Below are positions 1 through 64,000 of a DNA stretch of 64,000 nt, in pieces. How positions within the stretch are numbered: position 1 is the stretch's first letter; every line of letters begins with the position of its first letter. Made by a program: the position numbers and the translations under genes. The notes under the pieces were generated by a model. It had not been told where the DNA came from. It did not search any database and saw only the letters and a list, made by a program, of their open reading frames with translations. Source of the stretch: Nitrospirota bacterium (GTDB lineage: Bacteria > JACPQY01); contig JACPAV010000004.1 in assembly GCA_016180645.1 (NCBI GenBank), positions 181,409 to 245,408 on the forward strand, in the 5' to 3' direction.

Positions 1-2
1 CG

Positions 3-824
3 GCCTGCACCGAAGTTCGCGTGGATGGCGAGGTGATCGTGATCGACGTGGGCACGGGAGGTCGATTGCTTGGCTCCGCGTTGGCGAAAGAGTACGTGGG
101 CAGGGAGTTCACCGTCCACCTTCTCATCACGCACACGCATTGGGACCATATTCAGGGCTTCCCCTTCTTCCTGCCGGCGTATCTGCCCACGGTAAAGCTG
201 AAGATCTACGGCCCGGCGGGAACCGACAAGCCCATCGAGAAACTGTTCCGGGACCAGATGGACACTTCCTATTTCCCGGTGCCGCTGACCGACTTGTCAT
301 CATCCATTGAATTCAAGAACCTCCGCGGGGGGGACGAATTCGATATCGGGCCGATGCGGGTGAAGGCCTTCTACCTGAACCACCCCTGCATGGCGCTCGG
401 CTACCGGATCGAGGCGGGCAAGAAATCGATGGCCTACATCACGGATCACGAGCCCTACCGCCATCTCCTGTTCCGCCAAAATCCGCTGGCGACACGGCTT
501 GCGAATCGCGAGCAGATCGAGCGGCTCGATCACGGCTTGGTGGAGTTCGTTCAGGGCGTCGATCTCTACGTGTGCGAAGGCCAGTACACCAAAGAAGAGT
601 ATCCGCAGAAAATCGGATGGGGCCACACCTGCCTGGACGATTTGGTTCAGTACGGCATCGACGCGAAGGTGAAGAAGATGCTCCTCATCCACCATGATCC
701 GATGCACGACGACGGATTTGTGGACAAAATGGTGGCCCACGCCCAGCAGCTCATCAAGAAATCCGGCCAGCCCATCGAATTCGCAGGCGCCCGCGAAGGC
801 TTCGAAATCAACCTGATCGGCTGA
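3..824 (+). CDS. MBL-fold metallo-hydrolase, 5' end cut by window edge
   Basis: The reading frame is open back to base 3, and the residues before the first GTG (ACTEVR then VDGEVIVIDVGTGG) match the usual N-terminal strand of this family, so the gene starts outside the window. The metal-binding motif THTHWDHIQG is present, followed by NHPCMALGYRIE, ITDHEP and a GHT motif near the C-terminus. These are the metal ligands of single-domain metallo-beta-lactamase-fold phosphodiesterases of the PhnP/RNase Z-like type. The likely role is hydrolysis of a phosphodiester or cyclic phosphate; the substrate is unknown. It converges with, and overlaps by 17 bp, the next gene on the other strand. The fold is clear; the specific function is not. 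Confidence 0.85.
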   Translation, partial: ACTEVRVDGEVIVIDVGTGGRLLGSALAKEYVGREFTVHLLITHTHWDHIQGFPFFLPAYLPTVKLKIYGPAGTDKPIEKLFRDQMDTSYFPVPLTDLSSSIEFKNLRGGDEFDIGPMRVKAFYLNHPCMALGYRIEAGKKSMAYITDHEPYRHLLFRQNPLATRLANREQIERLDHGLVEFVQGVDLYVCEGQYTKEEYPQKIGWGHTCLDDLVQYGIDAKVKKMLLIHHDPMHDDGFVDKMVAHAQQLIKKSGQPIEFAGAREGFEINLIG

Positions 825-1239
825 TCCGTTTCTCCTTTTCGGCGAGCCCGCATAACTTCCCTTCTATCTCCAGAGCGTAGACTCGCAGGAGGGCACGTTC
901 CGGATCCAGTACCGCGTGGTAGCGGATATCTTCCGTTCCGGCGGTGCGGATGAAGAGTTCGGTCGAGTTCTTCTTGTCGATGAGTTCAATGCCTTGAATG
1001 GCGGCGATCGGGAATACACAGATCCGCTTCCGCGCGCTTCCGGCGGTGAGATCCACAATGGCCGACCCCACGATTCCGCCGAACTCCAAGACCGGCTTCC
1101 CCTCCCCGTGACTGACTTGGTAAAAATGGGCGGAGAGGTCCGTTTCCCATCGGGAAAGGGTCCGGACGAAATCTTCAACAACCTCCGAGGGAAAGTGCTC
1201 CGCCGCGACTTTCCTAATCCTCTTGCTCAGGAGTTCCAA
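808..1239 (-). CDS. hypothetical protein, about 143 aa
   Basis: The frame is open further upstream, but that part lies over the end of the preceding hydrolase gene, so I take the TTG at 1239, 5 bp after that gene's stop and preceded by GGAGAG. The protein begins LELLSKRIRKVAAEHFPSE, with an amphipathic N-terminal helix, and continues with alternating beta-strand-like segments (VLEFGGIVGSAIVDL, RICVFPIAAIQGIELID). The second half resembles a small PH-like or barrel fold, but I do not recognise a family. There is no signal peptide or membrane segment. It probably follows the hydrolase in the same transcript. The start codon is uncertain. Confidence 0.55.
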   Translation of the reverse strand: MELLSKRIRKVAAEHFPSEVVEDFVRTLSRWETDLSAHFYQVSHGEGKPVLEFGGIVGSAIVDLTAGSARKRICVFPIAAIQGIELIDKKNSTELFIRTAGTEDIRYHAVLDPERALLRVYALEIEGKLCGLAEKEKRISRSG

Positions 1240-1243
1240 CGAC

Positions 1244-3187
1244 CTACTTCTCTCCGCGGGGGATGATGACGGGTGATCCTGTCTCCACGTAAGTGCGGAA
1301 GAACTCCTGGACTTGGCGGGAGGCGCGGTCGTCCTCGAAGACGACCCAGTGGCGCCCCTGTTCGTATTGCTGGTCGCCGCCCGTGAGCTTGACACCGGTC
1401 GGAACGGATACATTCAAAGAAACCGGGGGCGTCAACGGCTCCCTGCCCAACACTTGGAGGAACGGCACGTCCTTCATGAGAGGCGTGAGCATATCCACGC
1501 CGAGTGCTACGGCCAGAGCTTCGTTAGTGGAGGGAGGCAGATAGACGTCCTTGAAGCCCTCTGTCATGAAGACATGCTTGGGCGCGTCGGTATTGATCAT
1601 CACGTAGGGAGCATAGTTCACTGGATCGACCGGCTCGGTGACGGATTGAAAGAGTGTGAGGAGAAAGTAGAATTCGTCCACCGGCTCGCCCGCCACGCCG
1701 AACCAGGATTTCAACGTCTCCCCCGCTTGTTCGGGGGTCACCCCGAGGAGGTCGGCGATTTCATCATCGCCCTTGAACAGCCGGTCCTTCACGAAATAGA
1801 TCATGTTTCCACCCGAGCCGCTGAGCATCGCCGCCTTCACGTCCGGGTCGATCATGAGGTACGGCACGCCGGTCGTCGTCCCCTGCGAATGGCCCATGAA
1901 AAGGATCTTGTTGGCATCGAACGTGATGGGTAGTTTCTGGGTTGTGATCTCGGCGGGCACGACGAGCTTCCGGACGAGCAGCGATGTTTCAAGCGTATCG
2001 AAAGCGGCCTGACGGAGCAGATCGAGTGAGGAATTCACGTTGGTGAGATTCACCGTGAGCATGATGGCGGGGACATCGGAGGGATTTCGCGCGCCGTGGA
2101 GCGGTTGATCGATCGCGATGACCGCCGTATCGATCTGGGCGAAAAGGCACGGGAGGTCTTCATTCACGAAACTGAACCGGTCGCCTCCGGTTCCGTGCAT
2201 GTAGATGACAACGGGGAAGCCGGTTGACGGCGGTGCGGATTTCGGGAGCGAGAGGCCGAACGAAAGAGTTTCTTGCGTTTGGGGCTGAGGGGTTCCGTCC
2301 GGTGCGAGGACAAAGATCCCGGTTCCGGGGTCGGCGTAAGGCGCAGGTCCTGAGAGGAAGTTCGGTTCCTGGAACTTCCCTTCGTAAAGGTCGAAACATT
2401 CACTCGCCTTCTTGAGTTTCTTGGTTTGGATACTCGTGGCAGTTGGGGAGGGCAACTGGCGCAGGTACTCGGCCCCCTTCAGGAGTGGACCCAGCACGTC
2501 CTGGGTGGTGAATACAGCCGCGGCAGCGATGTCGTCGCCCTTCGCCAGCACGCGGGACCGAACGAACTTGAGGTCGGTGGCAAGATGGCCCTGCTCGGCT
2601 TGGAGGAAGGTTTCCATCGAGCCCAGGCTGAGCCCGTCGGCGTCTTCGACAGTTCGCGTGAGAACGGCGGCGTATCGGGAGGCGGGGCGCATCGGGAACC
2701 CCGGGAACGGGAGCAGCACGAGCGTATTCGCGGGCGAGAACTTGGTGGACTCCTTCAGAAACTTGATTAGAAGGGGTACTCGTTCGCCGAGATACGGGGA
2801 AGTGGGATCGACATTGACCAAGAGCGCCGACGAACCGGGGAGCAACGTATCGAGCGGCGTTTGCGGCAGTGTTGTTTCATCCAGCGGAGCGTTGAAATAG
2901 AAATAGACCGCCCCGCTCGTGCCGAATGCGCGGAAACGCGTTTCCACCTGCGGTAGAAACAACCTCAGAAGCAGATTCTCGTTTCGGCCCGGCAGCCGCG
3001 AGAGATCGACAAGCCCTTGCGCGTTCAATCTGGTGTCGTCCGGAAACGGCGCCGCGAAAAAATCCTCGGCAAGTCGCACCGGCTCGTAGTTCGCCCTCGT
3101 CGGGTTCTTCGCCGGATTATTTTCAGCCCCGCATGAGATTGCCACAACAGACGCGAATAGGCTGGCTGAGAAACGAAGGCATTTCAT
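1244..3187 (-). CDS. secreted alpha/beta-hydrolase-fold lipoprotein
   Basis: 647 aa. The N-terminus is a lipoprotein signal (hydrophobic run then VVAISCGAE, lipobox Cys at residue 19). It is followed by a PFPDDTRLN segment and a long N-terminal domain typical of large secreted bacterial hydrolases. A catalytic domain follows, with an oxyanion-type HGTGGDR segment and a nucleophile elbow GHSQGTTTG, as in serine esterases, lipases and depolymerases. The substrate is unknown. A distant paralog with the same layout lies at 32451-34349. The ATG is only 6 nt from a good -10 hexamer, so the mRNA is probably leaderless. Family assignment to the alpha/beta hydrolase fold is fairly sure; enzyme class is open. 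Confidence 0.82.
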   Translation of the reverse strand: MKCLRFSASLFASVVAISCGAENNPAKNPTRANYEPVRLAEDFFAAPFPDDTRLNAQGLVDLSRLPGRNENLLLRLFLPQVETRFRAFGTSGAVYFYFNAPLDETTLPQTPLDTLLPGSSALLVNVDPTSPYLGERVPLLIKFLKESTKFSPANTLVLLPFPGFPMRPASRYAAVLTRTVEDADGLSLGSMETFLQAEQGHLATDLKFVRSRVLAKGDDIAAAAVFTTQDVLGPLLKGAEYLRQLPSPTATSIQTKKLKKASECFDLYEGKFQEPNFLSGPAPYADPGTGIFVLAPDGTPQPQTQETLSFGLSLPKSAPPSTGFPVVIYMHGTGGDRFSFVNEDLPCLFAQIDTAVIAIDQPLHGARNPSDVPAIMLTVNLTNVNSSLDLLRQAAFDTLETSLLVRKLVVPAEITTQKLPITFDANKILFMGHSQGTTTGVPYLMIDPDVKAAMLSGSGGNMIYFVKDRLFKGDDEIADLLGVTPEQAGETLKSWFGVAGEPVDEFYFLLTLFQSVTEPVDPVNYAPYVMINTDAPKHVFMTEGFKDVYLPPSTNEALAVALGVDMLTPLMKDVPFLQVLGREPLTPPVSLNVSVPTGVKLTGGDQQYEQGRHWVVFEDDRASRQVQEFFRTYVETGSPVIIPRGEK

Positions 3188-3193
3188 GAGGCC

Positions 3194-3221
3194 ATTCTAC
3201 GGTCTGGGGCCTTCCTTGCAA
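3194..3221 (-). promoter_or_regulatory. promoter of the hydrolase gene, leaderless type
   Basis: On the minus strand: TTGCAA (3221-3216), 16-nt spacer, TAGAAT (3199-3194), then 6 nt to the ATG at 3187. Transcription would begin at or next to the start codon. Confidence 0.65.
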
Positions 3222-3316
3222 GAGTGGAGAAGATAATCGATCATGGGGAAGAAGATGCCCGAACCTCCCGCTGAACGGAATCGGGAATGCGAGAGTGGGC
3301 CGAAAGGAGGCGAAAC

Positions 3317-3547
3317 ATGGAACAACCAAATCAGCTCGGCAACACGGGCGCATATGCCCCCTGCCCTTGCGGGAGCGGCAAGAAGGTCAAGTTCTGCTGC
3401 GGATTGAAGGAAGACGTCGATCCGGAGAAGCCCGCTTCAGCTTCTGCGCAAGTCGAGAGCAAACGACCTCCAGCTTCACCGACACGGGGAAAGTCGGGCC
3501 CCTCCGACGCCTTCATCGGCTACCGACACGGGAGACGCAAAGTCTGA
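3317..3547 (+). CDS. SEC-C motif small protein
   Basis: 76 aa. The ATG at 3317 is chosen over an upstream in-frame ATG at 3287 because it follows AAAGGAGG (3303-3310) by 6 nt. Residues 12-27 contain the SEC-C zinc-binding pattern (CPCGSGKKVKFCCG), also found at the C-terminus of SecA and in many small proteins, where it binds zinc and can contact SecB or ribosomes. The rest is a Ser/Pro/Lys-rich, probably disordered tail ending GYRHGRRKV. The precise role is unknown. It stands alone, 69 bp upstream of the methyltransferase gene. Confidence 0.82.
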   Translation: MEQPNQLGNTGAYAPCPCGSGKKVKFCCGLKEDVDPEKPASASAQVESKRPPASPTRGKSGPSDAFIGYRHGRRKV

Positions 3548-3615
3548 GAGGAGGTCGTCCGCTCCCGCCTGTAACGCCGCTTGCCTTGCAAGGGTGAAGC
3601 GATGAGAATGCGGCG

Positions 3616-4380
3616 ATGTCGAAAGCCGGGGCGCTCCTCAAACAGGTCCGGTTCGTGCTCGTCCGGCCTCAAACGCCGGGGAATATCGGTTCGACGGCGC
3701 GAGTCCTGACGAACTTCGGCTTCACCCATCTCTCCCTCGTCGAACCGGCCGCGGCGCTCGATCATGAAGCGGTGAAGTTCGCCGTCCACGGAAAATCTCT
3801 TCTGATGAAGGCGCGCCGCTGTGCGTCGCTGGAAGACGCGGTGGGCGGTGATCACGTGGTGATGGGCATGACCCGCAGGCTCGGCCATCGGCGGAGACAT
3901 CACTACCTCACTCCGGAGCAGGCCTGCGCGATGGTGCGGGACGTCGTCGCCTCTTCCCGCGTTTCGATCCTCTTCGGGCCGGAGGATGACGGACTGTCCA
4001 ACGACGATCTCCGGTTCTGCCATTGGCTGGTCACGATCCCGTCTCCCTCGACGCACAATTCGATGAATCTCTCGCATGCCGTGGCGGTGATGGCCTACGA
4101 ACTGGCGCACCAGATCTCCGAAGGACGCGTCTATTCCCGCGCCACCGCCTCGGAAATGGAATCATTCTTTCAACACCTGCTTACCGTCCTCCACCAGATC
4201 CGCTTTCTGAAAGCCCACGATCGTCACCGGATGATGATGAAGTTCCGGCATATCTTTCACCGCGCCGGACTGGACCAGAAGGAAGTGAAGACGCTCCACG
4301 GCGTGCTGAGTCAGATTCAGTACACGCTCGGCGTGCGCAAGGGGATCGACTTGAAGAGTTCGGCAGAAGCTGATACCTGA
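3616..4380 (+). CDS. trmJ: SPOUT RNA 2'-O-methyltransferase, TrmJ-like
   Basis: 254 aa. The N-terminal domain has the TrmJ/SpoU signature: VRPQTPGNIGSTARVLTNFG near the N-terminus, FGPEDDGLSNDDL at about residue 118, and PSPSTHNSMNLSHAVAV at about 140, which together form the SPOUT trefoil knot that binds S-adenosylmethionine. The C-terminal 80 residues are helical, as in TrmJ, which methylates the 2'-OH of nucleotide 32 in tRNAs. Length matches the family (about 240-260 aa). A weak -10 (GAGAAT) ends 6 nt before the ATG, with TTGCCT 17 nt further upstream. ugd follows 23 bp downstream. Target nucleotide is inferred from family membership. Confidence 0.85.
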   Translation: MSKAGALLKQVRFVLVRPQTPGNIGSTARVLTNFGFTHLSLVEPAAALDHEAVKFAVHGKSLLMKARRCASLEDAVGGDHVVMGMTRRLGHRRRHHYLTPEQACAMVRDVVASSRVSILFGPEDDGLSNDDLRFCHWLVTIPSPSTHNSMNLSHAVAVMAYELAHQISEGRVYSRATASEMESFFQHLLTVLHQIRFLKAHDRHRMMMKFRHIFHRAGLDQKEVKTLHGVLSQIQYTLGVRKGIDLKSSAEADT

Positions 4381-4403
4381 GAGCGTACCGCACAGGGCTC
4401 ATC

Positions 4404-5732
4404 GTGGATATTTGCGTTATTGGAACCGGATACGTCGGTCTCGTCACGGGCACATGCCTGGCCGAGACGGGCAACCGCGTCGTCTGCATGGACATCGACG
4501 AAAAGCGGATCCGCTCGCTGGAACACGGCCAAATCCCCATCTTCGAACCCGGCCTCAAGGAGCTGGTAACGCGGAACGTGAAGGAAGGGCGGCTCCGATT
4601 CACCACGGATCTTCGCAAGTCGCTCGATGGCGCGCTCCTCTGTTTCATCGCGGTGGGGACACCGCCCCTCAAGAGCGGCAAGTCGGATTTGTCGGCGATG
4701 TTCCGCCTGGCGCGGGACATCGGGAAATATCTGACTCAATACACGATCGTCATCGTGAAGAGCACCGTTCCCGTGGGCACTACGATGAAGGTGAAGCAGA
4801 TCATTCAGAAATCGGCCCGATCCGATTTCGCCGTCGCCATGAACCCCGAATTTCTCAAAGAGGGCAGCGCCGTCGATGATTTCATGCGGCCGGATCGGGT
4901 GGTCGTCGGCGTGGAGCGCGATGACGTGGCCGGCATTCTGAAACGGCTCTACGCGCCTCTGGTCAGAACCGAACATCCCATCATCGTGATGGACATTGCC
5001 AGCGCCGAGCTGACGAAGTATGCGGCCAACGCCTACCTGGCCACCCGCATCTCCTACATCAACGAAGTCGCCAACATATGCGAACGCGTGGGGGCGGACA
5101 TCGAGATGGTACGCAAGGGGATGGGCGGCGATGCCCGCATCGGTTACCAGTTTCTTTTTCCCGGCGTCGGATACGGCGGCTCCTGTTTCCCGAAAGACGT
5201 CGATTCGCTCGCGCACTTCGCCAAGGCGGCCGGCTACCGTCCCGACCTTGTGGGTGCTGTCAATTCGGTCAACCGGAGACAGAGACAAATTCTCTTTCAG
5301 AAGGTCGTGAGACATTTCAAGGGCTCCGTGGCGGGGAAGACATTCGCCGTGTGGGGTCTCTCCTTCAAACCCAAGACGGACGACGTGCGGGAGGCGCCCT
5401 CCATCGACATCATCCGCTTGCTCCTCCAGGCCCGGGCGAAAGTCCGTGTATACGATCCCGTCGCCATGCCGAACACGCAGAAAATATTCGGCCACCGACT
5501 GCAATACACGAAGAAGCCCCTTGAAGCCGCCCGAGGAGCGCATGCGCTTCTCATCCTCACCGAATGGCAGGAGTTCCGATCGCCCGATTTCGCCCAGCTC
5601 CGCGAGACGATGAAGTCCTGGGCGATTTTCGACGGGCGGAATCTTTTCGACCCGGCCGTGATCCGCAACGAAAAATTCTTCTACTACGCCTTCGGACGTC
5701 CGCCGGTGACCGGTTCGCGGGCTTCGAGCTGA
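4404..5732 (+). CDS. ugd: UDP-glucose 6-dehydrogenase
   Basis: 442 aa, the usual length. It oxidises UDP-glucose to UDP-glucuronate with two NAD+. The Rossmann motif is at residues 6-12 (IGTGYVG). The central domain has MNPEFLKEGSAVDDF and the catalytic Cys at residue 261 in YGGSCFPKD. The C-terminal UDP-binding domain contains SFKPKTDDVREAPS. Start is GTG at 4404. The next gene, 6 bp downstream, encodes a UDP-glucuronate decarboxylase-like enzyme that would use its product, so the pair likely makes UDP-xylose for surface glycans. Confidence 0.96.
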   Translation: MDICVIGTGYVGLVTGTCLAETGNRVVCMDIDEKRIRSLEHGQIPIFEPGLKELVTRNVKEGRLRFTTDLRKSLDGALLCFIAVGTPPLKSGKSDLSAMFRLARDIGKYLTQYTIVIVKSTVPVGTTMKVKQIIQKSARSDFAVAMNPEFLKEGSAVDDFMRPDRVVVGVERDDVAGILKRLYAPLVRTEHPIIVMDIASAELTKYAANAYLATRISYINEVANICERVGADIEMVRKGMGGDARIGYQFLFPGVGYGGSCFPKDVDSLAHFAKAAGYRPDLVGAVNSVNRRQRQILFQKVVRHFKGSVAGKTFAVWGLSFKPKTDDVREAPSIDIIRLLLQARAKVRVYDPVAMPNTQKIFGHRLQYTKKPLEAARGAHALLILTEWQEFRSPDFAQLRETMKSWAIFDGRNLFDPAVIRNEKFFYYAFGRPPVTGSRASS

Positions 5733-5738
5733 GGCCCC

Positions 5739-6701
5739 ATGGCGAAGGGTCGGGTCGTCATCACCGGAGGGGCCGGTTTTATTGGCTCCCATCTGTGTGA
5801 GGAACTGATCCGGCGCGACTACGACGTCACGTGCATCGACAATCTCCTCACCGGCGATCTGGCCAACATCCAGCCCCTCTTTGGAAATCCGAAGTTCATG
5901 TTCATGAAAATGGACGTGACGAACTTCATTCACGTGCCGGGGGAGGTGAACTACATCCTCCATTTTGCCTCGCCGGCTTCGCCGGTCGACTATCTCCGGC
6001 ACCCCATTCCAACGCTCAAGGTCGGCGCGCTGGGTACGCACAAGGCCCTGGGCCTCGCGAAAGAAAAGAGAGCTACGTTTTTTCTTGCCTCCACCTCCGA
6101 GATTTACGGCGATCCGCTCGTGCATCCTCAACCCGAGTCATACTGGGGGAACGTGAACCCGATCGGACCTCGCGGCGTGTACGATGAGGCGAAGCGCTTT
6201 GCCGAGGCCCTATCGATGGCCTATCACCGGAACCACAAGATCGACGTCAAGATCGTCCGCATCTTCAATACTTACGGCCCGCGGATGAGGCGGGAGGACG
6301 GCCGCGCCGTGCCCACGTTCATCAACGAAGCTCTGGCGGGCCAACCGATGACGATCTTCGGCGACGGAAAGCAGACGCGAAGCTTTTGCTTTGTGACGGA
6401 CCTGGTGGATGGAATCCTCCGGCTTCTCTTCTCCGATTTCAACGGCCCCATGAACCTCGGCAACCCGGCGGAGTACAGCATTATGGATCTGGCCCGCATG
6501 ATCGCCAAGCTCGCGGGCGTCCCGGAGAAATTCCGAAACCAGCCGCTGCCGGTGGATGACCCGAAGGTTCGACGCCCGGACATTTCCCTGGCGACGCAGA
6601 AGCTGGGGTGGTCCCCCCGCGTGCCCGTCGAGGAGGGCCTGAAGGTCACGATCGACTACTTCCGCAAGAGCGCTTCGCCCTCGGGGCGCCCGATTGAATG
6701 A
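5739..6701 (+). CDS. UDP-glucuronate decarboxylase-like NAD-dependent SDR enzyme
   Basis: 320 aa extended short-chain dehydrogenase. It has [10 protein letters not shown] near the N-terminus (NAD+), then [38 protein letters not shown] and a Tyr148-x3-Lys152 catalytic pair, then [10 protein letters not shown]. The run from STSE to GPRM is the hallmark of UDP-glucuronate decarboxylase (UXS), which makes UDP-xylose, rather than of dTDP-glucose dehydratase or GalE. Position directly behind ugd fits. A 4-ketopentose-forming variant cannot be ruled out from sequence alone. Confidence 0.88.
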
Positions 6702-6717
6702 AGCCTCGGCGCAAATC

Positions 6718-6784
6718 GTACGCAGGCTCAAGCCTGCGCCTACCTAGGACTCACCTCTTGGGTAGCCGCGGGCTTCAGCCCGCG
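6718..6784. repeat. two GTA...CTAC-type hairpin units
   Basis: Two adjacent hairpins fill the gap before lepA: GTA-CGCAGGCT-CA-AGCCTGCG-CCTAC (6718-6743) and a GTAGC unit with stem GCGGGCT/AGCCCGC (6762-6784). They match the arms of the two-hairpin elements at 23578, 24271, 52318, 52516, 56097 and 56167. They may also attenuate read-through from the sugar-nucleotide genes. Confidence 0.7.
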
Positions 6785-6805
6785 TCATTGCGTTGGGGGC
6801 TTTAG

Positions 6806-8623
6806 ATGATCCCTCCCGAGCGGATACGCAACTTCTCCATCATCGCCCACATCGATCACGGGAAGTCCACCTTGGCGGATCGCATCCTGGAACTGACCGG
6901 GGCCGTGTCCAAACGCGAAATGCGGGCGCAATACTTGGACAGCATGGACCTCGAGCGCGAACGCGGAATCACGATCAAAGCTACGCCGGTTCGGCTCGAA
7001 TACAAGGCAAAGGACGGTCAAATCTATCGCATGAATTTGATCGACACGCCCGGCCACGTCGATTTTTCCTACGAAGTGTCCCGCTCGCTTGCCTGCTGCG
7101 AAGGGGCGGTGCTCGTGGTGGACGTCTCCCAGGGCGTGGAAGCCCAAACCCTGGCCCACGCGAACATCGCGATGGAGTTGGGCCTGGGTCTGCTCCCGGT
7201 TCTGAACAAGATCGATTTGAAAAACGCGGATCCCGAACGGGCGTGCCGCGAGATCGAAGAACTCCTGGGGCTCGACACGGCGGACCACGTGCGTTGCAGC
7301 GCAAAAGAGGGGGTGGGCATTCAGGACGTTCTCGAAAGCGTCATCCGGCTGATCCCTCCCCCCAAAGGAGACCGATCCGTTCCGCTCCGCGCGCTCCTGT
7401 TCGACAGTTGGTTTGACGATTTCCGCGGCGTGATCGTCGTGGTGCGCGTATTCGAGGGGCACATCACCCCCGGGAAAACGATTCTCTTCATGTCCAATCA
7501 GAAAACCTACTTGGTCGAGGAGGTGGGCATCTTCGCTCCAAAGCCGGTAAAGGCCGACCGGCTTGACGCCGGAGATGTGGGCTACATCATCGCCGGGATT
7601 CGGGAGGTGCGCGACACGAGAGTGGGCGACACGGTGACCGAGAAGGAACGCCCGGCCTCGGTGCCTTTCCCGGGATTCAAAGCCCTGAAACCGATGGTGT
7701 ACGCAGGCTTGTACCCCGTGGACTCGAACGACTATGAAGACCTGCGCGATGCCGTGGAGAAACTGCGGCTGAACGATTCCTCGTTCACCTACGAGCCGGA
7801 AAATTCGGTGGCGCTCGGATTCGGCTTCCGCTGCGGATTCCTCGGGCTGCTCCACATGGACGTGGTTCGGGAGCGGCTTGAACGCGAGTTTGGACTCTCC
7901 GCCGAAGGATCGCTCATCTGCACCGCGCCGACGCCCCTCTTTGAAGTGATGAAGACCGATGGGGAGATCCTCCGCGTGGACAATCCGAAGAAGATGCCGG
8001 ACGAGAGCCAGATCGAGCTCGTTCAGGAGCCGATCGTGCTGGCCACGATTCACGTGCCGACGCCGTACGTGGGTGCCGTACTTCAGCTCTGCGAATCGGT
8101 GCGCGGCGTTCAGAAAGAGCTCAAGTATCCCACACCCGACCGCGCCATGGTCCTCTACGACTTGCCTTTGAATGAAATCATGGCAGACTTCTTCGACCGG
8201 CTGAAGTCGGTGTCGAAGGGATACGCTTCGCTGGACTATGAATTCAAGGAATTTCAGGAAGCGGAGATGGTGAAAGTGGACATGCTGCTGAACGGCGAGC
8301 CCGTCGATGCCCTTTCGTTCATCGTGCACAAGCGGCGGGCCTACGATGAGGGGCGGGACATCGCGGAGCGCCTGCGAAAGCTGATTCCTCGCCAGCAATA
8401 CGAGGTGGCAATTCAGGCGGCGATCGGCGGCAAGATCATCGCCCGGGAGAACGTGAAGCCGTTCCGGAAGGACGTGACGGCGAAATTGTACGGCGGCGAT
8501 ATAACGAGAAAAATGAAAGTCTTGAAGAAACAGAAGGAAGGCAAGAAACGGATGAAGATGGTCGGCCGCGTCGAGGTTCCCCAGGAGGCCTTTCTGGCGC
8601 TGCTGAGGAAAGGTCAGGCGTAA
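6806..8623 (+). CDS. lepA: elongation factor 4 (LepA), ribosome back-translocase GTPase
   Basis: 605 aa, full length. P-loop [14 protein letters not shown] near the N-terminus, switch [15 protein letters not shown]3 [13 protein letters not shown]4 NKIDL, then EF-G-like domains II, III and V. The LepA-specific C-terminal domain has [28 protein letters not shown]-type sequence near residues 550-580. It binds stalled ribosomes. Its stop codon overlaps the start of lepB, a common bacterial arrangement. Confidence 0.98.
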
Positions 8624-9372
8624 TGCGGAAGAAATCGGTCTTTCGGGAGTACTTGGAGTCGTTCGCTTTTGCGGTGGTGGTGGCCCTGCTCATCCGCACA
8701 TTCATCGTCCAGCCTTTCAAGATCCCGTCTTCCTCCATGGTCCCGACACTCCTCGTTGGAGACCACATTCTCGTGAACAAATTCCTCTATGGAACGAAAC
8801 TTCCATTCAGCCCGGCGCGCTTCCTCCGGTGGAGGGAACCCTCGCGCGGCGACGTGGTCGTGTTCAAGTACCCCAAGGACCACAGTGTCGATTTCATCAA
8901 GCGATTGGTGGGCCTCCCGGGCGAGCGATTGGATATCTGCCCCAAGAGAATTCTGTTGGATGGCACTCCGCTGAATGATGGCTGGGGGCACTACGAACTG
9001 GATGAAGGCGGATTTCTCCTGGAAGGGACCTTTGCGGCGGCCGACTGCGTGCCCCTTGTGGTTCCATCGAAGGGCATGGGTGTCGAGTACACCGCCTCGC
9101 AGGTGCGCGTCAATCAAGAGGCCCTTAGCGACCAGGGGAGCCGTTTCGTGCGAGAGGCGATCGCGGTGGAGGAAACGGATGCGGGAACGGCGGTCGTGAC
9201 GGAAGATCATTACTTCATGATGGGAGACAACCGAAACAACTCGCGCGACAGCCGCGCGTGGGGCTTCGTGAAAAACCGGGAAGTCGAGGGAAAGGCTTTT
9301 CTCATTTACTGGTCCTGGGACAAGGAGAAAAAACGCGTCCGCTGGGACCGTATCGGCAACCGGATCCGGTAG
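8623..9372 (+). CDS. lepB: signal peptidase I
   Basis: 249 aa. One N-terminal membrane segment (about residues 13-32) precedes the catalytic serine Ser38 in PSSSMVPTL and the catalytic lysine Lys93 in FIKRLVGLPGER; the family signature GDNRNNSRDSRAWGFV lies near the C-terminus. It cleaves signal peptides of exported proteins at the outer face of the inner membrane. It overlaps lepA by one base, so translation is coupled. Confidence 0.97.
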   Translation: MRKKSVFREYLESFAFAVVVALLIRTFIVQPFKIPSSSMVPTLLVGDHILVNKFLYGTKLPFSPARFLRWREPSRGDVVVFKYPKDHSVDFIKRLVGLPGERLDICPKRILLDGTPLNDGWGHYELDEGGFLLEGTFAAADCVPLVVPSKGMGVEYTASQVRVNQEALSDQGSRFVREAIAVEETDAGTAVVTEDHYFMMGDNRNNSRDSRAWGFVKNREVEGKAFLIYWSWDKEKKRVRWDRIGNRIR

Positions 9373-9381
9373 ACGATTTCC

Positions 9382-9957
9382 GTGGGCCCGGCCCTGGCCC
9401 TCCTGCCGATTCTTTTCCTTGGCGGTCCACGTTCCACCCTGTCCTTCTGCGAACCGACTCGTCTGACCGCTGATCTCGAATCCGGCGCGCGCGAGGCCGC
9501 TGAAAACCTGCGTCGGGAGGAGAAGCCCTACAGCAGCCTGGAGGACCGTGCGCGGTGGAGGAGCGTCTTGCCGGCGGTAACCTTTCGGTCGAGTTTCTCG
9601 GAACGGACGGCCACCGCCACCGGATCGGGGACACGCTTCTACTCCGAAATCGATTCGGAAACCGTCCTCACATCATCCAGCGAGAGCGGCCTCGTGAATC
9701 AGCGGACCTCTCCGACGGGCGTCACCGTAACCGCGACGTGGAATCTCATGCCTTTGTTGTTCTCTTCCGGTGAGAACGCCGCGCGCGTATTCCGCAGGGA
9801 ATCCTACATGCGATCCCGAAGGCGTAGCCGGGAACTGCTGGAAGCCGTCGAAACGGCGCGGGGCGCGATCCGCCGTGTCGAAATGGGCGCGGGTTCCCCG
9901 GTGTTGGAGTGTATTGAAGCTCAGGCGGCTGTGGAAAAGATCAGGCACCGAAATTGA
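9382..9957 (+). CDS. small secreted protein with TolC-like segment
   Basis: 191 aa, GTG start 9 bp after lepB. The N-terminus is hydrophobic (ALALLPILFLGG). The C-terminal helix, ETARGAIRRVEMGAGSPVL with ECIEAQAAVEKI after it, resembles the helical hairpin of outer-membrane efflux (TolC/OEP) proteins, while the middle looks like beta strands (TATWNLMPLLF). The neighbouring gene has a similar layout, so the two look like related partial OEP-type proteins. At under 200 aa it is less than half a TolC. I do not know the function. Confidence 0.6.
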   Translation: MGPALALLPILFLGGPRSTLSFCEPTRLTADLESGAREAAENLRREEKPYSSLEDRARWRSVLPAVTFRSSFSERTATATGSGTRFYSEIDSETVLTSSSESGLVNQRTSPTGVTVTATWNLMPLLFSSGENAARVFRRESYMRSRRRSRELLEAVETARGAIRRVEMGAGSPVLECIEAQAAVEKIRHRN

Positions 9958-10041
9958 AAGCCGATGGCTGAAAGCTGGTCCGCCTCAGGCGGACTGAGCG
10001 CTGAATGCTGACGGCTGTTTACCTCACGAAAGGAGGATCCG

Positions 10042-10710
10042 ATGAACCACTACCTGTGGGTTGCCGCGATGGCGGCGTGGTTGATGTCGGTCCGGGGGAC
10101 TTTCGCGCAGGAGTCGAATCCTGTTGATTCGCTCCTCGCAGAAACACCGCCGGTATCCGACGTAGTCGAGGCGGCGCTCCGCCATGCGGACGTGTTCCGG
10201 GGCGGGGTCAACCGATGGCAAACCCGATCCCGGGCCAAGGCCGTCCTGCCCGTGTTCGAGGTCTCCGTATCGAGAAACGTGGGCGACGGCACTTCGGTTG
10301 ATACCTCGCGGACGATCTTCGGATCGGCGTCCACCGAGACCAGCCCGGGCCAGTTCGGGAACATCATCGAAGGTCCGGATGACCGCACGCTTCGCCAGTC
10401 GAAAGACGAGGGAAAGACACTGCGGTTCGCCGCGCGATGGTCGTTGGATGAGATGATCTTCAATCCCGACGAACTTCGCGCCGCACGGGAGGCGCAGAAT
10501 CTCGTCGATCTCCGCGGCGGATTGTCGCGTCAGGTGGTGGACCTCTACTACACCCGCCTCAAACTGCTCGCCCTGCTTCGACTCCCGAGCGGACTGGGCC
10601 TCGTGGAGAGAACGGACAAGCAGCTCCAAGCCGACCGCGCCTCCGCCGAGCTCGACGCCCTCACCGGCGGCTTCTTCGCCCAGGAACTGAAGCGGTTGAA
10701 AAAGAAGTAG
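10042..10710 (+). CDS. secreted TolC-like protein, short
   Basis: 222 aa. ATG at 10042 is set by AAAGGAGG (about 10030-10037). Signal peptide with cleavage after GTFAQ. The mature part has VLPVFEVSVSRN, a strand-like FAARWSLDEMIFNPDELR segment and a long helix from the Ala/Arg-rich region to VVDLYYTRLKLLALL. In many OEP-like proteins a LDxLIFNxDEL segment precedes the coiled-coil helices. It ends before a full second hairpin. It is probably co-transcribed with the preceding similar gene; export or envelope role inferred only. Confidence 0.65.
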   Translation: MNHYLWVAAMAAWLMSVRGTFAQESNPVDSLLAETPPVSDVVEAALRHADVFRGGVNRWQTRSRAKAVLPVFEVSVSRNVGDGTSVDTSRTIFGSASTETSPGQFGNIIEGPDDRTLRQSKDEGKTLRFAARWSLDEMIFNPDELRAAREAQNLVDLRGGLSRQVVDLYYTRLKLLALLRLPSGLGLVERTDKQLQADRASAELDALTGGFFAQELKRLKKK

Positions 10711-11019
10711 CGTAAAGCGTTCAATCCCCCGCGCGCTTCCCCCTCATGGGGAGTGAAAGAACCTTCCCCTCTCCCCGAGCGGGAGAGGGGGAGGGGGCTG
10801 ATCGCCGTCGAGGCTGACACAAGGGAACTCCAGCAGATTTCAGAAGTTCTCGATTTGATTCTCGTCGGCTGGCAGGCCGAGCAGTGTGGTGATAGGATGC
10901 GCATCGATACATGACCCAGGGGGACGAAAAGAGTTAGACGGTTGAACAAAAGACCGTACCCTATTGGCGCTACAATATCAGGGCACAATGGCAAGTTAAT
11001 CAATGGTTAGGCAGCTTCA
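10711..11019. other. 309-bp gap without a supported gene
   Basis: Contains a GC-rich hairpin, CCCCTCTCC/GGGAGAGGGG, around 10768-10793, similar in style to the palindrome inside the gene at 49687-51603, and a TACAAT hexamer near 10972. I see no coding frame with a plausible start. It marks the junction between the lepB cluster and the accessory islet. Confidence 0.5.
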
Positions 11020-11406
11020 ATGAGCGGCAAGAAATTGACTCAGCACCGCGGAGAACTCTCCCTTGCGATGATCGCGGAGGGAATAAACGCAGCTCGCGCA
11101 AATGCAAGGCGCCTGCTTGATGATGCGAAGACTCTGCAAGATGCGGGTCGAACGCACAGCGCTGTGGCACTCGCCATCCTTAGCATAGAAGAGTCAGGGA
11201 AGATCTCGATCCTCCGGCAGATGGTGTTATGCGAGAGCGAAACAGAATGGCGGCACGCGTGGAAGGACTATCGTAGCCACACAAGTAAGAACACGGCGTG
11301 GATCCTCGGCGAGCTTGCCGCAAAGGGATATTGGGGTCAAGGCTTTACTTGCCACATAGTGGCCGTTGGAACCGCTTGGAACGGGCGCATGGGCACCGGC
11401 GCATAA
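11020..11406 (+). CDS. AbiV-family abortive-infection-like protein, probably truncated
   Basis: 128 aa. The helical core, with a run from residue 17 (MIAEGINAARANARRLLDDA) and the motif HSAVALAILSIEESGK at about 46-61, followed by a W-x3-YRSHTSKN segment, matches the AbiV family of phage-abortive-infection proteins. Normal AbiV-like proteins are longer. After ELAAKG the sequence turns into a non-family tail ending WNGRMGTGA, so the gene probably lost its 3' part by frameshift or deletion. It heads the accessory islet with two toxin-antitoxin loci. It may be inactive. Confidence 0.6.
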   Translation: MSGKKLTQHRGELSLAMIAEGINAARANARRLLDDAKTLQDAGRTHSAVALAILSIEESGKISILRQMVLCESETEWRHAWKDYRSHTSKNTAWILGELAAKGYWGQGFTCHIVAVGTAWNGRMGTGA

Positions 11407-11551
11407 CTCGAGCGGTCGGGGCTAGACACGGGGCGTGACACATCTGGACGAGGATTGCGCGGAGTTTTGAGGTTGAGGGTGGAGCCGGAGGCAGTGGGAA
11501 TCGGACGAATAAACGCGGCCAGCGGGCGGACGTGCGGAAGTTCGTTGGCGG

Positions 11552-12061
11552 TCAGCGGGTCCCAACTTGCTCGGTTCGGATAAGCAGTTCGGCGGGGGTA
11601 ACGATCTCGATCCCTTCGTGCGTCCCCAGGACAAGCAGATCCTTGTCGCCCGTCACCAGTATATCCACCCTCGCCTTAACAGCGGCGGCCAGGATCGCAT
11701 CGTCGTCCGGATCACGACAAACCCGCGGGGGGTCGCCCTCAGCGTCAACGACCTCACAAAATCTGCGGATGTTCGCGATGCGCGCGTCGGCCTCCGGCCC
11801 CGCGTGCCCGACCTTGGGCAGATGCTCCTTGAGTTCATCGAGCACCTGCGGGCTCACCACACTTTGGAACGTTCGCAAGGCCGCATGCGCCAGCAGACGG
11901 TGGCAGACCCCCAGTGTCGCAAAGGCTGAAAAGAGCACATTGGTATCGAGGAAAACCCGGCTGCGTGTGGCCGGTGAGCGCCCCGGTGCTCGACCTTGCC
12001 CGGCCAAGCGGGGCGGCGCCAAGATGGCAAAGCGGTTCCGCGACTGGCCGGATGCCACCAA
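11552..12061 (-). CDS. PIN-domain toxin, VapC-like
   Basis: 169 aa. The PIN core starts at about residue 36 with VFLDTNVLFSAF (first acidic residue Asp39), continues with VLDELKEHLPKV, and ends with DPDDDAILAAAVKARVDILVTGDKDLL, giving the acidic metal-binding cluster of PIN ribonucleases. The first 34 residues are not part of the usual fold, so the true start may be further in. The ATG at 12061 lies 12 bp after the stop of the ribbon-helix-helix gene, which fits an antitoxin-toxin operon. Confidence 0.82.
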   Translation of the reverse strand: MVASGQSRNRFAILAPPRLAGQGRAPGRSPATRSRVFLDTNVLFSAFATLGVCHRLLAHAALRTFQSVVSPQVLDELKEHLPKVGHAGPEADARIANIRRFCEVVDAEGDPPRVCRDPDDDAILAAAVKARVDILVTGDKDLLVLGTHEGIEIVTPAELLIRTEQVGTR

Positions 12062-12073
12062 GCGGGGAGACCC

Positions 12074-12292
12074 TCAGGAAACCATGTCGAAGATCTGCTC
12101 TTCCGAGACGATCCCGCGGGCCGCGGCCCTCTTGCGCGTTTCAGCAGCCAGCTCCTCGAACTCCTGGAGAGCCAGCTGTCGTTGGAGAGCTTCCCGGACA
12201 ATGGCGCTCCGTGGGAGCCTCCGCTTCCTGGCGACGGCGGAGAGTTGTCGGACAAGGTCTTTGGGGAGGCGAACGGTAATCGCGGCTTCCAT
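12074..12292 (-). CDS. ribbon-helix-helix antitoxin
   Basis: 72 aa from the ATG at 12292. AITVRLPKDLVRQLSAVARKR begins the ribbon-helix-helix fold, where the beta strand reads the operator; the C-terminal half (EELAAETRKRAAARG) would bind and block the PIN toxin encoded next. The longer frame from TTG 12328 is rejected because it would start on the -35 box. It probably autoregulates from the promoter at 12300-12328. Confidence 0.85.
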   Translation of the reverse strand: MEAAITVRLPKDLVRQLSAVARKRRLPRSAIVREALQRQLALQEFEELAAETRKRAAARGIVSEEQIFDMVS

Positions 12293-12299
12293 GTCTGAC

Positions 12300-12328
12300 A
12301 ATGTAATACAACCCGGGTGCGGTGTCAA
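12300..12328 (-). promoter_or_regulatory. promoter of the antitoxin-toxin pair
   Basis: Minus strand TTGACA (12328-12323), 17-nt spacer, TACATT (12305-12300), 7 nt, then ATG 12292. A near-consensus promoter with almost no leader. Confidence 0.75.
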
Positions 12329-12363
12329 TGCCGTCGGGTCCGAACGGGATCTGCACGGCTGGG

Positions 12364-12506
12364 GTCAGGCGTGGGGGTTGATACTTTGGGTCCAGCGTGT
12401 TTCGACAACCCTTGGGGCAGCACGGACTATCCTGATCCTGAAATCGTGATTGCGAGCATTCTCTCGATGCCTCGATACTGTGAAAGTATCAGGTCCCATG
12501 CCTGAC
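12364..12506. mobile_element. MITE-like palindromic element, about 143 bp
   Basis: The ends are 24-bp imperfect inverted repeats, 20 of 24 matching: 12364-12387 begins GTCAGGCGTGGG and ends TGATACTTT, and 12483-12506 read on the other strand begins GTCAGGCATGGG and ends TGATACTTT. An inner hairpin GATACT-GTGAA-AGTATC is at the right end. No transposase is inside. It lies exactly between the two divergent toxin-antitoxin loci. Confidence 0.6.
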
Positions 12507-12578
12507 CGCATGACCCCCTGACCCATGACTTGGAGTGTCCCGAGCGCGGAAATCCAGAAACCTGATCGGGGGGATTGC

Positions 12579-12607
12579 TTGCCATTACCCCGGTAATGTG
12601 AGATAAG
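12579..12607 (+). promoter_or_regulatory. promoter with overlapping palindromic operator
   Basis: TTGCCA (12579-12584), 17-nt spacer, GATAAG (12602-12607), then 6 nt to ATG 12614. A perfect 7-bp inverted repeat CATTACC-CC-GGTAATG (12583-12598) overlaps the -35 and spacer and is a good candidate operator for the antitoxin made next. Confidence 0.6.
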
Positions 12608-12613
12608 AGGCTC

Positions 12614-12877
12614 ATGCCCATCGCGCAATCCAGGCTGACCGCCCAGGGGCAGATCTCGGTGCCCGCGGAGGTGAGGCGGAAACTCGGGGTCGGACCCGGC
12701 TCGATCCTGGAATGGGACGAAGCGGGCGAGAAAATCCTGGTCCGGCGGTCGGGGCGGTACACCTCGGAAGACATCCATCGGCAGATTTTCGCCGGGAGCG
12801 CGCCGCGGCGTCGGAGCACCGCAGAGATCAAGGAAGGCATCCGCCGGCACATTCGGAAGAGACATGCGGGCGGTTGA
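12614..12877 (+). CDS. AbrB/SpoVT-type antitoxin
   Basis: 87 aa. Residues 5-47 form a swapped-hairpin AbrB domain: SRLTAQGQISVPAEVRRKLG then GPGSILEWDEAGEKILVRR. The C-terminal tail is basic and probably wraps around the toxin. It overlaps the PIN-domain gene by 14 bp, so the two are co-translated as a VapBC-type pair. It likely represses its own promoter through the palindrome at 12583-12598. Confidence 0.88.
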   Translation: MPIAQSRLTAQGQISVPAEVRRKLGVGPGSILEWDEAGEKILVRRSGRYTSEDIHRQIFAGSAPRRRSTAEIKEGIRRHIRKRHAGG

Positions 12878-13247
12878 CACGAATGTTCTCGTCCGACTGG
12901 TGACCCGGGACGATCCGGAGCAAGTGGCCGCCGCGGAGTCGTTCGTGGAGCGCGGCGCTTGGGTCTCCCATCTTGTCTTGGTGGAGCTGTTGTGGGTGCT
13001 GGAATCTGTGTATGGGATTGGGCCGCGTGAACGCGCTATGACCGTGGAAATGCTACTCCATCACGACCGGTTGACGATCGAGGGTCCGAACGTGGTTTCC
13101 GCGGCGCTTGCGGTCTTTCGACGCAAGCCATCCCTGGGCTTTTCGGACTGCCTGGTGCTGGAGACCGCCCGAACAGCCGGGCACCTGCCCCTGGGAACCT
13201 TCGATCGCGCGCTCGGGAGAATGGACGGGGCTCAGCGACTGGCGTAA
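12864..13247 (+). CDS. PIN-domain toxin, VapC-like
   Basis: 127 aa, typical VapC length. Conserved acidic residues are visible: Asp5 in AVDTNVLVRL, Glu in VLVELLWVLE, Asp in GFSDCLVLE and Asp in GTFDRAL. These coordinate Mg2+ in PIN ribonucleases that cut tRNA or rRNA. It overlaps its AbrB-type antitoxin gene by 14 bp. Sequence appears intact. Confidence 0.9.
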   Translation: MRAVDTNVLVRLVTRDDPEQVAAAESFVERGAWVSHLVLVELLWVLESVYGIGPRERAMTVEMLLHHDRLTIEGPNVVSAALAVFRRKPSLGFSDCLVLETARTAGHLPLGTFDRALGRMDGAQRLA

Positions 13248-13315
13248 CGCGGCCCAGCGATGTCCACCGCCTCCGGCGAAGACCCTCAAACGCGAAGATT
13301 CCTCTCAAACGGTGT

Positions 13316-13344
13316 TTGACGCACCCCCGGTGGGCCGGTAGAAT
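13316..13344 (+). promoter_or_regulatory. promoter of the selenoprotein glutaredoxin gene
   Basis: TTGACG (13316-13321), 17-nt spacer, TAGAAT (13339-13344), then 6 nt to the GTG at 13351. This fixes the gene start upstream of the in-frame TGA and predicts a leaderless mRNA. Confidence 0.75.
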
Positions 13345-13350
13345 CCGCCT

Positions 13351-13623
13351 GTGGGGAACAGGGTTGTTGTCTACACAGCGAGCCTCTGACCGTATTGCAT
13401 CAAGGCAAAGGCTTTGCTGAAAAAAAGGAATGTCCCGTTCACGGAGATCAATATGGGTTGGGACGGACCCCTCTGGGATGAATTGGAGAAAAAATCCGGC
13501 ATGACCACCGTGCCTCAAATCTATCTCGACGATACCTGCATCGGGGGCCATGATGAACTCAAGGCCCTCATCGATTCCGGTCGCTTCGAAAAGGTGTTCG
13601 CCTCCGTTCTGAGATCGTCATGA
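13351..13623 (+). CDS. glutaredoxin, probable selenoprotein (Sec at TGA 13387-13389)
   Basis: Read through one in-frame TGA, the frame from GTG 13351 encodes 90 residues starting VGNRVVVYTASL, then Sec13, then PYCIKAKALLKKRNVPF. This is the glutaredoxin active site CPYC with the first Cys replaced by TGA. The rest of the fold is intact: TVPQIYLDD with the cis-Pro and IGGHDEL for glutathione binding. An in-frame TAG at 13339 leaves GTG as the only plausible start, and a near-consensus promoter ends 6 nt before it. A stem-loop downstream of the TGA fits a bacterial SECIS. The 3' end overlaps the response-regulator gene (ATGA). A standard caller would report only a truncated 69-aa protein without the active site. 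Alternative: a Cys-to-stop pseudogene. Grx selenoproteins are a known family. Confidence 0.8.
13390..13418 (+). promoter_or_regulatory. putative bacterial SECIS element
   Basis: Hairpin GCAAA (13405-13409), loop GGC (13410-13412), TTTGC (13413-13417), extendable by one G-U pair. The loop begins 20 nt after the TGA and starts with G, as SelB-binding bacterial SECIS loops do. The structure is inferred by eye, not folded by program. Confidence 0.55.
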
Positions 13624-14783
13624 GCGCCCGACCGATTGGCCGCATGGAAGCCGCCGGAGCCGGCCGGGTTTCTCCGGGTAAGATCCTCGTCGTCGATGAC
13701 GATGCCGCCCTTTGCGACACACTGAAGGATGTCTTCACGGGCGATGGTCATCACGTGGGGATAGCCCGGGACGGGAAGGCGGGGCTCCGCGAGCTTGCGA
13801 ACGATCATTACGACGTCGTCATCACCGATCTCAACATGCCCGAGATGGAAGGATTGGAACTGCTCTCCCACATCCGTAAGAGTCAGTTCGACGTCTGTCC
13901 CATCGTACTCACCGGCTTCGGAACCATCGAGGCCGCGGTGGAATCGATGAAGCTGGGGGCCTACGACTACGTGCTGAAGCCGTTCAACGTAAACGAATTC
14001 CGCGAGGTCGTCTGGAAATGTCTGGCGCGGGTTCGCGAGGAACGGGAGCACCCGATTCGCGTCGACCGGCTCAAAGCGGAGACGGCGGAGGGCCTCCTTG
14101 AAGCCTTGGAAGCCAAGGATCGATACACGCGCGGCCATTCGGAGCGCGTGGGCCGATACGCCCGGATTCTGGCCGAGGGGCTCAATTTGGGTGACGGAGA
14201 CGTGCGCCTGATCGAACAGGCGGGGCGGCTCCATGACATCGGCAAGATCGGAGTGCGCCTTGAACACCTCAACAAGAGGGGCCCCCTCACGGTCGACGAA
14301 CACGAGCTCTACAAGCTGCATGTCTCCTATGGAAAGACAATTCTGGACGTCATCACGCCGTTTCGGAACCTGTCGGAAATGGCCTATCACCACCATGAAC
14401 GATTCGATGGCAATGGGTATCTTGCGGGTGTTCAGGGCGCCGACATTCCGCTCGGTGGACGCATCCTCGTCATCTGCGACGGGTTCGACGCCATGACCTC
14501 CGACCGACCCTACCGCTCGCGTCTGCCTCTGGGTGTGGCGGTGCAGGAGCTTCTGCGCTGCTCAGGAACGCAGTTCGATCCTGACCTGGTTCAGGTGTTC
14601 GTGCGAAGACTCAAAGAGCTTCACCGTCCGGAAGAACTCGAACCGGAAGAGATCGTCATCGCCCGGGAAAGCTCGAAGGGCGGCCTCGGACCGCTGATCT
14701 TCACCAAGCGCGCGGTGGATGAGGGTGAAATCCCTGAGTGGGAATCCGACGGCCGGAAGACCGTGCCGTTCGAACGATACTAA
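13620..14783 (+). CDS. response regulator with HD-GYP-type output domain
   Basis: 387 aa. The receiver domain (about residues 20-140) has the acidic pocket DDD at 26-28, phospho-acceptor Asp70 in VVITDLNMPE and Lys120 in VLKPF. The output domain (about 155-350) has the catalytic HD at 205-206 in LHDIGKIG, and HHHERFDGNGYLAG at 257-270, where the GYP tripeptide reads GYL. HD-GYP proteins hydrolyse cyclic-di-GMP; whether this variant is active is open. The start overlaps the stop of the glutaredoxin gene (ATGA), so translation is probably coupled. No partner histidine kinase is adjacent. Confidence 0.9.
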   Translation: MSARPIGRMEAAGAGRVSPGKILVVDDDAALCDTLKDVFTGDGHHVGIARDGKAGLRELANDHYDVVITDLNMPEMEGLELLSHIRKSQFDVCPIVLTGFGTIEAAVESMKLGAYDYVLKPFNVNEFREVVWKCLARVREEREHPIRVDRLKAETAEGLLEALEAKDRYTRGHSERVGRYARILAEGLNLGDGDVRLIEQAGRLHDIGKIGVRLEHLNKRGPLTVDEHELYKLHVSYGKTILDVITPFRNLSEMAYHHHERFDGNGYLAGVQGADIPLGGRILVICDGFDAMTSDRPYRSRLPLGVAVQELLRCSGTQFDPDLVQVFVRRLKELHRPEELEPEEIVIARESSKGGLGPLIFTKRAVDEGEIPEWESDGRKTVPFERY

Positions 14784-14796
14784 AAGGAGTCACCAC

Positions 14797-15024
14797 GTGC
14801 CGATCTATGAATATGTCTGCAAGAAATGCGATCAGGAATTTGAGGAGTTGCTTCGATCAAGGGATGAAGTGGTCAAGTGTCCCGGCTGCGGAACGAAGAA
14901 GGTGTCCCGCCGGCTCTCGATCGTCGGTTTCAAGAGCGGAAGCACGTTCGTGTCGGCGAGCGGCGGCGGCGGCTGCGGCAGTGGGAGTTGCGGCGGCGGT
15001 TCCTGCGGATCCTGCTCGCACTAG
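14797..15024 (+). CDS. FmdB-type zinc-ribbon regulatory protein
   Basis: 75 aa from GTG 14797, which follows AAAGGAG by 7 nt. The N-terminal ribbon MPIYEYVCKKCDQEFEE with CPGCGTKKV later supplies two Cys pairs, the FmdB family signature. The C-terminal tail is Gly/Cys/Ser-rich and ends with four cysteines and a histidine (GSCGGGSCGSCSH in part), seen in many members of the family and of unknown role. It probably belongs to the glutaredoxin/HD-GYP transcript. It converges with the FAD enzyme gene, overlapping 4 bp. Confidence 0.9.
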   Translation: MPIYEYVCKKCDQEFEELLRSRDEVVKCPGCGTKKVSRRLSIVGFKSGSTFVSASGGGGCGSGSCGGGSCGSCSH

Positions 15025-16481
15025 GCCGCAAGTACCCTGAGACACGCCCGCGCGGCGAGTCGGCCGGCGAGCGCTTCCCCATCCAGACCCCAATAAGGAA
15101 ATATCTCCGGAGCGGCAAAGAAAAGATTCGACCAGTGGCTCCTGAGGGTCAATCCCACCGGCGAGTCTTCATGCTTCGGATCCATCCGGTAAACGACATT
15201 CGTGTTCCCCAGGAAATTCCGGGCAAACGTGAGGGAGTCGTGCCACCCCACGCACCTGATTTTCCCCTCGGCGAAAGGCATCAGATCGTGAAGGCGGCGC
15301 AACACCTGATCCCGAGCGTGGGCGGCGGCGGTCTCAAACTTTTCCATGTCCTCCGCCGGGAGGAAGACCGTGGCGGTAACCGGAACTTCGTTCATTTCGG
15401 AAGTGGGATGGACAGCGAGCAAGAAACACTCGGTCCAATCCTTCAAGTCGGGCGACGCAATGGAGCTTTTGGCGCCGGGAGGTTCCTCGCCCAGATGGCA
15501 GGCCAGATACGGACCGATGCCCACGGGCACTACGTCCATAAGGACCCGGAAATGTATCGACAGACGGACGTATTTCGGCGCGAGAAAGAATGAAGCGATC
15601 CGGCTTCGGACGGGATCCTCGCCGGCAACCCGCGCAAACTGGAGATAGCCGGCGGCCCAAACGTAGGATCGTGCCTGGATGGGCCCATTCCCCTCGTGCA
15701 GATCGACGGCCTTGACCCGATTCCCCTCGGCGAAAACGTACTTCACTTCTGCACCCGCCACGTCCCCACCCATCTCCTTGACCATCTCGGCAAGATCGGT
15801 GAGGAATCCGCTCCTTCGCCCCTCGAAATAAAACGTGTCGAGTTGGGGATGAGCCAGCACCCCGATGGCAGCGTGAAAGTCGCCTTGGGGGTGGTAGAGC
15901 TGGCTGAAGGGAAGCAGAAGCAGGTTCAGATCGTGGATGAGCGAAGGGGGAAGTCCCGCGGATTCGGCTGCTTTCGTGAGCGTTGGCATCCGATCCTCCA
16001 TGGCGGTTTTGACTTTCCGCTTGGTCCGATCCCACAGACCCTTCGGTTCGGCATCCGGGGCGAGATTCAGGCGCTCCATGGCCGTCTTCCGGACCTGGGA
16101 GAGGGCTTCAAGGAGTGCGCGCAGCCCCTCCTCGCCTACGGAGTGGTAGCGTCCCAGCGCTTCGAGAATCTGCTCCTGCTTCGGCGGGAAACTGATCCGG
16201 TGATCGGGCAGGAGAAGCTGCATCGCGGGCTCGACCGGCATGATGCCCCGCATTTTGTAGACGGGGACGTTCATCTCGCGCAGACCTTTTTCGAGATTGC
16301 GCCCCGCGGATAGGCCCCATAGAACGGGAGGGCCGTGCTCCAGGACCACTCCATCGGCCTGCGACTCCCAGGGAATGGTCTTCAGGAGGAGAACGCGCTT
16401 CTTCTTTCGGAGCAGAATCCCCGCGGTGATGAGTCCACCGATAGTGTTGCCAATAACAACGCAGTCGTAGGACGACTTCAC
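15021..16481 (-). CDS. FAD-dependent oxidoreductase, phytoene-desaturase-like fold
   Basis: 486 aa. The N-terminus YDCVVIGNTIGGLITAGILLRKKKRVLLL is a dinucleotide-binding Rossmann motif, although its glycine pattern (GNTIGG) departs from GxGxxG, with the expected basic strand after it. The middle and C-terminus show the layout of NAD(P)/FAD amine-oxidase or carotenoid-desaturase-like proteins, ending FFAAPEIFPYWGLDGEALAGR, similar to the C-terminal FAD-contact motif. No substrate can be named. It overlaps the purN stop codon (ATGA), so it is the last gene of the coaE-purM-purN operon. Confidence 0.75.
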   Translation of the reverse strand: MKSSYDCVVIGNTIGGLITAGILLRKKKRVLLLKTIPWESQADGVVLEHGPPVLWGLSAGRNLEKGLREMNVPVYKMRGIMPVEPAMQLLLPDHRISFPPKQEQILEALGRYHSVGEEGLRALLEALSQVRKTAMERLNLAPDAEPKGLWDRTKRKVKTAMEDRMPTLTKAAESAGLPPSLIHDLNLLLLPFSQLYHPQGDFHAAIGVLAHPQLDTFYFEGRRSGFLTDLAEMVKEMGGDVAGAEVKYVFAEGNRVKAVDLHEGNGPIQARSYVWAAGYLQFARVAGEDPVRSRIASFFLAPKYVRLSIHFRVLMDVVPVGIGPYLACHLGEEPPGAKSSIASPDLKDWTECFLLAVHPTSEMNEVPVTATVFLPAEDMEKFETAAAHARDQVLRRLHDLMPFAEGKIRCVGWHDSLTFARNFLGNTNVVYRMDPKHEDSPVGLTLRSHWSNLFFAAPEIFPYWGLDGEALAGRLAARACLRVLAA

Positions 16482-17155
16482 GGTTTCTTCTCGAAATTGC
16501 GACGAACCGCGGGCTGGATCAGATTGGGAGCGGGACTCACAGTCGATTCGGATATCGTCACCTTGCGTCCTTCGATGCGCAGCCGTCCCTCGGCGTAGAG
16601 CTGTATCGCTTCGGGATAGATCTGATGCTCGAGAGCGTGAATCCGCGCCTCCAGCGTCTCTTCGGAGTCGGTTTCAAGAATCGGGCATTCCGCCTGGATA
16701 ATGATAGGGCCGGCATCTACCTGCTCTTCGACGAAATGGACCGTGCAACCGGTGACCTTGACCCGGTGCTGAAACGCCTGCGAAATGCCATGGAGTCCGG
16801 GGAAGGACGGTAACAGCGAGGGATGAATGTTCATGATGCGCTGCGGGAAGGCACGGATGAAAACGGGGGAAAGGACCCGCATGAAGCCGGCGAGGATCAC
16901 GAGCTCCACCTGGCGTTCTCGAAGCACGCCGACGATCTTCTCCTCGAATTGCGTCCTCGTACTGAACGCCTCTCGCGGGACGTGCTCGTGGAACAGTCCG
17001 TGCTTTTTCGCCCGCCCCAATGCACCGGATTCCGCATGGTCCGATATGATCGCGGCGACCCGGGCGGACAGGCTGCCGGCTTCTACTCGATCGATGATGG
17101 CCTGAAGATTGGTGCCTGTTCCGGAAGCAAGAACGCCGAGGGCGACCGTTCGCAT
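16478..17155 (-). CDS. purN: phosphoribosylglycinamide formyltransferase
   Basis: 225 aa. It transfers a formyl group from 10-formyl-THF to GAR in purine synthesis. Visible motifs: LGVLASGTGTNLQAIID at the N-terminus (phosphate binding), and the catalytic region with NIHPSLLPSFPGLH, HRVKVTGCTVHFV and VDAGPIIIQ, giving the Asn-His-Asp triad. The ATG overlaps the purM stop as TAATG and is preferred over a longer frame lying on purM. It overlaps the FAD oxidoreductase gene at its end. Confidence 0.97.
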   Translation of the reverse strand: MRTVALGVLASGTGTNLQAIIDRVEAGSLSARVAAIISDHAESGALGRAKKHGLFHEHVPREAFSTRTQFEEKIVGVLRERQVELVILAGFMRVLSPVFIRAFPQRIMNIHPSLLPSFPGLHGISQAFQHRVKVTGCTVHFVEEQVDAGPIIIQAECPILETDSEETLEARIHALEHQIYPEAIQLYAEGRLRIEGRKVTISESTVSPAPNLIQPAVRRNFEKKP

Positions 17156-18234
17156 TATTCGAACACGACCGGCGGGCCGCTCTTCCGCGTCTCCACCCGC
17201 CCGATCTCGTACGCCTTGATGCCCACGCCCTCGAAATGTCGAAACGTACCCCGGGCCTCGCGTTGGGGAAGGGCCAAAACCAGTCCGATGCCCATGTTGA
17301 AGGTGCGGAGCATCTCCTTGTCTGACACGCCTCCCGACGCTCGAACCCATCGAAAAATGGGCGGCACGGGCCAGCTCTCCGGCCGAACCCGGCAGGAGAG
17401 ACCTCGGGGAAGGATCCGCGCGAGGTTGCGAACCATCCCCCCCCCCGTGATGTGCGCAATCGCGTGAACTTCCGACTTGTCCAACAAGGCAAGCACGGGC
17501 TTCACGTAAATTCGCGTCGGCTCCAGGAGCTCATCGCCGAGCGTTCTCCCTCCTGGAATTTGAAATCTCAAATCTGAAATCTGAGATTTCTTTGGGGAGA
17601 AGCCGGCGGCTCGAAGGGCCAGGGAGTAGCCGTTGCTGTGGAGGCCGGATGAGGCCAGGCCGATGAGGAGGTCACCCGGTCGAACGCGACTCCTCCACAG
17701 GAGTCGCTTTCGATCGACGATGCCCACGGCGAATCCCGCCAGATCGAACTTCTCGGGAGTGTAGACGAGCGGCATTTCCGCCGTTTCCCCGCCCAGCAAG
17801 GTACACTCGGCCTCCTTGCACGCGTCGGCGATTCCTTTGACGAGGCTCACGGATCGCTTCAGCCGGAGCTCACCCACGGCCAGATAGTCGAGAAAGAACA
17901 AGGGACGAGCACCGGTTGTAAGCAGATCGTTCACGTTCATGGCCACGAGATCGAATCCCAGCGTGTCGAACTTGCCGAGCGCCTCGGCGACGAGGATCTT
18001 CGATCCCACGCCGTCGGCGGACGCGACGAGGATCGGGTCTTTGAGGTGTCGAGAATCGGGCTGGAACAGTCCGGCCGAAGCGCCAAGATGTCCGATCACC
18101 GATGGCGAGTAGGTTCGCTTGGCGAGGGGCGCGATCCGGCGGACGAATTCGTCGGCCACATAAATGTTGACGCCGCTCGACTTATAGGTGAGGGGCTTCG
18201 GTGATTTTCTTCCAGACTTCACGGGTTTGGGCAT
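17155..18234 (-). CDS. purM: phosphoribosylformylglycinamidine cyclo-ligase
   Basis: 359 aa. It makes AIR from FGAM with ATP. Motifs: VASADGVGSKILVAEAL, AMNVNDLLTTGARPLFFLDYLA, GGETAEMP and EPTRIYVKPV. The start is the ATG at 18234, which overlaps the end of coaE by 53 bp; family proteins normally start a few residues before TYKSSGV, so a later start is possible. An inserted AT-rich palindrome (17562-17590) encodes KSQISDLRFQI in a surface loop before GGRTLGDELL. It lies between coaE and purN. Confidence 0.96.
   Translation of the reverse strand: MPKPVKSGRKSPKPLTYKSSGVNIYVADEFVRRIAPLAKRTYSPSVIGHLGASAGLFQPDSRHLKDPILVASADGVGSKILVAEALGKFDTLGFDLVAMNVNDLLTTGARPLFFLDYLAVGELRLKRSVSLVKGIADACKEAECTLLGGETAEMPLVYTPEKFDLAGFAVGIVDRKRLLWRSRVRPGDLLIGLASSGLHSNGYSLALRAAGFSPKKSQISDLRFQIPGGRTLGDELLEPTRIYVKPVLALLDKSEVHAIAHITGGGMVRNLARILPRGLSCRVRPESWPVPPIFRWVRASGGVSDKEMLRTFNMGIGLVLALPQREARGTFRHFEGVGIKAYEIGRVETRKSGPPVVFE
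17562..17590. repeat. AT-rich palindrome inside purM
   Basis: Perfect 9-bp inverted repeat GAAATCTCA (17562-17570) and TGAGATTTC (17582-17590) around AATCTGAAATC, made of AATCTGA-like subunits. Its AT content stands out from the GC-rich gene. It stays in frame. Confidence 0.65.
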
Positions 18235-18787
18235 AGGTAGACTCCAACGGCCCCGAATTGTCAACGACAAAATCGGCTTTTTTGGCCTTCTCGGCCACCG
18301 GCATCTGGCTTTCGATCTTCGCGAGGGCCTCCACGCGGGCAATCCGGTCCCTCACCATTAGTCGGTGGATTTGAGTCTCCAAGTCTGTCGACACCACGAT
18401 CATCGGCCGGAGGAGATCGGCCCGTCCATTTTCGATGAGAAGGGCGGCCTCCACCACGCAGATCGTGCATCCCGACTGAGCCTTGCTTTGGAGGCCGAGA
18501 GCGATGGATTCCCCGATGCGTGGATGGGTGATGCCGTTCAGAAGGCGGCGTTTTTGCGGATCGGTGAAGACGATTTGTCCAAGCGCGATGCGATCGATGG
18601 CCCGGTCCGCGGCGAGGACGACTGAGCCGAAGGCGCGAACGATCTCGTCGTACGCCGGCCGGCCGGGGAGAATGATTTCGTGAGCGACCTCATCCGCGTC
18701 GATGAGCGAGGCCCCAAACTGGACGAGGTAGCGTGCGACGGTGCTTTTCCCCGTTGCGATTCCTCCAGTCAGGCCGATCGTCTGCAT
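18182..18787 (-). CDS. coaE: dephospho-CoA kinase
   Basis: 201 aa, usual length. P-loop GLTGGIATGKSTVARYL at residues 5-21, then DADEVAHEIILPGRPAY for the CoA-binding domain and HPRIGESIALGLQ. It phosphorylates the 3'-OH of dephospho-CoA, the last step of coenzyme A synthesis. 19 bp after the Memo-like gene, and its end overlaps the purM start, so the four genes probably share a transcript. Confidence 0.96.
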   Translation of the reverse strand: MQTIGLTGGIATGKSTVARYLVQFGASLIDADEVAHEIILPGRPAYDEIVRAFGSVVLAADRAIDRIALGQIVFTDPQKRRLLNGITHPRIGESIALGLQSKAQSGCTICVVEAALLIENGRADLLRPMIVVSTDLETQIHRLMVRDRIARVEALAKIESQMPVAEKAKKADFVVDNSGPLESTYAQTREVWKKITEAPHL

Positions 18788-18806
18788 CAGAGAGGTTTCC
18801 GCTTGA

Positions 18807-19619
18807 TCAGTTGATGATCACGCTCGCGTATCCGACCACGGCGTCGTAATCGCCGCTCACATCCCCCGAATTGGCGTACCGGACGAGAGTGGCCTGTTTG
18901 CCTCCAAGGGCCGTGGCCGCGAAAAGCGCAGCGGTCACGGGCAGGACTCCACACATGCTGATGTTCTTCTTCTGAACAACGTCATACAGCCCCTCGGGAT
19001 CCATTCCAAGGATGCGGTCCAGCGCGAGTTCATCTTTCACCTTCGAAACATTCGACGGTTCGTAGTGATTCATGTCCGAACTGGCGACGATGAGGATCGG
19101 GCCCGACGAGATCAATTCCTGAATGATGCCCGCCAGCGCTTCGCCGACGTCCCGGCAATCTTCGACCGATAGATCCCCGAGTGTGATCGGGAGGAGTTTC
19201 ACGTGCGGCTTCAGCCTTTGCAGGAACGGAATTTGGACCTCGCCCGCGTGTTCCCGCAAGTGTGCATCCTGATCCAACTCGGCCGAGGGGCATTTCTTCA
19301 GTAACGCAGTTCTAAGTTCAACATCGACGCATGCAATTCCCAGTGGCGTTTCCCACTCATCGAATTCCGAAACGGACACTCGCGCCCCGATCCCGGTGTG
19401 GTTGGGATTGAGGATAATAACGCGGGGTGGGACCGTGATCCGCGCATACGCCTCACCCGCCACGGCGCCCGAATACATGTACCCGGCGTGGGGAACCATG
19501 ATCGCGATCGGGGTGGTCTTCGCTCCATGGGATTTCGGAAGAAAGGAATCGAGTTCCTTCAGGAGGGTCCTACGATCCGCGGGGTAGAACCGCCCCGCAA
19601 CGGCCGGCGCCCGCATCAT
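18807..19619 (-). CDS. Memo-like protein (AmmeMemoRadiSam system protein B family)
   Basis: 270 aa. Memo family motifs: RAPAVAGRFYPAD at the start, IMVPHAGYMYSG, ILNPNHTGIG, SSDMNHYEPS and MCGVLPVTAAL, giving the His and Cys residues that line the active-site-like pocket, related to class III extradiol dioxygenases. Biochemical role in bacteria is unsettled; the family often sits with AMMECR1 and radical SAM genes, which are absent next to it here. It probably leads the coaE-purM-purN operon. A second, longer family member is at 36320-37621. Confidence 0.88.
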   Translation of the reverse strand: MMRAPAVAGRFYPADRRTLLKELDSFLPKSHGAKTTPIAIMVPHAGYMYSGAVAGEAYARITVPPRVIILNPNHTGIGARVSVSEFDEWETPLGIACVDVELRTALLKKCPSAELDQDAHLREHAGEVQIPFLQRLKPHVKLLPITLGDLSVEDCRDVGEALAGIIQELISSGPILIVASSDMNHYEPSNVSKVKDELALDRILGMDPEGLYDVVQKKNISMCGVLPVTAALFAATALGGKQATLVRYANSGDVSGDYDAVVGYASVIIN

Positions 19620-19625
19620 TCCCTC

Positions 19626-19654
19626 TCAATATCGGAGTTTCTGGCCCCGCGCAA
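19626..19654 (-). promoter_or_regulatory. promoter of the Memo-like gene
   Basis: Minus strand TTGCGC (19654-19649), 17-nt spacer, TATTGA (19631-19626), 6 nt, ATG 19619. It is arranged back to back with the promoter of the ABC permease gene. Confidence 0.55.
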
Positions 19655-19658
19655 GGTG

Positions 19659-19667
19659 TGATAGATT
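19659..19667 (+). promoter_or_regulatory. extended -10 promoter of the ABC permease gene
   Basis: TGA-TAGATT (19659-19667), followed by 6 nt and the GTG start at 19674. No clear -35; the TGn extension may compensate. Confidence 0.55.
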
Positions 19668-19673
19668 GCCCGC

Positions 19674-20786
19674 GTGCGATTTGAGACCATCGTGTGGAGA
19701 AACCTGCTCCGTCGGCGCGTGCGATCGATCCTCACCGTGCTGGGGATCGGAATTGCCATCGGCGCGATGATCGCCCAGGTGTCCATCACGCGCGGCTTCA
19801 TCAAGAGCATCAGCCGCCTCATGGAAACGCGGAATGTCCAAATGGTGGTGAGCAAGAAAGAATCGCCGGACCCCATCTTCAGCTCCCTTCCGGAGGATTT
19901 GGCCAAGGGTCTGCTGGAGGTTCCACACGTGGACGGCCTGATCGGCGTGCTCGTGGACATGGTGACGATCGGCAACCAGCCCGGTGTGGCCGTGTTCGGA
20001 TTCCGGTTTCACGGCGAGGCGCGTTCGCACCTCAAGATCATCCATGGGCGGGACATCGCGGGTCCCGGCCGGCACGAAATCGTCATCGGCTGGAGCCTGG
20101 CCAATCGAATGAAAAAGAAAGTGGGGGACAAATTGAACATCGAGGTGGACTTGTATGAATTGGTGGGTATATATGAAACGGGAAACATGATTGAGGACAA
20201 CAGCGCGGCGATGGCATTGGAGGACGTGCAGGACCTCATGAGCCGGCCTTCGCAGGTGACCTTCTACAACGTGCTTCTGGACGACGTGAAAAACATGGAC
20301 GTCGCCAAGAAGGAAATCGAGACTCGATTCCCGCACGTCTTGGCCATGGGCGCGGGGGAACTGGCGGACACGCTGGACGCCATCCAGATGGCCAAGGTGA
20401 TGGCCTGGATTCTGTCGGTCGTCTCCATCGTAATCGGCGCGGTGGCGACGATGAACACCATGCTCATGAGTGTGTTCGAACGGACGCGGGAGATCGGCAT
20501 CTTGCGCGCACTCGGCTGGAAGCGGAGGAAGATCTTTCGCTTGATACTGTCGGAAAGCGTTCTGCTTTCGGTCTTCGGCTGGGTCGTGGGAATCGGAGTG
20601 GGCATCTTTGGAGTGTGGGTCATCAATGAAATCCCGCGGGTCTCAGGGACGCTCCCGGGAAAGTTCGACGCCGTCCTGCTGGGCCAAGCCTTCGGGATCG
20701 CCGTCGGATTGGGGGCAATCGGCGCCTTTTATCCCGCCTATCGGGCGACCAATGTTTCACCGAGCGAGGCGCTGCGTTATGAGTAA
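19674..20786 (+). CDS. ABC transporter permease, MacB/FtsX family
   Basis: 370 aa. One membrane segment near residues 20-40 (VRSILTVLGIGIAIGAMIA), a large periplasmic MacB-like domain, then three C-terminal membrane segments (about 240-265, 290-320, 340-360), with ERTREIGILRALGWKRRKIF between the first two. This is the FtsX-domain arrangement of LolC/E and MacB permeases. The matching ATPase is not adjacent, so it is either elsewhere or lost. Its 3' end overlaps the UPF0182 gene by 8 bp. Confidence 0.9.
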   Translation: MRFETIVWRNLLRRRVRSILTVLGIGIAIGAMIAQVSITRGFIKSISRLMETRNVQMVVSKKESPDPIFSSLPEDLAKGLLEVPHVDGLIGVLVDMVTIGNQPGVAVFGFRFHGEARSHLKIIHGRDIAGPGRHEIVIGWSLANRMKKKVGDKLNIEVDLYELVGIYETGNMIEDNSAAMALEDVQDLMSRPSQVTFYNVLLDDVKNMDVAKKEIETRFPHVLAMGAGELADTLDAIQMAKVMAWILSVVSIVIGAVATMNTMLMSVFERTREIGILRALGWKRRKIFRLILSESVLLSVFGWVVGIGVGIFGVWVINEIPRVSGTLPGKFDAVLLGQAFGIAVGLGAIGAFYPAYRATNVSPSEALRYE

Positions 20787-23514
20787 AGGGAACGGCGCTT
20801 TCAAAGGAGCACCCCGGTTGAGGGGCGGGCCGATCGCGGCCCTCGCCATCCTGTTCTTCTTGCTGAGCGCGAGCGGGCGCGTGGTCCAGGTGGTGACGGA
20901 CTACTGGTGGTTCCAGGAAATCGCCATGACTCCGGCCTTCTGGGTGATGCTGGGGTCGAAGATCAAGCTCGGCCTCCTCGCGGGCGCGGCGGCCGGTGCG
21001 GTGATCTATGTGAGCGTTTGGCTGTCGCTGCGGGGCGGGCGTGAAATGGTTGTGCGGGAGGAGCGGGACGTGATCGAATTCCCCGCTGCGCGCATGAAGC
21101 TCGGCGCGATGAAGATCACGGGCGCCCTCGTCTCCCTCCTGCTCGCGTACTGGATCGGCATGTGGGCCTCCAACCGCTGGAGCGTCGTTCTCGAATTCTA
21201 CAACGGCGTGGCTTTCGGCGAGGTCGATCCGCTGTTTGGGAAGGACATCCGATTCTACGTCTATTCGCTCCCCTTCTACCGATTTATTGGCGGTTGGGCC
21301 ACCGCGGTCATCGTCCTTTCGCTCCTGGCCACGGGCCTTATCCGCGCGATGCTGGGTCAACTCGAATGGGGCACGAGCGGAGCGAAAGTGTCGTCTTCGG
21401 CCCGATCGCATCTCTTGATTCTTGCGGGATTGTTTTGCGTGATTCTGGCGTATCGATTCCATCTCTCGATGTACGATCTCGCGTCGGCCCAGAGAGCCAT
21501 CGCGCCGGGTGCGGGGTACGCGGACATCCATGCCTATCTGCCGGCGCTCAAGGTCCTACGCCTCGTCGCGTTGCTCTCCGCCCTCCTTTCCTGGGCGGCA
21601 ATCTGGATTCCCGGCGTCCGGCTTCCCGCCGTGGCGGCCGGTCTCATCGCCGTCGGTTTCTTTGGGGCGCGGGGGTATCGGGAATTTGTACAGCGTTTCG
21701 ATGTGGCTCCCAACGAGGTGGTCCGCGAAACGCCATACATCCAATGGGGCATCCGGAACACGCGCGCGGCGTTCGGATTGGAGGGGGTGCAGGAACTTGA
21801 GTTCGATCCCTCCGAGTCGCTCACGGCGAATGATCTCCGTCGGAACGAAGGGACGCTCAAGAACGTCCGCCTGTGGGACCACGCACCGCTCCTTACCACC
21901 TACAGCCAGCTCCAGGAAATCCGGACCTACTACGATTTTATGGACGTGGACAACGACCGCTATTGGGTGGAAGGCGAGTATCGACAGGTCATGCTCTCAC
22001 CGAGAGAACTAAACCCGGCCAGCCTGCCGAGCCGCATCTGGATCAACGAGCACCTCACGTACACTCACGGTTACGGGGTGTGCATGGGTCCGGTCAACCG
22101 GATCACTCCGGAAGGGCTTCCCGAGTTCTTCGTGAAGGATATTCCGCCGGTATCGAGGGCCGGATTGAAGGTGACTCGCCCCGAGATCTATTTCGGAGAA
22201 GCCCGCGGCGTGTATTCGATTGTGAACACCCAGGCGAAGGAGTTCGATTATCCCGCCGGGGAAGAAAATGTCTACTCGCAATACAGCGGCCGCGGCGGGA
22301 TCCCCTTTACCGGTTCCCTGCGGAAACTCCTTTTCTCGACGCGGCTGAAGGAACTCAAGCTCCTGCTTTCACGGGATATCACAGCCGAGAGCCGGATCAT
22401 GATCTATCGGAACATCCAGGAGCGCGTCACAAAGGCGGCGCCGTTCCTGCTCTACGACCGCGATCCCTACCTCATTCTCACGGACGAAGGTCGGCTCGTG
22501 TGGATGGTGGACGCCTATACCACCACGTCCCGCTACCCCTATGCCGAAGTCGTTCGCGGCATCGGGAACTACATGCGCAATTCCGTGAAAGTGACGGTGG
22601 ACGCCTATGACGGTACCGTGACCTTTTACGCGGCGGACGAACGGGATCCGTTGATCCGGACCTACCAACGGATATTCCCGGAGGTGTTCAAGCCCCTGGC
22701 ACAGATGCCGAAGGATGTGCGCTCGCATGTTCGGTATCCGCAAACCCTGCTGATGGTGCAGGCCATGGTGTACGGGACCTATCACATGACCGATCCGCAG
22801 GTGTTCTACAACAAAGAGGATTTGTGGAGGATTGCCCAACGCTCCGGAGGCGACGCCATGGAGCCGTATTACACGATTATGAAGTTGGCGGGCGTGGGGC
22901 AGTCGGAGGAATTCATCCTCATGGTGCCGTTCACGCCCTCCAAGAAGGAGAACATGATTGCCTGGATGGCCGCGCGGTGCGACGATCCCAACTACGGCGG
23001 GTTGCTCGTCTACAATTTCCCGAAACAGAAACTGGTGTACGGCCCCGGACAGATCAGCTCCCGGATCGATCAGGATCCCGAGATTTCAAAACAACTGACC
23101 CTGTGGGGTCAGGGCGGATCGAGAGTCATCCGGGGTAGTCTTCTGGTCATTCCGGTCGATCGATCCTTACTGTATGTCCAGCCGCTCTACTTGGAATCGG
23201 AGGGAGGAGGGTTGCCGGAGGCGAAGCGGGTGATCGTCGCGTTCGGAAATTCAATTGCCATGGAGGCGACGCTGGAGGAATCGTTGGAACGCATTTTCGG
23301 GCGCGGATCGAAGGTCTCCGGCAGTGCAGCGACCGCTCCGGGAGCGCCGGCGCCGAATCTTCGGACCGATGCGGGCGTCTCCGAACTGACCCGTCAGGCG
23401 CGTGAGCACTACGATCGGGCGCAGGAACGGCTGAAAGCGGGCGACTGGGCGGCCTTCGGGTACGAACTTCAAAAGTTGGGGGAGATCCTCAAGCGATTGC
23501 AGGAGAAGCGCTGA
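20779..23514 (+). CDS. UPF0182 family membrane protein
   Basis: 911 aa from ATG 20779, overlapping the permease stop; the longer frame upstream only covers the permease gene in another frame. About seven membrane segments fill the first 320 residues (ILFFLLSASGRVVQVVTDYWW is the first, with the family's DYWWF motif). A large extracytoplasmic domain follows, with RTYYDFMDVDNDRY, SRIWINEHLTYTHGYG and MVPFTPSKKENMIAWMAAR, all UPF0182 hallmarks, and a C-terminal helical tail. Function is unknown; found in actinobacteria, cyanobacteria and some diderms. Confidence 0.95.
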   Translation: MSKGNGAFKGAPRLRGGPIAALAILFFLLSASGRVVQVVTDYWWFQEIAMTPAFWVMLGSKIKLGLLAGAAAGAVIYVSVWLSLRGGREMVVREERDVIEFPAARMKLGAMKITGALVSLLLAYWIGMWASNRWSVVLEFYNGVAFGEVDPLFGKDIRFYVYSLPFYRFIGGWATAVIVLSLLATGLIRAMLGQLEWGTSGAKVSSSARSHLLILAGLFCVILAYRFHLSMYDLASAQRAIAPGAGYADIHAYLPALKVLRLVALLSALLSWAAIWIPGVRLPAVAAGLIAVGFFGARGYREFVQRFDVAPNEVVRETPYIQWGIRNTRAAFGLEGVQELEFDPSESLTANDLRRNEGTLKNVRLWDHAPLLTTYSQLQEIRTYYDFMDVDNDRYWVEGEYRQVMLSPRELNPASLPSRIWINEHLTYTHGYGVCMGPVNRITPEGLPEFFVKDIPPVSRAGLKVTRPEIYFGEARGVYSIVNTQAKEFDYPAGEENVYSQYSGRGGIPFTGSLRKLLFSTRLKELKLLLSRDITAESRIMIYRNIQERVTKAAPFLLYDRDPYLILTDEGRLVWMVDAYTTTSRYPYAEVVRGIGNYMRNSVKVTVDAYDGTVTFYAADERDPLIRTYQRIFPEVFKPLAQMPKDVRSHVRYPQTLLMVQAMVYGTYHMTDPQVFYNKEDLWRIAQRSGGDAMEPYYTIMKLAGVGQSEEFILMVPFTPSKKENMIAWMAARCDDPNYGGLLVYNFPKQKLVYGPGQISSRIDQDPEISKQLTLWGQGGSRVIRGSLLVIPVDRSLLYVQPLYLESEGGGLPEAKRVIVAFGNSIAMEATLEESLERIFGRGSKVSGSAATAPGAPAPNLRTDAGVSELTRQAREHYDRAQERLKAGDWAAFGYELQKLGEILKRLQEKR

Positions 23515-23577
23515 GCGCTTCATTCTGCTCTACTCGATCATGTCTGCAGGACCACCATCTGAGCCTTCTTCATCGCG

Positions 23578-23633
23578 GTAGGCGCACCCTTCACGGGTGC
23601 GTCTTCGGACGCGGGCGTGAAGCCCGCGCCTAC
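23578..23633. repeat. two-hairpin GTAG...CTAC element
   Basis: GTAGG, arm 1 CGCACCC/GGGTGCG, short linker, arm 2 GCGGGC/GCCCGC, CCTAC; 56 bp. It lies in the gap between the UPF0182 gene and lspA and could also act as a transcription barrier. Confidence 0.75.
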
Positions 23634-23695
23634 AGGAGGCACGGAGCACGGTGCGCAAGCGAGGAGCACCAAAAAGGTTTAGAGCACCATCAGCG

Positions 23696-24214
23696 GTGAT
23701 ATACAATCAGCCCACGCGAAAGCTCGCAGTAGTTCTTCTCATATCGCTGGGCGTCTTCGCCTGTGATCAGGTCACCAAGGACCTCGTGAAAACAGGCCTC
23801 CGTCACGGGGAGGTCAAGACCGTGGCGCAGTGCTGTTTCAATCTCGTCCACGTACACAACACCGGCGCCGCATTCAGCCTGTTTTCGGACGTGCGTTCGT
23901 ACTGGGGACGAATGGCCTTTACACTCTTCTCGCTCTTAGCCGTGGGAGTGGTCTTCTACTACCTCTTCGCCACACCGGCCGGTGCCACTCTTCAGGTTAT
24001 TGCTCTAGCCGCGATCCTGGGCGGCGCGGTCGGCAATCTACTGGACCGTTTCCGCTACGGCTACGTCGTCGATTTCATCCATCTCCACTATACCCGGTTC
24101 CACTGGCACATCTTCAACGTCGCCGACATCGCCATCACCGTGGGCGTTGCCCTCCTGATCCTGCGGATGATCACGCCCCGTCTCGCCCGCCTTCAACCCC
24201 CTGTTCCCCTCTGA
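23696..24214 (+). CDS. lspA: lipoprotein signal peptidase (signal peptidase II)
   Basis: 172 aa from GTG 23696. It removes signal peptides from lipidated prolipoproteins in the inner membrane. Visible: DQVTKDLVK after the first membrane segment, HNTGAAFSLFSD, GNLLDRFRYGYVVDF with the first catalytic Asp, and FNVADIAITVG with the second. A -10 hexamer TACAAT (23702-23707) lies inside this reading and ends 6 nt before an ACG (23714) that would give the usual TRKLAVVLL N-terminus, so the real start could be 23714. The GTG at 23651 lies in repeat-like sequence and is less likely. Many window genes encode lipoprotein substrates. Confidence 0.93.
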   Translation: MIYNQPTRKLAVVLLISLGVFACDQVTKDLVKTGLRHGEVKTVAQCCFNLVHVHNTGAAFSLFSDVRSYWGRMAFTLFSLLAVGVVFYYLFATPAGATLQVIALAAILGGAVGNLLDRFRYGYVVDFIHLHYTRFHWHIFNVADIAITVGVALLILRMITPRLARLQPPVPL

Positions 24215-24251
24215 GTCGGCAGTCGTTCGGGGCGCCTTCACATTTAGAGCC

Positions 24252-24342
24252 TCTAACAGAATGCCGATTCGTAGGGGAGCATCTTCAGATGCTCCCTCTT
24301 GTCGGGAGGGTCTGAAGACCCTCCCCTACGGATTCTGTTAGA
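24252..24342. repeat. two-hairpin GTAG...CTAC element with outer inverted repeat
   Basis: The core (24271-24329) has arms GGGAGCATC/GATGCTCCC and GGGAGGGTC/GACCCTCCC with loops TTCA and TGAA. The outer flanks TCTAACAGAAT and ATTCTGTTAGA extend the symmetry. The core differs from the copy at 52318-52376 by one base. Confidence 0.8.
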
Positions 24343-24682
24343 CGCACTTGGAAGCACGACTTCTGTTTTTCAAGGTCAACTCCTCCACTTCCGCGCGGGT
24401 CCGCGGGACATCGCAGCGCCTCCGGTGGCCCTCGGGGAGAGCGCCGCTACCCGGCGGCGAAGGGCATCGAATGCCTCGGCGCTCGGGAATTGCTCCAATC
24501 CGCAAAGATTTGAAATATCCCGCGATTCGCCTATGAGGCGGTGTCCTAAACTGAGTGGCTCTCCCTCGAACTCGCTCCAGGCGACCGTCTCCCTAAACCG
24601 GCAAGGTGATGAAACGCACGAGGCATGGAGTTTGCCCCGACGTCGGCACCAAGGCCAGCAACGCGTCTGGGGTGTGTGTTCA
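24343..24682. other. gap without a supported gene
   Basis: No gene with a start codon is convincing. On the minus strand a frame ending at TGA 24376 stays open for about 80 codons (including GLEQFPSAEAFDALRRRV) but has no Met-type start, so it may be the 3' remnant of a lost gene. Confidence 0.35.
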
Positions 24683-24711
24683 TTGTCAGCTTTGCCGGAT
24701 CCTGCTATTCT
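24683..24711 (+). promoter_or_regulatory. promoter of the lipoprotein gene
   Basis: TTGTCA (24683-24688), 17-nt spacer ending TGC, TATTCT (24706-24711). Both a good -35 and an extended -10; the predicted leader before ATG 24726 is about 8 nt. Confidence 0.65.
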
Positions 24712-24725
24712 TCCAGCCGGGATAC

Positions 24726-25409
24726 ATGAAGCGAGATTCCCTGTTCCTTGCTGCGGTACTCTGCTTCTTCTCGATCGGCTGCCCCACTCCCTACGAAGAA
24801 GCGGGCCTACGGGGTGGCTACCGAGACCTCCAAATCAAGCCGGGGGTGTTTTACGTCCAGGTGAATGGTAACGGTTTCACCCCGGAGATCACGCTAGTTG
24901 GCTATTTCCACCAAAGGGCAGGTGAATTGTGCAGAAGAGCAGGATTTTCCGACTACTCCGTGCTGTCGGAGGCCCATTCCTCGGAAAGCCAGAACATTGA
25001 GTTGGGGAAGAGCTACACCGGAACGACCAGTGGTCAGCTTTACGGCAACACCTACACGGGCCAGACGACCGTGCAAGAGCACGGCGGTGGAACCATTTCA
25101 GTTACGCGTTACCAAGTAAGCGGCTACGTCGGATGCCTCACCGCGAACACCGGGCGCGTGAGTGATACGCCGGCAGCCGTCCCCAGGAAGAACGATTCCA
25201 TGGACGTACCTACCAAGGCTGCGCCTCAGATTCCCCCGGTATCGCCAGTGCGCAAGCAAAGCGGATACTGCGTGACCGTTGCCCTCAAAGAACAACCCCG
25301 TGTGTATTGCTATCCGACTCTGGAAGAATGCCAGGGGTCTGCGGGCCGAATCTGTAAGAATGACCAGCAATGCGGCGTTTTGAGCAGCTGTGATCCAGGG
25401 GGAGATTGA
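24726..25409 (+). CDS. lipoprotein, CC0125/CC1285-like family
   Basis: 227 aa from ATG 24726. Lipoprotein signal with lipobox FFSIGCPTP (Cys about residue 19). The domain that follows reads GGYRDLQIKPGVFYVQVNGN, then EITLVGYFHQRAGELCRRAGFSDYSVLSE; the pattern of a GNG followed by a helix with RAxELC is that of a small family of proteobacterial lipoproteins of unknown role. A Gly/Thr-rich segment and a C-terminal Cys-rich segment (YCVTVALKEQPRVYCYPTLE, later CKNDQQCGVLSSC) follow. The upstream reading is excluded because it precedes the promoter. Confidence 0.7.
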   Translation: MKRDSLFLAAVLCFFSIGCPTPYEEAGLRGGYRDLQIKPGVFYVQVNGNGFTPEITLVGYFHQRAGELCRRAGFSDYSVLSEAHSSESQNIELGKSYTGTTSGQLYGNTYTGQTTVQEHGGGTISVTRYQVSGYVGCLTANTGRVSDTPAAVPRKNDSMDVPTKAAPQIPPVSPVRKQSGYCVTVALKEQPRVYCYPTLEECQGSAGRICKNDQQCGVLSSCDPGGD

Positions 25410-25487
25410 GACTCCAACTCATGGGGTAAGAAAAGGAAAACAGCGCTGCCTGTTCCGGGATTTCGAGGTTGCGCCTGGCGTCGACCG

Positions 25488-25616
25488 TCAGCCTGAATAG
25501 AAATGGGGGTCGAGTGCGCCAAGGAATTCTTTCCCCAGCCCCCGAGCTTGCTCGTCGTACCAAGCGACCGCTCCGTCAAGCTCCAGTTGGGCCAGCTCTA
25601 GAAAACGGACCTTCAA
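25488..25616 (-). pseudogene. truncated RelE/ParE-type toxin
   Basis: From TTG 25616, overlapping the antitoxin stop, 42 residues read MKVRFLELAQLELDGAVAWY then DEQARGLGKEFLGAL. This is the N-terminal half of a RelE/ParE toxin (the AWYxEQxxGLGxEF pattern), but it stops at TGA 25488 and no C-terminal half is visible in any frame. The toxin gene therefore looks decayed, leaving an orphan antitoxin. Confidence 0.55.
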
Positions 25617-25834
25617 GAGGGGCGATGCCTGGCCATGACCGATTCATACGATACCGTTCTGGCGCGGCCGGATTTGTAGGCCGCCCACCTCTTCCGGGCC
25701 TCTTTCGCCCAAACGCGATCGACCTCGGGGTCCGGTTTATCCAAACCCGCTAGAATGGCATCTACGAGTCGCAATTTGTCGGTGTCGGGCAGCGCCTCAA
25801 TCTCCTTCTCCAACTTCTTGGCCGCCTTCGTCAT
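25613..25834 (-). CDS. addiction-module antitoxin component
   Basis: 73 aa. Pattern: KLEKEIEALPDTDKLRLVDA, ILAGLDKPDPEVDRVWAKEA, then RKRWAAYKSGRARTVSYESV. This is the putative addiction module component family, antitoxins that pair with RelE/ParE toxins. AAGGAGG lies 6 nt before the ATG. The toxin frame immediately after it is truncated, so this antitoxin may be an orphan that still represses its promoter or protects against a homologous toxin. Confidence 0.82.
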   Translation of the reverse strand: MTKAAKKLEKEIEALPDTDKLRLVDAILAGLDKPDPEVDRVWAKEARKRWAAYKSGRARTVSYESVMARHRPS

Positions 25835-26030
25835 CTGGATCCTCCTTTTCAGGTTTGCTCGGTTGGGAAAAGACTACCGTATTCCTTCTGACCTTGGAAG
25901 CTGACTCGCTGCGGCATCGTGGTCCTGACGCCGCCACGGGGACCAAGGGTCAGACATGCCATTCTGTACGTCCTTGGAGTATCACGCGGGTTACCCGCGA
26001 ACCCGCATGACAAGAAATGGCCGGGAAGTC

Positions 26031-26378
26031 CTACCGGCCGAGGACGATATCGACGCCTTGAAGAATCTGCGCGAGGAAGCGCGGGGAAAGTTTACCGGCA
26101 CGCTCGGAAAGGAACACCCGATCGATGGCCACGATTTGCGAGGCGTTGGCTACGGAGTCCTTCGGCAGGCCGGTCGCTTCTGCACGAAGAAGAGTATTGC
26201 CAGGGGCCTCCGCCCAATTCAGATTGCTCGTGAGCAGCACGCAGACCAACGTGGCAATCCGACTCCTGTTCAGGGGGTCTCCTTGGACAACGATCACCGG
26301 TCTTCGGAATCCGGGCGCAGATTTTGTAGGTGTGGGCAAATCCGCCCACCAGATTTCTCCCTGGGCGGCTTCTACCAC
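26031..26378 (-). CDS. MazF/PemK-type endoribonuclease toxin
   Basis: 115 aa. The MazF fold is clear: QGEIWWADLPTPTKSAPGFR, RPVIVVQGDPLNRSRIATLV, CVLLTSNL, and a C-terminal helix LAQILQGVDIVLGR. MazF toxins cut mRNA at short motifs. The ATG overlaps the end of the preceding ribbon-helix-helix gene by 7 bp, a standard antitoxin-toxin order. Appears intact. Confidence 0.92.
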   Translation of the reverse strand: MVEAAQGEIWWADLPTPTKSAPGFRRPVIVVQGDPLNRSRIATLVCVLLTSNLNWAEAPGNTLLRAEATGLPKDSVANASQIVAIDRVFLSERAGKLSPRFLAQILQGVDIVLGR

Positions 26379-26608
26379 TCGTTGCGCTCCAAAGCGCGTC
26401 GGGCGGCGGCGGAAACGAATGAATCCTTGGGTGCGTCGATCCGTGAAAGGGCTTGGTTCATCCGGTCGGTAACCTCATCGGGTGCGTGGCGAGACAAGTA
26501 CTCCGAGAGCGCCTCGGAGTAGAGCCGACTGCGGGACTTGCGCGTGCGCCTCGCCTGGCGCTCGGCGGCCCGAAAAACCGTCTCGGGAACGGAGACCGCT
26601 GTGTTCAT
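26372..26608 (-). CDS. ribbon-helix-helix antitoxin of the MazF-type toxin
   Basis: 78 aa. MNTAVSVPETVFRAAERQAR begins the ribbon-helix-helix DNA-binding fold; the Arg-rich helix RRTRKSRSRLYSEALSEYLS follows, and the acidic C-terminal half would neutralise the toxin. It overlaps the toxin gene by 7 bp. The ATG is 6 nt from its -10 hexamer. Confidence 0.88.
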   Translation of the reverse strand: MNTAVSVPETVFRAAERQARRTRKSRSRLYSEALSEYLSRHAPDEVTDRMNQALSRIDAPKDSFVSAAARRALERNEW

Positions 26609-26614
26609 ACCTCT

Positions 26615-26643
26615 AGTATAACCGTCGCGTCCGAGGCCCGCAA
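26615..26643 (-). promoter_or_regulatory. promoter of the MazEF-like pair
   Basis: Minus strand TTGCGG (26643-26638), 17-nt spacer, TATACT (26620-26615), 6 nt, ATG 26608. Leaderless type. Confidence 0.72.
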
Positions 26644-26670
26644 CCGTCGAGGCATCCCGGTTGTGGAAAC

Positions 26671-27714
26671 CTATTTGAAAGAGCAGGAATCAGCCTTGGA
26701 AAGATCGCGAGGGATGTTGAGCGTGGCCAGGCCGATGCGTTCGGTGCCCTCTCTCCAGCCGTCGCGGGCGTTGTAGTACATCCAGAGTTGGTTGCCGACG
26801 CGCCTCACGTCGAATGCGTACACGAAGGCCGATTTCCAGCCGTCGCCCTCCGGACCCACAACGGGGCGGTCGCAGACCTTCCCCCATGCGAGTCCGTCAT
26901 CCGATGAAAGGATTCCGATCGCGGAGCGGGAGTGCCCTTCTGCGTCGTGAAAAATCCCGTTGCTGAAGGCTAGCCATCGGCCCCGCCACTTCTCGTCGAA
27001 TACTTTGATGGATCCTGCCGCTTGATTTCGGTACGGATCGTCCGATCGCGGTTCCAAGATCGGCGCCGGATGTTTTTCAAAAGGTCCCTCCGGGCTTGAG
27101 GCCATCGCCCGCCCGATGTACTTCGGCTCCGAGAATCCCGTGTCGCTTTGGAGCACGCCGTTGGCGCTGTAGTAGAGCCAGTACTCAGTTCCTGTTTTCA
27201 TGATGAAGGGATTCCCATTCGTGGACTGGAAACCGATTTCCCAATTGAGCGAGGGCTCCAGCACAGTGGTCGGAGTGGACCAATCCGTCAGATTGCTCGA
27301 AGTACGGATCTGCAAGGAAGACCGATCGAGTGTCAGGCTCTGAAAGGATTCGTAGAACAGGTAGAACATGCCACCTTCCGGATAGAGATACGGACGGGCG
27401 CCGGCGAAGAGGGGCGGACCGGCCGTCACGCGGTCCCAGTGAACGCCGTCGATGGACTGATAGTGATGGATCCCCAGCAGGCTGTGGGCGAACAGGTGCC
27501 ACTTTCGATCCGGCGCCTTTTCCGGCAAGAGCACGGTGGGGTCGGCGATGATCGATTCCGGCTTGGGCGGCTCAATGAGCGGATTTTCCGGATGGTCCTT
27601 CCACCCGGTGCATAGACAGCCGGAGGGCTCAGGGCCATCCTCGATTTTCGCATCGCATCCCGCACCGGCCAGGGCGAGCAGAACAAGACAACCCGTTTGC
27701 ATGCCGAACTTCAT
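26671..27714 (-). CDS. five-bladed beta-propeller lipoprotein, GH43-like
   Basis: 347 aa. Lipoprotein signal with lipobox ALAGAGCDAK (Cys about residue 20). The mature part shows repeated blades: DPTVLLPEKAPDRKWHLFAH, SSLLGIHHYQSIDGVHW-like stretches, YPEGGMFYLFYESF, TGTEYWLYYSANG and RRVGNQLWMYYNARDGW. These are typical of the GH43/GH32/GH62 propeller superfamily of glycan-active proteins, where an acidic triad sits in the centre. I cannot confirm the catalytic acids, so it may bind or cleave glycans. No neighbouring polysaccharide-use genes. Confidence 0.72.
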   Translation of the reverse strand: MKFGMQTGCLVLLALAGAGCDAKIEDGPEPSGCLCTGWKDHPENPLIEPPKPESIIADPTVLLPEKAPDRKWHLFAHSLLGIHHYQSIDGVHWDRVTAGPPLFAGARPYLYPEGGMFYLFYESFQSLTLDRSSLQIRTSSNLTDWSTPTTVLEPSLNWEIGFQSTNGNPFIMKTGTEYWLYYSANGVLQSDTGFSEPKYIGRAMASSPEGPFEKHPAPILEPRSDDPYRNQAAGSIKVFDEKWRGRWLAFSNGIFHDAEGHSRSAIGILSSDDGLAWGKVCDRPVVGPEGDGWKSAFVYAFDVRRVGNQLWMYYNARDGWREGTERIGLATLNIPRDLSKADSCSFK

Positions 27715-27786
27715 GATTCGTCAGTCTGACGCACCCGCCACCGCCACGCAACGGATTCCCGCAACGGACGGCGCCCTTCGCGCGCA

Positions 27787-27827
27787 TGGTACCTGGCCTA
27801 GGACGGCTTGGTACCACGCTATGTCGC
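27787..27827 (-). repeat. diverged inverted copy of the 69-bp repeat
   Basis: On the minus strand this reads GCGACATAGCGTGG then CCGTCCTAGGC, a degenerate match to the right half of the repeat at 27837-27905. The two copies face each other and form a long imperfect palindrome upstream of the radical SAM gene. Confidence 0.45.
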
Positions 27828-27836
27828 CCCGCTAGG

Positions 27837-27905
27837 CCATGGTCCATGCCGCGCCATCCGTGGCGCGGCGACATCGCATGGCCCCGTACCTTCCTTGGCA
27901 CGGGG
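27837..27905 (+). repeat. 69-bp two-hairpin repeat, copy 1
   Basis: Same length as, and very similar to, 55608-55676. Hairpin 1 GCCGCGCC/GGCGCGGC, invariant linker GACATCGCATGG, hairpin 2 starting CCCCGT and ending ACGGGG. It is flanked by CCATG. Confidence 0.8.
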
Positions 27906-27924
27906 AAGGCGGGGCAATGCCCCG

Positions 27925-27933
27925 TGGTATACT
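27925..27933 (+). promoter_or_regulatory. extended -10 promoter of the radical SAM gene
   Basis: TGG-TATACT (27925-27933) ends 6 nt before GTG 27940. It lies immediately after the repeat hairpins, including a GGGGCAATGCCCC hairpin at about 27911-27923. Confidence 0.65.
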
Positions 27934-27939
27934 GACCGC

Positions 27940-29727
27940 GTGATCGATTTCCGTCTGGAAAAGAAGCGCCGGAAACTTCTGGCGGATGAAACGGGCACGA
28001 TCCACAAACAGGGAGCCGGCTACTCCGTGGCCCTTGTCTACCCGAACGTCTACTCCGTCGGCATGGGGAATCTCGGGTTCCAGGCCGTCTACGGCTACCT
28101 CAACGGCCTCGACGGTGTTTCTTGTGAGCGAGCGTTTCTCCCGGACCACGAGGATCTTCCGCTCTACGAGAAACATGATACCCATCTTTTCACGCTTGAG
28201 TCCGGACGGCCCATCACCGCATTTGACCTGCTCGCCTTTTCCATTTCATTCGAGGATGATCTCCTGAATCTCCCGCGGCTCTTCCGGCTCTCTCGCCTGC
28301 CGCTTCTTGCCCGGGCGAGGAGCGATCGACATCCTCTCGTGCTCGGGGGCGGCATGTGCGCGTTCATGAATCCCGAACCGATGGCGCCGATGATGGATTT
28401 CCTTTTCCTTGGAGAGGCCGAGGCGGGGATTTCGGAAGTGCTTGAAGCCCTGCTGTCCGTCGAACGAGGGAGTGGAAACCGCGAAGAGGCCCTGACCGCA
28501 CTGCTTCGTGTTCCGGGAGTCTATGTGCCCCGCTCCTACGAGGTTGTTTACGATGAGCGAGCCTGGGTCTCGGAGCGCCGGCCGCTCAAGGGCGCGCCGA
28601 CGATCATTTCCAAGCTCCGGGCTGAAATGCTCAAGGGATTTGTCACCAAGAGCGTCGTCTACACGCCGAACAGCGATTTCGGCGCGATGCATCTTGTCGA
28701 AGTCACCCGAGGCTGCGGCTGGCGTTGCCGATTCTGCGCCGAAGGCTACACGTACCTCCCGCCGCGGACGTACGATGCAGACGCTATTTTGCGGACGCTC
28801 CCCCAGGGTGAGGGTATTCGCAAGGTGGGGCTCGTAGGCACCTCCCTTCCCGAGCATCCACACCTCCTCGAACTGCTCCGGGGGGCGGCGCTGGATCAGC
28901 GCACGGTGTGTACGGCAAGTTTGAGGATGGACGGCGCGAATCGCGAGGTGTTGACTCGGATGTCCGAGGGCGCTCAAAAGACGCTGACCATCGCCCCGGA
29001 GGCCGGGAACGAACGCATGCGGCGCGTCATCAACAAGCCGATCTCGGACGCCGCCCTCTTTCGTTCGGTCGAAACGGCGATGGACTGTGGGATCAAACAC
29101 ATCAAGCTCTATTTCATCGTCGGCCTGCCGTTCGAGGAAGATGAGGACGTGAAAGATGTAGCCCGCCTCGGTGAACACATCTGGGGTCTGATCCAATCGA
29201 AGAGCCGTCACGCGGACTCCAAACTGACCCTGAGCGTCAATCCGTTCATCCCGAAGCCGTCGACGCCCTTCCAATGGTGTGGACTGAAACCCGAGCCTGA
29301 GCTGAAGAGAAAGGTCGCGTCGATTAAGAACGGCTTGGCCCACATCGAGCGGGTGCATGTGAGTGGATACTCGCCCAGGCAGGCCGTCCTTCAAAGTCTT
29401 CTGTCGATCGGCGATCGGCGTGTGGGGGAAGCCATGGCCAACGCTGCGGGCGACCAGGGTTCGGCACGGGGACACTGGGCCGCGGAGTTTCCGCCGAAAG
29501 ACTGGATCGTCCATCGGGCAAAGGATGTTGGGGAAACGCTCCCGTGGGATTTCATCGATCACGGAGTACGCAAATCGTTTCTGGTTGATGAATACCGGCG
29601 CGCCGAGGCGGAGGTTCGCACGCGCGCGTGCCACGTCCCCACGTGCCGCATCTGTGGGGTCTGCACAGATGAGTCTGCATCGGCCGTTGCCCCTGGACAT
29701 GAACACCGGGCCGGGGGGTCCATGTGA
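27940..29727 (+). CDS. radical SAM protein with B12-binding-like N-terminal domain (TIGR03960-type)
   Basis: 595 aa from GTG 27940. The N-terminal domain (SVALVYPNVYSVGMGNLGFQ, later LVLGGGMCAFMNPEPMAP) resembles a cobalamin-binding domain. The radical SAM core carries Cys259, Cys263 and Cys266 in RGCGWRCRFCAEG, with TIAPEAGNERMRRVINK further on, typical of the YgiQ/TIGR03960 group. The C-terminus ends with a Cys-rich segment, CHVPTCRICGVC. The reaction is unknown; related proteins act in RNA modification or tetrapyrrole-linked pathways. The downstream GT9 gene overlaps (GTGA). Confidence 0.9.
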   Translation: MIDFRLEKKRRKLLADETGTIHKQGAGYSVALVYPNVYSVGMGNLGFQAVYGYLNGLDGVSCERAFLPDHEDLPLYEKHDTHLFTLESGRPITAFDLLAFSISFEDDLLNLPRLFRLSRLPLLARARSDRHPLVLGGGMCAFMNPEPMAPMMDFLFLGEAEAGISEVLEALLSVERGSGNREEALTALLRVPGVYVPRSYEVVYDERAWVSERRPLKGAPTIISKLRAEMLKGFVTKSVVYTPNSDFGAMHLVEVTRGCGWRCRFCAEGYTYLPPRTYDADAILRTLPQGEGIRKVGLVGTSLPEHPHLLELLRGAALDQRTVCTASLRMDGANREVLTRMSEGAQKTLTIAPEAGNERMRRVINKPISDAALFRSVETAMDCGIKHIKLYFIVGLPFEEDEDVKDVARLGEHIWGLIQSKSRHADSKLTLSVNPFIPKPSTPFQWCGLKPEPELKRKVASIKNGLAHIERVHVSGYSPRQAVLQSLLSIGDRRVGEAMANAAGDQGSARGHWAAEFPPKDWIVHRAKDVGETLPWDFIDHGVRKSFLVDEYRRAEAEVRTRACHVPTCRICGVCTDESASAVAPGHEHRAGGSM

Positions 29728-30740
29728 ACGCCGAGCGCGTGCTTTTCATCCGGCTCAGTTCGCTCGGCGATGTGCTACGGACGCTTCCGACGATGGCCGC
29801 GTTCAAGTCGGCCTTCCCCCAAACGACGGTCGGCTTCCTCACATCGGAGTCGTACGCGTTTCTGAGGGGCGGCCTGACGTTTGTCGACAAATTTCATTTC
29901 TGGTACTCGGGCCGTCGCTCCGAAGTCATCCGCGAAATCCGGAGGGAGCGATACGAACGCAGTTACAATCTCCATCCCATCCTAAGGGCGGGGCTGATCT
30001 CAGCCATGCTGGGCATTCGGGAACGCTACGGTTTCGGGCCGGCTCTCGATCGGGAGGGCGGATTCCTCTTTTCCAACCACAGGGTGAATGTCCTGCCCTG
30101 CACTCATCGCCTCGACCAGACCGTTGAGTTGGTCAAGGCCTCCGGGGCAAGCTTGGAGCCTGTGCTGCGACCATTTGCCCTTGCGCCGAATCAGACACCC
30201 GAAGCCGTTACGCGACTGTTGGATCGGGAGAAGTTGGGACCCCAGCCGTTCGCCGTGTTCATTCCGGGCTCAAGCCCAGGGGCGACGGAAAAGAGATGGC
30301 CGCATCCATCGTACGCGGAGTTGGGTCGGCGGCTCGCATCGAGATTCAAGCTGTCCGTGTTCGTCCTGCCCGGATTGGGTGAGACGGCTCTTGCCGCGGA
30401 GGTGATGCGGGGGACGGACTCAGCCGGGCGGGTGGTTCCAGAATTGCGATTGGAGGAGATCGCCTCCCTTCTGTCCCGGGCTCGGATGGTTGTGGGGGGT
30501 GACACGGGACTGACCCATCTGGCGAACACGATGGGGGTGCCCTCGCTGATGATCTTCGGACCGACCGACCCTGCGGTCTACTCCCCCCGAATCGGAAAGT
30601 TCGAATGCTTGGGTGGTCGACCGGGAGCAGGACGGCCCCATCGTGGGGCCAGCCGTCGCGCCGCGCCGCCGACGTCCAGCATCAGCGTCAATCAAGCCTT
30701 CGATGCCTGCGCGCGGTTGCTTGACCGGACGCGAGTCTGA
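29724..30740 (+). CDS. GT9-family glycosyltransferase, heptosyltransferase-like
   Basis: 338 aa. N-terminal VLFIRLSSLGDVLRTLPT, FIPGSSPGATEKRWP at about 180, and GGDTGLTHLANTMGVPSLM with FGPTDP near 255-285 are the signatures of family 9 enzymes that add heptose from ADP-heptose to lipid A-core. In these the GxTDP segment near the C-terminus contacts the donor. The GTG start overlaps the radical SAM stop. A role in LPS inner core is likely and agrees with the presence of lptD. Confidence 0.88.
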   Translation: MNAERVLFIRLSSLGDVLRTLPTMAAFKSAFPQTTVGFLTSESYAFLRGGLTFVDKFHFWYSGRRSEVIREIRRERYERSYNLHPILRAGLISAMLGIRERYGFGPALDREGGFLFSNHRVNVLPCTHRLDQTVELVKASGASLEPVLRPFALAPNQTPEAVTRLLDREKLGPQPFAVFIPGSSPGATEKRWPHPSYAELGRRLASRFKLSVFVLPGLGETALAAEVMRGTDSAGRVVPELRLEEIASLLSRARMVVGGDTGLTHLANTMGVPSLMIFGPTDPAVYSPRIGKFECLGGRPGAGRPHRGASRRAAPPTSSISVNQAFDACARLLDRTRV

Positions 30741-30753
30741 CAACCTAAAATCG

Positions 30754-32355
30754 CTATAAAGGGAACAGCGTTGTAGCTTGGGTGATGGCTGGGGAGTGAG
30801 GAAGATCCGGCAAACCGGTCCTTCCGGAGAACACCCTCCCCCGTAAATCGTCGGCTAGGGAAGCAAGCCGGCGGCTCAGGTCGGGATGGTTGAACTGAGT
30901 GCAGTAGGAGAAGAGCTCCGTGGCCGCCAGTCGATGAATCCAAGTTTCTGATTCTCCTGATCTTCCGGCCAATTCCAAGCATCGACGGAGAAATCGGCGT
31001 GAAAAATCAGACTGGCGAGTGAGGAGGGCCCATTTTAGAAGCTCGAACCACGCCGCCGGCATGTCCCCACTCTGGAGGGCGGCGTGGAGGGAGACGATGC
31101 GCTCGCGAGCGAAAGCCGAATCCTCCAGACTCATCATGGCCTTGGGGTGCTGTTGGACCTGGAGATCGATCCAGGTGATGAGATCGGCGGCCGGCAGCGG
31201 CAGCGCCCCCTGGGCCAAACATCTCTCCACGCCATCGAAAAAATCGCTCCAACGTCCACGGGTAAGAAATTCAAAAGTGTCATGCCACGGCCCCTCTGCC
31301 GGATCGACCTGGAGCGGCCGACGTTCGCGGATCTTCCCTTTCTCATCCCACAACTTCAAGAATAGGGCCTCGTGCTTTGCCGCGGTGACCGGTGCATCGA
31401 AATCGCGCGCGCGGCGTCGCGCTGCCTCAATGAACCGGGGTACGATCGGGCCGTCTGATGCGACGTCTCTCCAAAGTGCGGCGACGACCGAACCTGCTTC
31501 TTCCAGGTTCCCTCGGGTGTAGTGAAACCCGCTCGTCCCGTTCTGAACGATTTCTCCCGGTCCCTCCAGGTTTGCGACAATGGGAATCAGGCCGCAGGCC
31601 ATGGCTTCGACGACCATGTAGCCGAACGCCTCATCTCGCGGAGCCAGGTGAATAAACAGATCGGCCTGATTCAAGATTTCGGGAACGTCGTTCCGCCAGC
31701 CCCAATAGCGATGGAGTTCGGTCGATGGCCCATCGGTGCCCACCGTCCAGCCGACCGCAGGGACCCCTGCGCCTCGGAGGAGGCCCACCAGGCGCTCCAT
31801 TCCCGCCGGATCCACGTCATACGGATAACCGACCTGAACGAGGATCAGCCGGTCCTTCTTTGCAATCTTCACCCGGTCGGTCCGGAATCGCCCGAGATCG
31901 ATCCCGCTGTAGATGACGCTCGTCCGGGAGGAATCCGGTTGGAGACGGGCCACGCTCTGGGAGACGCAGATGGTCCAATCGACAAAATCATACTGTTGGC
32001 AGGGATTCGGATTTTCCACCCGCTCTACGATGAGCGGCACGCCGGCTTTGTGCGCCGCCATGAATCCCGTGTGATGAAACCCGCCGTGACTGATCACGGC
32101 GACGTCGACGTTTCGTAGCGAATCCACGAAGTCCTCGAACCGGGCGAGACCGTCAAGAATCCTGGCCCCGGTGGCGGCTTCGATTTGCGCCTTCATGTCG
32201 GCCGGCGCCTTCAACGCCGTGTGGCCGGACTGGGAGAAATTCTCTTTGGACGAATGGCAGAGCAGCGTGTATTCGCTCCAGTTGATTCCGGTGATCCGGC
32301 TGTAGTCCTGCTGCCAGCTCATGTGGGCCAGACGGAGGGGCAATGCAGACCGCAT
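30754..32355 (-). CDS. GT4-type glycosyltransferase with C-terminal helical extension
   Basis: 533 aa. Residues 1-320 have the GT-B fold: MSWQQDYSRITGINWSEY, TSVIYSGIDLGRFR, VQVGYPYDV, and the donor-site motif FGYMVVEAMACGLIPIVA then EGPGEI. The last 200 residues are helical and have no obvious family. The ATG at 32355 (a GTG precedes it at 32358) lies 5 nt after a TAACCT hexamer. Sugar donor and acceptor unknown. It converges with the GT9 gene, 13 bp apart, and is transcribed divergently from the secreted hydrolase gene. Confidence 0.82.
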   Translation of the reverse strand: MRSALPLRLAHMSWQQDYSRITGINWSEYTLLCHSSKENFSQSGHTALKAPADMKAQIEAATGARILDGLARFEDFVDSLRNVDVAVISHGGFHHTGFMAAHKAGVPLIVERVENPNPCQQYDFVDWTICVSQSVARLQPDSSRTSVIYSGIDLGRFRTDRVKIAKKDRLILVQVGYPYDVDPAGMERLVGLLRGAGVPAVGWTVGTDGPSTELHRYWGWRNDVPEILNQADLFIHLAPRDEAFGYMVVEAMACGLIPIVANLEGPGEIVQNGTSGFHYTRGNLEEAGSVVAALWRDVASDGPIVPRFIEAARRRARDFDAPVTAAKHEALFLKLWDEKGKIRERRPLQVDPAEGPWHDTFEFLTRGRWSDFFDGVERCLAQGALPLPAADLITWIDLQVQQHPKAMMSLEDSAFARERIVSLHAALQSGDMPAAWFELLKWALLTRQSDFSRRFLRRCLELAGRSGESETWIHRLAATELFSYCTQFNHPDLSRRLASLADDLRGRVFSGRTGLPDLPHSPAITQATTLFPL

Positions 32356-32450
32356 CACATAGGTTATCGGCGGCGCCGGACAGGAACTTGATTCGAGACC
32401 TCCTCCCGCGGGATGGCCGACCGAGGCCGATTTTGGTACCGTGCTCCCTC

Positions 32451-34349
32451 ATGAAACACATCGGTTCGTTCCTCGTTTGGGTATTGCTGGCGTTCGCCGC
32501 GCAAGCCGCCGAGCCGATCGTCGTCCTCCAGGCGGGGACGTCGTCTGCGAACCCCTTGAATTGGGGGGGCGACGGGTTTCTCCCGTTCCCAACGGACTTT
32601 TACACGGTGGTGGATCCGTCAACGCCTACCGGTCTGAGGATGCAACTACCGGAAGATCCGATAGAGAATAAGCTCCTCTCGCGACTGCCGATGGACACGA
32701 CCGGCCTGAGAGAAAAACTGAGGGAGCATGACGGATTTTCGCCGAACTTTCCCATCGTGATTTCCGTTCCTGCCGTCCTGAAGGAGTTCGATCTCCCGAA
32801 GCCCGAGGACACTGTCAAGTCCGATTCTCCGATCCAATTCTTTCGCGCATCCGATGCCGTTCCCCTGCCCTTCCGCACTTTTCTGGATGTCATCCTGAAC
32901 GTAGGGGGGCCGAACGTGACGGTTGTTCGGATCCATCCACTCGTGGCGCTCCGGAAGAGCGAGCGGTACGTCGTCGTCGTACGATCCTCCTTCGGCGCAA
33001 GGGCTGATCGAACCATTCCCCCCAGCGGCGGTTTCCGCGCCCTGATGCAGGAGAAAAGTCCCGCCGACGGGGACCTCGCTGTCGCATGGCCGCGATACGC
33101 GGGGCTCCGGTCGTTTCTGAAAGATCACCAGCTCGACCCCTCCACCCTCTCTCTGGCCTTCGATTTCACGGTGGAGTCGGACGGGAGCTACACGCGCGGG
33201 GCGCGCCGGCTGCGGGAGGCCGTGGAGAATCACGCGGCGGAGCATCCCCTCCGGATCAAAGAGATGCAGGCGGACGAAGAGCGCACGTGGTGGGACTCGG
33301 CTGAGGCCGTCGGAGTACACGGCGCGTTCGAAGCGCTCGACTTCATCGACTCGGAAGGCCGGGCCCGCCCGGCACCCGTGCCCAAGAACGTGAAGTTCAA
33401 GCTTCTTCTCCCCCGGAAGCCCCGCGAGGGCGGCATTCCGCTGGCCGTGTTTGGGCATGGACTGGCTGTCAATAAGGACACCATGTTCCAGGTGGCGGGA
33501 AGGCTCGTGCGTGAGGGCATCGGCGTCATCGGCATCGACGCCCCGTATCACCAACACCTGTGGTCCCCTCTCAAGCCGATCCTGGGATCGCGCAGCAACA
33601 TGGATCTCCTCGCCGGCATGTTCCGGCAATACCTTGCTCAGCAGCTCATGCTCCTTCAATTTATCCGGCAGGGGCTGGCGGAACTGGACGTGCTGCCGAT
33701 GGGTGAAGGGGAGTCGAAGGGGGACGGACGTCCCGACTTGGACGTGACGCGCACGGCCTACATCGGCCAGTCGATGGGAGGGATCGTGGGGACTTCCGTT
33801 CTTGCCCTCGATGATCGTCTCACAGGAGGAGTGCTCAATGTTGCCGGAGGAACACTCGGCGATGTCTTTGAAGAAGCGTTTCTCATCGAGGAAATGGGCC
33901 TGCCCGTCTTTTCCGTGAAAGGCTTGTCTAAGATGGAGTCCTACGTTGCGGCGGGTCTTCTGGGGTATCTGACGGATGATGTGGATCCCGTGGGGATGGC
34001 GCCATACATCACGAGGGAGCGGTACTTGAACACCCATCCAAAACTGGTACTCGTCCAGGGCGGGCTGAACGACGGGCTGGTCCCCAACGCGGCGTCGGAC
34101 CGCCTTGCGCGTGCGCTGGGCGTTCCACTGATGGAGCCGTCCGCGCGTGAGGTCTCTTTCATCGAGAAGGTGCAGCGACCCTATGTTGGCCCCGGTCTAG
34201 CCTTCTACCGCTTCGGTCAAGGGCGATTCTTCCCTCACCTCTGTCTTATGGGTGATGAGGCGGCCTCCGATGCCGTCGCCTTCCTGTCCTCTTTGCTGAG
34301 GCCAACCGGCGACCACGCCTTCTCCGCGACATCCGGCGACCCGAAATAG
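32451..34349 (+). CDS. secreted alpha/beta-hydrolase-fold protein
   Basis: 632 aa from ATG 32451. Signal peptide ending AFAAQAAEP. The region FLPFPTDFYTVVDPSTPTG resembles the PFPDDTRL start of the paralog at 1244-3187. Catalytic part: PLAVFGHGLAVNKD (oxyanion region) and the nucleophile elbow YIGQSMGGIVGTS. The catalytic Asp/His are not assigned with certainty. No lipobox, unlike its paralog, so it is probably periplasmic or exported. The adenylate cyclase gene begins 12 bp downstream. Confidence 0.8.
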   Translation: MKHIGSFLVWVLLAFAAQAAEPIVVLQAGTSSANPLNWGGDGFLPFPTDFYTVVDPSTPTGLRMQLPEDPIENKLLSRLPMDTTGLREKLREHDGFSPNFPIVISVPAVLKEFDLPKPEDTVKSDSPIQFFRASDAVPLPFRTFLDVILNVGGPNVTVVRIHPLVALRKSERYVVVVRSSFGARADRTIPPSGGFRALMQEKSPADGDLAVAWPRYAGLRSFLKDHQLDPSTLSLAFDFTVESDGSYTRGARRLREAVENHAAEHPLRIKEMQADEERTWWDSAEAVGVHGAFEALDFIDSEGRARPAPVPKNVKFKLLLPRKPREGGIPLAVFGHGLAVNKDTMFQVAGRLVREGIGVIGIDAPYHQHLWSPLKPILGSRSNMDLLAGMFRQYLAQQLMLLQFIRQGLAELDVLPMGEGESKGDGRPDLDVTRTAYIGQSMGGIVGTSVLALDDRLTGGVLNVAGGTLGDVFEEAFLIEEMGLPVFSVKGLSKMESYVAAGLLGYLTDDVDPVGMAPYITRERYLNTHPKLVLVQGGLNDGLVPNAASDRLARALGVPLMEPSAREVSFIEKVQRPYVGPGLAFYRFGQGRFFPHLCLMGDEAASDAVAFLSSLLRPTGDHAFSATSGDPK

Positions 34350-34361
34350 GCGCCCTGCCCC

Positions 34362-35645
34362 ATGTCGGCGGATCGACCAAGCCAGCCGGCGGTGATTCGA
34401 GGAGGGAATCCGATCCTCGCGGCACTCGCCCGAATCGTGCGGATCGGAATCGATGACACGGTCCAACCGTACGAGGGAAAGTACATCGTTTTGACGAACA
34501 CGCTCACCCTTATCGCGCTCGTCATCGCCATCGCCTATTTGCCGCTCACCATCGCCCAGGGTTCGCGACTGCCGATCCTTCTGCACGTCCTGTTGATTCC
34601 CATCTACCCGATGGCCTTCGTGTTCAATCGGTTCCGGAAACATTGGTTGGCCACCACGTGGATAGGGCTGAGCTCGATGGCCGCGTTGGCCGGACTGGGT
34701 CTCATGATGGGAGTGAGCAGCGGCATCCACTATTTTATTCTCACCCACGCCGTTGGAAGTTTCATTCTGTACTCCCCTCGCCATGAGAAAGCCATGTGGG
34801 CTCTCGCCCTGGTCGGACTGTGCGTTTTCGCCGCCTTCCTGTCCGTGGATGTGCCCGCGCAGGTCGGCGAAGGCGCCGCGGCGGTCTCCACCATGCCCAG
34901 ATGGTCCCGGCCGGCCAATCTGATCGGTGTCTACATCGCGGTGGCCGCGGTGGCGTACTATTCCCGGCGCGGCATGATCAGGGCGGAGCGTGCCGTGCTT
35001 CGGGAAAAAGCCCGCGCGGAAGACCTGCTGCTGAACATTCTTCCCAAGCCGATTGCGGATCGGCTTCAGCAGTCGCCGACCACCATTGCCGATGGATATC
35101 CCGCGGCAAGCGTTCTCTTTTCCGACTTGGTGGGATTCACCACGCTCAGCCAGGAGATGCCGCCGGAAGATTTGGTCCGCCTTCTGAACCGTATCTTCAT
35201 CTCGTTTGATGAGCTGACGGACAAATTCGGATTGGAAAAAATCAAGACGATCGGAGATGCGTACATGCTCGCTTCCGGCCTCCCCACCGCGCGGGAGGAT
35301 CATGCCGAGGCTGCCGCGGAGATGGCCATGGCGATGCTTGAAACGGTCGCTCTCTTGGGCGCTGAACTCCGCCGCTCCCTTCACATCCGGATCGGCATCA
35401 ACTCCGGGCCGGTTGTCGCCGGCGTGATTGGGAAGAAGCGATTTATCTACGATCTGTGGGGCGACGCCGTGAACGTGGCCGCCCGGATGGAATCCCACGG
35501 CGTCCCCGGCGAGATCCACGTCTCCCACTCAACCTATGAGCTCCTCAAGGCAAAGTTCATCCTGGAGTCCCGTGGGCGCATCGAAGTGAAAGGCAAAGGC
35601 GCCATGGAAACGTACCTGCTGAAGGGAAGAAAGGAGGGGAATTGA
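34362..35645 (+). CDS. membrane-anchored class III adenylate cyclase
   Basis: 427 aa. Five or six membrane segments occupy residues 40-215, a 7TM-like sensory module. A linker helix (ERAVLREKARAEDLLLNILP) leads into the catalytic domain (about 235-425): metal-binding Asp255 in LFSDLVGFTTLS, Asp299 in TIGDAYMLASG, GINSGPVVAGVIG, and YDLWGDAVNVAARMES with substrate-recognising and transition-state residues. EKIKT supplies a Lys that favours ATP over GTP. It is the only such gene in the window, coupled to the secreted hydrolase upstream. Confidence 0.93.
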   Translation: MSADRPSQPAVIRGGNPILAALARIVRIGIDDTVQPYEGKYIVLTNTLTLIALVIAIAYLPLTIAQGSRLPILLHVLLIPIYPMAFVFNRFRKHWLATTWIGLSSMAALAGLGLMMGVSSGIHYFILTHAVGSFILYSPRHEKAMWALALVGLCVFAAFLSVDVPAQVGEGAAAVSTMPRWSRPANLIGVYIAVAAVAYYSRRGMIRAERAVLREKARAEDLLLNILPKPIADRLQQSPTTIADGYPAASVLFSDLVGFTTLSQEMPPEDLVRLLNRIFISFDELTDKFGLEKIKTIGDAYMLASGLPTAREDHAEAAAEMAMAMLETVALLGAELRRSLHIRIGINSGPVVAGVIGKKRFIYDLWGDAVNVAARMESHGVPGEIHVSHSTYELLKAKFILESRGRIEVKGKGAMETYLLKGRKEGN

Positions 35646-35670
35646 AGGAGATCGGCGTAGGCGCGCCGGA

Positions 35671-36315
35671 CTACGGCGCGCCCTTGGCCCAACGGATGCG
35701 GTCCAGGCCCGGGAAGTTCGGGCCGTAGTACATCATGCGGTAGAGGCGGACCACCTGGCCGGTGGCGGGTTCTTTCACCTCCGCGAGAAGAAGTTCGACA
35801 ATCGTATCCTCCGCTCCGCTCGGTTTGAGCCAGACCGCGGTATTGGGTTTGGCGATGGAGGCGGCGCCGTATCGCTTCACGGCATCACCATAGAGGGATT
35901 TGATGGGCGGATCATCGAGCGTGGCGGCCTGTCCCGCGTCGTACGCCTTGGAGTAGAGAGCAAGCTTGCCGTCCACAAAGTAGAAACCGTGCGAAATGCT
36001 GCGCCCATCCTCCAATCGCGTATCCCAGTAGGCATATTTTGTCTGTACTCCGAGGATCTCGGTTTCGCCCCCATCGGTGAGCGGAGGGAGCTTCGCCTCC
36101 GCGGCCGGGGCGAGCATCCCCCAGGGAATCTGATAGAGGTTCCAACCTTTGAAAGCCGGCTCTTTCTTCGCGGCGGTCGCCGCCTGCGCGGACGCCGTGA
36201 ACCGTGAATCGTGAATCGTGAATTGAAGGAGGAACAGAAAGCCGAGCGTTTGGGCCGCCCGGATTGCAACACGAAGGGGTGGGTTCCCTCTCGGTCTCAC
36301 GGGTTCACGATTCAC
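35671..36315 (-). CDS. secreted hypothetical protein with repeat-derived N-terminus
   Basis: 214 aa. A signal peptide (TLGFLFLLQFTIHDSRF then TASAQA) precedes a mature domain with GWNLYQIPWGMLAPAAEA, YWDTRLEDGRSISHGFYFVDG and RLYRMMYYGPNFPGL. The first forty codons lie in a GTGAATC-heptamer palindrome (36196-36326), including the GTG at 36315, so the true start could be further in and the signal peptide may be partly of repeat origin. I do not recognise the family. It lies 4 bp downstream of the Memo-like gene. Confidence 0.65.
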   Translation of the reverse strand: MNREPVRPRGNPPLRVAIRAAQTLGFLFLLQFTIHDSRFTASAQAATAAKKEPAFKGWNLYQIPWGMLAPAAEAKLPPLTDGGETEILGVQTKYAYWDTRLEDGRSISHGFYFVDGKLALYSKAYDAGQAATLDDPPIKSLYGDAVKRYGAASIAKPNTAVWLKPSGAEDTIVELLLAEVKEPATGQVVRLYRMMYYGPNFPGLDRIRWAKGAP

Positions 36316-36326
36316 GGGGTCACGAC
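36196..36326. repeat. GTGAATC-heptamer inverted-repeat element
   Basis: Left arm 36196-36222 is runs of CGTGAATC-like heptamers; right arm 36298-36326 is the reverse complement pattern (GGGTTCACGATTCACGGGG). It covers the junction between the Memo-like gene and the secreted protein gene, and resembles the element inside 49687-51603. Confidence 0.65.
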
Positions 36327-37621
36327 TCCTGATAGATCGCCAGGCTTGCGAAGCTCACCACGGATCCGGTGGCCTCTTCCGCAGCCTGGTCGTATTTCAG
36401 GAGATGCCCTTTGAGTGCGGGCGAACCCGACACGGTGGAGGTCACCGCCTTGAGAAGCGTGTAGATGGGTGAGAGACCGCAGATGCGCCGCTTGTCCTTC
36501 TCGCCCTGGATATTGCGAAAGAAAGCATCGCCGTCCACACGCTCGGCGTGCGTCAACATCTCTCGGTCGAGGATATCGAGCTCGCGCCGAATGCTCTCGT
36601 TCACCTTGAACGGATCGCCGAATTTCACTCCCATGTGGGCGAGATCCGCGCCGGCGATGTACACCGTCGGTCCGAATTGACGGTCGGCCTCCTGAAGCGC
36701 GGCAATGAACCGGCCGATCCGCTCGCTCTCGCCGGGCAAGTGGCCGTTCAGCACCCATTCGTGCATGGAGGAGCAAAGAATCGGCACGATCTTCAGCCCC
36801 GGCTCCAGCGGAAACAGGTATTTGAGAAACACCGCCTGAAACTCGACGGAATGCTCCGTCCGGTGGACCCATTCGTCGGCGTAGATCTCCGGCCCCAGCT
36901 CGGTTTCAAGAAACTGCACATAGTCCTGATCCGTGGGCACGGGGCCCAGGGGCGTGTCGTAGGCCTTCCGGGTGACCACGAACGTATTCGGCGGAGACTG
37001 GTGAGCGGTGCCCAGGATGACGAACCGCCGCGGCAGGGGCCCGCGGGCCAGGGAGGCGTACGCGAAAGCGTACGCTTGTCCCGCGAAACGGATATCGATA
37101 TGCGGGACCACGACGCCTCGCAGGACCCCGGAATTGTCCTGCGGTCGAACCGCCGCGAAGTACTCCTGGAACTGCTTGCGCAGTTCTTTCGGCTCCGCGG
37201 GGTACACGAGGCCGGCGTGGCAGTAGGGGCGAACCGGCTGCGAGTGGAACGCGTCGTCGGTCTCCTTCTGGAGACGGCGGAAGCCTTCGCTATCGAGGTA
37301 ACCGGACTGGTCGAGTTGGGTCATGAAGCCCAGGACCTGTTCCGTGAGGAGGAGCTGACCGAGACGGCGCTGAATCTCCTCCTGGAGCTGGCGGATGGTG
37401 TGCTTGCCGTCGAAGAACGCGAGGAGGAGGGCCGCGGCCTGGGGAATCAGGACCGGATCTTTGGCGTATCCCATCGGGTCGCGCAGCGCGATGAACTTTT
37501 GCGACCCCTGAACGATGGGGTAGACCTCGACGGCGCGGATGGAGGGCAGGAGCGTGTCCGGATCGGCTGCAACCGATGCGGTCGAAGCGGGCGGCGCGTC
37601 AGACGGAGGCGACTTTGACAC
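36320..37621 (-). CDS. Memo-like protein with N-terminal winged-helix/PqqD-like domain
   Basis: 433 aa, GTG start. Residues 60-125 (FDGKHTIRQLQEEIQRRLGQ, then LTEQVLGFMTQLDQSGYLDS) look like a PqqD or winged-helix domain. Residues 150-433 are a Memo domain: VVPHIDIRFAGQAYAFAY, ILGTAHQSPPNTFVVT, EHSVEFQAVFLKYLF, YIAGADLAHMG and RRICGLSPIYTLLKAV. Memo relatives are linked to AMMECR1 and radical SAM proteins, not seen nearby. It overlaps the end of the GGDEF gene by 23 bp. A distant paralog is at 18807-19619. Confidence 0.84.
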   Translation of the reverse strand: MSKSPPSDAPPASTASVAADPDTLLPSIRAVEVYPIVQGSQKFIALRDPMGYAKDPVLIPQAAALLLAFFDGKHTIRQLQEEIQRRLGQLLLTEQVLGFMTQLDQSGYLDSEGFRRLQKETDDAFHSQPVRPYCHAGLVYPAEPKELRKQFQEYFAAVRPQDNSGVLRGVVVPHIDIRFAGQAYAFAYASLARGPLPRRFVILGTAHQSPPNTFVVTRKAYDTPLGPVPTDQDYVQFLETELGPEIYADEWVHRTEHSVEFQAVFLKYLFPLEPGLKIVPILCSSMHEWVLNGHLPGESERIGRFIAALQEADRQFGPTVYIAGADLAHMGVKFGDPFKVNESIRRELDILDREMLTHAERVDGDAFFRNIQGEKDKRRICGLSPIYTLLKAVTSTVSGSPALKGHLLKYDQAAEEATGSVVSFASLAIYQES

Positions 37622-38897
37622 AGTTCTTTCCAGAGCGTTTGGCTTGATAGAGCGCGGCGTCGGCCCGGTCGAACAGATCCGTTTCGTTGTCCGCCGACTC
37701 CGGGTACATCGAGAGTCCGACGCTCACGGTCACGCCCATTTTTTTCCCATCCCGAGCGATGTTGTATGCCTCGATTTGTTCTCGGAGCCGGTTCGAGACG
37801 AGCAGGGATTGCGACGCGTTCAGCTCCGTGAGGATCACGGCGATCTCTTCCCCGCCGTAGCGCGCGATCACGTCCGTGTCGCGCAAGCTTTTTCGCAAGA
37901 TGTTCGAAACGCCGCGGAGGACCTCGTCGCCCACGGAGTGGCCGTAGGTATCGTTGAAGGACTTGAAGTTGTCGATGTCCATGAGCACCACGGCCAGGGG
38001 ACGGCGGAGACGTTTCGCTTTATGGAGTTCGAGCCGGAGGTAATCCTTGAAATAGCGGTGCGAGTAGAGGCCGGTCAGCTCATCGGTGATGGCCAGTTTG
38101 AACAGCCGCGCATTCTCGATCGCGAGGGCGGCCTGATTGGCGAAGGCTTCGAGGATCTCCAGGTCGTCGTCCGAGAACGTGGGACCGTCCTTCCGATTGA
38201 GGACTTCGATGGCGCCGATGATGCGGGCCTTCACCTTCATGGGGGCGCAGGCGATGTTGCGGCTGGTGAAGTTCACCGATGAGGCGACGCGCGGGGAGAA
38301 GCGCGGGTCTTTGTCGACATCCGGGGAAAGCACGGGGACGCCGTGTTGAACGACCCAGCCGGCAATCCCTTCACCGATTTGCAGTTTGATGTCTTTTACT
38401 TCGTCCGCTTTCTCGCCGGTAGCAGCGAGAAAATAGAGGCTGTGGCCGTCCTCGCCCTTGAGGATGATGGAGCTGGCCTCGGCGTGGGTCACCTGCGTGG
38501 CGTGTTCGAGAATGGAGTTGAGCACGTGCCGTTCGTCGAGGGAGGAGTTGACGAGCGCGGTGACCTTGATGAGAGATGACAGTCTGTCAATGCGATCCTG
38601 TTCGGAGCGGAAGGCTTTGGAGAGCTCCTCGGGAAGGTGGGCATCGTCCACGTTGGAGTGGGCGCGGAGACTCTGCGTGAGCGTGTTCATGACGGATTGG
38701 AGGGCTTCGCCGTATCGGAAGCGCGTGCCCGGCGCCGTGGCAGGAGCGGGCGTGGTCGGCGGAACGGAAGGGGGGGGGCTGACGAGGCGGGCGGCGCGGC
38801 TTGGGGAAGGGGAGTGCCGGGGCGTGGAGCGGGTGGATCGCCGGACGGCGGGATGGGGCCTCGTGGACGACGCTTTGGATACAGAGCGTTTTGCTAT
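37599..38897 (-). CDS. GAF-GGDEF diguanylate cyclase, start uncertain
   Basis: About 432 aa. A GAF domain (about residues 130-275, SLDERHVLNSILEHATQVTH through SDDDLEILEAFANQAA) precedes a GGDEF domain with LTGLYSHRYFKDYL, MDIDNFKSFNDTYGHSVGD and an active-site RYGGEEIAV (GGEE). It would make cyclic-di-GMP in response to a GAF ligand. The start is a puzzle: AGGAGG sits 4 nt before an ATA at 38897, the frame is open to a TTG at 38987 that overlaps a promoter -35, and no ATG lies near. The N-terminal 100 residues are Ser/Pro/Arg-rich. Confidence 0.85.
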   Translation of the reverse strand: MAKRSVSKASSTRPHPAVRRSTRSTPRHSPSPSRAARLVSPPPSVPPTTPAPATAPGTRFRYGEALQSVMNTLTQSLRAHSNVDDAHLPEELSKAFRSEQDRIDRLSSLIKVTALVNSSLDERHVLNSILEHATQVTHAEASSIILKGEDGHSLYFLAATGEKADEVKDIKLQIGEGIAGWVVQHGVPVLSPDVDKDPRFSPRVASSVNFTSRNIACAPMKVKARIIGAIEVLNRKDGPTFSDDDLEILEAFANQAALAIENARLFKLAITDELTGLYSHRYFKDYLRLELHKAKRLRRPLAVVLMDIDNFKSFNDTYGHSVGDEVLRGVSNILRKSLRDTDVIARYGGEEIAVILTELNASQSLLVSNRLREQIEAYNIARDGKKMGVTVSVGLSMYPESADNETDLFDRADAALYQAKRSGKNCVKVASV

Positions 38898-38959
38898 GGA
38901 ATCCTCCTGTAGTGTTCGAGGTCGCTCCCGGAGGTTCGCTCGGATTCCGGGAGAGGGGG

Positions 38960-38987
38960 ATTGTAGCGGAATGGCGAGTTTTTTCAA
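38960..38987 (-). promoter_or_regulatory. promoter of the GGDEF gene
   Basis: Minus strand TTGAAA (38987-38982), 16-nt spacer, TACAAT (38965-38960). The predicted transcript would have a leader of about 55 nt, with AGGAGG at 38907-38902, so this gene is not leaderless. Confidence 0.6.
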
Positions 38988-39283
38988 AGGCGGGGGGGTG
39001 CTGAGTAACGCCCGGCGAAGCTCGGGGGGAATCGGTGAGTGACTGTGTGATAGTGTGATGGTGAGTCATCTAGGGTCTGCTGCGGGGTGGGGGAGGGGGC
39101 AGGCATTGGAGGCGTGAGGGGGAAAATAGGAGGATTGCCGCCGTTCAGCGGGTTCGAGGCCCCGTGACTTGCCGCGGAGCGTGGTTTCTTCAGCGCGAGC
39201 ACGGGGTCCGGCCCGTCCTCCGCAGTGCCTACTCCGTCGAAGCAGCTTCGGCTGCGAAGGCTGGAAGCTGCTACGGAGGGGGA

Positions 39284-39303
39284 AGCCCCGTGCGGGGCTT
39301 TTG
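39284..39303 (+). terminator. terminator-like hairpin
   Basis: AAGCCCC-GTGC-GGGGCTTTT: 7-bp stem with a four-base loop and a short T run. No obvious gene ends just upstream on this strand, so its transcript is unknown. Confidence 0.45.
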
Positions 39304-39459
39304 CGGGGTAGGCTAAGACCTTCCTGGATGGCGGTGGGTAGTTTGCATTGCAAGTTGGTTGTGGGCCGCATGATTAGTGGTTCAGAAATAGTAAAGAAAA
39401 GAATATAGTAGATGAAGATATCAGATAAGTCATTGGCTTGGTGCTTGGAAGTGGCATGT

Positions 39460-39473
39460 GTTCCACGTGGAAC
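39460..39473. promoter_or_regulatory. parS-like site 1
   Basis: Perfect 14-bp palindrome GTTCCACGTGGAAC, in context TGTTCCACGTGGAACT. The ParB target consensus in many bacteria is TGTTTCACGTGAAACA; this keeps the core and differs by C/G at the fifth position of each half-site. I saw the same 14-mer only at 40838. Confidence 0.65.
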
Positions 39474-40837
39474 TTCGGATCGGAAACGGGGTTCACCAAG
39501 GTGGTATCGGCGTTGATGAATCAGTGGAGTTGCAACGTGGTCCGAGACTCATGGCCGACCTGCCAGGATGGACGCATGTAGAGGCTCGCCGAGGAAAGGT
39601 CTTGCGGTGACAACCTGGTTATCTCCCTCGGATCGGATGAAGGATATCTTGTTGGCAGGAGTGCATGTTCGCCCTGACCGATGCAGGGCCCTGGGAAGCA
39701 CCATGAGCCGGATTCCAGGACAAGGCAGTTCTTGCGTTCCTGGGAAAGGTCTGGATTGACCAAGCGGCTGGAAGCGGGGCCGACCTGCAAGCAAGGCTGG
39801 AGTGGGAAACTGGATGGCGAACCAGGGCCACTCACTTGAACATGCGCGAGGCGAGCTTTGGAGGATTGGCTGAGCCTCGGCCGTCCCTCCTCGCAGTCGG
39901 AGAATCCTTAGAGAAGCTTGATTCCGGGAACCGCAAAGCCGGATCCTGTGCTCAGATCGCCAAGGCGAAGCACGCGACTATTTGCAGGAGTGCGCAGCAT
40001 GTAGCGGCACCACCAAAGATTGGAGGTCCAAGACGGGCAAAGGCCCCTGAGAGCCGCAGAATGCGTAACCCCCCAGGATTGGCCTCTCAAAACATGCCGA
40101 GTCCTCGCGAATGCGCTACTGAAGATCGCCGTGGAACAGCCAGGATACGCCGGCTCTCTACCTCCCCTCTGCCCCCACTTACAAAGGAGGGCAATTCCTC
40201 CCAAGGGGAGGCGAAGTGGAGTAGAACAGATCATGAGTGACTTTAGCTCCGAAGTTTGCACGACATCTCAAGATCAGAACGCGTCTTCCGCCTAACGTCA
40301 GCCTGAACTCGCTTCAGGATCTCATTGAGATGCCGAAACAAGCTCGACGTGGTATCCGAAGTAGGGCTGCGGCATACCGAAGCGAAATCTGAAGTTTCTC
40401 AAGGGCGATATGCGCAAGTCACTGGCATTGCTCTCAGTCCATCTCGGGCGTCAGAGACCTACCAAGAACATCCTATCCGAGGCAGGTGCCAGTTGATGGA
40501 CCGGAGTGCGATGAGGAGGGGGCGGCAACCGATGGGTGGGACACGCCGGAGGGTCTTCCCGTTTTCAAATTGGAAGGCGGGCAGGGCGACCATCTGAGTT
40601 TGCCGAGGCCATACTGCGTTTCCGGTGGCGCGGAAACCGCCCCTGCACGGATAGGATGCCGGCGAACGGACGAGCGCTGAACTTCCGGGTTTTCGGCCGG
40701 CGGACGCAGGGTATTGTAGGGCCGCATCTCCCGAATGCAACCGCACGACCTCCTGCCTCGAGACACCCAAGCAAGCATTTTCGCAGGAACTGACCATTAC
40801 CCAGACACTCAAGACTGCACATCTCACAACGGCACGA

Positions 40838-40851
40838 GTTCCACGTGGAAC
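40838..40851. promoter_or_regulatory. parS-like site 2
   Basis: Identical 14-bp palindrome GTTCCACGTGGAAC, 1.4 kb from the first copy and inside the same gene-free region. No other copy was noticed in the window. Confidence 0.65.
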
Positions 40852-40914
40852 GCCGATAGCCACCAGACTCGACCCTCCAAGCCATGGCCGCCCCAGGAAC
40901 ATTGTGAAAGTGTA

Positions 40915-41010
40915 AAGATAACATTCCAGTCGCAAATATGATAAACCCTGACAGTACAGATATATCTATATCATATTATATATACCTATAATTCAATACA
41001 CACATCCGAC
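40915..41010. other. AT-rich block
   Basis: About 95 bp dominated by A and T (runs such as GATATATCTATATCATATT), unique in this GC-rich window. It could be an easily unwound region or a strong promoter area. I did not find convincing DnaA boxes around it. Confidence 0.5.
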
Positions 41011-41321
41011 AACCCGACGCCGGCTGTGTACAAGTCTGCCGCCCCTTGGAGGTGATTGGGATCACAGTATCAAAGCTCACGCAATTCTCCTTCCCCTCAA
41101 GGCGGGCCGATCGAACCGTGGACGAGGTTCGAGCCGGAGGCTTCCCCCGGCGGGGGCCTTCCCGGACGGAATCAAATGACACTAAGTCAAGGATACACAC
41201 TGTCACTAAGACAAACGCGGTCGCATGGAAACCCGGACGGAAATCGGTCTTTCCATGGTCGGAGGCGGGCGGCGCCGCGGCTTTCCCCCACGGGCTCCTG
41301 CGTGGCTCGCCATGCGCGCCG

Positions 41322-41330
41322 TGCTATACT
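41322..41330 (+). promoter_or_regulatory. extended -10 promoter of lptD
   Basis: TGC-TATACT (41322-41330) with 10 nt before GTG 41341, predicting a leader of about 4 nt. Confidence 0.6.
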
Positions 41331-41340
41331 CCCCCTCCCA

Positions 41341-44094
41341 GTGAACGGGATACACCTCCGCCTAGGCCGCCTGATCGGCACGCTTCCGATCCTTCTCGTT
41401 GCGGCGATCTGTGCTCGCTTCGTTTTTCCCGATTCCGCCCGCGCGCAACTCGATCCCTTCGAGAAGGTTCACGAGAAAAAAGGCCCCATCAATATCACGG
41501 CCGGCCAGGTGGAGTACGACAAGGAACACAAGATCGTTACCGCCACCGGTCATGCGAAGGCCGTCCAGCAGGACTTCTCGATTGAAGCGGACAAGCTCAT
41601 CTACTACGACCAGGAAAAACGGCTCGAGGCCGTCGGAAACGTGGTCATGCAGGAGTGGGAAAATCTCTACAAGGCCGACCGGATGGTCATCGACACGGGA
41701 AATGAAACCGGAATTCTCATCAACGGCGAGGTGTACCTCTCCTCCGGAAATTTCCAGCTCTGTGGGGAACGCGTGGAGAAGCTCCCCGATGACCGTTACC
41801 ATATCGAGGATGGAACCTACACCACCTGTACCTGCCCGCCCGGGCAGAAACCGAGCTGGACCCTCCGAGGCAGCTCCATGGATGTCGCGTATGGCAGCTA
41901 CGGGGCGGTGTCGAACGCGCGCCTCACCGCGAAGGGCATCCCGGTCTTTTACTTCCCCAAACTCGCCTTTCCCGCCCTTCGCGAACGCCGGTCGGGTTTC
42001 CTCTTCCCGGATGTCTACTGGACGGACCGCAAAGGGTTCAGCACAAGCCTGCCGTTCTACTGGGCCATCGCGAAGAATGCCGATGCCACCATCCGACCCC
42101 GATTCATGGAGCGCCGGGGGGCGGGGGCCGACGTGGAATTGCGCTACGTCATGAGCCGTCGCAGCGGGGGGGGGGCCAACTTCTCCTATTTCAATGAATT
42201 CCGATTCAAGCGGGTGGCGCCGCTCGATCCCAAGCGGCCGCAACGCCGCAAACTGGGCGATCAGGAGCCGGCGCCGAGCGTGGCGGCCTTCAAGCCCGAC
42301 GCCAGCCTCCACCGATGGGAACTCTCGGCGGGGTACGGGCACGAATGGACACCCACGCTGGGCAGCAACGCGAGCATCCACATTCTGAGCGACGAGCTGT
42401 ACTGGGAACTCGCTTCAAGGCAATTTGACACCTCGAAGCCTTTTACCACCTCGACCGTAACCACCAGCAAGGGGTGGACCGGCACGGGGTTGACGGCGAC
42501 CGTGCGCTACTTCCAAGACCTTGTTCCCACCCAGCCGCCGTTGTGCCGGCCCGCGGACGGATCGGATCTGGAAGAGGCGAGCGTAGGGGTGGACCGCGCT
42601 CGCGGTACGTGCAACCGCATCTGGGTGGTCGAACGGCCCATCACCTATCAGCAGTTCCCGAGGGTGCAGTTTGGAACAAGCCTCTACGATCGCGATCAAT
42701 CCGTCCTGGCCCTCACGCTCAATTCGGAGATCACCCGGTTCTACCGGTTTCCCAACGTGCCGATACCGGAACATCTTATCGACCAAGTGAGTGCTCCGAT
42801 CGAGGCCTACCGGATGATCCTGACGCCCGCGACGGGTCTCCCCTACGACTTGTGGGGATACTTCAACGGTTCGGTGAAGTTGGAAATGGACCAGTTTGTT
42901 TACTATGTGCCCGTTTACCAGTCCGGCACGACACAGACTTTCACGATCCTCCGGCCCACCGTGGAAGCCCGGACCAGCCTCATCCGGCGCTACACGTTTC
43001 CATTCGGTCCGATCCGAAAGATCGTCCACCAGGTCCAGCCGACCATCCGGTACAAACTGGTCAACCCTGTTTCGCTGCCTCCCCGGATTTCCCCCCAGCC
43101 GGCGGACGCCACGCTCCTCGAGCCGCCTCCGCGGGTCGAAATTCCGCCCGAGCCGGGCGGTGGGATGACGCTGCACAGTTTCGGCCTTTTCGGATTCGAT
43201 GGCCGAGACGGAGGCACGAAGACGGAACTCATCGAACTGGTCCTGCGCAACCAATTCCCGACGACGTACGTGACGTGGAGCGGGCAGGAAGGCGGAATCG
43301 ACCCGTTCGAACTCCTGTTGACGCAGCCCATCAGCGTGAATGAACTCAAGCGCCAGGACATCGGCCAGAGTAGTCTCACGGGAGGTTACGAGTCGCACTA
43401 CAAGTACAACCTCGACCCTTACGTTCGCCAGCGGCAGGCGGAGCAGTTGGGCCTCGTGCCCGTGATCGAGTCCGACGTCCAGAAAGCGGCGCCTCGCCCG
43501 GAGGCGGGGGATATCGTTTCCACAAAAGACGAGCACCGGCCGCTCTTGCCGCTGCTGGCGGAACTCCGATCGAGGGTCATCAGGAACGTTGACATCCAAC
43601 TCCTGGCGCAGGTCGACCCCTACTACGGTCGGGAGTTTCATACGCTCACCGCGTATGTGGGGATCCGGGACAGGTTCCGCTTTCGCCGGCTCGGGTTGAA
43701 GTACACGTTTGGGGCACGTTCTCGGAAACCGCAAAACGGACCGGATCCTGCATCCGCGAACAAGGAGAACCCCTTCTTCTTTCATTCACAGTACATTGAG
43801 CCCAAAGCACGGTTCTACCTCCACCCCCGATTCGTCATCGGGAGCGACGCAAGCTATGACATCGGTTGGCGCAGGCTCAACTACGGCGCCGGCAGCATTG
43901 AATACTACTCCGCCTGTCGGTGCTGGGGAATTTTTGCGATGGCCGGGCGGCGGGTCATCGGTCGCCGGGAGAACTTCACCCTTCAAGCCGTGGTGGGCCC
44001 GGACGGTTTGCCCGTTCTGGATCACGAATGGGTTTTCCAAGCCGGGCTGAACCTGGAGGGATTGATCGGCCTGGGGCAGCGCCCCGACTACTGA
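41341..44094 (+). CDS. lptD: LPS-assembly protein LptD (outer-membrane)
   Basis: 917 aa from GTG 41341, which follows an extended -10 and yields a signal peptide (LGRLIGTLPILLVAAICARF, cleavage near DSARA). The N-terminal OstA/LptA-like domain (INITAGQVEYDKEHKIVTAT, ATGHAKAVQ, DKLIYYDQEKRLEAVGNVVM) is followed by a long beta-rich barrel domain ending RPDY. It inserts LPS into the outer leaflet. Cys residues in the N-terminal part (CGERVEK, CTCPPG) fit an LptD that uses disulfides. Its presence shows a diderm envelope. Confidence 0.92.
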   Translation: MNGIHLRLGRLIGTLPILLVAAICARFVFPDSARAQLDPFEKVHEKKGPINITAGQVEYDKEHKIVTATGHAKAVQQDFSIEADKLIYYDQEKRLEAVGNVVMQEWENLYKADRMVIDTGNETGILINGEVYLSSGNFQLCGERVEKLPDDRYHIEDGTYTTCTCPPGQKPSWTLRGSSMDVAYGSYGAVSNARLTAKGIPVFYFPKLAFPALRERRSGFLFPDVYWTDRKGFSTSLPFYWAIAKNADATIRPRFMERRGAGADVELRYVMSRRSGGGANFSYFNEFRFKRVAPLDPKRPQRRKLGDQEPAPSVAAFKPDASLHRWELSAGYGHEWTPTLGSNASIHILSDELYWELASRQFDTSKPFTTSTVTTSKGWTGTGLTATVRYFQDLVPTQPPLCRPADGSDLEEASVGVDRARGTCNRIWVVERPITYQQFPRVQFGTSLYDRDQSVLALTLNSEITRFYRFPNVPIPEHLIDQVSAPIEAYRMILTPATGLPYDLWGYFNGSVKLEMDQFVYYVPVYQSGTTQTFTILRPTVEARTSLIRRYTFPFGPIRKIVHQVQPTIRYKLVNPVSLPPRISPQPADATLLEPPPRVEIPPEPGGGMTLHSFGLFGFDGRDGGTKTELIELVLRNQFPTTYVTWSGQEGGIDPFELLLTQPISVNELKRQDIGQSSLTGGYESHYKYNLDPYVRQRQAEQLGLVPVIESDVQKAAPRPEAGDIVSTKDEHRPLLPLLAELRSRVIRNVDIQLLAQVDPYYGREFHTLTAYVGIRDRFRFRRLGLKYTFGARSRKPQNGPDPASANKENPFFFHSQYIEPKARFYLHPRFVIGSDASYDIGWRRLNYGAGSIEYYSACRCWGIFAMAGRRVIGRRENFTLQAVVGPDGLPVLDHEWVFQAGLNLEGLIGLGQRPDY

Positions 44095-44125
44095 TCGCTT
44101 GCTTCGGACATCCGGCCGGCCGGGG

Positions 44126-44476
44126 TCAATCCCACTCGAGGGCGCCCTTGCGAAGAATGTACAAGTAGCCGGCGCCCAGTATGCCCATAAAGACGAGCAT
44201 CTCGATCATGCCCGTCCAGCCGAGGTCGCGAAGGCGAATCGCCCAAGGATAGAGGTAGATGACTTCCACGTCGAAGATGATGAACAGCAGGGCCACGAGG
44301 TAGAACTTCACCGAGAACCGCAGTCGTGCCGAGCCGATCGGCTTCATGCCGGATTCGTACGGCGTGGTCACGTCCGTGGAGCGATGGGGGGCGATGAGCG
44401 CGGGGATGGCCAGCGCGGCTCCGGCAATCAAAGCGCCGAAGAGGCCGAGAAAAAGAATTCCAAGGATATCCGTCAT
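44126..44476 (-). CDS. nuoA: NADH-quinone oxidoreductase subunit A
   Basis: 116 aa with three membrane helices. The family signature [20 protein letters not shown] and [16 protein letters not shown] is complete. It is the membrane subunit of complex I that normally starts a nuoA-N operon. Here it is the last gene after hisI (ATGA overlap) and the next gene is lptD on the opposite strand, so the other nuo genes are not adjacent. Confidence 0.96.
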
Positions 44477-44886
44477 CGTCGCCGGGGTTTTTTACCACGT
44501 TTCCCGCCGCGCCGTCCAGGAAGGTCCGCTGTGTGCGCCCCGCGGTCTCCTTGAGCTTTGGTGTAGCGAATCTTGCGGAAGAAACAACTGCGTCGGCCGG
44601 TGTGGCACGCCGGTCCGGCCGGGCGAACCTTGAAGAGAAGCGTGTCCTCATCGCAGTCATACCGGATTTCCTCGACCCGCTGCACGTGTCCGGAGGTCTC
44701 TCCTTTCTTCCAGATTCTCTTGCGGCTCCGGCTGTAGAAGTGCGCCCAGCCCGTCTCCATCGTCAATCGGAGCGCTTGGGCATTCACGTAGGCGAGCATC
44801 AGCACCTCACGGGTGCGCGCGTCCTGGAGCACCGCCGGAATCAGTTTCTGTTTCCGAAAAAGGGAGCGAATCGTCGCGGCGTTCAT
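44473..44886 (-). CDS. hisI: phosphoribosyl-AMP cyclohydrolase
   Basis: 137 aa from ATG 44886; a TTG at 44898 in the same frame is possible. Motifs [40 protein letters not shown] and [12 protein letters not shown], with [10 protein letters not shown] supplying zinc ligands. It opens the purine ring in step three of histidine synthesis. A basic tail ([11 protein letters not shown]) extends the usual C-terminus. It lies between hisF and nuoA. Confidence 0.95.
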
Positions 44887-44894
44887 CGTGCCCC

Positions 44895-45686
44895 TCAAAT
44901 CCGGACGGCCACGCCCTTGCGCCGAAGATAGCGCTTGACGAGAGGGATCGTGGTCTCACGGTAGTGAAAAATCGATGCGGCCAGACAGGCGTCGGCCTTC
45001 CCTTTGATAAAGCCGTCGTAGATATGCCGGGCGGCTCCGGCGCCCCCCGATGCGATGATGGGAATTCCCACCGCCTCGCTCACTGCACGGGTCAAGGCAA
45101 GGTCATACCCCGCTTTCGTCCCGTCGCAATCCATGCTGGTCAGGAGAATTTCACCTGCACCGAACCGCTCGGCCTCGCGCGCCCACTTCACCGCATCCCG
45201 CCCGGTGGGTGCTCGCCCCCCGTGGGTGTAAACCTCCCATGCCTCCCCCCTCCCTTTTCCCGTCTCGCGCCTCTTTGCATCGATGGCGACCACGATGCAC
45301 TGTGCGCCGAACAATCGGGAAGACCCGCGAATCAATCCCGGATTCTTCACGGCGGCCGTGTTGAGCGATACCTTGTCCGCCCCGGCCCGAAGCAAATCCC
45401 GGATGTCTGCGCGAGTCCGGACCCCCCCCCCGACTGTGAACGGTGTAAACACCTGCTCGGCCGTTCGTCGGACCAGGTCGAGCAGGATGTTCCGCCGCTC
45501 GTGCGAGGCGGTGATGTCGAGATACACGATTTCGTCGGCCCCCTGCTTTTCGTACGCCTTGGCCACGGCCACGGGATCTCCGGCGTCGCGGAGCTGAACG
45601 AACCGAATGCCTTTCACGACCCGACCGTCTTTGATGTCCAGGCAGGGAATGATTCGGCGGGCAAGGCCGTTTGCGGCGCGGGTCAC
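44895..45686 (-). CDS. hisF: imidazole glycerol phosphate synthase cyclase subunit
   Basis: 263 aa TIM barrel. [20 protein letters not shown] at the start with the catalytic Asp, [20 protein letters not shown] in the middle, [15 protein letters not shown] with the second catalytic Asp, and [13 protein letters not shown] near the end. It forms IGP and AICAR with HisH, which is not in this cluster. It overlaps hisA by 4 bp (ATGA). Confidence 0.97.
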
Positions 45687-46405
45687 GAGAGCGCCCTCCG
45701 GGCATCGGCGTAGGTCAGCCGGCCTTCATAGAGGGCTTTCCCAATGATGACCCCCACCACGTTGGACGCCTTCAGCTTCGATACGGCTTGAAGGTCTTCG
45801 AGGGCGGATATCCCGCCGGAAAGAATCATCGATTTCCCGAAGGTCCGTGCCGCGCTGCGAGCCGATCGAAGATCGGGACCTCTCAGGGCTCCATCCCGGA
45901 GAATGGACGTTAGGACGACACCGCCGATGGGCCAGTCCCGCGCCTTCCCCAGAAGTTCGTGGGTGGTCACGCCCGAAGAGTGGGTCCAGCCCTTGAGCAT
46001 GATCTCCTTGCCTCGCGCGTCGACCGAGAGCCAGACGTGTCCTCCCAGCTTCTCCGCCCAGCGGAGAAACTTCGATCCCTTCTCCAACGCGGCCGTGCCG
46101 GCAATAACCCTCTTCGCGCCCGCATCCAGCAGGCGGCGCGCGGCGGCCTCCGTGCGGATACCTCCCCCCACTTCGACGCTGAGTTTCACCTGCCGGAGGA
46201 TATCGAGAATCTTCCTGAGGTTGCTCATCCGGCCCGTCCGGGCGCCGTCCAAGTCCACCACGTGCAACCACCGGGCGCCTTCGCGCTCCCAACGCAGGGC
46301 CATCTCCGCCGGTTCCCCGCCGTAGAGAGTGGATCGGGCATAGTCTCCCTGCGTGAGCCGAACGCATTTTCCGCCCAGAATATCCACGGCCGGGAGCAAA
46401 TCCAT
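45683..46405 (-). CDS. hisA: HisA, ProFAR isomerase
   Basis: 240 aa from ATG 46405 ([20 protein letters not shown] follows). It isomerises ProFAR in histidine synthesis. TIM-barrel motifs: [39 protein letters not shown] and [12 protein letters not shown]. An earlier ATG at 46417 overlaps the -10 box and is rejected; a GTG at 46408 is also possible. First gene of hisA-hisF-hisI-nuoA, divergent from the LysM lipoprotein gene. Confidence 0.95.
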
Positions 46406-46415
46406 CACGGGCGAC

Positions 46416-46444
46416 ATTGTACTCAGCGGCCGCCGTTCTTGCCA
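46416..46444 (-). promoter_or_regulatory. promoter of the hisA operon
   Basis: Minus strand TGGCAA (46444-46439), 17-nt spacer, TACAAT (46421-46416), 7 nt to GTG 46408 (10 nt to ATG 46405). It faces away from the LysM gene promoter 37 bp distant. Confidence 0.55.
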
Positions 46445-46480
46445 CGTCGAAGGATTCCACTCGGATCGTCCTCCGCAGTC

Positions 46481-46489
46481 TGCTAAAAT
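46481..46489 (+). promoter_or_regulatory. extended -10 promoter of the LysM lipoprotein gene
   Basis: TGC-TAAAAT (46481-46489), then 6 nt to ATG 46496; leaderless type. Confidence 0.6.
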
Positions 46490-46495
46490 GACACG

Positions 46496-47140
46496 ATGCG
46501 GTTCATGAAGGATAGGAGGGCGGTAATTCAGTGGGCTGTCGCCGCCTGCATGGTGGTCGGAACGGCAACTTCGTGCGCCCACCGGCCGGAGCCGAACTTT
46601 TCGCGCGCGGAGTTCTTCTGGGGCCAGGCCCAGGCCGCCGGTGGCGGACGGTTTGCTCCTGACCGAATGCTGGAAGCGGAGAAATTGCTTCAAAACGCAA
46701 AAGACCTTCACTCGAAGTCGAACAAGTCCGAGGCGGCAAAGGACCTCCTCCGCGCCGAGTCCCTCTTGATTGAAGCCGAACGGCTCGGTCGCCAGATGGG
46801 CGAGCGTGAGGCCGCGATGGAGCCGCCGCCCAGGCCGCGCCCGGTCGGCACTGCCCCCCCCCCGCCGATGAGGCTGGATGCCGATCGACAACTGGCCCTG
46901 TACCGCGTCAAGCGTGGCGATACCCTCTGGGATATCTCCGCGCGGAGAGACATCTATGGCAATCCCTGGCGATGGAGCCGATTGTACGAAGCCAATCGAC
47001 ATGCCTTGAGGAGTCCCCATCGGATTGCCCCCGGCCAGAAACTGGTCGTCCCCCGAACGATGGCAGCCGTGCCACCGGCGCCTCCGTTGAAATCGGCCCC
47101 GGAAATCTCGCCCCCCACTCAGGATGAATCGAAGAAGTAA
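46496..47140 (+). CDS. LysM-domain lipoprotein
   Basis: 214 aa. Signal with lipobox-like GTATSCAHR (Cys about residue 27). A helical segment (EAEKLLQNAKDLHSKSNKSE) is followed by a Pro-rich linker and a LysM domain (about 135-185: YRVKRGDTLWDISARRDIYG, NPWRWSRLYEANR, PGQKLVVPR) that binds peptidoglycan. It probably tethers envelope processes. Overlaps the FAD-linked oxidase gene by 17 bp. Confidence 0.88.
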   Translation: MRFMKDRRAVIQWAVAACMVVGTATSCAHRPEPNFSRAEFFWGQAQAAGGGRFAPDRMLEAEKLLQNAKDLHSKSNKSEAAKDLLRAESLLIEAERLGRQMGEREAAMEPPPRPRPVGTAPPPPMRLDADRQLALYRVKRGDTLWDISARRDIYGNPWRWSRLYEANRHALRSPHRIAPGQKLVVPRTMAAVPPAPPLKSAPEISPPTQDESKK

Positions 47141-48524
47141 CCTGGTCCCCTCGCTCAGGAAGATATTCGGCAGTCACGGATACAGCGAAGACCCGGATCT
47201 GGCGGCGGCGTTCGGGCGGGATCTCTCTCCGTTCCTCATGCTGCGCGCGAAACGGCATGCTCCCTTCCCCGTTCCCAGAGCCGTGGTCTTCCCTGAGAAC
47301 GAGACGCAAGTGTGCCGCTTCTTGAAATGGTCCGTTCGTGCCCGCGTGCCGGTGGTGCCCTTCGGCGGGGGGTCCGGAGTGTGTGGAGCCGCGATGGCCT
47401 CCCCGGGGAGTGTCGTGCTCTCTCTGGGACGCATGAACCGGATCGTGGACCTCGATCCCATTTCCGGTTTGGTGCGAGTCCAGCCGGGCGTGTATGGGCC
47501 GGAGCTGGAGAAGCATCTTAATCACGAGGGCTTCACGCTCGGCCATTTCCCCGCCTCCTTCGAGATTTCGACAGTGGGTGGATGGCTGGCCAGCCGCGGC
47601 GCCGGCCAAAGCTCCACGAAGTACGGGAAGATCGAAGACATGGTCAGTTCCGTGAGGGTCGTGCTGCCCGATGGGCGGATCGTTCAGACCGTTCCGGCGC
47701 CCCGATCCGCAACGGGGTCAAGCCTCGTGCAGCTTTTCGTAGGAAGCGAAGGCACACTGGGAGTCATTGTCGAAGCGGGGCTTCGCGTGTGGCCGAAGCC
47801 GGAGGAGAAGATTTTCCAGTCGTATTCGTTCGACACCTTTGTCGCCGGTGTGGAAGCCGTGCGGCGGCTCATCCAAAAGGGCTATCGGCCGGCCGTGGTG
47901 CGCCTCTATGATGAAGCGGAGGCGGCGTGGTATGGATCGAGCCTCAAGTGGGAAGGAGGAGGCGCCCTGCTCGTGCTGGTTTGGGAAGGAACGAAGGGCC
48001 TGACCTTCGGAGAGGCGGAGATGGGGCGGCGGGAGATCGAGGGGACCGGCAAGTTTACGGGGGAGATTCCAGGGCGACGGTGGGAGGAAACCCGATTTCA
48101 GCAGGTGCACGACTACCGGAAAATCATGGAGCGGCCGGATCCCATCATGGCCGAAACGATCGAGATCGCCTGCCTGTGGAAAGACGTCGCCGGGCTCTAC
48201 GAGGAAGTGCGCAACTCGGTACCGGGTACACTCTGCACGGCTCACATTTCGCATGCCTATCAGGATGGCGTGGGGATCTACTTCACGTTCCTGATTCAAG
48301 CGGATTCGATGAAGGCCGTGCAGAAACGATACCACGCGTTGTGGAAGGCCGTCATGGGCGCGGCCGTCCGGCGGGGCGCCGCCATCAGCCATCACCATGG
48401 CATCGGCACGCTGCGCGCCCCTTGGATGAAGCGTTCGCTCGGCGAGGGCTTCCAGGTGCTCAAACGACTGAAGAAATCCCTCGATCCGGCAGGCATCCTG
48501 AACCCCGGCAAACTCGGCCTGTAG
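47124..48524 (+). CDS. FAD-linked oxidase (GlcD/alkylglycerone-phosphate-synthase-like)
   Basis: 466 aa. The PCMH-type FAD-binding domain shows VPVVPFGGGSGVCGAA, PGVYGPELEKHL, and STVGGWLASRGAGQSSTKYG then GSEGTLGVIVEAGLRV. The C-terminal domain ends SHHHGIGTLRAPWM and DPAGILNPGKLGL. The SHHHGIG motif with R or S near the FAD is closest to alkyldihydroxyacetonephosphate synthase, which makes ether lipids; D-lactate or glycolate oxidases are an alternative. No lipid gene is adjacent. Confidence 0.88.
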   Translation: MNRRSNLVPSLRKIFGSHGYSEDPDLAAAFGRDLSPFLMLRAKRHAPFPVPRAVVFPENETQVCRFLKWSVRARVPVVPFGGGSGVCGAAMASPGSVVLSLGRMNRIVDLDPISGLVRVQPGVYGPELEKHLNHEGFTLGHFPASFEISTVGGWLASRGAGQSSTKYGKIEDMVSSVRVVLPDGRIVQTVPAPRSATGSSLVQLFVGSEGTLGVIVEAGLRVWPKPEEKIFQSYSFDTFVAGVEAVRRLIQKGYRPAVVRLYDEAEAAWYGSSLKWEGGGALLVLVWEGTKGLTFGEAEMGRREIEGTGKFTGEIPGRRWEETRFQQVHDYRKIMERPDPIMAETIEIACLWKDVAGLYEEVRNSVPGTLCTAHISHAYQDGVGIYFTFLIQADSMKAVQKRYHALWKAVMGAAVRRGAAISHHHGIGTLRAPWMKRSLGEGFQVLKRLKKSLDPAGILNPGKLGL

Positions 48525-48552
48525 GCGCAGTCTCCAGCCACCGCTACCCGTG

Positions 48553-48581
48553 TTGAAAGACCCCCCGGACTCGACTAACCT
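48553..48581 (+). promoter_or_regulatory. promoter of the radical SAM gene, leaderless type
   Basis: TTGAAA (48553-48558), 17-nt spacer, TAACCT (48576-48581), 7 nt, ATG 48589. It decides the start: the upstream frame to 48550 would include the promoter. Confidence 0.65.
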
Positions 48582-48588
48582 TCATGGT

Positions 48589-49665
48589 ATGGGCGACCTG
48601 AACAGTCCCGATATGCACCGGACGAACGGTCGTATGCCGCTTCGAGGGCTGAAGCACAACACGTACTACAAGTATCTCTTTCGCCTGCCGAAGAACTATC
48701 TCCTCACCAAGCTTTTTGATCGCCCCCTCTACCTCAACATCGAAGTCACGATCATGTGCAACGCGGGATGCAGCTTCTGCGACTACTGGAAGGTGAAGAA
48801 AGAGGATCGGCTTGACGACTACGCCGAGGTCGTCAATCGGATCAAACCGCTGTACGTCACCATTTCCGGCGGTGAGCCGACGCTGAGGAAGGACCTGCCG
48901 GACATCCTCTATAACATCAAGTCAAGGACGGAGGCGATCTTCGTGTCGATGACCACGCACGGAGGATTGCTGACGTTCGAGAAGGCCAGGGAACTTTACG
49001 AATCGGGGCTCGACGCGGTGAACGTCTCCCTTGATTTCCCCGACGAGCGCCACGACGCCCAGCGGGGCATGCCGGGGCTGTTCAAACACCTTTGTGAGGA
49101 ACTCCCCAAGATCCGTACATTGCCTTTCCGGAACGTTCAGGTCGGTACGGTCCTTCACAACCGGAATCTGGAGGATGTCGATGCGTTCCTCGCGCTCGGC
49201 CGGCGCCTCGGGGTCAACAACTCCTTCACGGCGTTTTCGTACACAAAGGTCGGCAAGAAGGACTTTTGGATTTCTCCGGATCGAATCCCCGTTCTCCGCC
49301 AAAAGATCGATCTCATCCTGGACTACAAGAGGCGATACGGCTGCATCAACAACTCGGATGCGTATCTGCGGACGATGGTGGACTACTTCGAGAAGGGACA
49401 AATTGACGGGTGCAAAGCCGGCAAGACCTGGGTGCAGGTCACGGCGGACGGCCATCTGAAAGTCTGTTCGGAATTCGATCCCGTCATGCACTACTCCGAA
49501 TACAAGGGCCCGTTGGAAACGCCGGATTGCGCCGACTGCTGGTTCAAGTGTCGGGGCGAGAATCAGTCGAAATTCGATCTGAACCGGGTTCGAGAGCTCG
49601 CCCGGATGTTTGTGTTTAGGCCACGGGCCCCCCGGGCGGCCTCCGTTGGCGCCGCGTCAGAGTAG
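48589..49665 (+). CDS. radical SAM protein, HpnH/SPASM-like
   Basis: 358 aa from ATG 48589. [4Fe-4S] cysteines at 57, 61 and 64 in TIMCNAGCSFCDYW, then VTISGGEPTLRKDL, MTTHGGLLTFEKA and VNVSLDFPDERHD. The C-terminal part has further cysteines (DGCKAGKTW, KVCSEFD, CADCWFKCRG) as in SPASM/twitch auxiliary-cluster proteins. Similar proteins modify hopanoids, peptides or lipids. The substrate is unknown. It converges with the GMC oxidoreductase gene across a short repeat. Confidence 0.88.
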   Translation: MGDLNSPDMHRTNGRMPLRGLKHNTYYKYLFRLPKNYLLTKLFDRPLYLNIEVTIMCNAGCSFCDYWKVKKEDRLDDYAEVVNRIKPLYVTISGGEPTLRKDLPDILYNIKSRTEAIFVSMTTHGGLLTFEKARELYESGLDAVNVSLDFPDERHDAQRGMPGLFKHLCEELPKIRTLPFRNVQVGTVLHNRNLEDVDAFLALGRRLGVNNSFTAFSYTKVGKKDFWISPDRIPVLRQKIDLILDYKRRYGCINNSDAYLRTMVDYFEKGQIDGCKAGKTWVQVTADGHLKVCSEFDPVMHYSEYKGPLETPDCADCWFKCRGENQSKFDLNRVRELARMFVFRPRAPRAASVGAASE

Positions 49666-49677
49666 CTTTCCGCTCGC

Positions 49678-49710
49678 AGCCACGACTCACGATTCACGAC
49701 TCACGACTCC
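49678..49710. repeat. GTGAATC-heptamer repeat, single arm
   Basis: CACGACTCACGATTCACGAC and following units. It supplies the stop codon and the last residues (VVSRES) of the GMC oxidoreductase gene and touches the end of the radical SAM gene. Confidence 0.6.
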
Positions 49711-51603
49711 CTCCGCCGCCAGCATCGCCAGCCCCATGATCGGCTCCTGGGGATTGACGCCGAGATTGGTGGGGAAAACGCTGGAATCCACTACGTAGAG
49801 CCCTTTCACGTCGTGGACCTGAAAGTCCGGGCCGACGACGCTCGCGCGGGGGTCGGGACCCATCCGGCACGTGCCGAACATATGCGTTACAGCCATTTGG
49901 AGATCCTGCGGCGTGGGCTTGAGATCGAGCAACATTCGCGCCTCGTCGGCCGAGTGGAATTCTTCGGGAACGCCGCGGATGCCGGTGAGAACCGCCCTGG
50001 CCCCTGCGGCGAAGAACATGCGCGAAACTTCGTATGCCGAACGCGTGAAGCTCATACAATCTTCCGCGTTCGGGGTGTATCGGATCATCGGCCCCATGGC
50101 GCTGGGACGAACCATTCCCTCAGCTCGGCACCGCACTTGAATTCCCCACAAAGCGTAATGCTCGAACTGGCTCAAACGTTCGAGCCATTTCTTCCCCGCC
50201 CCCGGGAGTCTCACCATCATGAGTTCCATCGGAAGGGCCAGCGTTTCGACCTTGAACCGCTCGGGGCGGAAGTGGTCGCATTCGTATCCTTGCGTGGCGC
50301 CTTCCCACATTCGAACGGGACGGTCAAAAGCAGCCGCGATGCCGATGCCCGGATGGGCCTGGAAATGCGCCCCGACGTGGCCGTTCCTGCGGGCCAGTCC
50401 GCTCGCCTGGATGAGCAGCGGGCTTTGAACGGCGCTGGCGGCGAGGATCACGCCCCTCCGCGCCCGGAATCGAACTCGGCCGGCCGTTCCCACGCCTTCA
50501 ATGCCCGTCGCCCTCCCGCTCTCCGCAAGAATCCGGTCCACCCTCACACCCTCATGCAGTCTTGCGCCCAATCGGATCGCGTCGGGAACATACGTCAGCT
50601 CCATGCTGAGCTTGTGTCCTTTCGGGCATCCCTGCTGGCACAGCGAAAGCCCCTCGCATCGGGCGATGTTCCGTCGGGTGGGGTGAGCCCTGAGTCCGAG
50701 TTTTTCCGCACCCACTTTCATGAGTCGATTATTCTCCCCCCATACGCGCTCAGGGGTATCTCCGATCTGAAGGTCACTCTCGATCTCGTCGAAACAGGAT
50801 TCCAGCTTCGTCCGGTCAAGGCGCACGCCAAACTTCTCCTCCCAAAGGGGGTAGACGTCATCCGGAATTCTCCAGCTGATCCCCGAGTTGATCGCGGTCG
50901 TTCCACCCACGCACCTCCCTTGGAGGTAGGGGATCATGGTTTCGCCGAGAATGGCCGTCATCCCGCGGGACCTCCACGCGCGTTTCATCGACCGCCAAAG
51001 ATTGGTTTCGAACTCCGTCGTCGGGATGGCCGGTCCTTCTTCCAAGAGAATCACCGTGGCCCCGGCCCTCGCCGCCGTTCGGGCGAACGTCGCTCCAGCC
51101 GCTCCGCTGCCGACGACAATGAAATCCGCTTCATCTTGGAATCGTGAGCCCGTGAGCCCGTGAACCCGTGAATCCGTGCCACCCCCTCCCCCTCCCTCAC
51201 CCTCCCCCCTTGAGGGGGAGGGAACGGGTGGGGGGAGCATCGGGTTCACGGGCTCACGATTCACGGATCTGCGGGGTCCGCCCCCGACGGCGGAACCCTG
51301 ATTCGGCTTTACATACCCCAGCGCCCGCTGAAATTCCGGTTCCCCCCCGCAGCCGAAACAAACCATCACCTTGATGAGCGTGAACGCCTGTCGAACCCAG
51401 TAGAAACGATGCTTGGCCCACTTCTGGAGATAGGTTTCCCGGTCCTCCTCGGAAAGTTTGTGGAAGGGCCTCACACGGCCCATCATCACGGGCGGAAGCC
51501 ACACAAACAGCCACAGGATGATTCGATTGAGCACTCGCGCGGCCCACGGGCTGAGCGACAGATATTCGTGGACAAACTCAGCCGGATGCATCGTCCCGGA
51601 CAC
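49687..51603 (-). CDS. GMC-family oxidoreductase with in-frame repeat insertion
   Basis: 638 aa. Residues 1-105 form a small helical membrane-associated region (RVLNRIILWLFVWLPP, FTLIKVMVCFGCGG). FAD binding: DFIVVGSGAAGATFARTAAR (160-179), then GRCVGGTTAINSGISWRIPD. Catalytic His574 is in THMFGTCRMG and Asn617 in LGVNPQEPIMG. Residues 113-155 are encoded by a palindromic repeat (51141-51267) and have low complexity (SRGEGEGGGG). Substrate is an alcohol or sterol-like compound in this family; not identifiable here. The membrane-protein gene upstream is probably in the same operon. Confidence 0.9.
   Translation of the reverse strand: MSGTMHPAEFVHEYLSLSPWAARVLNRIILWLFVWLPPVMMGRVRPFHKLSEEDRETYLQKWAKHRFYWVRQAFTLIKVMVCFGCGGEPEFQRALGYVKPNQGSAVGGGPRRSVNREPVNPMLPPPVPSPSRGEGEGGGGGGTDSRVHGLTGSRFQDEADFIVVGSGAAGATFARTAARAGATVILLEEGPAIPTTEFETNLWRSMKRAWRSRGMTAILGETMIPYLQGRCVGGTTAINSGISWRIPDDVYPLWEEKFGVRLDRTKLESCFDEIESDLQIGDTPERVWGENNRLMKVGAEKLGLRAHPTRRNIARCEGLSLCQQGCPKGHKLSMELTYVPDAIRLGARLHEGVRVDRILAESGRATGIEGVGTAGRVRFRARRGVILAASAVQSPLLIQASGLARRNGHVGAHFQAHPGIGIAAAFDRPVRMWEGATQGYECDHFRPERFKVETLALPMELMMVRLPGAGKKWLERLSQFEHYALWGIQVRCRAEGMVRPSAMGPMIRYTPNAEDCMSFTRSAYEVSRMFFAAGARAVLTGIRGVPEEFHSADEARMLLDLKPTPQDLQMAVTHMFGTCRMGPDPRASVVGPDFQVHDVKGLYVVDSSVFPTNLGVNPQEPIMGLAMLAAEGVVSRES
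51141..51267. repeat. palindromic repeat inside the GMC oxidoreductase gene
   Basis: Perfect 18-bp inverted repeat CGTGAGCCCGTGAACCCG (51151-51168) and its complement at 51241-51258, made of GTGAATC-like heptamers. Inside it a 9-bp hairpin CCCTCCCCC (51200-51208)/GGGGGAGGG (51214-51222). It keeps the frame of the enzyme gene. Confidence 0.75.
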
Positions 51604-51708
51604 GGACCGGAATTGGTCGTGGGACTCGAGGGGGAGAATGGAGCGGAAAACGCTCTCGATCCAGCGGCGCTCGAAGGATAGAAGTCGCAGTGGGGTGAAA
51701 GGGTGAAG

Positions 51709-52293
51709 TTAGGGAGTCGGGGCCTTCCGGAGAATCCGGATCGAATGCGGCTGTGGAACGGCTTTCTCCAAGCCGATTCGCTCCAATTCGCGTTTGGCGC
51801 GGATGGCGAAGTACAGCATGGCCAGCACGGTCACTCCATCAAACACGAAAATCGCGAAGAACGCCGGATAGGAATACTTGGAAAGATAGATCTTCAAGTA
51901 TCCAAACGAAGCGATCGATTTCATGGTGATGAGCGGCCAGAGGATTGGAAAATGCTTCGGGAGATCGATCTGGAGCATGAGGCACATGAGGCCGAGGGTG
52001 AATACGTTTCCCACCGCGAGGCACCGCCACACGTAGCTCTCCTCGATGATGGGATACCGATCCACCCCGAAGAACCGGCTGAGAAAATGCCCGATCTCGA
52101 AGAACTGCTGAATGGCGGTCATGGGCGCAAAGGCGTAGCTGAAAGAAGGAATAATGAAATTGAGCGTGAGGAGGGTGTACACGATTTGGAAGTTGCGATA
52201 GCGCCGACCGGGTTGAGACCAGAAGCCATGCATTTCGCCGACGATACCATCAAAATCCGATCTTTTCGACTGCCGGAGCTTTTTGAACCCCAA
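51709..52293 (-). CDS. multi-pass membrane protein, hypothetical
   Basis: 194 aa with four or five hydrophobic helices (IVYTLLTLNFIIPSFSYAFA, CLAVGNVFTLGLMCLML, PILWPLITMKSIASFGYL, PAFFAIFVFDGVTVLAMLYF). Start is TTG at 52293. The region upstream of the GMC gene often holds a membrane partner, and it lies 105 bp before that gene on the same strand. I see no family motif. It may anchor or supply electrons to the GMC enzyme, which is inference. Confidence 0.62.
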   Translation of the reverse strand: MGFKKLRQSKRSDFDGIVGEMHGFWSQPGRRYRNFQIVYTLLTLNFIIPSFSYAFAPMTAIQQFFEIGHFLSRFFGVDRYPIIEESYVWRCLAVGNVFTLGLMCLMLQIDLPKHFPILWPLITMKSIASFGYLKIYLSKYSYPAFFAIFVFDGVTVLAMLYFAIRAKRELERIGLEKAVPQPHSIRILRKAPTP

Positions 52294-52317
52294 CCGACCC
52301 TAGCCGAATGGCGGTTC

Positions 52318-52376
52318 GTAGGGGAGCATCTTCAGATGCTCCCTCTCGTCGGGAGGGTCTGAAGACCCTCCCCTAC
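52318..52376. repeat. two-hairpin GTAG...CTAC element
   Basis: Differs by one base from the core at 24271-24329. Arms GGGAGCATC/GATGCTCCC and GGGAGGGTC/GACCCTCCC. It lies between two divergent genes. Confidence 0.8.
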
Positions 52377-52410
52377 GAAATTCTGTTTGACTTTTGGAAC
52401 GCTGAATCGC

Positions 52411-52439
52411 TTGACATCAGGCTGTCCTGTCAGTACCAT
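52411..52439 (+). promoter_or_regulatory. promoter upstream of the large lipoprotein gene
   Basis: TTGACA (52411-52416), 17-nt spacer, TACCAT (52434-52439). The leader of about 165 nt would include a small hairpin AGACC/GGTCT and the two-hairpin repeat at 52516-52569. Confidence 0.6.
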
Positions 52440-52515
52440 ACGCCCCAACGTGATGGCGGAGGGCAATTTTTACCGCCTTGGATACAGACCCACTATAGGT
52501 CTGTCTGCGAGCCGG

Positions 52516-52569
52516 GTAGCCGCGGGCTTCAGCCCGCGGCTTGGAGCGCACTCTGAAGAGTGCGACTAC
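52516..52569. repeat. two-hairpin GTAG...CTAC element
   Basis: GTAGC, arm 1 GCGGGCT/AGCCCGC, arm 2 GCGCACTC/GAGTGCG, CTAC; 54 bp. It falls in the predicted 5' leader of the lipoprotein gene. Confidence 0.75.
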
Positions 52570-52611
52570 CAGGGACGAACCGGTTCGGGTTTATAAACGG
52601 AGGAGGCTGTG

Positions 52612-55590
52612 ATGAACATTCGAAGCATGCGCATTCTGTTGTTGTTCGCATTGACCATGGTTGTGGTTGCGGCGTGCGACACGGGCAAGACGCTGGAGGG
52701 GACGACCACGCAGTTGGGATCGCTCCAAGGAAGAGTCACCGAGGGCACACCCGAAACGGCGGCGGCCGCGGCGACGACAGCCGCACCCTCCCGCCAGGCA
52801 CAGGCCCAGCTTCCGGACGTCAAGATCGGGGAGGGATTGCCCGGTGTGCGCGTGACCGTCTTCCTGAAGGGTCAACTCAAGACGACCAAGACTTCGATCG
52901 ACAACCCCAAGACCAAGGACGTGGATGAGGGCGGCTACTTCACAATCGCCGACCTGCCCGCCGGTGTTCTCTTGCCGGTTACGTTTGACCGCGATGCATA
53001 CGTCAAACTCAACGGCAACGTGGAGATCCCCGCGGTGGCCGGCAGTGGGCAGAGCGCCATTCCTCTCAAGGACCCCGTGGCCACGATTGAAGTAGCCATG
53101 GTCAAAGGGACGGGCTCCGCCAGTCTCAATCTCGATCGCCTCATCAAATTCAAGGGCATCCTCCAAGGCATCGTGGTGGACGGCACGCCGGGTGCGGACA
53201 GAGGGAAGGCCCTGGGCGACGTAACGATCAGCCTGTTCGTGGGTGGAAATCTGATCACGACGAAATCCAAGGCCAACGATGAGAAGACCTCCTTTGACGA
53301 AACCGGGTACTTCAGCGTCAGCAATCTGCCTCCCGGCCAGCCGATCTCGGCCACCTTCGAATTGAAGGACTATCAGAAGACCCGCATCACCGTCACCATT
53401 CCCGTGACGGAAGGCACCGAAGACCCCGCGGCCAACGTCGAAGTCAAACTCGTGAAGGGCGACATCACAAAGATTATCGAGGAAACGATCAAGCCCCTGC
53501 CCTACAACGGCACGATCCAAGGCATCGTCCGCGACGGTACCGTGGCGGCCGACACCTTCGGCAAGCCCCTGTCCGGCGTCACCGTGGCCGCGCTCGTCCT
53601 GGGCAAGGTTGTCGAGACCACTTCAAAGGAGGACGATCCTCTCACCCCCGGCTTCGACGAAACCGGATTCTTCGCGCTGAACAATCTTCCGATCAATATC
53701 GCCATTCCGGTCCGGTTCAAGGCGGACGGATATGTCCCCGTAACCAGCGTGATCACCATCCCCGATCCGACGCTCAGCACCGCAGACGTGGAACAGGAGA
53801 CCTCCCAAGTCACCTATGATGTTGACCTGGTCAAGGACACGGCCTCGCTTCTCGTTGTGGTCTACGCAGGAAAGGGCGTAGCCAACGGCGCGACGGTTGT
53901 GCTGGACCTCACAGGCTCAACCTTGAGCAACTCGACCGGCACTTCCCTCACCTCCGGCTTTGACATTCGCCAAGTGAAGACCACGGATGACAAGGGGCAG
54001 GTTACGTTCGACAAGCTGCCGCCCATTGTCATTTCGGGAAGCGCCATCGTCGTGCAGCCTTTCGACGAGGACAAGGGCACCGACAAGAATCCGGACTATA
54101 AGACGACCACGGCCGCTACGGTCGGCATTGCGTCGGTGGATCTGAGGCAGTTGACGACCGGCACGGGCCCGAGCGTGGTGCGCATCAATCTGCTCACCTC
54201 CGCCTCGATCACGCCGACCGTCCTCTGGAGCAACGTCGTGAGCAACGCCGTCCTCAACAAGGACGATATTCTGAAGTTCATTTTTGACCTCCCGATGGAC
54301 ACGATGCCGGTGGCGGAGGTGAAGGATACGGCAACCGGCAAGGTCACCACGGTGGCCGATCCCAGGAATGGCACTTTCGCCGTAACCCTGACGGACCCCG
54401 CGGGCCAGGCCGTTCCTTTCAAGTCGACCTGGACGAACAACGTCACGCTGGAGGTGGATCCGTTCAGCGACCTTCAGCCGTCCAACGCGGCCAACTTTGT
54501 TCCGACGGCCACCTGCCCAACCCCTCCTACGGCGAACACGGACTGCTACACCGTTACCGTCCAGGCCCGGTCGATCCAGGGCATGTTCATGGCCGCCGAG
54601 TACAGCCGGCGCTTCAAGGTGACCGAGAAGGCCGCGGCCCTCACGGCTCCTACCCCTGCCACCTGGCCCAATCCTCTCCCGGGAACAGGCGCGTTTAACT
54701 GGAACACCGCGCCGGCCGGGATCATCCTCCAGTGGGGGCAGGACGCCAACGCCACGGGTTATAATGTGTATGCCAAGGACAACGGGCTCAACAAGGACTG
54801 GGTCAGGATCAGTTCCGGGCTGACGTTCCCCGCGACGGCCGGTACGACCCATTCGCCGACGATCGTCTACGCACTGACGGCCTTGCCCACCCAATTCGAC
54901 CGGTGTAACGATCTAAATGACTGCCCTGCGAGCACGGTTGAACCGTTGGCTTTCGGCGGCCAGCTAACCCTGGCCGTTACGGCGCTGAATCGCGATGGAA
55001 TCGAAAGCGCCCTTGACGACACAAAGATCGTGACGATCGCGGACAATACGCCGCCGACCATCACCGGTCTGACGCTGTCGAACGCCAACCAGACCGCCCT
55101 GGCCAATCAGACGGCCGTGAGCGGAATCGGCGGCACAGCCGCTCAGCAGCGCAGCGCCAACAACAGCGCCAACTGTCCGACAACGGCTACCTCGTGTACC
55201 AACGCGAAAACGATCCGCGTTCGACTCACGGGCTTCGGCGAACCCATGGGTTCGGGGGGCACGGCTTCGATCATCGATGCCGCGACGGCGCCCTGCAACG
55301 CCGCGGCCACGAACTCGAACAACGCCAATGTAACGATCGTCGCCGGTCCGACGTGGTCGGAAGCCACCGCAGCGGCCAATCGGCCGGGGCTCCGGGAGCT
55401 CTACGTTGATGTCTCAGTCCCTGCCAACACCAGCGGCGTGGGCGAGTGCATCAAGTTCAACCTGTCCGGCGTGGCGGACGTGGCGGGGAATGGGGAGCTT
55501 GCCCTCACTCCGGCGAGCGATCCCAATGCGGGCATCGATGGCGCTGCCGCGGCCAACAGCGGAGAGATCTACATCTATAAGCTGGACTGA
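52612..55590 (+). CDS. large multi-domain surface lipoprotein
   Basis: 992 aa. ATG 52612 follows GGAGGAGG (52599-52606). Lipoprotein signal, lipobox VVVAACDTG (Cys about residue 22). Three related beta-sandwich units, each with an LQGxVxDGT strand and a DETGYFSVSNLPPG-type segment, occupy about 30-430; these resemble carboxypeptidase-regulatory or CnaB-like domains. Then come a region with LPMDTMPVAEVKD (Ig-like) and a fibronectin-type segment with WGQDANATGYNVYAKDN (about 700). Role unknown; probably cell-surface structure or adhesion. A terminator follows. Confidence 0.8.
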   Translation: MNIRSMRILLLFALTMVVVAACDTGKTLEGTTTQLGSLQGRVTEGTPETAAAAATTAAPSRQAQAQLPDVKIGEGLPGVRVTVFLKGQLKTTKTSIDNPKTKDVDEGGYFTIADLPAGVLLPVTFDRDAYVKLNGNVEIPAVAGSGQSAIPLKDPVATIEVAMVKGTGSASLNLDRLIKFKGILQGIVVDGTPGADRGKALGDVTISLFVGGNLITTKSKANDEKTSFDETGYFSVSNLPPGQPISATFELKDYQKTRITVTIPVTEGTEDPAANVEVKLVKGDITKIIEETIKPLPYNGTIQGIVRDGTVAADTFGKPLSGVTVAALVLGKVVETTSKEDDPLTPGFDETGFFALNNLPINIAIPVRFKADGYVPVTSVITIPDPTLSTADVEQETSQVTYDVDLVKDTASLLVVVYAGKGVANGATVVLDLTGSTLSNSTGTSLTSGFDIRQVKTTDDKGQVTFDKLPPIVISGSAIVVQPFDEDKGTDKNPDYKTTTAATVGIASVDLRQLTTGTGPSVVRINLLTSASITPTVLWSNVVSNAVLNKDDILKFIFDLPMDTMPVAEVKDTATGKVTTVADPRNGTFAVTLTDPAGQAVPFKSTWTNNVTLEVDPFSDLQPSNAANFVPTATCPTPPTANTDCYTVTVQARSIQGMFMAAEYSRRFKVTEKAAALTAPTPATWPNPLPGTGAFNWNTAPAGIILQWGQDANATGYNVYAKDNGLNKDWVRISSGLTFPATAGTTHSPTIVYALTALPTQFDRCNDLNDCPASTVEPLAFGGQLTLAVTALNRDGIESALDDTKIVTIADNTPPTITGLTLSNANQTALANQTAVSGIGGTAAQQRSANNSANCPTTATSCTNAKTIRVRLTGFGEPMGSGGTASIIDAATAPCNAAATNSNNANVTIVAGPTWSEATAAANRPGLRELYVDVSVPANTSGVGECIKFNLSGVADVAGNGELALTPASDPNAGIDGAAAANSGEIYIYKLD

Positions 55591-55607
55591 GTCCTAGCGT
55601 CGGAAGA

Positions 55608-55676
55608 CCATGATGCATGCCGTGCCTTCCGTGGCACGGCGACATCGCATGGCCCCGTACCGTCCTCGGCACGGGG
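55608..55676 (+). repeat. 69-bp two-hairpin repeat, copy 2
   Basis: Same orientation and length as 27837-27905. Hairpin 1 GCCGTGCC/GGCACGGC and hairpin 2 CCCCGT/ACGGGG keep pairing although bases differ from copy 1, around the invariant linker GACATCGCATGG. Confidence 0.8.
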
Positions 55677-55683
55677 TCCCCAG

Positions 55684-55718
55684 GCGGGAGGGAATCGGGA
55701 AGGTTCCCTCCCGCTTTT
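55684..55718 (+). terminator. intrinsic terminator after the large lipoprotein gene
   Basis: GCGGGAGGGAA (55684-55694) pairs perfectly with TTCCCTCCCGC (55704-55714) around a 9-nt loop, followed by TTTT. Confidence 0.75.
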
Positions 55719-55728
55719 CGTTGCGGGT

Positions 55729-55757
55729 TTGACGGAGCCCGGGGTCTCCCGTAGGGT
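55729..55757 (+). promoter_or_regulatory. promoter of the coiled-coil gene, leaderless type
   Basis: TTGACG (55729-55734), 17-nt spacer, TAGGGT (55752-55757), 6 nt, ATG 55764. Confidence 0.72.
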
Positions 55758-55763
55758 GCCCTC

Positions 55764-56051
55764 ATGAGGAACGGGAATATCAAACTCAGACTTCTTCGGC
55801 AGATGACCTTGGGTCGCTTTGAAGATGTGGATTTGGCTCTTGGGCGCATGGCCTCGCGGGTCGGGGTCGTCGAGCGGGAGATGGGCAATCTAAAGAAGGA
55901 AATCGGGAACCTTAAGGACGACGTCCTCTCCGTGAAGAAAGCACTTAGGAGAACTACAGGCAAGATCAGGGATATCTTCGACTACGTCGGCGAGGTGGAC
56001 ACCATGCTTTCACGCCACCAAGCCGACAGGAAAGCGCACCTACCGGACTAG
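55764..56051 (+). CDS. small coiled-coil protein
   Basis: 95 aa. Residues 28-75 form a heptad helix (RMASRVGVVEREMGNLKKEI then GNLKDDVLSVKKALRR) with regular hydrophobic spacing; the N-terminus is basic. No membrane segment or signal peptide. The perfect promoter just ahead and the terminator behind the preceding gene show it is an independent unit. I do not recognise a family. Confidence 0.7.
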   Translation: MRNGNIKLRLLRQMTLGRFEDVDLALGRMASRVGVVEREMGNLKKEIGNLKDDVLSVKKALRRTTGKIRDIFDYVGEVDTMLSRHQADRKAHLPD

Positions 56052-56096
56052 GTTCTGTTTGAAAACCCCATCGTTACGGGGCGGAACGTTTTGGTG

Positions 56097-56148
56097 GTCG
56101 CACCCTTTACGGGTGCGTCTTCGGACGCAGGCTGAAGCCTGCGTCTAC
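56097..56148. repeat. two-hairpin element, variant left end
   Basis: Arms CGCACCC/GGGTGCG and GCAGGCT/AGCCTGC; it shares the central CGTCTTCGGACGC with the copy at 23578-23633. The left end is GGTCG instead of GTAGG, the right end is CTAC. Confidence 0.65.
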
Positions 56149-56166
56149 CGGTCCAGTGAGCATCCT

Positions 56167-56223
56167 GTAGGGGAGCAGCTTTAGCTGCTCCCAAGCAGGG
56201 AGGACCTCAAGGTCCTCCCCTAC
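56167..56223. repeat. two-hairpin GTAG...CTAC element
   Basis: GTAGG, arm 1 GGAGCAGC/GCTGCTCC, arm 2 GGAGGACC/GGTCCTCC, CCTAC; 57 bp. Two elements sit side by side here in the gap before the convergent GT-C gene. Confidence 0.75.
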
Positions 56224-56289
56224 GCATCCGCCTCAGACGGATTGGCTGCCCTCTTCGTGCGATCGAGTAGCTTATTTCCTCGCAATCCC

Positions 56290-58980
56290 CTAGTCGGCGG
56301 AAATGGTTTTTGCCACCCGGTCGATTTTCAGGAATGAAAACAACGCCGGATCAGGGTCCAGCTCCTGCCAGATACCGAGTTGCTCCTTCGGGTCCGGAGA
56401 CAAACTTCGAAGAAGCCAGACGATCCTCTCCTCGATGCCGTCTCCTCTCCTTCCCATTTCGTAGGCCACCAAGTACCGTCGCAGGGCGATACGCTTCAGC
56501 CCAAGCCGTTCATCCCATCGACCAACCCGGTAGTGGAGTCTGGATGGGAAGGTATTGATCGGAAAAGTTTCGACCCGATAGACCAGGACGTCCGCGCCCA
56601 CATCGCCGTACGCGCGAAACTCGATCTCGGGATATTCCCCGTCCAGCTCGAACTCGAAATAGAAATCCCTGATCTTGTGATGGGGATCGTTCTTGGCCTG
56701 GAGAACTTGGTCCGCGCAAATCGAACGCTCCGCGTGGAGGCGCTCGCCACGACTGACGACTTTCAGCGTCAGGCTGCATCCCTCCAGGGATTCAACGATA
56801 AGTCCGTATCGAACGACGTATCGCCCGGGTCCCAGGGTGAGATAGGGGCCGTTCAACATGTTGCCCCGGACGGCCCAAGATTGCCGATCGGCCTTGTCCC
56901 GCCAGGAGAACCATTCATCCCGATAGGAGGCCACTCCATCTTTGAGTTGTGCGGCCAGGTTGTAACGGCGTTCCCCCCCCCCGACCAAGGTGTTTCCAAC
57001 GAGGATGTAGATCAGGACTCCCGAGCAGGCCCAAAGTGATCCCAGACCGATCTTCGACCACGCATCGGTCCCGGAGGGAGGATTGGGGCTAGGCGCCTTG
57101 GGCGGCCATCCTTCGTGCTCCGGATAGCGCCCGCCCTCCTGGCGAGGTGACCGGAAAACCAACCAAAGGGCAAGGAGGGTGAAAGCCATCGGAATCACCA
57201 GATTCATTTCATGGACGAAACAGAACCCGGGCCACAGCTTGTACAGCCTCAAGGGAAATCCTATCGTGTCGAGCATGGCCAGGAAGTGATTGGAGCATCC
57301 GAGATCGGTTACGCCGAAATCCCAGTAGTTCGGAAGGCACGTTTCCGGAGCGATGCCGACAACCAGACTGACGAACATCGTCCAGCCGCCGAGCAAGACC
57401 GGCAAGGTGTACCTCCCGGCCTGGACCAGCGATTGGAGTCCGAGAGCCATCCACGGCGCGGCGAGAGGCAGAAAATAGACAAGGAACCGACCTGCGGGCG
57501 CCCACCCCGTATTGCTGCCCCGGTGGAGTAGAAACGCCAGGGGAAAAGCTCCCAGCAAGGCGAGGAGCGTCGCCTGCCGACGCCTCTCCCTGAAAAAGGG
57601 CCGGAGGCCGCAAAGCGTCAGGAGGTAGATCGGTGAATACAGCAGCAATCCGTGGGCTTGGGCCAGCCAGTGGGACCAGGCATCATGGTAAAAAGGGTGT
57701 GGGAGCCATGGGTATTGCGTCTCCCCCAACCCGCCGTGCCACGCGCCGGGCTTGAACTTGGCTGCAATGCGTTGGATGCCGTACCAAAGACCCGGCCCAT
57801 CCCGGTACGGTGCAAGGCTGGACCACAGCCCCACACCCAGGACCGGAAGCGGCAGGAGGAGCAGGATCTTGAGCCACGCGCGCTTCTCATAACGGAACAT
57901 CCGATATGCAATCACGCCGTAGAAGGGAATTCCAAGAACGGCGTACCGTGCCTTGACGAGAAGCATGAGACCCGCCAGAACGGCGCCGATCAAGGATCGG
58001 GACACGGAGTGCGGTCGCAGGAGTATCAGCAGCATTCCTGCCGTCAACATCATTCCGACGGTCTCCGGATAGGCATAGAAAACGACCTGGGACAGGGGAT
58101 AGGAGAATAGGAGGATCGAAGACGTCGCGAGGGCGATCGGGTGAGAACGGGTCAGATCAAGCACCAGGAGGAAAAGGAACAACCCCGCGAGGGCTTGGAG
58201 GATGCATTGTTCAACCATGACTCCAAGTCTACCCCCCAGGAGGTAGCCGGGGGCCATGAGGGTTGAATAGGTCCTCGGATGCCTGGCGCCGGTGTCGCCC
58301 CGCATCTTGGTCAGCGCGTCTTCGTGGGTGTCGATGAACTCCTGATAGTCGCCGGCGAGGATGTTGTTTTCCACGTCGAAGTCGCCGTCTTTGAGAAGCG
58401 ACGCGGTCCACATGAGATAACTCGGTTCGTCCCCCACGGCCCACCGAACTTCGGCCTGCCACGGGGCCCACAGCCCACCCGCGAGAAAGAAGAGGAGCCA
58501 AACGGCAAACTTGAGGCTCCCCGGCCGGAAGCATTGGGGAAGAGCGCGGATCAGGAGTCCGACCAGGCAGGCGGTTCGGAAAGCGACTGTGGAAATGTAG
58601 GCGGTTCCCATCCAAATCTTGAGGGGGAAATCGGGCCGCCAGAAAACGAGGGCCATGACGATGGGGAAAAGGCTCAGGTGGATCAGGTCGTGCTTCGTGT
58701 ATGCGCGCGAATCGAGGGGCACGCCCATGAACCGGAGCAGGCGCGGCGCGAGGAAGAATGCGAAAAACACGGCCGCGTACCACGTAGGAAAATCGAAGGC
58801 TCTCCAGGCGTGGCCGAAGAAATGGAATGTTCCATCGCTCCGCCAGTCGGCCTGTAGCGGCGCAAGTGACCAGATCTTGCGCAGAAGGAAGCTGAAAATC
58901 GCCCCGAGGACAAGAAGGTGGACCCCGGCCCAACGAGGGGACTCCCGTGGAGATCGCGATGCGGGACTCTCAGGATTCAC
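56290..58980 (-). CDS. GT-C-type membrane glycosyltransferase
   Basis: 896 aa. About a dozen membrane segments (ICLYP-style runs such as HLLVLGAIFSFLLRKIW, LLFFLAGGLWAP). The first large periplasmic loop holds VRWAVGDEPSYLMWTASLLK, where the GDEP/S acid is the likely catalytic Asp/Glu of GT-C/ArnT/PMT-like enzymes. The C-terminal 220 residues are extracytoplasmic and beta-rich. It would move a lipid-linked sugar onto a glycan or protein. It is transcribed with the GT4 and flippase genes upstream (11-bp overlap). Confidence 0.82.
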   Translation of the reverse strand: MNPESPASRSPRESPRWAGVHLLVLGAIFSFLLRKIWSLAPLQADWRSDGTFHFFGHAWRAFDFPTWYAAVFFAFFLAPRLLRFMGVPLDSRAYTKHDLIHLSLFPIVMALVFWRPDFPLKIWMGTAYISTVAFRTACLVGLLIRALPQCFRPGSLKFAVWLLFFLAGGLWAPWQAEVRWAVGDEPSYLMWTASLLKDGDFDVENNILAGDYQEFIDTHEDALTKMRGDTGARHPRTYSTLMAPGYLLGGRLGVMVEQCILQALAGLFLFLLVLDLTRSHPIALATSSILLFSYPLSQVVFYAYPETVGMMLTAGMLLILLRPHSVSRSLIGAVLAGLMLLVKARYAVLGIPFYGVIAYRMFRYEKRAWLKILLLLPLPVLGVGLWSSLAPYRDGPGLWYGIQRIAAKFKPGAWHGGLGETQYPWLPHPFYHDAWSHWLAQAHGLLLYSPIYLLTLCGLRPFFRERRRQATLLALLGAFPLAFLLHRGSNTGWAPAGRFLVYFLPLAAPWMALGLQSLVQAGRYTLPVLLGGWTMFVSLVVGIAPETCLPNYWDFGVTDLGCSNHFLAMLDTIGFPLRLYKLWPGFCFVHEMNLVIPMAFTLLALWLVFRSPRQEGGRYPEHEGWPPKAPSPNPPSGTDAWSKIGLGSLWACSGVLIYILVGNTLVGGGERRYNLAAQLKDGVASYRDEWFSWRDKADRQSWAVRGNMLNGPYLTLGPGRYVVRYGLIVESLEGCSLTLKVVSRGERLHAERSICADQVLQAKNDPHHKIRDFYFEFELDGEYPEIEFRAYGDVGADVLVYRVETFPINTFPSRLHYRVGRWDERLGLKRIALRRYLVAYEMGRRGDGIEERIVWLLRSLSPDPKEQLGIWQELDPDPALFSFLKIDRVAKTISAD

Positions 58981-60223
58981 GCCCGCGGTCCTTCTTCTGC
59001 CTCAACCAGTCCGAAATTGTATTCGTGAAACGCGGCCCACAAGTTTCCCATGACCAATCGGCCCGAATTCGGTCGTGCCCGGCCCGTCCCATGCGTCGAC
59101 GTGTCTTGTCATCCTCCAACAGATTTTCTACGGCCTCACCAAATTCCGTTTCGTCGCGCGCGACCAGGCGGCCCGTCTCCCCATTCACCACGGTTTCCCT
59201 GACGCCCCCTTCCCCCACGGCTACCACCGGTGTGCCGCAGGCCATGGCCTCCAAGGGAGCGAGGCCGAAGGGTTCCAGGTAGGGGGCATAGACGAGCAGC
59301 TTGGCTCGATGGTACGCCTCGGCGAGGGCAGAGTCTTCCACCCCGAGGCGGATCTCCAAGTGGACGCCGAATTTCGACGCAAGCGTCTCCAAGTGTGAAC
59401 GATGGCGCGGATCTTCTCGGTCGCCGATCGCAACGAGACCGGGGCGGCGCTTCGGCGGAATGCGCGCCAGCGACCGAATGATGAACTCATATCCTTTCGG
59501 CGCCATGAGGGCTCCCACCGAGAGGACCACGTTCTCGCGTGGCACCTTTGTCGGGTGAAACACGGCGGTCTCGATTCCGATGCGGCAAACTCGTGAGTCG
59601 CGACCATAGGCCCGAAGAATGGATTCCCTCGAAAAATAGGAGTTGGCGAGAAGCAGCCCGGCGTGCTGGGCGTTCTCGCGGTCGATCTCCGCAATCGTCC
59701 GGGTCACGCGTCGCCAGAATCTTCGCCGAATGGCGCGCCCGAAGCCATCGCCGCCGCTCGACCCGAATTCGAGCTGCTCGATAATCGATTCGCGCGAGGC
59801 CCGGTAAGGTTGCTGGCAGTAGAAGACGCTGGGCGTCCGGAGCCGGCGGAGCAGGTACGGGGCGATGGTCACTTCGTCGTGTTCCGAATAAACAAGGTCG
59901 TACGCCCCCCGGTCAATCTCCGCGGCAATCCGGGTGTGAACTTGAAAAAGGGGAGGCAGACGACGCATGGTTCGGGAGGCCCAGAGCAAAGGGTTTGTGC
60001 GGCGAAGGCCGGGCGCCATCGCCCAACTGCGGAAGCCGCCGCCGACCGGGAACGCCGTCACGCTCTTCGCCCACGGCTTCAACGGCAGGAAATCCCCCTC
60101 TTGGGCGGTCTCGGGGACAAACACGTCCGGCGCATGCCCGGCCGAGCTCAATGCCCGAACGAATCCCTGCAGGGCCCTCTTGGCCCCGCCGGTGGGGATG
60201 TTATGGAAGACGGCGATGCGCAT
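58970..60223 (-). CDS. GT4-family glycosyltransferase
   Basis: 417 aa from ATG 60223, overlapping the flippase end by 23 bp. GT-B fold: MRIAVFHNIPTGGAKRALQG at the start, CRIGIETAVFHPTKV, VVLSVGALMAPKGYEFIIRS and the donor-site [20 protein letters not shown] with EGGVRETVVNGETGRLV. It uses an NDP-sugar, probably for the polysaccharide exported by the adjacent flippase. Its end overlaps the GT-C gene. Sugar identity unknown. Confidence 0.9.
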   Translation of the reverse strand: MRIAVFHNIPTGGAKRALQGFVRALSSAGHAPDVFVPETAQEGDFLPLKPWAKSVTAFPVGGGFRSWAMAPGLRRTNPLLWASRTMRRLPPLFQVHTRIAAEIDRGAYDLVYSEHDEVTIAPYLLRRLRTPSVFYCQQPYRASRESIIEQLEFGSSGGDGFGRAIRRRFWRRVTRTIAEIDRENAQHAGLLLANSYFSRESILRAYGRDSRVCRIGIETAVFHPTKVPRENVVLSVGALMAPKGYEFIIRSLARIPPKRRPGLVAIGDREDPRHRSHLETLASKFGVHLEIRLGVEDSALAEAYHRAKLLVYAPYLEPFGLAPLEAMACGTPVVAVGEGGVRETVVNGETGRLVARDETEFGEAVENLLEDDKTRRRMGRAGHDRIRADWSWETCGPRFTNTISDWLRQKKDRGRES

Positions 60224-61430
60224 GAATCCGACCAACCTTTACCGAGTAGAGTATCACGAGAAGCGCCGTTCCCATCGCGTAGGAGGCGACGGTGATCCAC
60301 GCCGCGCCGACGCCGCCCCGGGACGGAATGATGGCCAGGCACAATCCGACGTGGGCGACGGCGGATACGACGACCGTTCCGAGCACGTGCTTTTCGTATC
60401 CCAGGGCAAGGAGGGGCTGAGAGAACGGTCCGTTTATTCCGGTTAGCAGCACGAGAATGAGAAGGATGCGGAAGAGCGGAATCGAGGAAGCATAGGCGTC
60501 CCCGAAAACCAGCCCGATTGCAGGGCCGGCAAGGACCCATCCGAGGGCCACCAGGGCGCAACCGAGGCCCAGAGACATCCACAAGAATCTCTTGCGTTGA
60601 CGCAGGAAGGCGTCGGAATTCGATTGACCGAGGTTCGAAAGTCTTGGGAATATCGCCGAGCCGAGCCAGGCCACGACCACTTGGATGACGCTCATGGCTC
60701 TGAAGGCCGCCGCATAGTGGCCCAACTCTTCCTGCGAGCGCGTGGCATTGAGGATGATCGTGTCGGCCGTGCCCCAATAGAGGTTTCCCATAACGGTCAG
60801 TGACCAAAAGGAGAGCGAGCGTTGGGCATGGTTGCGAATTTCCCCCGCTGAGGAAATCCAGCGACCGGGCATCCATCCCAAGCCGATGAGGACGGCGAGA
60901 TTCGCGAGAACCGTGCCGGAGACGAACAGGAAAGGCACTCGAAGAATGCCCGCGGGGTCACGCACCCAGAGGAAGAAAAGCATCAGCGGAACCAAGGAGG
61001 CAAGGATCCGGGAAAGTCCCGTCAAGGGCATTCGTTCGAGTCCCTGGAGCGCCCAGTCCACGCTCAGTGCGCGGGCGGGAAGAAGGAGTCCAAACCCGAC
61101 CATGAGGACCTTGGTCTCCCCGTTTGCCGGCCAGAGGAGAACGGCGGCGCCGAAAAGAACCAGCAGGACCAGCGAACACGTCCATCGGAGGGAGAGAAAA
61201 CGCTCCAAGTGCACACGGATCCGCGCCGGATCGCGGGCGATCTCCCGCATTCCGTAGGTGCTCACTCCTAAGTCGGCCAGCAAGACCAGGTAATTAGACC
61301 AGGCCATGGCATAGGACAGCTTCCCGAAGCCTTCGGGCTGGAGCACCCGAGCGAGGTACATCTGTGTCAGGAAGGTGAACACCAGCGCGGCTCCGCTCCC
61401 GAAGCCGAACCAGAGGAAATTTCGAATCAT
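60201..61430 (-). CDS. polysaccharide flippase, Wzx/MATE-like
   Basis: 409 aa from ATG 61430; the longer frame upstream has no membrane pattern and covers intergenic sequence. Twelve to fourteen membrane helices are visible, starting FGFGSGAALVFTFLTQMYLA then RVLQPEGFGKLSYAMAWSNY, the typical start of polysaccharide-repeat-unit exporters. It probably flips the lipid-linked unit built by the neighbouring glycosyltransferases. First gene of this operon. Confidence 0.9.
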   Translation of the reverse strand: MIRNFLWFGFGSGAALVFTFLTQMYLARVLQPEGFGKLSYAMAWSNYLVLLADLGVSTYGMREIARDPARIRVHLERFLSLRWTCSLVLLVLFGAAVLLWPANGETKVLMVGFGLLLPARALSVDWALQGLERMPLTGLSRILASLVPLMLFFLWVRDPAGILRVPFLFVSGTVLANLAVLIGLGWMPGRWISSAGEIRNHAQRSLSFWSLTVMGNLYWGTADTIILNATRSQEELGHYAAAFRAMSVIQVVVAWLGSAIFPRLSNLGQSNSDAFLRQRKRFLWMSLGLGCALVALGWVLAGPAIGLVFGDAYASSIPLFRILLILVLLTGINGPFSQPLLALGYEKHVLGTVVVSAVAHVGLCLAIIPSRGGVGAAWITVASYAMGTALLVILYSVKVGRIHAHRRLP

Positions 61431-61449
61431 CGAGCGCCGCACAGGCGGC

Positions 61450-61477
61450 AGTGTAGAGAGTCCTCTTCTCGTGTCAA
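61450..61477 (-). promoter_or_regulatory. promoter of the flippase operon
   Basis: Minus strand TTGACA (61477-61472), 16-nt spacer, TACACT (61455-61450); the leader before ATG 61430 is about 13 nt. It is divergent from the GT4 promoter at 61514. Confidence 0.7.
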
Positions 61478-61513
61478 CGAATCGGCCTCCGCGTTCCTGC
61501 GGCTTGGGGCGGA

Positions 61514-61522
61514 TGTTATACT
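61514..61522 (+). promoter_or_regulatory. extended -10 promoter of the tandem GT4 genes
   Basis: TGT-TATACT (61514-61522), 6 nt, ATG 61529; leaderless type. Confidence 0.65.
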
Positions 61523-61528
61523 CGCGCC

Positions 61529-62725
61529 ATGGCCCCACCACCCGAAACGCCGCCGGAGGCGGCCGTCGAATCTCGGCCCTCCAGGCCGGTTTCGGGTGGT
61601 GGGGTGAAAGCAGGGATCGGCGCGTTCGATCGGTCCGTCTCGCGCACCGGGCTGGGCACGTTGGTGGGCCACCTCGTCCCGGAGCTGATGCGGCAGATGC
61701 CGGAGGCTCACTGCTTTGCGATCGGTTCGGAACTGTCCTCCTGTTTTCACGGGAGGGTGGACGTCGTTCGGCCGCAACCGTTCCCAAAGGGGTGGCGGGG
61801 AGCCGCGGATCGTCTCTTGGCCCACCAGACTCGTTTGAAGAAGAAGATTCGACAGGCGGGCCTTTCCATCTACTACAGCACGGACCACCAAGGCATCCTT
61901 TGGCCCGGCGTTGGCCAGGTGATTACCCTGCTCGACCTGATCCCCCTCCACTACGAGGATGCGCATCCAAAACTCCGCCGCTACTTCGAGGTTTTCCTGC
62001 CCTTCTTGCTGAGGCATGTGCGCGGGGTGGTCTGCATTTCGGAGGCAACCCGTCAGGATTTCCTGTCAAGGTTTCGCTTTCCCGCCGAACGGGTTCGGGT
62101 GGCCCTCCTGGGATGTGATCATTCCCTTTTCCATCCACCGAACGCGTCGAACGAAACCGGCCGATCCGTTCGGGACCCTTACTTCCTCTTCGTGGCGGCC
62201 CTGGCGCCCCACAAGAACCTCCTCCGGGCGGTGGAAGCTTTGGCGCGCGTGGAGGATCGGCGGTATGAGCTTGTCGTGGTTGGAGAGGATCCGCGTGGGA
62301 TGCAGCCGGACATCCGGTTGTCTGCCGATCGGCTCGGCCTGGGAAGCAGGGTCCGGTTCGTCGGCCCGTCGGCTCCCCGCGATCTGGCCCGGTGGTACTT
62401 CGAATCCGCCGGCCTCGTCTTCCCATCCGTCCGGGAAGGTTTTGGGCTGCCTGCGTTGGAGGCGATGGCGAGTGGTTGCCCCGTCATCGCTTCGAACAAT
62501 TCATCCTTGCCGGAGGTATGTGGTCCGGCCGCCTTGTACGTCGATCCGCTTGACGTGGGATCCATCTCACGGGCGATGAATCGGATTGTGTGGGAGAAAG
62601 GTCTGGGCGACGAACTCCGGCGGCGCGGTCTGGAGCGGGCGGCGGGCTTCACGTGGCGGCGGACGGCTGAAACCATCATCGCATTTCTGAGAGAGATCGA
62701 TTCGGGAGGAGGGAGCCAGGCATGA
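61529..62725 (+). CDS. GT4-family glycosyltransferase (tandem copy 1)
   Basis: 398 aa. A Pro-rich 25-residue lead is followed by VKAGIGAFDRSVSRTGLGTL, PFPKGWRGAADRLLAHQTRL, VITLLDLIPLHYEDAHPKLR, RGVVCISEATRQDFLSRFRF and the donor-site FPSVREGFGLPALEAMASGC. The next gene has the same order of motifs and the same PFPKGW segment, so the pair arose by tandem duplication. Stop and start overlap (ATGA). Probable step in polysaccharide assembly. Confidence 0.92.
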   Translation: MAPPPETPPEAAVESRPSRPVSGGGVKAGIGAFDRSVSRTGLGTLVGHLVPELMRQMPEAHCFAIGSELSSCFHGRVDVVRPQPFPKGWRGAADRLLAHQTRLKKKIRQAGLSIYYSTDHQGILWPGVGQVITLLDLIPLHYEDAHPKLRRYFEVFLPFLLRHVRGVVCISEATRQDFLSRFRFPAERVRVALLGCDHSLFHPPNASNETGRSVRDPYFLFVAALAPHKNLLRAVEALARVEDRRYELVVVGEDPRGMQPDIRLSADRLGLGSRVRFVGPSAPRDLARWYFESAGLVFPSVREGFGLPALEAMASGCPVIASNNSSLPEVCGPAALYVDPLDVGSISRAMNRIVWEKGLGDELRRRGLERAAGFTWRRTAETIIAFLREIDSGGGSQA

Positions 62726-63828
62726 AGCTCGGCGTCGGGGCGTTCGATCTGGGCAAGCTCCACACGGGGATCGGCATTTTCAGCCACCATGTTGCCATCG
62801 GACTCATGGAGCGGTTCAGCGAAGCGCGGACCTATGCGCTGGATGCGTGGGAGACGGGCCGTTTTTCCGAACGAACCGTACTCATGAGGCGGTCGCCGTT
62901 CCCGAAAGGATGGATGGGCGTGGCCAAACGGCTCCACGGCTACCAAATCGGGCTTCGATCCCGCGTGAAAGCCGACTCCCGGGATCTGTTCTACACTACG
63001 GCACACGAGGGCCTGCTCGCCCCGCCTTGTGCCCAAGTGGTGACGCTGCATGACCTGATCCCTCTTCGGTTCCCCGATATTCACCCCAAGCTCCGCCGCT
63101 ACTTCCAAGTCGTGTTTCCGTGGATCCTTCGGGCATCGAAGGGGGTGGTTTGCGCCTCGGAGGCGACCAAGCGGGATCTCCTGTCCTTCTATCGCTTTCC
63201 GGAGGATCGTACCTGCGTGTCACTGGAGGCATGCGATCCGGCGCATTTCCGGCGGCGGACCGGTCGCGTGGTGAGCGCGGGACTCGGCTGGGATCGCTTT
63301 TTCCTCTTCATGGGATCGACTGCGATGCACAAGAACGTCTTGAGGCTTGTGGAGGCGTTTTCGGGGTTGGCGGATCACGGAGGAGTGGGCCTTGTCCTGG
63401 CCGGCCCGCAGGATCCCCGGGCGGGGCCCGGAATCGAAGCCGCCATCCATCGGCTCGGGCTGTCGGATCGAATCCGGATGATCGGCCGCGTTCCGGCAGA
63501 AGAGATCCCCCATTGGTACTCCGAGGCCCTGGCCCTCGTCTTCCCCTCTCTCCACGAGGGGTTTGGACTCCCGCCGCTTGAAGCGATGGCGTGCGGCTGC
63601 CCGGTGATCTCCTCGAACGCGGCCTCGCTTCCGGAGGTTTGCGGGGGCGCGGCGCTCTACGTGGATCCGTTGAGCGTGGATTCGATCCGCAAGGCGATGA
63701 ACGATATTCTCGCCGATGAGCGGCTCCGGGAGTCGCTGCGCGAGAAGGGACTCCGTCAGGCTTCGGCATTCACCTGGGAAAAAACCGTGGAGCGGATCGC
63801 CGGGTTTCTACTCCGAGTCGCCTCTTAG
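62722..63828 (+). CDS. GT4-family glycosyltransferase (tandem copy 2)
   Basis: 368 aa. It starts [20 protein letters not shown] and contains [57 protein letters not shown] and [20 protein letters not shown], clearly related to copy 1 throughout. Divergence suggests a different linkage or sugar. It overlaps the end of copy 1 (ATGA) and, at its own end, a possible small gene on the other strand. Confidence 0.92.
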
Positions 63829-63942
63829 CTCGACTTTTGCCATTTTTCCATGCTGTGTGAACATCACTTCACGAGGGAAGGCCATTTTCACGCCGTGAAT
63901 GTTGAGACAGGAGCCGTTTTCCGGTCTCGTTTCAAAATTCAT
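63808..63942 (-). CDS. possible small protein, 44 aa
   Basis: From ATG 63942 the frame reads MNFETRPENGSCLNIHGVKM then [20 protein letters not shown] and stops at 63808, overlapping the GT4 gene end by 21 bp. The strand-like second half looks protein-like, and the start overlaps the stop of the partial upstream frame by 11 bp. No ribosome-binding site is clear. Confidence 0.35.
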   Translation of the reverse strand: MNFETRPENGSCLNIHGVKMAFPREVMFTQHGKMAKVELRGDSE

Positions 63943-64000
63943 CGCTCAGAATCTCGCTCGGATGGGAAGGTATCTTCAGCCACCGCTCAAGCGATTCGTA
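63932..64000 (-). CDS. partial frame at window edge
   Basis: The frame from the edge reads YESLERWLKIPSHPSEILSD then EF and stops at 63932. It may be the end of a gene whose start is outside the window. Nothing more can be said. Confidence 0.3.
   Translation of the reverse strand, partial: YESLERWLKIPSHPSEILSDEF

Follow-up and report, generated by a model that had tools for sequence, protein, structure and literature searches.

The window analyzed here is a stretch of 64,000 nucleotides from a Nitrospirota bacterium, and on its forward strand lies a reading frame that encodes a complete glutaredoxin if a single internal TGA is read through (Table 1). The full reading of the frame is VGNRVVVYTASL-TGA-PYCIKAKALLKKRNVPFTEINMGWDGPLWDELEKKSGMTTVPQIYLDDTCIGGHDELKALIDSGRFEKVFASVLRSS followed by the terminal TGA (13621–13623), and its translation is VGNRVVVYTASL-U-PYCIKAKALLKKRNVPF...TTVPQIYLDDTCIGGHDEL.... 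The internal TGA thus occupies exactly the first Cys position of the CPYC active site, as a first-pass annotation of this DNA had stated. That annotation also took both flanks of the TGA for glutaredoxin sequence, and indeed the profile PF00462 matches across it along its entire length (positions 1–60 of 60; 60.4 bits against a gathering cut-off of 22.9; E 2e-16). The protein query used carried one extra terminal residue from the true stop codon, which leaves the conclusions unaffected. Apart from the internal TGA the frame is intact for 77 codons, and 3′ of the TGA the codon-usage signal is found in the glutaredoxin frame alone (+21 vs −40 and −25 in the other frames). At the level of sequence homology, the predicted fold can be regarded as settled. 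The GTG proposed as the start is the only in-frame start after an upstream in-frame TAG (13339). Standard ORF calling, just as had been noted, sees no more than 69 residues starting from a TTG (13414–13623).

Table 1. Features of the glutaredoxin locus, in window coordinates
Feature	Position	Strand	Remark
Sigma-70-like promoter, TTGACG-N17-TAGAAT	13316..13344	+	−10 box ends 6 nt before GTG
Predicted Sec-glutaredoxin gene, GrxC-like	13351..13623	+	90 aa with Sec13; GTG start, TGA stop
In-frame TGA, very probably read as selenocysteine	13387..13389	+	first Cys position of CPYC
Candidate bacterial SECIS hairpin	13404..13418	+	6 bp; loop GGC (13410–13412); 20 nt after TGA
Response regulator/HD-GYP gene	13620..14783	+	ATG overlaps glutaredoxin stop codon

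The HD-GYP gene is probably co-transcribed with the glutaredoxin gene. Just upstream of the latter, at 12614–13247, there is a pair resembling an AbrB-type antitoxin and a PIN-domain toxin, for which the defence library gave no match. An FmdB-family zinc-ribbon protein with Cys residues is encoded at 14743–15024; elsewhere, members of this family with UxxU are on record as selenoproteins (PMC13188914). The window contains neither an Rfam match nor a tRNA.

The annotation further expected the organism to possess the selenocysteine (Sec) machinery and proposed a genome search for it. Searching the window's own assembly (4.72 Mb in 65 contigs, 97% complete, 2.6% contamination) family by family, we found all four components above curated cut-offs: selA (556 bits, cut-off 268), selB (a 737-aa ORF; 369.8 bits, cut-off 242), selD (356.9 bits, cut-off 125) and tRNA-Sec (73.3 bits, gathering cut-off 47; identified by ARAGORN as tRNA-SeC with anticodon tca). 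They are spread over four different contigs. Moreover, two other proteins of this genome are TGA-coded, both with SECIS-like hairpins that fit the bacterial model. One is SelD itself, with the TGA at the UxxK position. The other is a second glutaredoxin on contig C9 (L109:1486-1725), MMESRVILYTADG-U-QSC..., whose best matches are the YruB/Uxx-star families. The only further PF00462 protein is a Cys-containing monothiol CGFS glutaredoxin; the search with this profile thus turned up no dithiol glutaredoxin of the Cys type in the genome. Within the phylum the comparison comprised two genomes, the window's own included. The other one had no match to the Sec-glutaredoxin gene and no selB above cut-off, which at 84% completeness does not prove absence; Sec use may therefore be patchy within the phylum.

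How is the TGA position conserved across genomes? We ran the pattern Y[TS]xxx-(TGA or TAA)-PYCxxAK over about 85,000 GTDB species genomes, including TAA so that nonsense mutations and chance matches would show up within the scan itself. The scan returned 85 stretches, 84 with TGA and one with TAA. Three of the TGA stretches (L034, L060, L076) and the TAA stretch (L067) turned out to be chance matches without a glutaredoxin. The ratio of TGA to TAA at the aligned codon in true glutaredoxin loci is thus 81:0. All 81 read on as glutaredoxins, one of them leaving the end of its stored stretch. As to conservation across the TGA, which the first-pass annotation had suggested as a check, homologues in many phyla have TGA, never TAA, at the aligned position and keep their downstream frames intact. 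In viral contigs we found no TGA form of the pattern; the Cys form was frequent there among the matches listed and was used as a control.

According to the bacterial SECIS model, the loop has 3–9 nt with a G in its first two positions and lies 16–37 nt after the UGA, on a stem of at least 4 bp (PMC13188914). A hairpin with a G-starting loop had been pointed out 20 nt after the TGA. The hairpin is there, GGCAAA-GGC-TTTGCT, and fits the model, while a competing register is more stable: the minimum-energy fold is shifted and has an AAAG rather than a GGC loop. Every one of the 80 Sec glutaredoxin genes examined, counting that of the window, has a hairpin conforming to the model somewhere in the range. 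With the loop at 18–24 nt, hairpins occur in 77/80 Sec genes vs 19/100 Cys homologues, and strong hairpins in 63/80 vs 2/100. The Cys set, 100 homologues from viral contigs meeting the same sequence pattern, has a lower GC content (0.38 vs 0.48), which gives importance to a synonymous-codon control run within the Sec set. For the narrow position this control gave a median p of 0.01 over the Sec genes and 0.013 for the window gene. When the broad 16–37 nt model was combined with local codon usage, a hairpin as stable arose in 13.8% of the synonymous shuffles (p 0.138 for the window gene), so that single-sequence p values range from 0.013 to 0.138. Taken alone, the hairpin of the window copy is weak evidence. 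The GGC register is also used by nine other Sec genes, mostly from Gemmatimonadota and Actinobacteria (GGCCAA-GGA-TTGGCT), and in the selD gene of this genome a GGA loop likewise lies 20 nt after the TGA. We therefore regard the GGC register as the likely SECIS register. Covariation within the same-register set amounted to one double change relative to the window (47/500 shuffles).

The consensus-spaced promoter reported upstream of the GTG is a real pattern, with 10/12 matches where 0.5 such occurrences are expected by chance in the region. Given the position of the −10 box, the 5′ end of the transcript would be expected to coincide with the start codon or to lie directly beside it. Across 244 kb of this contig, a spacing of exactly 6 nt between a strict −10 box and a candidate start stands out from the others (5 vs a background of 0.39 per spacing), and selD is preceded by TACAAT-6-ATG. 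Boxes with this spacing were observed at window positions 3187(−), 19673(+), 27939(+) and 40902(−), and at L246:17245(−). This exploratory analysis suggests that the organism uses leaderless mRNAs, some of them GTG-started, with that of the Sec glutaredoxin among them.

Next comes the question of which glutaredoxin this is. With Sec read as Cys, the protein scores highest in NCBIfam against the glutaredoxin 3 equivalog TIGR02181, at 84.8 bits. This is just under the cut-off of 90, and we therefore call the protein GrxC-like rather than GrxC. It is nevertheless the best TIGR02181 match among the Sec proteins scanned, and an alignment shows that it keeps the GrxC signature residues (VP, GG and D). 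Its best solved relative is E. coli glutaredoxin 3 (1fov, E 1e-16). In the tree, one branch (99/92) separates the YruB-type Sec glutaredoxins, among them the UQSC protein from contig C9, from a GrxC side on which the window protein stands together with Cys GrxC proteins and the two UPYC proteins from Marinimicrobia; the window protein is resolved to this side and no finer. Judged by these sequence relationships, it is of the classical GrxC type, outside the YruB-type clade that holds nearly all Sec glutaredoxins found here. We recognized only three GrxC-like genes with UPYC in the scan, the window gene and the two from Marinimicrobia (L028, L031); genes without AK after PYCxx would have escaped the pattern, so there may be more. 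The Marinimicrobia genes represent a second lineage of GrxC-like UPYC Sec glutaredoxins, and one of the two genomes also encodes a Cys glutaredoxin. We found no close homologue of the exact window gene, the nearest being about 40% identical.

A single base separates TGA from TGC or TGT, and there is no close relative to compare with, so the locus might be viewed as a classical grxC whose first active-site Cys codon has mutated to a stop. However, the disruption would have hit exactly the residue that Sec replaces, in a frame otherwise intact and coding-like in codon usage, in a genome that decodes Sec; moreover, the recurrence of TGA to the exclusion of TAA at the same position in other phyla is hard to reconcile with decay. 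We consider a pseudogene very improbable. In a 65-contig draft genome of unknown coverage, an ordinary grxC might also have acquired its TGA through an assembly or consensus error at a Cys codon. Yet such an error would have to strike this one codon by chance, and it explains neither the SECIS-like hairpin nor the fact that the genome decodes Sec and encodes two further TGA selenoproteins, which makes it less probable still. A genome-wide code change, in which TGA stands for another amino acid, has nothing beyond the in-frame TGA in its favor. The position is that of the catalytic Cys, and stop-codon use refutes the idea: of the 49 large ORFs in the window, 25 end in TGA, more than in either other stop codon, and the code is therefore unchanged. 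Its probability is negligible.

We are thus highly confident that the GrxC-like gene makes a dithiol glutaredoxin with Sec in its active site (UPYC) through SelB- and SECIS-directed read-through of UGA 13. SelB would bring Sec-tRNA(Sec) to this codon as directed by the SECIS hairpin about 20 nt downstream, and the terminal UGA, which lacks that hairpin context, would still end translation. Sec would then be the nucleophilic residue of the active site. If the protein works like glutaredoxin 3 and the characterized Clostridium Sec-Grx1, its selenolate would attack disulfides in proteins or mixed disulfides with glutathione and be regenerated by Cys16 and/or glutathione. The genome has a glutamate-cysteine-ligase-like gene that scores below equivalog cut-offs, and a GSH-S_ATP match considered as a glutathione synthesis gene proved to be a RimK-type ligase; glutathione is thus no more than a candidate reductant.

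More tentatively, and with rather less than even confidence, we propose that Cys changed to Sec independently in the glutathione-dependent GrxC lineage in this barely sampled phylum, with a SECIS register like that of distant Gemmatimonadota Sec glutaredoxins and with the Sec codon on a leaderless, GTG-initiated mRNA, where the UGA comes only about 37 nt into the transcript. The locus would offer a possible test case for UGA-Sec decoding on a leaderless mRNA. Gene callers overlook the active half of the Sec glutaredoxin. With this case, Sec use enters the record of the phylum, together with the co-occurrence of two Sec glutaredoxins from different subfamilies in a single cell.

Glutaredoxin, as the annotation had stated, is an established prokaryotic selenoprotein family. 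Its Sec form, with the motif UxxC, is experimentally verified (PMC13188914) and was listed in 2006 for Geobacter, Alkaliphilus and Moorella (PMC1794560), and for Grx1 of Clostridium oremlandii, with Sec13 and Cys16, a U13C/C16S mutant is named (PMC4479559). Sec glutaredoxins being both known and biochemically verified, the window gene adds to a known family. Grx1 of C. (Alkaliphilus) oremlandii resembles the window protein in that residue 13 is Sec and residue 16 is Cys, a likeness of numbering rather than of alignment; it comes from another phylum, and the window gene differs in its GTG start and probable leaderless mRNA. The PDB chain 4tr0, named glutaredoxin 3 and presumably from the same organism as Grx1, matches the window protein at E 2e-15. 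The Sec glutaredoxins of the YruB/Uxx-star type, which make up nearly all of the 81 loci, share with it UPYC, the TGA and a SECIS-like hairpin mostly 20–23 nt downstream, but form their separate clade and lack its TVPQI...GG.D signature. E. coli glutaredoxin 3, in contrast, shares the CPYC context, TTVPQI and IGG.D.L.AL, and has Cys where the window protein has Sec.
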